Origin: Geopsychrobacter sp.
Lineage (GTDB): Bacteria; Desulfobacterota; Desulfuromonadia; Desulfuromonadales; Geopsychrobacteraceae
Assembly (NCBI GenBank): GCA_012974425.1
Contig: JAAXQE010000202.1
Location: 1 to 35,774, forward strand
Direction: 5' to 3'
Length of the DNA stretch: 35,774 nucleotides
Shown: one piece after another, positions 1 to 35,774 of the stretch
Position numbering within the stretch: the first letter of the stretch is position 1
Layout: the number at the start of each line of letters is the position of its first letter
The notes under the pieces: model-generated
Database searches by the model: none
What the model was told of the DNA's origin: nothing
The model's input: only the letters and a program-made list of their open reading frames with translations
Made by a program: the position numbers and the translations under genes

Positions 1-210
1 GGCGGATTTCACGACATAGATCATAGCCGCTCATCTCTGGCATCATCACATCCAGCAGTAATAGATCCGGCTTCTCTCGGCGGTAGAGCTCCAGGGCCTG
101 GCGGCCATCAGCGGCGGCGCAAACCCGGTAGTGTTCCGCCTCTAGCAGGTCAACCAAACCCTGACGCAGGGTGACATCATCCTCGGCAATCAGAATCAGC
201 GGGGCGCTCA
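1..210 (-). CDS. Response regulator receiver domain protein (N-terminal part; runs off the window edge)
   Basis: Reverse complement reads MSAPLILIAEDDVTLRQGLVDLLEAEHYRVCAAADGRQALELYRREKPDLLLLDVMMPEMSGYDLCREIR, with acidic EDD pocket and LLLLDVMMP phosphoacceptor motif. ATGA overlap with the kinase stop. Confidence 0.88.
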
Positions 211-1610
211 TGGGGACTCCTTGTGTGTCGGCAGGCTCAAGCAGAAGCTGGATCCGCCGGTCTCTGCCGCTTTGCAGCTCAGCTCGCCGCCCATGCCGCG
301 TGCCAGTTGGCGGGCGATACTCAGTTCGTGGCCGGCTCCGGGTCGTGAACTGGTGAGGGAGCTGTCGAGGCGGTGGAATTTGGCGAAGATTTTCAGCCTT
401 TGGGCGCTTGGAATGCCTGGGCCGCGATCGGTCAGGCGCAAATCTATTTTTTCTGTGTCACCCCTGAGCTCGATCATCAACTCGCCACCCTTGGCCGCGT
501 ACTTGATCGCATTGTCGATCAGGTTGAGCAGGATCTGTTCAATGGCATCGCGATCGCTGTGAACTGGAAAGGGCCCGGTTTGAAACGGTTTTACCAACTT
601 GAGGCCGGCTTGATCGAGGCGGAGCGACCTGCTGGAGGATATCCTCCAGCAGGTCGCTCCGCTCAAAATCGGCATAGTTGAAGGTCTTATGCCCCTGCTC
701 AAGCCGACTGAAATCGAGAATATTATTCACCAGGCGGGTCAAGCGCTGACTTTCCCGGATGATCGTCTGCAGATATGTTTGTTGCTTCTGTGCTGCGTCG
801 ATCTTCCCCTCGCCGAGGAGCTCCGCATACATGCGGATTGTGGTCAGCGGGGTCTTCGGCTCATGGGAGACGTTGGAGACGAAGGAGGTCTTTTGCCGCG
901 CATCACGCTGGTTGCGAACGGCCTGCCAGAGCAGCAGGGAGCCGCCGAGCAGAATGGCGATGATAAAGCTGCCGGTGAGCAGGCTGCCGATCAACAGAAA
1001 CCCGAATTTTGAGACTTGCTCAGCGCCGCCGCTGTAGATGTTGATCCGCCAGTGGGGCAGGCCGCTCAGGCTGCGACTGGTGGACGGACGACTCTGGGCG
1101 CTGATTTCGAAGGGATCGCTCTGGTGAACGATGCGGTTGCTGCCATCGAGTAATGCCAGGCTTTCGTTGCTGTTCAGTGCGGGGCTGAGCGAACCGAGCA
1201 GGCGGCTTAAGAGTGCCATCATCTCGAGTTCAACAGGTAGCGCCTTATCCCATTTGCCGGCTGGTACCAGCCGATCAGGTGGAGCCGGTCGTCGGCGTAC
1301 CAGCTGCGCCAACTGCTCTCGCCCTGGCTTAGGGATACTCCTGGGGGCCGCGCTCGACTCGCTGGATACCAGCGCCTTGCTGGCCAGCTGGCGTAGTTCC
1401 TTGCGTTCACTGAGGACCGAATCGGCGGCAATTGTGGCCGATTCGGCCGTTGCTGGCGGTACCCGGTCTGCACGCGGCTGCGGTCTGGAGTTCGCGCTGC
1501 GCAAAACGTTCACTCTCATTCTTGAGGAGCTGCCAGGCTCCAACCCCAAGGAGCAGGGTCGGTACCAGGAGCAACAGCCAGGAGGCGATGATCAGTCTCG
1601 TGCGGATCAT
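208..1610 (-). pseudogene. Sensor histidine kinase, decayed by several frameshifts
   Basis: Kinase pieces lie in different frames: N-terminal signal anchor MIRTRLIIASWLLLLVPTLLLGVGAWQLLKNESERF (ORF 1407..1610), sensor/TM/H-box VSNVSHEPKTPLTT (ORF 539..1549), N/G boxes LLNLIDNAIKYA...GAGHELSIARQLA (ORF 208..702). Confidence 0.85.
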
Positions 1611-1680
1611 TCTGCAATCTGCCTTCGTTTGACGTCAGTTGGTTTCTCGCCGCTCACGTCTCGTCCCATATTGCTGGTGG

Positions 1681-2995
1681 TCAGTTTTTCTGCTGCTTAC
1701 GCACCTTGTAACTTTCCGAGCGGAGTTCTTTCTTGCGCGGGCTGAAGATACTCGGTGCGGCGAATTCTTCGGCATCCTCTTCCTGGGTTTTAGCTTCTTC
1801 GGCCAGGTCGCTAAAGCCGAGGGTTACGCTACGTGCCCCAAGTTTATCGCTGCTCTGGCGCAGTTCGCGTACCGCTTCATCCTTACGCCCGGCGTTGTAG
1901 AGATCGAGGGCGCGGTCACGGGCGACAGCCATCTCGTTCTCGACCACAGCTTGCTGGACCGGGCGGCTGGCTGAGCGTTGGATCTCTTCTTGACGCTGGG
2001 AGAAGCTCACGCTGGACAGGCGCAGAGTTTTTTCCGCCTTATTGGTCAGGGCATTTTCGTAGTAACAGTCGACGCGCAGGATCTCGCGCTGTTGGCCGGC
2101 TTGGCCCGGTTCAATCAGGACCTCAATTAACGCATATTTCAGCTGTCCGTTCGTAGAGTTGATTCATCTGCAGCTCGACGCGGTTGCCGCGGATGCTCCC
2201 CTCGCGCCCAATAACCCGCAAGGGGCGGACACCGGGGAGGCATTCGATATCAATCCGTATCCGGTTGGCGGCAATGCTCAGGACGTCACCCCGTTCTGCA
2301 GCGAAGATGCGTGGCAAGTCGTTGCTCGACTCGACAAAATAGTGGTTGCCGTCGCTGCGGCTGGCCAGTTGAGCCATCAGGTCTTCATTAAAGTCGGTGC
2401 CGATCTCGATGGTGGTACCCGAGATCCCTTCCTTGAGCAGGGCTGCGCCGAGATCGGCTGCAGAGCTTGGCCCGACGTTGGCCAAACCGTCTGAGAGCAG
2501 GATCATCCGCTGGATAAAGTTTTCATCCTGGTGCTTGCGGATTTCGGCAGCGCCCTGGCTGACGGCCCCAAACAGTGCCGTATTGCCGCCAGCGGAAATT
2601 TCACGGATACGCGCTTCGATCCACTCGCTGTTCGCGGCGCTCTGGGGTGGGACCAGGGTGCTGACATTGTGGTCGTAGACCACCAGGGAGAAGAGATCGC
2701 GTTCACTGAGGCGCCGCAGCGCAGTAATGGCTGCTTCCTTGGCTTTTTGGAGCTTTTGGCCAGACATCGAGCCCGAGCGGTCGAGCACCAGGGTCAGGTT
2801 GACTGGCGGGCGCTGGCTGCTGTCGGCGAACTGCGGAACATCAAGCAGTATCTTGATGATCGCTTTTTCGGATTGTCCGGCTGGTAATACGGTCCGATCA
2901 AGGTCGAGGTTGAGGTTGAGCAGGGGACTGGCCAAAACCGGAGCGGCCGAGGCAAGTAACAGAAGTTGAAGCAGAATTTTTAGTGTCGATTTCAT
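1681..2995 (-). pseudogene. Secreted von Willebrand factor A domain protein, interrupted by a frameshift near 2150
   Basis: ORF 2123..2995 has a signal peptide and MIDAS-like LVLDRSGSMSG. The other frame continues GQLKYALIEVLIEPGQAGQQREILRVDCYYENALTNKAEKTLRLSSVSFSQRQEEIQ into ORF 1681..2010. Confidence 0.8.
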
Positions 2996-3319
2996 GTTGC
3001 TCTCCTTTAGGACAGCGGTGCGGGCCTGCGATGTTACCAGTAAGCACTCTGCTGTCGTAAAGGCTGTCAGAGGGTTGTCAAAGGATTGTAGAAAAATATT
3101 AGAGCAGATGCGCGCAGAAAAAAAGACTGCGAACAGCTCCCAGCTTGACAGCTTGGTTTTTTAGCGTCAAACGGCGTGAAAACGTCAGATCGGGTCAGGG
3201 CGTATATTTCTCCTTGCAATCGGCCATTTAGACACATATAGTGCAAAATTGTTTAAATTCTGCTGAGCCCCTTCAGGGCTGGATTGCGGCCATCTCTTTC
3301 TCTCGCCGATGAGGGTTCC

Positions 3320-3766
3320 ATGAGTCTTCAGGATCTATTGACCAACGACATGAAAGATGCGATGCGGGCGAAGGATTCCGTACGCTTGACCACCATACGC
3401 CAGCTGCGTAGTGCGATAAAAAATAAAGAAATTGAGCTTGGCAAGAGTCTCGATGATGAAGCTATCATCAGCGTGATTACCACTCAGGGCAAGCAGCGGC
3501 GTGAAGCGTCACAGATGTATCGCGAGAACGAGCGGCTTGAGCTGGCCGAAAAAGAGGACGCCGAACTTGAAATTCTGCTGGCTTACCTGCCTGCGCAACT
3601 CAGTGAAGTGGAGATCCGGTCCATTATCTCTGCGGCGATTGCCGAGACGGGTGCCACTTCGCCTAAGGATATGGGCAAGGTCATGGGGCTGGTCATGGCC
3701 AAGACGCGTGGCTGCGCCGATGGCAAACTGGTGAATCAACTGGTTAAGGAACTGCTCGCAGGCTAA
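3320..3766 (+). CDS. GatB/YqeY domain-containing protein
   Basis: MSLQDLLTNDMKDAMRAKDSVRLTTIRQLRSAIKNKEIE...LLAYLPAQLSEVEI...KDMGKVMGLVMAKTRGCADGKLVNQLVKELL, typical YqeY pattern; internal ATG chosen as start. Confidence 0.9.
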   Translation: MSLQDLLTNDMKDAMRAKDSVRLTTIRQLRSAIKNKEIELGKSLDDEAIISVITTQGKQRREASQMYRENERLELAEKEDAELEILLAYLPAQLSEVEIRSIISAAIAETGATSPKDMGKVMGLVMAKTRGCADGKLVNQLVKELLAG

Positions 3767-3834
3767 GGCCGTGCGACAGGATGTGCTCTGCAGTAAGACT
3801 TTAGGTCCTGCTGACTCCTGCTGGAGGATAAAAC

Positions 3835-4320
3835 GTGGGATTGGTCGATATCCTGATACTGGTGATTCTCGGTATCTTTCTGCTCAAAGGGGTGTTGCGC
3901 GGTCTGGTGCGTGAAGTCTGTAGTCTGCTGGGGCTGGTCCTCGGTGGGCTACTCGCCTTTTATCTGCATATCCCCTTGTCGCAATGGTTTCTCGAGATGT
4001 TTAACTGGCCATCTCAGATCTGCGTGACGATCAGTTTTGTGCTGGTATTCCTGGTGACCGTACTGGTTTTCGGTGCCTTGGGCTATCTGCTGAACCGTTT
4101 TGCGACCCTGACTTTGATGGCCGGCTTGAACCGTACCCTGGGGGCGATCTTCGGCTTGGCGCAGGGCGTGGTCTTGCTGTCGTTGATTCTTTTTGCCTTG
4201 AGTTCCGCAGACCTGCCGGCCGATTTTAATCAGCAGATCGGCCAGGCTGAACTGGCCGCGCCGTTCAGCCGCCTGGGCAACACGATATTTTCCAGCAGCA
4301 TGGCACTGGCGCTGAATTGA
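3835..4320 (+). CDS. CvpA family membrane protein
   Basis: GTG start after AGGA; hydrophobic MGLVDILILVILGIFLLKGVLRGLVREVCSLLGLVLGG typical of CvpA; directly upstream of mutS2. Confidence 0.85.
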   Translation: MGLVDILILVILGIFLLKGVLRGLVREVCSLLGLVLGGLLAFYLHIPLSQWFLEMFNWPSQICVTISFVLVFLVTVLVFGALGYLLNRFATLTLMAGLNRTLGAIFGLAQGVVLLSLILFALSSADLPADFNQQIGQAELAAPFSRLGNTIFSSSMALALN

Positions 4321-4324
4321 GCCG

Positions 4325-6703
4325 ATGATGGATATCTCCACCAGCACTTTGACTCGTCTCGAGTTCGATGCGGTCCGTCACCTGTTGGCGGCCCGCACCG
4401 ATTCGCGGCCTGGTCGACTTTTGGCCGAACAGTTGATCCCGCTGGTCGGGCAGGCGACTGTCGCTCTGGCCTTGGCCGAGGTAGGGGAAGCGCAGTTGCT
4501 CTTAGTTGAGGGGCGACCGCCGCTTGGGGGCAACCAGGTTCTGAAGACGATCCTGACCCATGCAGCGACGAGCGGAAGTTTGCTCTCTGCTGAGCAGTTG
4601 CAGGATGTCGGCGCAGCCGTTGATGTCGCTGAGCGTTGTCGTAGTTGGGCCGCCCCGCTGGCTGAGCAGTCCCGACTGGCAGAGCTCTGTGCGCTGCTGG
4701 CCCCGTTACCCGCGCTATTGCGGCGTTTGCAGGAATCGATCGGCTCGCGCGGGGAGTTGCTGGATACTGCCTCCTTTGAGTTGGGGGATATCCGCCGCGA
4801 GCTGCGCCAGTTGCGGGGTCGGATTAAACAACAACTGGAAAAACTGCTCGCCGCGACTGCGACAGCCAGTTGTTTTCAGGAACAGCTGATCACGGTGCGG
4901 AACGGGCGCTATGTTGTGCCGCTTAAGACTGATTACCGTGGTCAGGTCAAGGGTTTGATCCATGACGAGTCGGCCAGTGGGCAGACTCTCTATCTTGAGC
5001 CTGAACTGGTCCTGGCCGCAAATAGCCAGCTGCAGCAGTTGCTGCAGGAAGAGAAACGCGAAGAACGCCGCATTCTGCTACAGTTGACCGCCCTGGTTCG
5101 GCAGCATCGCTCAGAATTGGCGCAGAATGAAGAGTTGCTGGCGCGCCTCGATATGCGTTTTGCTGCCGCGTGCCTGGCTCGTGAATATGATGGGCATGTG
5201 CCGCAACTGCTCAATGAGCCGTTGATTGAACTGCGCCAGGCGCGGCATCCGTTACTGATGGTTACCGATGGCACCGAAATAGATCCCTCGCGCGCCATTG
5301 CGATCGATCTTTGTCTGTTACCGCCGTCTCGCACCCTGGTGATCAGTGGACCGAACACCGGGGGTAAATCGGTGGCCTTGAAAAGTTTTGGCCTGCTCCT
5401 TCTGATGGTGCGGGCGGGCCTGCCGATCCCCTGTGCCGAGGGGAGTCGGCTCTGCCTGTTTGAGAAGTTGTTTGTCGATATCGGCGATCAGCAGAGTATA
5501 TCGGAGCAGCTCTCGACCTTCTCCGGGCATTTGAGCCGGCTAAAGCTGATTCTGGCCCAGGCCGGTGACAACGCCTTGATCCTGCTCGACGAGGCGGGCA
5601 CCGGTACCGACCCGGCCGAGGGCGCTGCGCTGGTGATTGCTGCGCTGGAGATGTTGCAGCAGGCGGGAGCCCATACGGTCTTAACCACCCATCTCGGGCA
5701 GCTTAAGACTTGGGCCGCCGAGACCGATGGCGTTGAAAACGCGGCGGTTGAGATCGATGCCGAGACGCTCTTGCCGCAGTATCGTCTCAATTACGGTATC
5801 CCCGGTGCCAGTAGTGCGATGGCGACCGCCAGTCGGCTCGGGATGCCTGAGCAGTTGTTAAATCGGGCGCAGCAGTTGCTAGGTGAGCAGCCGCAGGAGG
5901 GCAACGAGCTGTTGCTCAGCCTCAACCGGCGTCAGCAGGAGCTCGATCAGTTGCGCCATGAGGTCGAGCGGGAGAGGGAAAACGCCAAACGCCTGTGGCA
6001 GATGCGCCGCGAGCAGCTGCAGCAGCTGCAGGAGCAGAAGGCGCAGATTCGCGCGCAGGCCGTACGGCAGGCCGAAGCTCTGATTGCCGAGACAACCCGG
6101 CAATTGCGCAGTTTGCGGCGCAAGGCCGATGGCGGGCTCGAGAGCGGAGCCAAGGGGCAGGTTGCACTTGCCGCGCAGGTTGATGAGGTGCGCCAGCAGT
6201 TGCAGCCCTTTCGCGCGCAAAGCCGGGCCAAGCGTAACAATGCACAACCCCTCGAAGAGGGTGAGCTGGTGCGGGTTCTGCCGCTCGGTGTGACCGCTGA
6301 ACTGGTGCGGATTCAAGGCGCGGAAGCCGAACTGCAGATCGGTGGCAAGCGGATGCGCCAGGCGTTGCAGCAGCTGGAATCCTTTACGCCGCGGCGCTTT
6401 GCCGAGCGTGGTGTTAAAAAGGGACATCAGTTCACCAGGCCTGCTGCGCCGCAAGCACAATCGCTGCGTTTGGTGCTGGTTGGGCAGCGGGTGGAGTCCG
6501 CCCTGCAGAATCTGGAACGTTTTCTCGATGATGCATTGCTTGCCAACCTGGCGCAGATAGAGATCGTGCATGGCAGTGGCACCGGTGCGCTACGCAAGGC
6601 GGTCCGCGAGTATCTGGCCAGCCAGCGTTGTGTGAGCGCTTTTTATGCCGCCGCTGCTGAGCATGGTGGCGAGAACATCACCGTCGCCGAGTTGGGTAAC
6701 TGA
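4325..6703 (+). CDS. mutS2: Endonuclease MutS2
   Basis: Walker A GPNTGGKSVALKSFGLL, LLDEAGTGTDPAEGAAL, VLTTHLGQLK; C-terminal Smr-type motif EIVHGSGTGALRKAVREYL. Confidence 0.96.
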   Translation: MMDISTSTLTRLEFDAVRHLLAARTDSRPGRLLAEQLIPLVGQATVALALAEVGEAQLLLVEGRPPLGGNQVLKTILTHAATSGSLLSAEQLQDVGAAVDVAERCRSWAAPLAEQSRLAELCALLAPLPALLRRLQESIGSRGELLDTASFELGDIRRELRQLRGRIKQQLEKLLAATATASCFQEQLITVRNGRYVVPLKTDYRGQVKGLIHDESASGQTLYLEPELVLAANSQLQQLLQEEKREERRILLQLTALVRQHRSELAQNEELLARLDMRFAAACLAREYDGHVPQLLNEPLIELRQARHPLLMVTDGTEIDPSRAIAIDLCLLPPSRTLVISGPNTGGKSVALKSFGLLLLMVRAGLPIPCAEGSRLCLFEKLFVDIGDQQSISEQLSTFSGHLSRLKLILAQAGDNALILLDEAGTGTDPAEGAALVIAALEMLQQAGAHTVLTTHLGQLKTWAAETDGVENAAVEIDAETLLPQYRLNYGIPGASSAMATASRLGMPEQLLNRAQQLLGEQPQEGNELLLSLNRRQQELDQLRHEVERERENAKRLWQMRREQLQQLQEQKAQIRAQAVRQAEALIAETTRQLRSLRRKADGGLESGAKGQVALAAQVDEVRQQLQPFRAQSRAKRNNAQPLEEGELVRVLPLGVTAELVRIQGAEAELQIGGKRMRQALQQLESFTPRRFAERGVKKGHQFTRPAAPQAQSLRLVLVGQRVESALQNLERFLDDALLANLAQIEIVHGSGTGALRKAVREYLASQRCVSAFYAAAAEHGGENITVAELGN

Positions 6704-8463
6704 TGAGCGGCGGTATTCCGGACGACAAGATTCAGCAAATGCGCGACGGGTTCGATATTTACGAACTGGTTTCGCGTTATGTGCAGCTGAAGCGCTCGGG
6801 CGCCAATCATGTCGGGCTTTGTCCCTTTCATACCGAGAAGTCGCCCTCGTTCAGTGTTAATCCCGGACGACAGATGTTTAAGTGTTTTGGTTGCGGGGTC
6901 GGCGGGGATGCCTTCGAATTTTTGATGCGCATCGAAGGACTCAGCTTCCCGGAAGCCGCGCAGCGCATCGCCGGCGAAATGGGGATCGACATCGCAGAGC
7001 GCAAGCTCTCTGGCGAAGAAGAGCGGCGCCGTCAGGAATGCGCCAAGCTGCAGCGGGTGAACGCCATCGCCGCCGAGTTCTTTCATCGCCAGTTACTCGA
7101 CTCTCCAGGAGCCGAAAATTGCCGCCAGTATTTGAACAAGCGTGGTTATGGCCGGACCAGTGCGTCTGAGTATCAGCTTGGCTACGCCCCCGACAGCTGG
7201 GATGGCTTGACGAATCACCTGCGCCAGCAGGGCGTCGATCTGGACGAGGCGCGAACTCTCGGTTTGATCCGCAGCCGCGATAAGGGGGATGGCGATTACG
7301 ATCTGTTCCGCGGCAGGTTGATCTTTCCGATTCACGATCTGAGTGGCCAGATTGTCGCTTTCGGGGGCCGGATCCTCGGCGAAGGACAGCCGAAATATAT
7401 CAATTCGCCGGAATCGCCCATTTATCACAAGGGGCAGATGCTCTTCGGTCTTTACGGAGCTCGGCAGGCGATCCGCCAGGCTGCCGAGGTTATTCTGGTC
7501 GAGGGCTACTTTGATCAGTTGGCTCTGGCGCGCGCCGGGGTCGAGAATGCGGTGGCGACCTGTGGTACCGCTCTGACTGCAGAGCACGCGCAGCTGATTA
7601 TGCGCTATGCCAAGCGGGCCCTGTTGCTGTTTGACAATGACAAGGCTGGACGCAGTGCAACCTTCAAGTCGATGGATCTGTTGTTGCCAACCGGGATCGA
7701 AGCCTCTGTGATAGAGCTTGAGCCAGGTGATGACCCGGATTCATTTCTGCAGAAGCGCGGCAAGGAAGCCTTTGCCGAGAAGCGGCAGGCGGCGCGTCCG
7801 GTTGTCGAGCTCTTCATGCAGGACCAGCTGGCTACCGCCTCGATTGGCGCCTCCGGGGTGTCGCGCGCGGCCCAGCAGGTTCTTGAAAAATTAGTTTTAT
7901 TGCCGAATCCCCTGGAGCTGGATCTCTCGCTCAAGGAGTTGGCGCGGCGCACCGAGATTGAGGTCGATCTCTTGCGTGAGCAACTTGAGCAGATCAGGCG
8001 CGGGCAGCAGGAACGGAGTGCGCGGCTGAAAAGAACATCCGGTTTGCCCGCGGCGCCCAGTACCGAATCAGCCCCAGTTTCCGTGCCGCCGCCAGAGTCA
8101 GTGCCAGCGTGGCAGAAGCCCCCGGTAGCTAGCAAGCTGAGTCCGGCGGATGCGACCCTGCTCAAGATGATGGTTTTTCAGGCAGAGGTCAGGCAGCAGG
8201 TCGCTACTCAGGGGGTTGAGGCCTTCTTTTTTGACCCCCTTAGCTGTCGTTTGGCCGAGGAACTGGTGACCAGATTGCAGGATGTCGCTGTGGGCCAGGA
8301 GCTGACCCGTTTGCAGCAAACCCCTGAATTTATCGAGCGGCTTCCACCGCTCCTCGCGAATAATCCGGAGGAATTTGCTGGGATGGGCCAGAAAATGCTG
8401 GAGTCCCGTCGCCAGAAAACGGCCGACATGCGTCGGCGCCAAGAGATGAAGATCCATAGTTGA
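6703..8463 (+). CDS. dnaG: DNA primase
   Basis: N-terminal zinc finger CPFHTEKSPSFSVNPGRQMFKCFGCGVGGDAFEF; TOPRIM VILVEGYFDQLALARAGVENAVATCGTALT; TGATG overlap with mutS2. Confidence 0.97.
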   Translation: MSGGIPDDKIQQMRDGFDIYELVSRYVQLKRSGANHVGLCPFHTEKSPSFSVNPGRQMFKCFGCGVGGDAFEFLMRIEGLSFPEAAQRIAGEMGIDIAERKLSGEEERRRQECAKLQRVNAIAAEFFHRQLLDSPGAENCRQYLNKRGYGRTSASEYQLGYAPDSWDGLTNHLRQQGVDLDEARTLGLIRSRDKGDGDYDLFRGRLIFPIHDLSGQIVAFGGRILGEGQPKYINSPESPIYHKGQMLFGLYGARQAIRQAAEVILVEGYFDQLALARAGVENAVATCGTALTAEHAQLIMRYAKRALLLFDNDKAGRSATFKSMDLLLPTGIEASVIELEPGDDPDSFLQKRGKEAFAEKRQAARPVVELFMQDQLATASIGASGVSRAAQQVLEKLVLLPNPLELDLSLKELARRTEIEVDLLREQLEQIRRGQQERSARLKRTSGLPAAPSTESAPVSVPPPESVPAWQKPPVASKLSPADATLLKMMVFQAEVRQQVATQGVEAFFFDPLSCRLAEELVTRLQDVAVGQELTRLQQTPEFIERLPPLLANNPEEFAGMGQKMLESRRQKTADMRRRQEMKIHS

Positions 8464-8587
8464 GTTGACTGGGCGCTAATTTCTTCTGTCGTGAGTTTAC
8501 TCAGCGGCAGAAGAGGTTAGACTGAAGGAATAGTTGCTCTGAACGATGTGTCCGTTTAGACGGATGCCGGAGGAGAAGAGAAAGCAC

Positions 8588-10342
8588 ATGGCAAAGAAAG
8601 CAAATCCAGAAGAGGTTCAACAGCTCATCGAACTGGGAAAAGAGAAAGGCTTTTTGACCTACGACGAGGTCAATGACGTCCTTCCCTCTGATATGGTCTC
8701 CTCAGAGCAACTTGACGATATCATGGCGATGTTTGGCGACATGGATATTGAGATTGTCGAATCTGAATCCAAGGCCACTGTTAAGGGGGACTCAGGGGAC
8801 GATGATAGAGATGAAGACGATGTCGAGCTTGAAGCTGGCACGCTCGGCAGAACCAGTGACCCGGTTCGCATGTACTTGCGTGAAATGGGACAGGTCGCAC
8901 TTCTGACCCGTGAAGGCGAGGTTGTCATCGCCAAGCGGATTGAGGATGGTGAGACCCAGGTCACTAAGGTTGTCATGCGCACCCCGGTCGCCTTTCACGA
9001 AGTCATGGCTCTGATGAATCGTCTGGAGCGTGGCACCATCGGTGTTTCCGAGATCACCCGTGAGTATGACGAAGAAGAGGGCGATGCGGCCGAAGGCAAG
9101 CAGCGGGCACGCCTGCTCGCGATGATCGAAATCCTCCGCCCGATCGAAGTCCGCCTTGAGGAAATCCAAGAGGAGCTAGCGGCAGAGCCAGCTGCCCGGA
9201 CACGGACCAAACTTGAAAAGGAGCGCGGTACGCTGTTTGAGGAGATGACGAAGTATCTGCATCAGATCCGCCTCAAGGATTTTCAGGTTGCCAAGATTGT
9301 GGATCGGCTCAAGGAGATGGGCAAGCAGGTCAAGAAGGGTAAGCTGGAAATCGCGGCCTGCGAGAAGGAGCTTGGCCGCCCATATCAAGATATCCGCAGC
9401 CTGTTGCACCAGATGCGCAACAGTGAAGAAGAGGCCTGTGCTGTTGCCGAAGAGCTGAACGTTTCCGGCGACACCCTCCTGACCGTTGAAAAGCGCCTGA
9501 AGGCTGCTAAACGGAAATTTAAGAAGGTCAAAGATGAGTCGGGCTTTGAGCCGGAAGAGTTGGTCGAATACCTCAAAGAGGTCCACAAGGGGGAGTGGCT
9601 GGCCAAGAAAGCCAAATCCGAGCTGGTTGAAGCCAACCTGCGTCTGGTCGTTTCTATCGCCAAAAAATACACCAACCGCGGTCTGCAGTTCCTCGACCTG
9701 ATTCAGGAAGGGAATATCGGCCTGATGAAAGCGGTCGATAAATTTGAATATCAGCGCGGCTACAAGTTTTCAACTTATGCCACCTGGTGGATTCGGCAGG
9801 CGATCACGCGGGCTATTGCCGATCAGGCCCGGACGATCCGGATTCCGGTGCATATGATCGAAACGATCAACAAGTTGATTCGCACCACCAGACAACTGGT
9901 TCAGGAGTTGGGCCGTGAGCCTATTCCGGAAGAGATTGCCGAGCGGATGGATCTACCCCTTGAAAAAGTACGCCGGGTCCTGAAGATTGCCAAGGAGCCG
10001 ATCAGCCTCGAAACGCCGATTGGTGAGGAAGAGGATTCCTCGCTGGGTGATTTTATTGAGGATAAAGGTGTCGTCTCGCCTCTGGAGGCGGTCATCAAGG
10101 GGAATCTCTCTGACCAAACCTCACGCGTGCTGGCATCTTTGACTCCGCGCGAAGAGAAAGTCCTGCGGATGCGTTTCGGGATTGGTGAAAAATCTGACCA
10201 TACCCTTGAGGAGGTTGGGCAGGATTTCAACGTGACGCGCGAGCGGATCCGTCAGATAGAAGCCAAGGCGTTGCGTAAATTGCGTCATCCCAGCCGTGCC
10301 AAGCGTTTGAAGGGTTTCGTTGCGACCGACAGCAGAGATTAG
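8588..10342 (+). CDS. rpoD: RNA polymerase primary sigma factor
   Basis: Region 2 [64 protein letters not shown] and region 4 [30 protein letters not shown]; start at ATGGCAAAGAAAGC after a Shine-Dalgarno. Confidence 0.97.
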
Positions 10343-10404
10343 GTGGCGAAAAATCTTGACAGGCAGGAGATGTTTTGCTAAATCATTACTCTTGTCGTTT
10401 TTGC

Positions 10405-10481
10405 GGGCCTATAGCTCAGTTGGTTAGAGCCGCCGGCTCATAACCGGCTGGTCCCAGGTTCGAGTCCTGGTGGGCCCACCA
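10405..10481 (+). tRNA. tRNA with CAU anticodon, probably tRNA-Ile2 (k2C) or elongator Met
   Basis: 77-nt cloverleaf GGGCCTA...TAGCTCAGTTGGTTAGAGC...GCCGG-CTCATAA-CCGGC...CCAGG-TTCGAGT-CCTGG...TGGGCCC-ACCA. Confidence 0.93.
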
Positions 10482-10637
10482 GTTTTCCCCGCGGCCATTG
10501 GGTCGATACTGATACAGGTGAAAACAGTTTGAAAAAAAAAATGACAAGAAATTCCCTTCGAGCCTTCACCGGCATCGCAGGCCCCCAACAGGAAGCGGCG
10601 CAGGCCACTGAGGGGGAAAACCAGATTTAACCTAGAG

Positions 10638-10674
10638 GAGTGCATCGGGAAACCGGTGCACTCTTTCTTTTTGG
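10638..10674 (+). terminator. Rho-independent-type hairpin
   Basis: GAGTGCATCGG-GAAA-CCGGTGCACTC followed by TTTCTTTTT. Confidence 0.75.
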
Positions 10675-10687
10675 GCAGAGGCCTTAA

Positions 10688-11815
10688 ATGGCAAAGCAGA
10701 AAACTGTGCGTGTTCAGGATGTTGGCGGCCTGATCAATAACCTTTATCCGCAGTCGCTAGCCGAAGACTGGGACAACGTCGGACTGCAATTAGGCGATCC
10801 TGCCGCTATCGTCGCGCGGATTCTGGTCTGTCTGGATGTTGATGAAAAAGTCATTGCGCGTGCCGAAGAGCTAGGTGCGCAGCTGGTGATTTCGCATCAT
10901 CCGCTCATCTACCGGCCGCTTAAAAAGATTACGCCGGGTGATGAAGCTGGCCGCGCAATTTTTCGCGCGATGCGTCAGGGGATCGCCGTTATCAGCGCCC
11001 ATACCAATCTGGATCGAGCCAAGCATGGTTTGAACGATTGGCTGGCAGCCGCTATCGGGCTGCACCAGACGAGCCCTCTGGAACAGTCGGTCGCCGATCT
11101 GCTCAAGTTGGTAGTCTTCGTCCCAAGCGGCCATGAAGAGAGCGTCAGGGACGCTTTGTTTAACGCAGGAGCCGGTGAGATAGGAGCCTACGACCGCGTT
11201 TCGTTTCAGAGTCAAGGCCGCGGTGGTTTTCGCTGTGGAACCGAAACCACCCCTTTTGTTGGCTCGCCGGGCGAAGAAGAGAAGGTTGATGAGCTCCGAC
11301 TTGAAACCGTCGTCCCCGCCGCTTTGGCCGCTAAGGCCGTGGCCAAAATGCTCAAGGCTCACCCCTACGAAGAGGTGGCTTTCGATCTCTACCCGTTGCT
11401 TAACCGGCGCACGGATGTCGGTCTGGGCCGGATAGGTCAGCTGGCTGAACCTCTCGAATTGGATGAGTTTGTCGCGCAAGTCAAGCAGGCGCTCGGTTTA
11501 GAGGTGCTGAGGCTGGCTGGATACAGCAAGGGGCTAATCCGGAAAGTTGCGGTCTGTGGGGGCAGCGGCGCCTCTTTGATCTCGGATGCGTTGCGACAGG
11601 GAGCGGATTGTCTAATCACCGGGGATGTGAAATATCACGATGCGCAACGGGCCAGATCTGAAGGTTTACTCCTGATCGATGCTGGACATTTTGGCACCGA
11701 AATTTTGATGGTGCAACAGATGAGCGAACAGCTTAAACGGGTTGCGACTGAACGGCAGTTGCCGCTTGAAATTATAGAAATGACTGGTGAGGAGGATCCA
11801 TTTCGTTGGATCTAG
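10688..11815 (+). CDS. Nif3-like dinuclear metal center protein
   Basis: AEDWDNVGLQLGD, VISHHPLIYRPLKKI, SAHTNLDRAKHGLNDWLA, CGGSGASLI, LITGDVKYHDAQ, DAGHFGTE. Confidence 0.93.
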   Translation: MAKQKTVRVQDVGGLINNLYPQSLAEDWDNVGLQLGDPAAIVARILVCLDVDEKVIARAEELGAQLVISHHPLIYRPLKKITPGDEAGRAIFRAMRQGIAVISAHTNLDRAKHGLNDWLAAAIGLHQTSPLEQSVADLLKLVVFVPSGHEESVRDALFNAGAGEIGAYDRVSFQSQGRGGFRCGTETTPFVGSPGEEEKVDELRLETVVPAALAAKAVAKMLKAHPYEEVAFDLYPLLNRRTDVGLGRIGQLAEPLELDEFVAQVKQALGLEVLRLAGYSKGLIRKVAVCGGSGASLISDALRQGADCLITGDVKYHDAQRARSEGLLLIDAGHFGTEILMVQQMSEQLKRVATERQLPLEIIEMTGEEDPFRWI

Positions 11816-11855
11816 GCACCGACAGACGTAATCTTTGCAACAGACGGAGGAAGAT

Positions 11856-12563
11856 GTGCACGAAAAGATGAACCTACTCAGAGAACTGCAGGAAGTCGAT
11901 CAGGAATTAGCTGAACTGGCGACTGTCCGCGCCAAGTACGCAGGCGAGCTTAAGGGTCTTTCTGACGAGCAAGACCGGGTACAGGGCATGGTCGATGAAT
12001 TGACAGCGCAACTTGAGCAACTTCAGAAGGAAGATGCTCAGCTGCAGCAGGAATTGCTCGCCGAAAAAGATCAAATTACCATGGTCGAAGGTCGTTTGCC
12101 TGAAATACAGACCCAGAAAGAATACGTGGCGGTTTTGAAAGAGATCGATATGGCCAAGAAGGCGAGTCTCGATACTCTGGCGAAGATCTCCGAGAAAGAG
12201 GGTCAACTGACTGAGCTTGGTGACGATCTGGATGAGAAACAGACTGAACTTGCTGCAATCGCTGAAAACAGTGCTGCGCGGCAGGCCGAGGTCGATCAGA
12301 TTCTCGCCGAGAGCGATGCGACCTGTGTCGCGCGCCAGGCGACCCGCGATAGTCTGGCCAAGGAATTGCCCAATACCCTACTGAGTAAATACCAGCGGAT
12401 TTTCTCGCGGCGTGGTGGTCTGGCCGTTGCTTGCGTTGTCGATGGCGCTTGCCTGGGCTGTAACATGCAACTGCCACCGCAGCAATATAACCGCTTGCAC
12501 CGTGGCAATGAATTGCAGAGTTGCCCACATTGCAACCGTTTGCTCTATATGAATCGAGCATAG
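11856..12563 (+). CDS. C4-type zinc ribbon domain protein (coiled coil)
   Basis: Long coiled coil then CVVDGACLGCNMQLPPQQYNRLHRGNELQSCPHCNRLLY; in-frame GTG start after CGGAGGA. Confidence 0.9.
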   Translation: MHEKMNLLRELQEVDQELAELATVRAKYAGELKGLSDEQDRVQGMVDELTAQLEQLQKEDAQLQQELLAEKDQITMVEGRLPEIQTQKEYVAVLKEIDMAKKASLDTLAKISEKEGQLTELGDDLDEKQTELAAIAENSAARQAEVDQILAESDATCVARQATRDSLAKELPNTLLSKYQRIFSRRGGLAVACVVDGACLGCNMQLPPQQYNRLHRGNELQSCPHCNRLLYMNRA

Positions 12564-12584
12564 TCTGTTACATTTAAGTGGTTG

Positions 12585-12970
12585 GAGAAGAACGGATGAT
12601 CGCCGGTCTGCCTTTATGGTGGGCGGGAGGAAAGTCCGGGCTCCGCAGGACAGGATGGTCCCTAACGGGGACCGGGGGCAACCCTAGGGCTAGTGCCACA
12701 GAGAGAAGACCGCTTTGATGTTCGCGTAACATCAGAGTAAGGGTGAAAGGGTGAGGTAAGAGCTCACCGGCTTCGGCGGTGACGTCGGAGGCCAGGTAAA
12801 CCCCATCCGGAGCAAGACCAAATAGGGGAACGTTTGAGGGTGGTCCGCCCGAAGTTCCCGGGTTGGTTGCTTGAGGGCGTCGGCAACGGCGTCCCTAGAT
12901 GAATGATCGTCGCCCTGCCGCGGGTAACTGCGGTGGGGAACAAAACCCGGCTTACGGTCTTCTTCGGCCA
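12585..12970 (+). ncRNA. rnpB: RNase P RNA, bacterial class A
   Basis: GAGGAAAGTCCGGGCTCCGCAGGACAGGATGGTCCCTAACGGGGACCGGGGG, CCACAGAGAGAAGACCGC, GTAAACCCCATCCGGAGCAAGACCAAATAGGGG, GAACAAAACCCGGCTTACGGTCTTCTTC. Confidence 0.96.
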
Positions 12971-12978
12971 CTTTTTTA

Positions 12979-13017
12979 GGGCAGCATCACAGAATCATGT
13001 GGTGCTGCCTTCTTTTT
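12979..13017 (+). terminator. rnpB terminator
   Basis: GGCAGCATCACA-gaatca-TGTGGTGCTGCC followed by TTCTTTTT. Confidence 0.85.
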
Positions 13018-13031
13018 AAAGGACAGAATAA

Positions 13032-13254
13032 ATGGCGCAGCAGAAGGAACGCTTACAGGTCTGGCCGCAACTGATGGATCGCGTACATGAAGAATATGGC
13101 TTGCTCCATCAGTGGTCAGGGCGGTGTTTTACCGACTGAGCAGCGCGGTCTTTATCGTTCCTTTGCCGAACCCTATGCTGGTGGTAGTATGTGTGGCCTG
13201 TTGTTGGTATCGTGCCGCCTGCAGGGACAACCAAATATTGCAGCGATTTGCTAG
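13032..13254 (+). pseudogene. Short frameshifted coding remnant of unknown family
   Basis: MAQQKERLQVWPQLMDRVHEEYGLLHQWSG reaches a stop; the +1 frame continues GGVLPTEQRGLYRSFAEPYAGGSMCGLLLVSCRLQGQPNIAAIC*. Confidence 0.4.
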
Positions 13255-13284
13255 AGCCTGATCCCCCTTGAGCGGAGTTTATAG

Positions 13285-14313
13285 ATGGAACTGCACTTTG
13301 ATCGCAGCAACGCCGAAATTGACATTCTGATCGATGAATTGATGGGCCGGGTCGGGGTTCATCACCCTGAAATGATCCGTCAGATGATTCTCGGTGCCCT
13401 GAAATCAGGGCAGGAGAACGACTATCTGGCTGATCAGAAATTTATGCGCACCACCATGAAGGAGATGCGCTTCACCAATAAGGTTTTTGCCCCTTATCGC
13501 AACCGCAGGAAGGTCAGTATCTTCGGCAGTGCGCGGACCGACTCTGCTGAGCCGATCTACCAGAAGTGTGTCAGCTTTTCGCGCATGCTGGCTGAACGTG
13601 GCTACATGGTTATCACCGGTGGTGGGCCAGGCATCATGCTGGCCGGTAATCAGGGCGCCGGGGCCGAGAACTCCTTTGCAGTCAATATCGATCTCCCCTT
13701 CGAACAGGATATGAATCCGGTGATGAAGGGGAGCGACAAGGTCATCAACTACAAGTACTTCTTCAACCGCAAGGTGGCCTTTGTGAAGGAGGCGGATGCC
13801 GTGGTGCTGTTTCCCGGTGGCTTCGGCACCCTGGATGAGGGGATGGAGGTCATGACCCTGATTCAGACCGGCAAGAATCCCCCCATTCCCCTGATCATGA
13901 TCGATGATGACAATGGCGGTTACTGGGATAAATTTCTGGATTTTGTGCGTGACCCGCTGCTGAAGCGTGGCCTGATCAGCGGTGAGGATTTCAGCCTGTT
14001 TTCCATCACCAGCGATCCGGCCGAGGCTGTTGCGCTGATCGATGATTTCTATCGTAATTACCACAGTATGCGTTTTGTGAAGGATAGGCTGGTCATTCGC
14101 CTCAATCGTCCACTCGATTCAGAACACCTGCGGGTGTTGCGTGATGAATTCAGCGCGATTATCAACCCCGGTGGCAGTTTGCAACTGACCAGCGCCCTGC
14201 CGGAAGAGATCGATCAACCCGATCTGGATCAATTGCCGCGGCTGACCATGGAATTCAATCGGCGCAGTTACGGCCTGCTCAAGGCATTTATTCGCCGGAT
14301 AAACTCTTTTTGA
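13285..14313 (+). CDS. LOG family (lysine decarboxylase-like Rossmann fold) protein
   Basis: KVSIFGSAR...GYMVITGGGPGIMLAGNQGA...FPGGFGTLDEGMEVMTLIQTGK: PGGxGTxxE and GGGxGIM motifs. Confidence 0.92.
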   Translation: MELHFDRSNAEIDILIDELMGRVGVHHPEMIRQMILGALKSGQENDYLADQKFMRTTMKEMRFTNKVFAPYRNRRKVSIFGSARTDSAEPIYQKCVSFSRMLAERGYMVITGGGPGIMLAGNQGAGAENSFAVNIDLPFEQDMNPVMKGSDKVINYKYFFNRKVAFVKEADAVVLFPGGFGTLDEGMEVMTLIQTGKNPPIPLIMIDDDNGGYWDKFLDFVRDPLLKRGLISGEDFSLFSITSDPAEAVALIDDFYRNYHSMRFVKDRLVIRLNRPLDSEHLRVLRDEFSAIINPGGSLQLTSALPEEIDQPDLDQLPRLTMEFNRRSYGLLKAFIRRINSF

Positions 14314-15407
14314 CTATGGATAGCCTACCGATCAGTCCATTACGGGTCCCGTTAAAAAAAGCCGATCTTAACCAGATGCTTGGCTTGTTGCGCCTGAGCT
14401 GGAAGTTGCAGAACGACTCCGCTTATCAGCAACTGGTTGCCGCCGAGCTGCCGGATTCGGCCAAGTTTATCCCGGCCAACGCCGCGGTGATGATGGGCTA
14501 TGATTTTCACTTGAGTGATGCCGGCCCGCGTTTGATTGAGATCAATACCAACGCCGGCGGCGCCGCACTGGCCCTGCGGGCTTGTCGGGGCGAGTCGCAG
14601 TTGACCCCATCGCTGCAACGTCGCTTGAAGATGATGTTCGCGCGCGAATGGCAGGATTTCTGTGCGGGTGCCAGACCTTTGCGGCGCCTGGTTATTGTCG
14701 ATGAAAATCCCGCACAACAGGCGTTATTTCCGGAGATGCAACTTTTCGCCAGCTGGTTGGCGACCGCCGGGGTTGAGGTTCAAATCGCCGATCCGGGTGA
14801 GCTGGTTGCCGATGGTCGGGGAGTGAGTTTCGCTGGAAAGCCGGTCGATATGATCTATAACCGCCACTGCGATTTTTATCTTGAGGATGCGGCAATGAGC
14901 GGAATCCGCAGCGCCTATCTCAATCGCAAGCTTTGTTTGACCCCGAACCCGTTCGTCTATGGCCAACTGGCCGACAAGCGCCGTCTGACGCTCTGGTGTC
15001 AGGCCGAGAAGATGACGGAGCTGGGGCTGAATAGGGCAGAGGTTGAATTGCTGCAGCGCATCATTCCACGCAGCCGTCTGCTTGGCGATCTCGATGCTGA
15101 ACAGGTCTGGGCGGAGCGCAAGCAGCTGGTCTTGAAACCGGTCGCGCGCTACGGCAGCAAGGGGGTGCTGCTCGGCAAGGGGATGTCGCATAAACGCTTT
15201 GCCGAACTCGAACCGGCACTGACCCTGGTGCAGGATCTGGTGCCGCCCTCGCAGCTGGCCGATGACGAGGGGAACAGCTTCAAGGTCGATCTGCGTCTCT
15301 ATGCCTGGCGGGATCGTTCCCTTGGAATTGCCGCGCGCCTCTATCAGGGGCAGGTCACCAATATGCGTACCCCCGGAGGCGGCTTTGCCGCGGTCGAGCT
15401 GGTTTAG
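14310..15407 (+). CDS. ATP-grasp-like / glutathione-synthetase-like hypothetical protein
   Basis: RLIEINTNAGGAAL, LADKRRLTLWC, LVLKPVARYGSKGVLLGKGMSHKRF, FKVDLRLYAWRDRSLGIAARLYQGQVTNMRTPGGGFAAVEL; 4-nt overlap with the LOG gene. Confidence 0.75.
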   Translation: MTMDSLPISPLRVPLKKADLNQMLGLLRLSWKLQNDSAYQQLVAAELPDSAKFIPANAAVMMGYDFHLSDAGPRLIEINTNAGGAALALRACRGESQLTPSLQRRLKMMFAREWQDFCAGARPLRRLVIVDENPAQQALFPEMQLFASWLATAGVEVQIADPGELVADGRGVSFAGKPVDMIYNRHCDFYLEDAAMSGIRSAYLNRKLCLTPNPFVYGQLADKRRLTLWCQAEKMTELGLNRAEVELLQRIIPRSRLLGDLDAEQVWAERKQLVLKPVARYGSKGVLLGKGMSHKRFAELEPALTLVQDLVPPSQLADDEGNSFKVDLRLYAWRDRSLGIAARLYQGQVTNMRTPGGGFAAVELV

Positions 15408-17440
15408 TCCCGAACTTCGGTTTTTTCTTTCGCCATTTTGAGTTCAATCCTGTTGTCGTAGAAGGTACTTCCGCCCCCCGCATCGGTCAGCTGCTGCGAG
15501 GTCAGGCTGTTGACTGTGCGCTGGCCGGGGGCAAATGCGATCCACCAGACCCCTTCGGCGATTGCCAGCCCGGCGGGCACCTCATCGTCCAGCTGCAGGT
15601 AGAAATCAACCTCCCCCAGATCGTTGAACGCGGTCACCAGATCGCCCTCGCCAAGCCCACGCTTTCGCGCCTCGCTTCCGTTTACCATCAGGCCCATCTG
15701 CCTGTCGCGCAGCTCATCACGTTCAAAGAAGGTCGAGTTGAGGGTTTTAAGGGCGGGTGCCGTGACCAGTTGCAGGGCGAAACGCTGGTCGGACAGCGCC
15801 AGGTAGCGCGGCAACTTCTCCTCAAGCAGCGGGTTAAATATTTCGATCCGGCCGGAGGGCGTTGAATAGCCGGAGTCGGCCGGTGGCGAGAGCTCCACCG
15901 GGTGTCCGCTGGCGAAGGCCTGCATGTCGATCCCGTCCCACCATCCGTTCGGTGTGGCAGTCAGCTCTGTAATCAGTTCATCATCACTCTTGTGAAAGAT
16001 CGGCTCGGCGTAACCCATCTCGCTTGCCAGCAGGGCGAAGACCTCACGATTTGATTTGCTCTCTCCCACCGCCGGAATCAGCGGGCGGCTGCGTTGGACC
16101 GAATAGCTGCCGTAGGAGCGATAGACATCGCTGGTTTCGAGGGAGCTGGTGGCTGGCAGCAGGATGTCGGCATAACGCGCGCTGTCGGTCATGAAGCGTT
16201 CATGCACAACCGTGAAAAGATCGTCACGCGCCAGGCCCGCAAGCACCCGGTTCTGGTCGGGGGCGACCACCGCCGGGTTTGAGCTGTGGATATACAGCCC
16301 TTTGACGGGTGGTGAGTTAAGTTCGGTCAGGGCGTCGCCGAGGCAGCTCATGTTGATCGTGCGTGGCGTCCCCTGCCGTAGCGCCGTACCTTCTATCTGC
16401 GGCATATCGAAGGCTGCGCCGGTGCTGGTGCCGACAAAGCAGCCGCCCCCTTGCTTGGCCCAGGCACCGACCAGGGCAGGCAGGCAGACAATGCTGCGCA
16501 CCGACATCGCCCCGTTGCGATAGCGGGATACCCCTCCACCTATATTGATAAAGGGTGCGCGCGCAGCGGCATAGCTGGCTGTCATCTCTTCAATGACCTC
16601 TGGCGCGAGGCCGGTAATCCGACTGACCGCCTCAGGCGTATACGCGGGCAGGACCTGTTGCAGTTCGGCGAAGCCCTGCACCTGAGCGGCAATAAAGGCG
16701 AGATCGCAGAGATTGTCCCGCACCAGGATGTGCATCATCCCCAGGGCCAGGGCCGCGTCACTCCCCGGGTTGACCAGGAAGGTTCGGTCGGCGACGGCAG
16801 CGGTCCGATGGCGGTAGAGGTCGATCAGCCAGACCTTTGCCCCGCGTTGTTGAGCACGTTTTACCCTGTGTAGAAAGTGGATGTTGGTCGCCGCCGCGTT
16901 ACAGCTCCAGAGGATGACCAGATCGCTGCTCAGGACCTCATCCGGGTCGGGCGCGGGGGTGTCCCCCATCACCGCTTGCCAGCCAGCCCCTTTTGCCGGC
17001 ATGCAGATGCCGCGCTCTAAAAGAGATGCGCCCATGCGGTGGAAGAAAGGGTGGGCGGCGTTGCGTTGCAGAATCCCCATGGTCCCGGCGTAGGAGTAGG
17101 GGAGGATCGCTTCAGGGCCGGATTCGGCGATGATGTTACTCCACTGCTCACCGATCCGCTTGATCGCCTCGGCCCAGCTGATCGGCCGGAACTTCCCTTC
17201 GCCTTTTTTGCCGCAGCGCAGCAGAGGTTCGGTCAGCCGCTCCGGCGAATGCACGGTCTTTTCGTAGTGATTCATCTTGGCGCAGAGGGTTCCGCGCGTC
17301 GTGGGATGGTCCGGGTCGCCCGTCACCCTGATTGCCCGCTTATCCGCAATCTCGACCAGCAGCCCGCAGCAATCTGGACAATCGTAGGGGCAGACGGAGC
17401 GATGAATTTCACGGGGTTTGTCAGATGCTTTCTGAGCCAT
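15404..17440 (-). CDS. Molybdopterin-dependent oxidoreductase (DMSO reductase superfamily)
   Basis: SVCPYDCPDCCGLLVEI...RGTLCAKM N-terminal Fe-S motif; VILWSCNAAATNIHFLHRVKRAQQRGAKVWLID; DILLPATSSLETSDVYRSYG. Confidence 0.92.
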   Translation of the reverse strand: MAQKASDKPREIHRSVCPYDCPDCCGLLVEIADKRAIRVTGDPDHPTTRGTLCAKMNHYEKTVHSPERLTEPLLRCGKKGEGKFRPISWAEAIKRIGEQWSNIIAESGPEAILPYSYAGTMGILQRNAAHPFFHRMGASLLERGICMPAKGAGWQAVMGDTPAPDPDEVLSSDLVILWSCNAAATNIHFLHRVKRAQQRGAKVWLIDLYRHRTAAVADRTFLVNPGSDAALALGMMHILVRDNLCDLAFIAAQVQGFAELQQVLPAYTPEAVSRITGLAPEVIEEMTASYAAARAPFINIGGGVSRYRNGAMSVRSIVCLPALVGAWAKQGGGCFVGTSTGAAFDMPQIEGTALRQGTPRTINMSCLGDALTELNSPPVKGLYIHSSNPAVVAPDQNRVLAGLARDDLFTVVHERFMTDSARYADILLPATSSLETSDVYRSYGSYSVQRSRPLIPAVGESKSNREVFALLASEMGYAEPIFHKSDDELITELTATPNGWWDGIDMQAFASGHPVELSPPADSGYSTPSGRIEIFNPLLEEKLPRYLALSDQRFALQLVTAPALKTLNSTFFERDELRDRQMGLMVNGSEARKRGLGEGDLVTAFNDLGEVDFYLQLDDEVPAGLAIAEGVWWIAFAPGQRTVNSLTSQQLTDAGGGSTFYDNRIELKMAKEKTEVRD

Positions 17441-17441
17441 T

Positions 17442-17792
17442 TCAGCCCCCCGCCTTCTTGGCCTGGTAGCCCTTCTTCAGTAACTCTTCGATCAACAGCT
17501 CGCGCTGGTCGGTCTGGATTTCGATGATGCCGTTTTTGACCGTGCCACCGCAGCCACATCGCTGTTTCAGCTCTTTGGCCAGCTCCTTCAGCTCTTTTTC
17601 GGGCAGCGGCAAGCCCGAGATCAGGCTGACCCCTTTGCCTTTTCGCCCCTTGGTCTGGCGCTCAACCCGTACCGGGCCACCCGCCAGGGGGGTACTCGCC
17701 TGGCAAGAGCAGTTTTTGAGCGGCTTGCTGCATTTGGGGCAGTTGGGACCGATTTCGTCGGAATAGACGAGACGGCTATTGCTGGATTTCAT
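17442..17792 (-). CDS. SUI1-domain translation initiation factor-like protein (YciH type)
   Basis: RVERQTKGRKGKGVSLISGLPL...LKQRCGCGGTVKNGIIEIQTDQRELLIEELLKKGY. Confidence 0.92.
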   Translation of the reverse strand: MKSSNSRLVYSDEIGPNCPKCSKPLKNCSCQASTPLAGGPVRVERQTKGRKGKGVSLISGLPLPEKELKELAKELKQRCGCGGTVKNGIIEIQTDQRELLIEELLKKGYQAKKAGG

Positions 17793-17907
17793 GGCGTTTC
17801 CTTACAACCAGTCTGACAGCTTTGCGGTAATCAAGAGAGAGCTTCTCAATCGGCGGAAATATATCTTGCCAGTTGTAAGTTTTTTGGTCAACACGGTGGG
17901 TGCCTGT

Positions 17908-18129
17908 ATGGGAAATGGTTATCAGATTTGCGATCTATGCACAGATGTTGGGAGATTTGAGCATGATTTCATTCCAGGCAAGTCTACAATATTTGAGCGG
18001 ACTTTCTGTCGATGGGTGTTCTTTAAATCCTTAGATGAAGCAAGACCCCTATCCAGCACAACATGTGGGACGGCCCAACCATTTGGAATCAGGTTGGGCC
18101 GGTTTTGTATCACTTATTGTGATTTATAG
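17908..18129 (+). CDS. Small Cys-containing hypothetical protein with a hairpin in its 3' part
   Basis: MGNGYQICDLCTDVGRFEHDFIPGKSTIFERTFC...LDEARPL...AQPFGIRLGRFCITYC; the C-terminal part resembles minus-strand ORF 30849..31088. Confidence 0.35.
   Translation: MGNGYQICDLCTDVGRFEHDFIPGKSTIFERTFCRWVFFKSLDEARPLSSTTCGTAQPFGIRLGRFCITYCDL
18071..18106. terminator. Hairpin, terminator-like
   Basis: CGGCCCAACC-ATTTGGAATCA-GGTTGGGCCG-GTTTTG. Confidence 0.6.
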
Positions 18130-18183
18130 AACGTACGTAAAGCTCAACCGCCTTACACAAAAACATGCAAACCTCAAACGATT

Positions 18184-18248
18184 GATAACTGTAAAAACTG
18201 ACGCGACTCGAACGCGGTGCACGGTCGAATGCAGCGACTTGTTCGGCC
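18184..18248 (-). other. attC-like imperfect palindrome next to the K+ channel stop codon
   Basis: Minus strand after the stop: GGCCGAACAAGTCGCTGCATTCGACCGTGCACCGCGTTCGAGTCGCGTCAG...GTTATC; imperfect arms (GTCGCTGCATTCGAC / GTTCGAGTCGCGTC) with outer AAC and GTT; core boxes are degenerate. Confidence 0.35.
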
Positions 18249-18252
18249 TCTA

Positions 18253-18639
18253 TTATTGCGAAAGACGTAAACCGCTAATTGCGGACTCTACCGCATATAG
18301 GCCTATGGCAACCAATATACCGGTGAGAACAATTCCTATCAACGCAATCAAAATAGCTACAATCTTCGATATCGAATCGTTTGGCCTTATATCACCATAA
18401 CCTACAGTTGTTGCGGTAATGAATGCAAAATATACGGAATCCAGCATATTCCACCTCTCAATACGGCCTATGATAACTCCTAACATAGCTATTACTGTTG
18501 CAAATACCAACAATAGCGGACTCAACGCTATCAATGCACTAGCGAACACTTTAATGAAGTTAAACGTAATTTCCATAGGACGACTTTCCCGTATTTGATA
18601 TTGTTGATTAACTAGTAAATATACGGGAAAACGTTTCAC
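18253..18639 (-). CDS. Two-transmembrane potassium channel
   Basis: Two hydrophobic helices flanking YFAFITATTVGYGDIRPNDSISK, containing the K+ selectivity filter TVGYGD. Confidence 0.88.
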   Translation of the reverse strand: MKRFPVYLLVNQQYQIRESRPMEITFNFIKVFASALIALSPLLLVFATVIAMLGVIIGRIERWNMLDSVYFAFITATTVGYGDIRPNDSISKIVAILIALIGIVLTGILVAIGLYAVESAISGLRLSQ

Positions 18640-18938
18640 ATAAATTACCGGTAAATTAACATAAAATTTTCATTTATTTAATAATCATAGGCTATTAGAA
18701 ACATTTTGAGAATTATTGACTATGCTAATGTCGAGATTTCAATGTTCTGAAAGACAAGTTCAACACACGGTTTATTTAATAAATTTCGTCATATCACGGC
18801 GAATTGATAAGAATCATGTCATTTACATAGACGATACGGTAGCCCGTTGTGTCTCATAAGTTGCACTACGTTGAGACTGCGATCACGGACGCTGCTGACT
18901 ATCAGGCAAGAGCGATGTTCAGCGTCAATCAACCTACT

Positions 18939-19913
18939 CTATAACCAGTCTGTCAGAGCTACCCCCAAGCTCACGCGGTTTGAGTAGTTTTCCATGTCGA
19001 TCATGTTCTCTCCGTAACCCGAATAAACCTGCACAATCCCTTTGACCTTTTGCGCGAGAGGAAACGTCCAATTGAGTTCCACACCACTACGATTGTCACT
19101 GCTAAGGTTGTTCTTAAGGCCGATTGCTATTGTGTGCACGTCTCCTTTATAAGCGGCCCCAAGCTGGATGCGACCCATGAATTCTTCAATGTCAGGATTG
19201 TTGTCGTTGGATGAGTTATCTACACGAATCCACGATTTCATAGAGGTGACGATTCGGCCTTTTTCGAGCGAGAGTTCTCCAGTTAGACGATTCCAGCTGC
19301 GCGACAATGGCTCTCCCCGTCCGTTCGACTGGTGATTGAATGCCAATGTCGCGAATCGCGCGTCCATCCCAAGCAGACTAAAACTGACCGGTAATTGCCA
19401 GAAGATCTCAGGCTCGTGGTTCGTTTCGCGAAACGGTGCGGACGCTTTCTCTTCGGCATATAGTTGCCAGAACGATTGCTGAGTATAAGCAGCCCAAAGA
19501 GATGATCCGTGCCACATGTTCGGCCAAAGAATGGTCTTTAGGCTCAGTTGAAACTTAACTTCGGTATCACTGAAAGAGTCACCGAATTCACCGTAAGTTG
19601 AATAATTTGGTGAAAAATTGAGGCTGGCAGGAAGGATATAGTTTGGACGATGCGGAGTAATCGAAAACCAGTTGGATAACGTCGCAAGTTCTTGCTGCCC
19701 CCTAGAGTCAATCGCTGATCTGGTGGCTAAAGAGGGTTGTGCTTCAGACTGATGGTCCTGCTGCAGTGCAAGGCGAAATACCTTGTCATAGCAGGCCAAT
19801 CTGGCATCCTTGTCATTGATCGCCGCGCATTCCCTCGGATTGCTTTCTGCGAAAGAGACGGTTGAGACGGCAACTAATGCACATATCAACATCACTAAAA
19901 CTGCCTCTTTCAT
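18939..19913 (-). CDS. pldA: Outer membrane phospholipase A (OMPLA)
   Basis: Signal peptide MKEAVLVMLICALVAVSTVSFAES; catalytic region FNHQSNGRGEPLSRSWNR; beta-barrel C-terminus ending in DWL. Confidence 0.9.
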   Translation of the reverse strand: MKEAVLVMLICALVAVSTVSFAESNPRECAAINDKDARLACYDKVFRLALQQDHQSEAQPSLATRSAIDSRGQQELATLSNWFSITPHRPNYILPASLNFSPNYSTYGEFGDSFSDTEVKFQLSLKTILWPNMWHGSSLWAAYTQQSFWQLYAEEKASAPFRETNHEPEIFWQLPVSFSLLGMDARFATLAFNHQSNGRGEPLSRSWNRLTGELSLEKGRIVTSMKSWIRVDNSSNDNNPDIEEFMGRIQLGAAYKGDVHTIAIGLKNNLSSDNRSGVELNWTFPLAQKVKGIVQVYSGYGENMIDMENYSNRVSLGVALTDWL

Positions 19914-20132
19914 TCCCGCACCTCCAGCGTTACCCTCACTTTGTGGGGTAGCCATGTATATCAAAATAATTCGGGATAATCCCCCCCCCAAAAAAATCCT
20001 TTTGAGGCCACAGATCAGACTAGGGGGATTAGCTTCCAGCTCGAAATATCGTGTTGAAAGCTCTTGTTTTGTAGGAATTCTAGGTCACTTATCAATTCGG
20101 CCCCAAGTTTGACGGCGAACAGCCTATACCAG

Positions 20133-20534
20133 TCATTGATTCATTTGTGATTTTCTCAAATGAACGTCAATACGTCCAGAAGGATAAATAAAATAAACTA
20201 GGTTCATTGGCAGCTTTGCTTCTGCCATAGTTCGGCTATATGGAAGATTTACTGTTACGGTCCGTTCTGCCCCACTTGTCTCACGCCAACTGAGTGTTGC
20301 ACGTTTGGCCAACATCGGCTGCTGTGCAAATCCCACATCTAAAGATTTTTCCGGCAGAATCGCATTTACTGAAGCAACATTATTCGTCGGTTCATGGCGC
20401 ACCCTAACATCTTTGATTTTGCTCACTGTCGCATTATAGACAAGAACACGATCAACGATAACTGGTGGCTTTGTGCAAGCCACTATAGGCATAATCAGAC
20501 TAAAGAATGTTAGTAGCTGCAAGCAGATCTTCAT
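20133..20534 (-). CDS. Hypothetical lipoprotein
   Basis: MKICLQLLTFFSLIMPIVACTKPP signal/lipobox-like N-terminus. Confidence 0.6.
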   Translation of the reverse strand: MKICLQLLTFFSLIMPIVACTKPPVIVDRVLVYNATVSKIKDVRVRHEPTNNVASVNAILPEKSLDVGFAQQPMLAKRATLSWRETSGAERTVTVNLPYSRTMAEAKLPMNLVYFIYPSGRIDVHLRKSQMNQ

Positions 20535-20784
20535 ACTATCCCTTATAAGTCGCGGCAGATTATTAACGAAACTCCGGAAATATCGGCATGTTTTTTAGGA
20601 CGACGGGGAGATAGTAAAGGGCCTTCCCTGCTATGCTGGAGATGTAGGGATGTCGCATAAATGGTGACCTACGACTATCTCCGACCGTGGGCTAAACTCT
20701 GAGCCAAGTCGCTTAGAACTAGCCACACAATGGTTGACGGGTGGGTAAATATCTTATGTTCTATGCTTCTCACCACTAAACAGG

Positions 20785-21817
20785 CTACAGCAGTTGAGCG
20801 GAAAGAACCTTAATCTCACCGGCCCTTATTACCTTGATAGAAAGGGCCTTGCCTGCGTCCATCTCCAACACCTTGCTGCGTATCGCCTTCAGTAAGATGG
20901 TGTCAGAGGTGATTTTGATACCCGCTATCTCAAGTATGACATCACCACCAATCAACAGATCCCGCTTCCCAATCTTGATAAGTTTGTCACCACCCTTGAT
21001 CCCCATTATATCGGCCATCGAACCTTGCGCCACCCGCTGAACCAGAAGGCCAGCTCCCTGGGGGAGGTTGAAAGCTGCAGCGTACTTGTGAATTATTACA
21101 GTATCAAGTCCTGACCAACGTGTCTAGCCTTCGAGCAACAGCTTTTTCGCGACATTCGAGCTTATGGCAAAACTGATGCCGTCGAAACCACCCGAACGGC
21201 TCAGAATCGAACTGATGATACCAATTACCTCGCCATCCATGTTGAACATCGGCCCGCCTGAGTTGCCACTATTCGCCGCTGCGTCCGACTGTAGTACCTC
21301 AACCTCAACTAGATCCTCACTTTGTTCGGACATATCATGTCGACCTCTGAGAGAACCAGAAGACATTGTTCGGCTCAGACCAAATGGGGCACCTATAACC
21401 ATAACCCGATCACCGATTTCTATTAGGTCAGAATCGCCAAGTATGGCTGGCTTAATCATTTCTGGCATATGTTCAAGTTGCAATAGGGCAATATCTGCTT
21501 GAGGGTCTGTGCCAAGGACCTTTACGACAATCTTTTCGCCATTGGCAAACTCAGCCATCACGGCATCGGCTTGGTGAACCACGTGCGCTGCAGTCAGGAC
21601 CTTCCCATCCTCTGAGATCAACACGCCCGAACCAAGGCCATAAGTACTGGTTAAACCAGTGTTTGCAGTATCGGAGATTTTGTTACCGACGGTCTTGAGT
21701 ACACAGACGGATGGGCTGACTTGGGCAAACAGGTCACGTAGGGAACCACTACACTTGAGCTAAGTCTGGAACCAGAGACAAGGTAACAAAAACAATTAGG
21801 GAAAACCTCAACCGCAT
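20785..21817 (-). pseudogene. HtrA/Deg-like periplasmic serine protease with PDZ, disrupted
   Basis: Signal peptide MRLRFSLIVFVTLSLVPDLAQV* with RBS; body in another frame (SLRDLFAQVSPSVCVLKTVG...LTAAHVV...DIALLQL...NSGNSGGP...ISFAISSNVAKKLLLEG); in-frame TAG at 21124-21126, then TRWSGLDTVIIHKYAAAFNLPQGAGLLVQRVAQGSMADIMGIKGGD. Confidence 0.85.
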
Positions 21818-22010
21818 AAATACTCCTTAATTTTTTATTTCTTATCTCTATTTCACGTTTTTTGTAGAGAGTTTACGCATCGTGTTGTACCCGAATAGTT
21901 AACCACCCTGAGAGGCAAGGAGGCCATTCAATAGTCTGATAATAGCAAGGAAAGCACCCCCCTTTTGTCGTGCGACTTGTTCTATCCTACGAAGTTATTT
22001 TCAAGTTTTT

Positions 22011-22676
22011 TTAGCGGCCATGCGCCTTATCAATGGACTCCCGGATCCCTTCAGCCCAATTGTCAAAAGACCCTTCCACATCTGCCCAGGTCGACCACGG
22101 TTTCTTTTTAAGCAGGCGACTTCCCTGGGCTCTATTGACCGCGACGGCATCAATACGGTTTGTTAGTGCTTCGCGAAAAACAGCCTCAACCGTGACCTCG
22201 CCGACACTGACCGATAATAACATTGGCAGCCCCACAATCATACCCGCGCCTATTGCGGCAACGTTGCCTTTGGCACTCGGCGCTTTAAGCCCCGATAGCG
22301 TAAAAGAAATTCGCATTGTCTTCGCTTGTGAGCGCGTCCCGATCTCATAGCCTGCATCACGTAATTCTTTGATCATGGCATCACGGAAATACTGCTGCAT
22401 TTCTCCAACCTGCTCCGGATCCAACTCTTTCATCGTGGGGTCGCTGTAGCTCACGTGCACTGTATCAATGATAAACCGGTCATAGGCGCTCAATGTCGGC
22501 GCTCCCGGCCGTATAAAAACCATCGTCGGAGCCTGACTCTGGTCAAGTTCAAGTCCCGAGGTATCCGAGAGCATGTCGTAGTCGTCCAATTTTTTGCTCT
22601 TTGCCCCGCATGCGGTTAGGCTGACCAAGACAGTCAACATCAGCATGCTGTTAATAACTTTGGATACATACTTCAT
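22011..22676 (-). CDS. Putative lipoprotein, DUF3313-like
   Basis: MKYVSKVINSMLMLTVLVSLTACG lipobox; YDRFIIDTVHVSYSD...YFRDAMIKELRDAGYEIGTRS...EAVFREALTNRIDAVAVNRAQGSR...WADVEGSFDNWAEGIRE. Confidence 0.7.
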   Translation of the reverse strand: MKYVSKVINSMLMLTVLVSLTACGAKSKKLDDYDMLSDTSGLELDQSQAPTMVFIRPGAPTLSAYDRFIIDTVHVSYSDPTMKELDPEQVGEMQQYFRDAMIKELRDAGYEIGTRSQAKTMRISFTLSGLKAPSAKGNVAAIGAGMIVGLPMLLSVSVGEVTVEAVFREALTNRIDAVAVNRAQGSRLLKKKPWSTWADVEGSFDNWAEGIRESIDKAHGR

Positions 22677-22743
22677 AGAGCTATCACCTTTCCGAATTGG
22701 CGCCTTACACTCCAATGATGGGACACGAGTTTATTAAGTTGCG

Positions 22744-23112
22744 CTAGAGTGTCTCAATGTTGTCATCCGTAAAAAACGAGCAGCATTGATCCATATCTGA
22801 AAATTGTTGCTGATACTCAAGCATTTCCTGCACAAGGTCATCTTCTCTGGTTGCTGAAGGTGAAACAATTTCACTCGCATTTTCAAGCCAATATTGAATC
22901 ATTCCATCGAATGGTTCAGAACCACCTCTAATCATTCTGGCGTAAATGTTGGCAGTGATTGCCAGCGTGGTATCTTTAGAGTATTTTTTTGCATTCAACA
23001 TTTGAGCTGTTTTGTGAATTAACTTGTCAAGTAATTCACTCTCCCAGAAGGAGCGGAAGTCCGCATGACTCATCCCTTTACGCCGTTTGATGCAGGTTAC
23101 AAGTTTAATCAT
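22744..23112 (-). CDS. EthD-like (dimeric alpha/beta barrel) protein
   Basis: MIKLVTCIKRRKGMSHADFRSFWESE resembles the EthD-domain N-terminus. Confidence 0.7.
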   Translation of the reverse strand: MIKLVTCIKRRKGMSHADFRSFWESELLDKLIHKTAQMLNAKKYSKDTTLAITANIYARMIRGGSEPFDGMIQYWLENASEIVSPSATREDDLVQEMLEYQQQFSDMDQCCSFFTDDNIETL

Positions 23113-23251
23113 TTTTTCTCCTAAACTTGGTATGTCTATCCAGCTACAGTTTTATTTAAATCCAGTCGCTGAGCATAAAGCCACCTATGGAACGTTTAGA
23201 ATTTTGATAACTTGTTCGAATTTAGGTTCTTTGATTATACAACTTTCCCCT

Positions 23252-24640
23252 CTATTTAATGTCCCAGCTTCCACCCAATGCCAAATGTAAATTGACCCGC
23301 TGTTCAAGCAATAAACGGTTGACCGCCAACAAGCTCCTGCTCGCGCTGTCCACCCGTTGTTGAAGCGCCAGCAGATCGAGCAAGGGGATCTCGCCTTCCT
23401 GATAGCGGACTTGGGCAACACGATACGCTTTGCCCGCTTGTTGTAAGGCAATGCCTAGTTGATCTGCTCGTCTTTCCAACACCACACCCTGATCGAGTGC
23501 AGATTCAACCTGGCTGAAGGCATTCAGCGCGACATTTCCATAATTAGCCAGCGCCTGCTTTTGGTCAGCCGTGGCGATATCGACCTGTGCCTGGCGTCGT
23601 CCACCGTCAAAGATCGGCGCCAGCAGATTCGCAGCCAACTGCCAAGCCACGTTTTGAGGGTCGAGAATGTCGGCCAGCGAATTCGATGAGCCACCAATAT
23701 TCGATGTCAAGCTGAGGGAAGGCAGCCGTGCAGCTTTGGCCTGATCCAGCAGGTTCAATGCGGCCGCAACGCGACGTTCCGCTGCCACTAGATCCGGACG
23801 CCGTTCCAGCAGTTCGGAAGGAACGCCGACCGGTGGATGAGCAGGGGTATCGGGCAAAGAGGTGCGAAGAGCCAGCTCGGCACTGGGGTAACGTCCCAAC
23901 AGGATCTCCAGTGCGCGGACCGCATCACGCCCGGCACTTTCAACCTTGACCAGTTGCTCACGCGCCGTTGCCAGATCGGCTCGGGCCAGGGCAAGGTCCT
24001 GCGATGACGTCATGCCGTTGTCATAACGCAACTGCACAATGCGCAAGGTCTCTTCCTGGGTTGTCAAGCTTTTCTGCACGACTTGAGTCTGTAGGCGGGC
24101 TTCTATCGAGGTGAAATACGCTTTTGCCGTGTTCGCTGCCAGCGAATGTCGCGCATAACGATAATCTGCCTCTGCGGCTTGGGCACTTGCAACAGCGCCT
24201 TCCGAACCCGCGCGGATACGTCCCCAAACATCGGCCTCCCAGCCCAGCTGTATGCCAAGGTTCAGATTTGTTATATCCGGTGACGAACTCCGCAGACCGC
24301 CGGTTTTAGCAGCACCCAACGACAGATCAACACTCGGCACAAGCGCTGCTCCGGCTTGCACTGCCAATAACCTGGCACGCTCCACATTCGCCGCTGCAGC
24401 TTGCAGATTGCTGTTATTGGCTTGTGCTTCCTGCACCAGTTTGATCAGCGCCTGATCAGCAAAGCTCTCTATCCAACCGACCTGAACAGCAGCAGCAGAG
24501 GTTTCCGTCCATTGCTTCGGCGAGGTTGGCGTTTCAGCTTTGATCGCTCCAGTTATGTCCTGCTGCGATACTTTCGGTGCACAGGCGCTAAGCAACACGC
24601 ATACTGCAATGATCCATAAACGACCTTTAAGCGCGAGCAT
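23252..24640 (-). CDS. RND efflux outer membrane factor lipoprotein (NodT/OprM type)
   Basis: LLSACAPKVSQQD lipobox; LELLERRPDLVAAERRVAAALN-type motif (PSELLERRPDLVAAERRVAAA); ARYQEGEIPLLDLLALQQ-like repeat. Confidence 0.93.
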   Translation of the reverse strand: MLALKGRLWIIAVCVLLSACAPKVSQQDITGAIKAETPTSPKQWTETSAAAVQVGWIESFADQALIKLVQEAQANNSNLQAAAANVERARLLAVQAGAALVPSVDLSLGAAKTGGLRSSSPDITNLNLGIQLGWEADVWGRIRAGSEGAVASAQAAEADYRYARHSLAANTAKAYFTSIEARLQTQVVQKSLTTQEETLRIVQLRYDNGMTSSQDLALARADLATAREQLVKVESAGRDAVRALEILLGRYPSAELALRTSLPDTPAHPPVGVPSELLERRPDLVAAERRVAAALNLLDQAKAARLPSLSLTSNIGGSSNSLADILDPQNVAWQLAANLLAPIFDGGRRQAQVDIATADQKQALANYGNVALNAFSQVESALDQGVVLERRADQLGIALQQAGKAYRVAQVRYQEGEIPLLDLLALQQRVDSASRSLLAVNRLLLEQRVNLHLALGGSWDIK

Positions 24641-27600
24641 GTTCAGTCTCCTCTGCTTTAATCTTAAAAAAGATGGCGTACAAAATCGGTACGATGAGCA
24701 ATGTCAACAGGGTCGCAAAGGTGAGGCCGAAGACTAAAACCACCGCCATCGACTGGAAAAAAGCATCGAAGAAAAGGGGGATCACCCCGAGGATTGTGGT
24801 TAACGAGCCCATCATCACCGGCCGTACACGGCTCACGGCCGCATCCACCACCGCATCGTAGCGTGGCTTGCCACTTTTGATCTCCAGATCAAACTGATCG
24901 ACCAGGACAATGGCGTTTTTAATCAGCAGACCGGAGAGTGACAAGAGGCCAAGAATGCCCATAAATTCGAGCGGCATTTGGGTTATCACCAGTCCAAACA
25001 CCACGCCGATCAATGCCAGCGGCACCACCAGCCAGATCACGATCGGTTGCCGCACTGTGCCGAACAGCACAAAGACAACGATCACCATGGCCATAAAGCC
25101 GAGAGGTAGCGTCGAGGCCAGATTGTCGTTCGACTCCAAGGCATCTCCGTATTCACCTTCCCATTCCATGGTATAGCCGTCGGGAAGTGGAATAGCTTCG
25201 ATAGCGGGACGAATGCGGCTGTGCAACTCAGAAGCCATCTCGCCCGGATAGGGGTCGGATTGTGCTTTGATGGTCCAGACCCGATTTTCGCGTCGCAGCA
25301 TGCCATCGCGCCAAACGGTGCGGAATCCTTCGGTGACTTGAGCGATGGGGACCGTTTTTCCGGTAGCGCTGCTCGCGACCTGAATATCCTTAATGTCGGT
25401 AATACCCATGCGTTCGTTCGCAGGTGCGCGGGAAATAATCGGAATTAAATCATCCGCTTCGCGATATTGGCCGACCTGCTGACCGGAAAAGTTGGTTTGC
25501 AGGGCCGTGGCGAGATCTTCCCGCGACACTCCGGCTCGACGGGCCTTAGTCTCTGAATAAATTGGTTCGATAACACTGACCGGCTGACGCCAGTTATCCT
25601 TAATCGCTTTGGCCCGTCCATCCTTGACCATGATGGCTTTCGCCTCCTCGGCCAGACGGTGCAACTCGGCGGGGTTAGCGCCTTTGAAAACAGCTTCTAT
25701 TTTTGAACCACCGCCAGGGCCAAGAACAAACTGCCAAACCTTAGCTTGGGCATTGGGAAGATTGTTGTCGATAAAGCCCTCAATCTGGGGCATCAGTCCA
25801 TCAATCATCCGGTAGTCATCAACCCGCACGAGCAGCTGGCCATAGGCTGAGTTGTGGGATTCCGGGCCATAAATGAGCATGTAGCGCAGCCCTCCGCCAC
25901 CGGTAGAGGACTGGACCGCATTGACTCCTTCAAGTTGCCCGACAAAGGTTTCAATCTGCTCGATATCTTGGTGAGTCCGCGAGATGTCTGTCCCTTGAGG
26001 CAACCAATAATCTACGACGAGTTGCGGCGTGGTCGATGGCGGGAAAAATCCTGATTTTACAAACTGAAAACCCCACAACGACAGTACCAGTGCCGCGACA
26101 ACCACCCCCACGCTGACCCAGCGCCAGTGCAGGAGGCTATGCATCAACTTCTTGTAATTGCGGTAGAAGGCATTGTCAGAACTTTCCTTCCCTGAACTTT
26201 CGGCTTTCGGCTTAAACAGCCAGAAGCAGAACAGCGGTGTTAGCGTTACGGCAAATAGCCAGCTGTACAGCAAGGCAATCAGAACCACCCAGAACAGGTG
26301 GCCAGTGAACTCGGCAGTACTCCCCGGCGCAAAGCCGATCGGCGCAAAGGCGATACAGCCCACCAGAGTGCCACCCAGAAGCGGCCACTTGGTCTGGGTG
26401 ACAATCTCTTTGGCGATCTCCAGTTTGTCCCGGCCGCGTTGGACTCCGACCAGTATCCCCTCAGTGACGACAATGGCGTTATCGACCATCATGCCCAGGG
26501 CGATAATCAGCGCTCCCAGTGAAATTCTGTGCATCGGGATCGCGGCCAGATCCATGGTCGCCAGAGTGGCGAAAATGGTCAACAGCAAGATACCGCCGAT
26601 GACCAGGGCGGACTTAAGTCCCATAAAGATAAGCAGAGTCGCAATCACGATTGCCAGCGCCGCGAGGACATTCACGACAAAGTTATCCACCGAGGCGGCA
26701 ACCGTCTTGCCTTGATGGTAAAACTCGTGCAGTTCAATGCCAAGCGGACGGCGACTTTCCGCATCGGCGATTTTTGCATTGACCGCTTCACCAATCTTGA
26801 CGATATTTCCGCCAAGCACATTGGAAATACCAAGGGCGATCGCCATTTGCCCGTTATATCGATGGAGTTTTTCCGCCGGAGTCTGGTAACCGCGCCAGAC
26901 ATGGGCAATATCCTTCAGATAAACAATTTTACCGTCCGGTGTCGACGACACCAGCAGGTTCTGGATGGCAACGACAGAATCGATAGCGCCGCTGGGATCA
27001 ATGACAATGCGCTGTTCCCCGACTCTGACATCGCCTGCCGAGAGGACTCGGTTTTGTTGGCTGAGGATGTTGTAGATGTTATTGACTGAAACACCCAAGG
27101 CAGCGGCATTATTTCGCGAGATTTCAACGAAAATAGCTTCTTTTAGTTCTCCTCCGAGCGACACTTTAGCTACGCCATCAACCTGCAGCAGCTCGCTTTT
27201 GAGCTGTTTGGCGTAGCGGCGCAGCTCGGCGGGAGTGTAGTCATCACCAGTGATAAAGTAGTACAGCCCGAAAACATCACCGAAGTCGTCTACCACTGTT
27301 GGCGGGTAAGCACCTGGCGGCAAGGTCACTTCGATATCTTTTATCTTATTGCGCAGCTTACCCCAGATGAGCTGAAGGTCAGATTTTGTGGGCGAAAAAT
27401 CATACTTAATGTCGACGGTTATTTCAGAGGTCCCCGCGGAGGAAACCGACTTTACGACATCGACTTCCTGCAGTTGTTGAAGTGCTTGTTCCAGAGGATC
27501 ACTAACTTCCTCAGCTACTTCCAGGGGGCTGGCGCCTGGATATTGGGTGATCACCAGTGCAGTGCGAATGGTGAATTCCGGATCTTCCAGGCGCGACATA

Positions 27601-27692
27601 TCCTGGTAGGCAGACCAACCACCCAACAGTGACAGCAGGATGACTATCACGCTGAACACTTGGTTCCTGATGCTGAATTCGGCAAAGTTCAT
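24627..27692 (-). CDS. RND efflux transporter permease
   Basis: 1021 aa; MNFAEFSIRNQVFSVIVILLSLLGGWSAYQDMSRLEDPEF; LGMMVDNAIVVTEGILVGVQRG; GLLSLSGLLIKNAIVLVDQ; 14-nt overlap with the OMF gene. Confidence 0.95.
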   Translation of the reverse strand: MNFAEFSIRNQVFSVIVILLSLLGGWSAYQDMSRLEDPEFTIRTALVITQYPGASPLEVAEEVSDPLEQALQQLQEVDVVKSVSSAGTSEITVDIKYDFSPTKSDLQLIWGKLRNKIKDIEVTLPPGAYPPTVVDDFGDVFGLYYFITGDDYTPAELRRYAKQLKSELLQVDGVAKVSLGGELKEAIFVEISRNNAAALGVSVNNIYNILSQQNRVLSAGDVRVGEQRIVIDPSGAIDSVVAIQNLLVSSTPDGKIVYLKDIAHVWRGYQTPAEKLHRYNGQMAIALGISNVLGGNIVKIGEAVNAKIADAESRRPLGIELHEFYHQGKTVAASVDNFVVNVLAALAIVIATLLIFMGLKSALVIGGILLLTIFATLATMDLAAIPMHRISLGALIIALGMMVDNAIVVTEGILVGVQRGRDKLEIAKEIVTQTKWPLLGGTLVGCIAFAPIGFAPGSTAEFTGHLFWVVLIALLYSWLFAVTLTPLFCFWLFKPKAESSGKESSDNAFYRNYKKLMHSLLHWRWVSVGVVVAALVLSLWGFQFVKSGFFPPSTTPQLVVDYWLPQGTDISRTHQDIEQIETFVGQLEGVNAVQSSTGGGGLRYMLIYGPESHNSAYGQLLVRVDDYRMIDGLMPQIEGFIDNNLPNAQAKVWQFVLGPGGGSKIEAVFKGANPAELHRLAEEAKAIMVKDGRAKAIKDNWRQPVSVIEPIYSETKARRAGVSREDLATALQTNFSGQQVGQYREADDLIPIISRAPANERMGITDIKDIQVASSATGKTVPIAQVTEGFRTVWRDGMLRRENRVWTIKAQSDPYPGEMASELHSRIRPAIEAIPLPDGYTMEWEGEYGDALESNDNLASTLPLGFMAMVIVVFVLFGTVRQPIVIWLVVPLALIGVVFGLVITQMPLEFMGILGLLSLSGLLIKNAIVLVDQFDLEIKSGKPRYDAVVDAAVSRVRPVMMGSLTTILGVIPLFFDAFFQSMAVVLVFGLTFATLLTLLIVPILYAIFFKIKAEETEHARA

Positions 27693-27763
27693 TGCTTTTT
27701 CTCGTCTTTCTCGTCCAGAACCGGACGCTCTTCCCGTATGTAAACGTCAGTAATCATTTCAGT

Positions 27764-28831
27764 CTAATCTGTCCAAGGGCGGACCTGCATACCTTCAGAC
27801 AGATAGGCCGCACCGGCGGCCACAATCGATTCGCCAACAACGAGACCATCCGTAATCACCAGGGTTTCACCAATACCTTCCTGTACCCGGACCAGTCGTT
27901 TGGTGACTGTCATACTGCCGTTATCAACCACCCATACAAATTGCTGTTGGCCAGCGCTCAGCACTGCGGCCAGCGGCACAGCAACGTTTTTATCACGTGC
28001 AATCGCCTGCTTGGCAGATGATTGCAAGATGACATCGGCGTTCATGCCTGGCAGAATCACCAAATTCTCAGGGGCCTGAAACGAAAAAGTGACGGCATAG
28101 GTTTGAGAGACCGCGTCCGCTTCCAGAGTCGCCTCCTTGAAAGTCGCCGGGATTTGCGTTTCTTGCGCAGCACTCAAGACCACGTAAACACCTTCCTCTT
28201 GCCGAGTTGGTGTCGAGGCGATAACGCTGGCAGGCAAGTTAATGGTGACTTCCCACTTTTTAGCATCGATCATGGACGCAATGGCAGTGCCCGGCTGGAC
28301 GTTCTGCAAGCGCTTGATCGGCACCTTGGCGATCACGCCGGTGTATGGTGCCCTCAGCTCACTGTCGGACAATGCTTTTTGAGCCGTATCCAGTTGGGCT
28401 TTTGTAGAATCGCGCTGGGACTTGCGTTGCTCCAGCTCCCTTTGGGCAATCGCATCCTCTTTGATCAGACGCACGGCACGCTGATACTCTTGCTCGGCAA
28501 GTTCATACTGTGCCTTGGCTGTGTTTACCTGGCTGACAAAGTCGCGCGGGTCCAGTTTTGCGATTAGATCACCCTGTTTTACTATCTGGGCTTCCGTGAC
28601 CGGCAACTCCTGCAACAAGCCTCCGACCTGAAAAGTCAGATCCACTGATCCAGAAGCTTGAATTACAGCTGGGTATCGGGTGGTTTGCAGACTTTCGGCG
28701 GTTTCAATGGCCACAATCTTTACCGGTCGGACAGTTGGTTCTGGGGCCTGAGGCATTTCTTTTTCGCAGGCGGTTAACAACAGCAGGCCGAGAGAAAGAA
28801 CATAGAGCTTGGCCAGTTTTTGTTTAAACAT
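27764..28831 (-). CDS. RND efflux periplasmic adaptor subunit
   Basis: Lipobox LLLLTACEKE; RYPAVIQASGSVDLTFQVGGLLQELPVTEAQIVKQGDLIAKLDPRDF; LRAPYTGVIAKVPIKRLQNVQPG. Confidence 0.94.
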   Translation of the reverse strand: MFKQKLAKLYVLSLGLLLLTACEKEMPQAPEPTVRPVKIVAIETAESLQTTRYPAVIQASGSVDLTFQVGGLLQELPVTEAQIVKQGDLIAKLDPRDFVSQVNTAKAQYELAEQEYQRAVRLIKEDAIAQRELEQRKSQRDSTKAQLDTAQKALSDSELRAPYTGVIAKVPIKRLQNVQPGTAIASMIDAKKWEVTINLPASVIASTPTRQEEGVYVVLSAAQETQIPATFKEATLEADAVSQTYAVTFSFQAPENLVILPGMNADVILQSSAKQAIARDKNVAVPLAAVLSAGQQQFVWVVDNGSMTVTKRLVRVQEGIGETLVITDGLVVGESIVAAGAAYLSEGMQVRPWTD

Positions 28832-28991
28832 ATTTAGTTTCTCCTTTTCTTCGCATAACGAAGAATGGTTGTAAGCGTGGACAAGCTCTACATATCGACA
28901 ATCATTGAACTATATCACTTTGCTGAAAAAAAACGAACTTCTAATGTGGACAGAGCTTAACTGGCAAAGATGCTTGCAACATTGACTCTGG

Positions 28992-29645
28992 TCAAGAACT
29001 CGAAATTAACTCTTTTCGCGGATAAACCTTGCCTTTTCCCTCCGGGTGGTAGTTACCAATAATCCTGTGGACGAACTCCTCTTCATCCGCTTTGAACGTT
29101 AGGACAGTCCCCCACACAGGAGAGATGATCCTCCAGCCGTCTTCCGCATCGACAATTTGTCCAACCTTGACCGGACCGTCTGCGGTTTTACAGATAACAC
29201 CATCATGTTCACGAATATCAGCGTCAGGGTCGACGATAATGATTGAGCCTTTCGAAAGAACAAATCCCTCCATATCAACTAGCACGCCATAGCAGTTCCG
29301 CTTTGGTACGATCGATTGCACCGGGCAGTACCTCCCCGTCAGGGTTGCGCCTGACAGGCTGTACTTGAGTTCCATAGAAAAAGCTTCCGGACGCTGGGTC
29401 TCAATTCCTGAGTCCAGGCCAAAATCGGCAAGATCCACTTGAATCAGGTCAGCGAATTTCGTAAGAAAATCAGTATTAAGGGGGATGCCACCTTTTTCAG
29501 GACCACGCAGGTACTGACTGAAGGAAGATTGTTTGATCCCCAAGACTTTTGCCACCTGGGTCTGAGTAACTCCAGCCTTAGCTTTATACTCACGCCACGC
29601 TTGATTCACTTTCATTAGGACCTCTTGGCGATAACGACTTCTCAT
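28992..29645 (-). CDS. XRE-type HTH regulator with C-terminal S24/LexA-like domain
   Basis: HTH AGVTQTQVAKVLGIKQSSFSQYLRG; C-terminal GSIIIVDPDADIREHDGVICKTADGPVKVGQI resembles the S24 fold. Confidence 0.85.
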   Translation of the reverse strand: MRSRYRQEVLMKVNQAWREYKAKAGVTQTQVAKVLGIKQSSFSQYLRGPEKGGIPLNTDFLTKFADLIQVDLADFGLDSGIETQRPEAFSMELKYSLSGATLTGRYCPVQSIVPKRNCYGVLVDMEGFVLSKGSIIIVDPDADIREHDGVICKTADGPVKVGQIVDAEDGWRIISPVWGTVLTFKADEEEFVHRIIGNYHPEGKGKVYPRKELISSS

Positions 29646-29829
29646 AGTAAATTTTCTTTCTCTCGGTCCATTTCAGACGGCAAGTACTGACCCATAAGCC
29701 ATGCCAAACTCTATACGTTTAATAGATGGTGGATGAAATCAAGTCGGTTAACTTGGTCCCGCATTGACCTATGATGCCAAAAACATAATCTGGTTAACAA
29801 TGCTGGTTATTGTATTGAGTCTGGCGATA

Positions 29830-30240
29830 TCAACTCTTTCCCCAAAGGACAACTGTCGGTTTTGGTCCTGCCCATTTTTTCTTGGCATACCAAAATACAA
29901 CTTTTTTTATAGCTCGTTTTTGTCCCTTGAGATCTATGACTCTAGATTCAGTGTTCTTCCCAAAATGTTTACGGATAGCAATATCCTGAATTTCGCCATT
30001 GCCAAAATGTACAATTAATTTTTTCATCTCAAGCGGACCAGTTCTAACTTTTATTTTAATTGAACGGAACAAGCCTTTTTTTGCCGTTACCTTTACTACA
30101 TCCCGATCAAGTGTTCCTTTTACGTTAGTAATACCTAGTATTTTCCATCCCGCCGCATCAGCTACAGGGGCGACAAACAATTGACACACAATAACCAGTG
30201 CAATAACGGAAAACATTTTCAAAGTATTTGTTTTATTCAT
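29830..30240 (-). CDS. Secreted small hypothetical protein (possibly DUF2541-like)
   Basis: Signal peptide MNKTNTLKMFSVIALVIVCQLFVAPVADA; WKILGITNVKGTLDRDVVKVTAKKGLFRSIKIKV...SRVIDLKGQKRAIKKVVFWY. Confidence 0.6.
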   Translation of the reverse strand: MNKTNTLKMFSVIALVIVCQLFVAPVADAAGWKILGITNVKGTLDRDVVKVTAKKGLFRSIKIKVRTGPLEMKKLIVHFGNGEIQDIAIRKHFGKNTESRVIDLKGQKRAIKKVVFWYAKKKWAGPKPTVVLWGKS

Positions 30241-30296
30241 AGCGATAAGTCCTTATTGAATGCGATTATTTACAATGACAAGTGAATTTATTTCGC

Positions 30297-30425
30297 TTAC
30301 ATACCATAAGCCACAGGCCAAATCCCTTCAGCTTTTTGGGTTTGATTAATATCTGCATTAACTTCGCCCTCAAGCCACGCTTGACCCACTTTCTTTTGAA
30401 AACCTTTGTTATATCGACTTCTCAT
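30297..30425 (-). pseudogene. 42-codon ORF related to the N-terminus of the XRE/S24 regulator
   Basis: MRSRYNKGFQKKVGQAWLEGEVNADINQTQKAEGIWPVAYGM* aligns with MRSRYRQEVLMKVNQAWREYKAKAGVTQTQVAKVLGI; upstream DNA is also similar. Confidence 0.7.
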
Positions 30426-31137
30426 GAGTAGATTCCCCTTTCTAAATCCATTTTTTGGGCTACGAGTTATGCTTCAGATATTTTACAGCAATGTCAGCAG
30501 CCAAGTCAGCCCCATCGCCTGACATCTTTAGTGGTTAATGCGTTATCGGTGGGCATAGTGCTCCACGTGGGAATATTAGTCAACACCTTTATTTCACTTT
30601 GTTGTATTACTTCTTTTTCTTGATTGCAGTAAATCTCCCCGCCAATTTTTGATTGCCGTCAAATTTTCCGGGGGGGGGGATAATGATAAAATACCGTTGT
30701 CGTTTCGAATATTTAATCCCGCATTTAATGGGTTCGACCCAGGCCCTGGGCAACAAGGGAATAAGATTTTTACGGAGGAAATTTTTTATGGATAAGTACT
30801 TCTCGATATGATGGTCTACGTTATTCTGGGGTAGTGAAATTTAAGTATTTACTGGTTTTGACAAAAAAAAACACAACCATTAATACAAAGACGGCTCGAC
30901 CTGATTACAAATGGTTGGGCTGCCTCAGATATTACTCTGAATTGCAGTCCTGCTTCATCTTGGGATAAATCGCACAGATTTGGCGTTTCAAAAATCGGAA
31001 ATCCACTTTTAAAATGGTGAGTCATCCCTTTCAGGCCGTTTTTCAAAAATAGTAAGTTCTGACCGGCCTGATTCCGACAAGTGCCCACTTGTTGGACAGT
31101 TATCGAAAGTGATTAAGCCCGCAATTGTCGGTAGCGG

Positions 31138-31400
31138 TGGGTGTCAAGATAGTTGTCACCTCTGTCTCATCATGCGGCTTCCGAACGGGGGGCCTTTTCC
31201 GTTCAGGGTTTAGTCGAACTTTGTCGACTGCCTCCCAGTTGCGTGTTTGCCGAGCCCACCGTTCAGGAGTCTTTTGGTGGGCCTGCTCGTAAACCTCTTT
31301 TCTCTTGCTCAATTTAACAAGCTCTTGCCCATACATCCGGTTTCACGAAGCGAATCTCACTATGCAGATGCTCGCTGCTGTACCAATGGAATCGTGCATT
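31138..31400 (-). mobile_element. IS3-family remnant: terminal repeat plus transposase C-terminus
   Basis: YSSEHLHSEIRFVKP then frameshift to YGQELVKLSKRKEVYEQAHQKTPERWARQTRNWEAVDKVRLNPERKRPP, homologous to the OrfB C-terminus; terminal sequence GGTGTCAAGATAGTTGTCACCTC. Confidence 0.85.
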
Positions 31401-31530
31401 ACTGTAAGCCGCGCATTGCAGTAAAAAGTGTCCGATTAATGTCGCAAACTGAGAAAATCCCACGATCTGGTATCCCCCTGTGTCAGCATAGTTGTCGCCT
31501 CAAGCTAAAACAAAAGAGGAGACAGCGAGA

Positions 31531-32058
31531 ATGTATTCAAAAGCCTTCCGAACCTTGATGGTTCAAAAGATGACATCCCCTGATCGGCCTGATGTTGTAA
31601 CTCTGTCGACCGAGCTTGGGGTTCCCCGATCCACCCTCTACCGTTGGGTCAGCGATGCTGGTAAGCTCGTCCCGCCACCCTACGAAGAAGTTCCACTTCT
31701 TGCAGCCCCCACACAGAGGCCGATCAGAATGAAGCGACCACAAGATTGGAATGCCAAAGAGAAACTGGCTGCGGTTCTGGAAGCCGCGTACCTTTCCGAC
31801 GAAGAACTCGGCGCATTCATACGCAGCAAAGGTCTGCATGAAGCGCAGTTACAGCAGTGGCATGACCAGATGCTTACCGGGCTGGAGCCTTTGACCGTAC
31901 CGCGTGGAAAGAAGGCTCCTGAGTCCAAGCGCGTTCGGGAGTTGGAGAAAGAACTCAGGCGCAAGGATAAGGCCTTGGCCGAAACGGCTGCCCTGCTGGT
32001 TCTTAAAAAAAAAGCCCAAGCGATCTGGGGGGACGAGGACGACGACACGGACAACTAG
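31531..32058 (+). CDS. IS3-family OrfA (HTH)
   Basis: VVTLSTELGVPRSTLYRWVSDAG HTH, C-terminal basic coiled coil; ends after A9 slippery stretch CTTAAAAAAAAAGCC. Confidence 0.85.
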   Translation: MYSKAFRTLMVQKMTSPDRPDVVTLSTELGVPRSTLYRWVSDAGKLVPPPYEEVPLLAAPTQRPIRMKRPQDWNAKEKLAAVLEAAYLSDEELGAFIRSKGLHEAQLQQWHDQMLTGLEPLTVPRGKKAPESKRVRELEKELRRKDKALAETAALLVLKKKAQAIWGDEDDDTDN

Positions 32059-32111
32059 AGCGGCAGCAGGCTCTCGACCTCATTGATGAAGCCACCGCCT
32101 CAGGCGCCAGG

Positions 32112-33101
32112 TTGAAACCGGCCGCTCAAATACTTGAGTTGACCTCTCGCACTGTCCAGCGGTGGCGCCTTCAGGAGTGCGGTGAAGACCGTCGTTGCGG
32201 CCCGTTGAGCAGACCTGCAAACAAACTGACCGAGAAGGAACGGAAACAGGTTCTGTCGATTGCAAATGCACCGAGGTATAGAGATCTATCGCCTAAGCAG
32301 ATCGTTCCACGCTTGGCGGATGAAGGCGTGTACGTTGCATCGGAGTCGACCTTCTATCGCCTCTTGCGTGCGGAGAATCAACTTGCACATCGGGAACGAT
32401 GTCGTCCAGCCACGCACCGGCGACCTCGCGAGAAGAAGGCGACTGGCCCAAATCAAGTCTGGTCCTGGGACATAACCTATCTAAAGACCACGGTTGCCGG
32501 ACGCTTCTTCTATTTGTACCTGATCATGGATGTTTGGAGCCGTAAGATTATCTCGGCGACGGTGTTTGATAAAGAGTGTGGGCAGAACAGCGCATTGATG
32601 CTGGTCGAGGCTTACCATCGTCATGGAGTTAATCCTGATGGGTTGGTTCTTCACTCTGACAATGGTAGTCCGATGAAAGCGTCCACCATGCTGGTGACGT
32701 TACAACGCTTGGGTGTAGTTCCTTCATTCAGTCGGCCTGGTGTGAGTAACGACAACCCGTTTTCGGAGTCGCTCTTTCGCACATTGAAGTACCGGCCTGA
32801 GTACCCTAGCCGTCCGTTTGTCTGCGAGCAGAACGCTCAACACTGGGTTGACACCTTTGCTCTCTGGTACAACACCGAGCATCTCCACAGTGAGATCCGC
32901 TTCGTGACACCTGATGATCGACATTATGGACAGGAGACTGCCATTCTCAACCATCGAAAAGAAGTTTACGCACACGCACGACAGAAAAATCCTAACCGGT
33001 GGACCAGTCAGACACGTAACTGGGAACCCATAACAATCGTCCGACTTAACCCAGAACAAAAAAGGCCCTCAGAAGAGGACCTTTGTGCCGAAGCAGCATA
33101 A
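32112..33101 (+). CDS. IS3-family OrfB, DDE integrase-core transposase
   Basis: WSWDITYLKT, LVLHSDNGSPM, GVSNDNPFSESLFRTLKYRPEYP; likely made as OrfAB by -1 frameshift. Confidence 0.93.
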   Translation: MKPAAQILELTSRTVQRWRLQECGEDRRCGPLSRPANKLTEKERKQVLSIANAPRYRDLSPKQIVPRLADEGVYVASESTFYRLLRAENQLAHRERCRPATHRRPREKKATGPNQVWSWDITYLKTTVAGRFFYLYLIMDVWSRKIISATVFDKECGQNSALMLVEAYHRHGVNPDGLVLHSDNGSPMKASTMLVTLQRLGVVPSFSRPGVSNDNPFSESLFRTLKYRPEYPSRPFVCEQNAQHWVDTFALWYNTEHLHSEIRFVTPDDRHYGQETAILNHRKEVYAHARQKNPNRWTSQTRNWEPITIVRLNPEQKRPSEEDLCAEAA

Positions 33102-33171
33102 CGAGAAGAGGCGACAACTACCTTGACACCCACCGAGACATCTGGCACGGCTTCAGCCTGCTCCATAAAAA

Positions 33172-33206
33172 AAAGGCCCCACCGGACGATTGTCCGGTGG
33201 GGCCTT
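33172..33206. terminator. Strong bidirectional hairpin terminator
   Basis: AAAAAAAAGGCCCCACCGGAC-GATT-GTCCGGTGGGGCCTTT. Confidence 0.85.
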
Positions 33207-33504
33207 TCATTCAACATTTGCGGGGAAGCGTACATCATGCCGCCCATTGCGCTGCAAGTGGTCGATATTTAGCCCATAGTTTAATCCGCATGCTCTGCGT
33301 ACCCCAATATATACCCCAAGCTCAGTTGTAAAAGTCTGAACTTGATCTGACAGAGAGTGTCAGGTTCGGTCGAAATCTTCTTCAAAACTTACAACTTTTG
33401 AGATGTAGATATGAAGACGCCCCAGTGAGGACCGGGGCTCTATTTGTCACAAATTGTTTTTCTTTTTATGTTTTTTCAATGGTTTGCTAGTCAATAAATC
33501 AAAA

Positions 33505-34029
33505 TTAGGCCGCTTCCAATTCCTCTGTATGCCAGCCTTTTTCATCGATTGAAGCCTCTAGCGTCCTGTGAACATGGGGCCTTGTCGCCTTAACGTTCAA
33601 GTTCTCCATGTTATCCACGTAGCTGGTTATCCTATTATTTACAGCAACCAGGGCGCGGAGAAGTAAATCGTTTTGAGGGTTCATTTTTGTTGGGTTTTCT
33701 TCTCTTTCCCACTTGCTTGGTTGCGTCCTTTGGACATGCAGTTTACGGGCAAGGTCAGCTTTTGACCACCCCAAAGACTTCCGCAAATAGGTGATCTCGA
33801 AATTTTCAAGAGGCCCTGACTTCTTGACGAGCTGGAGAGCCAACAATCTGTGAAGCTCTGCCATCTTTGGGATAGTCCGGAATATCTGGCCACACTCACA
33901 GCGTTCTGTGTAGATGTTTTTAAGAACAACATAAGGCAGGCCACATTCCTCGTAATGCAGATCTTCGTGCGTTACGGTCATTTCCTGATCACAAGCAGGG
34001 CAGGGCTGAGCTGGAAATTCAATAGTCAT
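33505..34029 (-). CDS. YgiT/MqsA-type zinc-finger + HTH antitoxin
   Basis: N-terminal CPACDQEM...CECGQIF zinc-binding motif, then XRE-like FEITYLRKSLGWSKADLARKLHVQRTQPSKWERE. Confidence 0.85.
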   Translation of the reverse strand: MTIEFPAQPCPACDQEMTVTHEDLHYEECGLPYVVLKNIYTERCECGQIFRTIPKMAELHRLLALQLVKKSGPLENFEITYLRKSLGWSKADLARKLHVQRTQPSKWEREENPTKMNPQNDLLLRALVAVNNRITSYVDNMENLNVKATRPHVHRTLEASIDEKGWHTEELEAA

Positions 34030-34039
34030 AATAAGGTCC

Positions 34040-34228
34040 TCAAGTTCTAATGACGGTCACGATAAAAACACGACCACCGGGCCAAACTTCAACGACTACA
34101 AAAAAACGATTGCTTCGGATTTTGTAGCGCCAATTCCTTCCGTTGTCCGATAGTTCTGGATCGTCTCGGACAAAGCCCCCTCTCAATACATTCTCAACAT
34201 CGACCGTTGAAATTTTACGTTGACCCAT
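34040..34228 (-). CDS. DUF4258-like putative toxin, possibly N-terminally truncated
   Basis: MGQRKISTVDVENVLRGGFVRDDPELSDNGRNWRYKIRSNRFFVVVEVWPGGRVFIVTVIRT; immediately upstream of the antitoxin. Confidence 0.65.
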   Translation of the reverse strand: MGQRKISTVDVENVLRGGFVRDDPELSDNGRNWRYKIRSNRFFVVVEVWPGGRVFIVTVIRT

Positions 34229-34250
34229 TCGGTCTTTCGCGCACCATAAG

Positions 34251-34282
34251 AAACGCCCACGTTCTGGTAACCGTGGGCGTTT
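34251..34282. repeat. Hairpin repeat, copy 1
   Basis: AAACGCCCACG-ttctggtaac-CGTGGGCGTTT followed by ggcgttctataGGTGGTGA. Confidence 0.6.
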
Positions 34283-34311
34283 GGCGTTCTATAGGTGGTG
34301 ACAAAAAAGAA

Positions 34312-34353
34312 CCCCACAGCTCAGGAGGTAGAGAACTGTGGGGCATATTTTTT
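34312..34353. terminator. Hairpin with T tract
   Basis: CCCCACAG...CTGTGGGG-CATATTTTTT. Confidence 0.65.
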
Positions 34354-34554
34354 AGGAGGTTTTGAAAAAGGTATCTCAGGTCTGCCTGCCACAACAGGCC
34401 CTTGATGGTTCGTAATGTATCGGTATACTCAAGGAAAATATACGTGGGATCTCGTAAAATTCAAATCGACATCTCGCGAAACCGGCCTGTGCAAAAACAC
34501 ATTTGTCACATTCGCTGTTGACTGAATCGTCCTCCAATTTCATGAAAAATAAAG

Positions 34555-34587
34555 AATGGCCACCCCAATTACTGAGGTGGCCATTTT
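34555..34587. repeat. Hairpin repeat, copy 2
   Basis: AATGGCCACC-ccaattactga-GGTGGCCATTTT followed by catGTCTGATATGTGGTGA. Confidence 0.65.
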
Positions 34588-34663
34588 CATGTCTGATATG
34601 TGGTGATTTGCGAGACATGCCCTGAGAGATATAAGTCTGTCTATGGTGCCAGAGGCGGTTCAT

Positions 34664-35149
34664 TTAGTCCTTCTCCGCTTTCTCAGTTGTCTTGGTTGTC
34701 GACCAGATTCGATAGCGAACTTCGTATCCATTGGGCGCGTATATTACGATTGGAAGACGACTATTGTAGCGAATAAGGAGAGAGGTTCCCGGAACAAATC
34801 TCTCCTTATTCTGGTCTCCCTCGGGAACCGCCATCATGGTACTCATAGCAACATCCTGCCCGGTAACTTCATAATAGGTATAACCCCAACCTATGAGTGG
34901 CTGGGGTTCAATGATGGTCCCGTGGCGCATTTTGTTCCCGCCATCAGTAAGCATTACCTTTCCCGGAATTAGCTCTACCTTGAAGTCGCCTTTTTCATCA
35001 CTGTCCTTGTGGGGAAGGACAATAACGAACCGCTCCATGTCGTCTGTTGCTGCGGGAAATGCCTGCAACTCCTGATGCTCTGCTCCAAAGGCCATAAAGC
35101 TGAATAGTGATAGGCCGATTATCATCAACAGTGTCGATTTACTCATCAT
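34664..35149 (-). CDS. Ecotin-family periplasmic serine protease inhibitor
   Basis: Signal peptide; LIGWGYTYYEVTGQDVAMSTMMAVPEGDQNKERFVPGTSLLIRYNSRLPIVIYAPNGYEVRYRIW matches the ecotin signature, including the reactive loop STMMA. Confidence 0.9.
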   Translation of the reverse strand: MMSKSTLLMIIGLSLFSFMAFGAEHQELQAFPAATDDMERFVIVLPHKDSDEKGDFKVELIPGKVMLTDGGNKMRHGTIIEPQPLIGWGYTYYEVTGQDVAMSTMMAVPEGDQNKERFVPGTSLLIRYNSRLPIVIYAPNGYEVRYRIWSTTKTTEKAEKD

Positions 35150-35528
35150 GTTATTAACTAACTCCAAAGTGTCGTAAGATTAATCCGAATTTTCAGCGAA
35201 CGGACCAAGCTAAGCGGGCTGGGCTTAGTCAATTTCAAGTGCGCAGAAACCCTTGCGCGAACAACCATCGCATCGCACAGTCCGCTTAAATGATTAGTTA
35301 GAATCTATTCTCTCAGAGCATAAATTTCCTATAGCTTGATCCCGTAAATGAATAGTAATTACAGTATCTCATTTTGTACCACTTAATAATCAAAAATTAT
35401 ATTGATGGGGAGGTTCCAATTCTAGAGGTTCGTAGCGAGCAGGCTGTCCGAAAAGTTGTTCCAGATCGTTTGAGGAGGGTGTCGATTGAGGATGAAAACC
35501 TGCATTCCAAAAATCCCTGATAAAAAGG

Positions 35529-35561
35529 AATGGCCCACCCCTTTTTGAGGTTGGCCATTTT
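35529..35561. repeat. Hairpin repeat, copy 3
   Basis: AATGGCCCACCCCTTTTTGAGGTTGGCCATTTT followed by agcGTCTGACAGATGGTGG. Confidence 0.6.
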
Positions 35562-35594
35562 AGCGTCTGACAGATGGTGGTGGATGGGATAGTT

Positions 35595-35774
35595 TCACAC
35601 TATTACTTCGTATGTAGATTGTACAAAACCAAAGCCATAGGACTTGGTAGAAATATGCTCTAACTGGATGTCGTTTTTCAGCTTTCCAAAAAGAGGTATC
35701 CCGCGACCAAGGATCACAGGTATAGATGTAATAGTGATGTCCTTGACGAGCCCATCTACAAGAAAACGCTGTAT
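35595..35774 (-). CDS. RibD C-terminal / dihydrofolate-reductase-like family protein (C-terminal part; runs off the window)
   Basis: IQRFLVDGLVKDITITSIPVILGRGIPLFGKLKNDIQLEHISTKSYGFGFVQSTYEVIV*. Confidence 0.8.
   Translation of the reverse strand: MQRFLVDGLVKDITITSIPVILGRGIPLFGKLKNDIQLEHISTKSYGFGFVQSTYEVIV

Follow-up and report, generated by a model that had tools for sequence, protein, structure and literature searches.

The 44-bp perfect palindrome at positions 619..662 (no strand assigned) was very probably produced by quasipalindrome correction, that is, by a template-switch mutation, inside a decaying histidine-kinase pseudogene. This origin had been proposed in the initial annotation of the DNA, and comparison with relatives supported it in that the changes specific to the window were reverse-complement copies of the opposite arm. 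The window, i.e., the whole 35,774-nt stretch that was analyzed, is an entire contig (C195) of a 327-contig draft genome that is 99.8% complete, and the nearest same-genus relative at the locus is Geopsychrobacter MAG CSMAG_3061 (Desulfuromonadales), which is 82% identical.

The palindrome consists of GCGGAGCGACCTGCTGGAGGAT followed directly by ATCCTCCAGCAGGTCGCTCCGC, two 22-nt arms that match window positions 619-662 exactly and form 22/22 pairs with a spacer of 0, as originally described. Given the composition of the window (53% GC), the chance expectation for a 44-bp palindrome was 2.2e-9 per window and 2e-7 per 3.28 Mb genome. It was the sole spacer-free palindrome with arms of at least 12 nt in the window, ~295 kb of other loci, and a 177-kb sample of the same genome drawn as 20 stretches. 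The runner-up in the window and the other loci (331 kb counted, some of it overlapping) had an 11-nt arm, and the longest spacer-free arm elsewhere in the sample of the window's own genome was 9 nt. Folded as single-stranded DNA, the palindrome segment reached -29.6 kcal/mol versus -9.5 kcal/mol for shuffled sequences (z ~ -9.3), while DNA folding at the same site in relatives ranged from -5.9 to -11.1 kcal/mol. Elsewhere on the contig, positions 33172-33207 hold an inverted repeat (AAAGGCCCCACCGGAC/GTCCGGTGGGGCCTTT) whose perfect arms of 16 nt enclose a 4-nt loop and whose form is terminator-like.

Alignment with orthologous kinases, which the initial annotation had put forward as a check, showed that the reading frames of all five same-genus relatives are intact and that the nearest of them carries an imperfect version of the palindrome; the perfect palindrome was absent from all relatives aligned at the site. 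The coding-strand sequence of the nearest relative is TTC GAT TTG ATT GAG CTG CTT GAG GAT ATC CTC TTG CAG CAG TCG TTA CGA CTC GAT, and the window reads TTT GAG CGG AGC GAC CTG CTG GAG GAT ATC CTC CAG CAG G TCG CTC CGC CTC GAT. The five same-genus relatives, each with an intact kinase, have in-frame and at most weakly palindromic sequence here; in the nearest, which is a relative and not the immediate ancestor, GAGGATATCCTC is flanked by CTGCTT/TTGCAG and forms an imperfect hairpin of -10.9 kcal/mol.

The differences fall into separate blocks of the two arms, all read on the minus strand, which is the coding strand. In the outer left arm (653..661), CGGAGCGAC (CGG AGC GAC) is a derived, in-frame 9-nt block that stands in place of the relatives' Leu-Ile-Glu codons (TTGATTGAG-like) and equals GTCGCTCCG of the ancestral right arm in reverse complement. 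The outer right arm (619..627), TCG-CTC-CGC, is ancestral; it specifies the first three residues (S-L-R) of the conserved motif SLRLD and is at present read in frame -3. This assignment of derived and ancestral states follows from eleven relatives, since the codon replaced by CGG is Leu in 11/11 of them and the Arg-(Leu/Ile) that ends the right arm is conserved; copying would have run from the right arm to the outer left arm. The inner right arm (628..640), ATCCTCCAGCAGG, is partly derived and is the place where the frame is lost: it replaces the relatives' ATCCTC-NNN-CRN-CAG with a net change of -2 nt and has the left arm as its reverse complement. Within it, CTCCAGCAGG took the place of CTC-TTG-CAG-CAG, which is longer by 2 nt, and corresponds to CCTGCTGGAG of the left arm in reverse complement.

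When the intact kinase of a relative was used as a tblastn query, residues 136-420 matched in frame -2, ending at position 629, and residues 421-558 matched in frame -3 from position 630. The frame loss reported at first is thus real, but it had been placed just after the palindrome, and the net loss of 2 nt falls within the right arm, where the peptide SLRLDQAG of the ancestral frame also starts. The peptide SDLLEDILQQ, initially taken for plausible kinase sequence, proved to be ancestral only in part, the R-S-D encoded by the left arm being derived; same-genus relatives read mostly L-I-E-L-(L/V)-E-D-I-L-x-(Q/R)-Q at this position.

The signature of template switching was scored as the drop in edit distance obtained by allowing two patches, each an exact reverse complement of nearby window sequence, and was calibrated against ~105 66-nt segments per relative from the same ~2.7-kb alignment. 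At the palindrome, two patches lowered the edit distance from 17 to 6 against the nearest relative, from 23 to 8 against the second, and from 20 to 8 against the third; the 11-15 edits removed compare with gains of 7 or less for segments that do not overlap the site. In a stricter one-patch search that took the relatives' own DNA as template, the palindrome site was indistinct from background because the relatives are too diverged, their right arms differing from that of the window by ~2 bases in 9.

The second-best two-patch site (gain of 5-7) was at 1417-1446, where a variable linker of the kinase pseudogene contains an imperfect palindrome of 13/15 pairs and no spacer; its left arm is unlike that of the relatives and matches the complement of its right arm, and the frame is kept. 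This near-palindrome may be another template-switch product, a faint suggestion given that near-palindromes of like quality also occur in the relatives.

The changes most probably came about as follows. The ancestor would have read in frame approximately ...GAG TTG ATT GAG CTG CTG GAG GAT ATC CTC (TTG) CAG CAG TCG CTC CGC CTC GAT..., with the 12-bp palindromic core GAGGATATCCTC and its CTGCTG/CAGCAG flanks already in place. During replication a strand would have folded at this core and the polymerase would have taken the opposite arm as template. The left patch would have introduced CGGAGCGAC from the ancestral right arm, 9 nt for 9 nt, keeping the frame and turning Leu-Ile-Glu into Arg-Ser-Asp; the right patch would have converted the inner right arm to CTCCAGCAGG, the complement of the left arm, with loss of CTC-TTG-CAG-CAG, a change of -2 nt, and a shifted frame. 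The alignment shows which bases were altered and that the other parts of the arms kept their ancestral state, and the immediate ancestor is a reconstruction from relatives of which the nearest is 82% identical.

Both arms were altered, so that at least two patches, and probably two, are needed. That a hairpin formed, which patch came first, and whether one or several replication events were involved is our inference; the most economical order would be the left patch followed by the right, because the extra G of the right arm pairs with a C brought in by the left patch, and the patches may represent successive events or a single one. A rather unlikely variant is a reciprocal rewriting of the two arms within a single event of replication or hairpin repair (outer left from right, inner right from left), giving a two-way patchwork instead of the usual one-way correction. 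Quasipalindrome mutations arise during replication and become more frequent when exonucleases are lost. Loss of ExoVII or SbcD as a source of a mutator background was looked for in this genome and not found: it carries both xseA, which encodes the large subunit of ExoVII, and a homologue of SbcD, and neither gene points to such a background. The SbcD homologue (G000:C321:2139-2870) scored 172 bits, above the curated cut-off, and among the same-genus relatives four gave partial, sub-threshold SbcD matches (57-61 bits) and the fifth searched gave none.

The palindrome lies in a gene that has suffered extensively. The sensor histidine kinase (HisKA + HATPase_c; 211..1610, minus strand) is a pseudogene with its pieces in three frames, and the five same-genus relatives encode intact proteins of 557-560 aa (in one of them translation may start further upstream). 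Five lesions besides the palindrome were counted: a frame-changing deletion of ~275 nt in the sensor region with its junction at 1471..1473 (minus strand), two frame slips near 1340 and 1237 that bound a stretch read in another frame (1234..1345, minus strand), and, relative to the same-genus kinases, a Leu to Pro change in the H box (SHELKTPLT to SHEPKTPLT) and a change from GLG to GHE in the G2 box. The indel that correction had been expected to create is present, but the kinase was not broken by it alone.

In minus-strand order the operon comprises a VWA-domain gene, the kinase, and a response regulator gene. The VWA-domain gene (1684..2995, minus strand; intact at 440-441 aa in relatives) carries two lesions within window 2100-2460: a +1 nt frameshift near 2150 and, next to short CTCGGC repeats in the relative, a deletion of 9 nt near 2450 that keeps the frame. 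A YSC84-like gene, which lies between YqeY and the VWA-domain gene in 5/5 same-genus relatives, is missing at 3000-3320. The response regulator gene (2..211, minus strand) is open over its first 70 codons and truncated by the contig end; the corresponding protein in a relative has receiver and Trans_reg_C domains. No remainder of this gene turned up in the assembly; a different contig of this genome (G000:C161:1) starts just downstream of its expected end. The kinase, the VWA protein, the response regulator, and the YSC84-like gene are all intact in 5/5 same-genus relatives.

Judged by sequence comparison, the operon is decaying in this genome, as evidenced by the five other kinase lesions together with those of the VWA-domain gene, and the palindrome is only one of its many lesions. 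We reject general sequencing error as their cause, because YqeY, CvpA, MutS2, DnaG, and RpoD, further along the contig, are full length and unbroken. The pN/pS of the kinase (0.264 vs 0.173) says only that inactivation was recent, since the rise is modest and the intact neighbours rise similarly. The palindrome has no evident function and could persist through relaxed selection on the gene.

Other accounts of the palindrome have to be weighed against this reading. A library or assembly artefact, in which end-repair fold-back or palindrome collapse in the assembly graph replaced one arm by the complement of the other and the organism itself has no palindrome, would be in keeping with a draft fragmented into 327 contigs, with a site ~620 nt from a contig end, and with the multi-nucleotide substitutions that enzymatic fragmentation generates at palindromes (PMC6941819). 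However, such artefacts gather near read ends (PMC6941819) and by inference should be outvoted in the consensus, both flanks run colinearly into the same gene, both arms are altered, and 2 nt are lost. The full-length, unbroken neighbours (MutS2, DnaG, RpoD, CvpA, and YqeY) and the lack of a second long spacer-free palindrome in 177 kb of the same assembly also speak against an artefact, which we consider improbable.

It is still less probable that the palindrome is a functional element, be it a terminator, a protein-binding site, a recombination site, or a regulatory RNA hairpin. Its strong hairpin potential on either strand would suit such a role, yet it is embedded in the coding frame where this links the HisKA domain to the HATPase domain, and it is absent from the relatives. 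No T-run follows the palindrome, no terminator was called at the site, Rfam gave no match, and no second copy occurs in the genome; a terminator or a known RNA was rejected, given the missing T-run of an intrinsic terminator and the missing Rfam match. Least credible of all, to the point of being nearly dismissible, is the formation of a perfect palindrome by chance through independent point mutations and indels. The gene is indeed a pseudogene with other lesions, but ~five substitutions and two indels would all have had to fall on complementary bases, against an expectation of 2e-9 in the window. A template switch accounts for the perfect complementarity, for the clustering of the changes, and for the indel.

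In quasipalindrome correction, which is established in Escherichia coli and other organisms, a nascent strand stalls, folds back on itself, uses its own arm as template, and then returns (PMC7202029, PMC8604942). The mechanism is already textbook and the finding leaves the known view of it unchanged; what the locus offers is a clear natural case, in an environmental bacterium, of a template switch that changed both arms and left a long perfect palindrome. Three codons replaced in frame here lie next to a frameshift, and the case shows how template-switch events add to pseudogene decay.

The closest parallel is quasipalindrome template-switch mutation as described by Ripley (1982) and at the E. 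coli thyA hotspot by Dutra and Lovett (2006) (summarised in PMC7202029): in both settings an imperfect inverted repeat is made perfect, the other arm is the template, and an indel breaks the frame. Features of such mutations that were found here are an imperfect repeat at the site in a relative, a repeat made more perfect, and new bases that complement the opposite arm of the window. In contrast to those mutations, both arms were here rewritten in patches and the palindrome is long (22-nt arms), and whereas laboratory quasipalindrome mutations are scored directly, this one is a fossil in a pseudogene. The homogenisation of arms that causes multinucleotide mutations in coding genes of Saccharomyces cerevisiae strains (PMC8604942) is alike in that a block of neighbouring coding changes reproduces the partner arm in reverse complement, among them the replacement of several codons in frame, but the present case is bacterial, spans a larger evolutionary distance, and involves a broken gene. 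Template switching that creates or repairs RNA stems (PMC8794818) similarly yields a perfect stem through reverse-complement copying, although an RNA function is not indicated for the palindrome described here.
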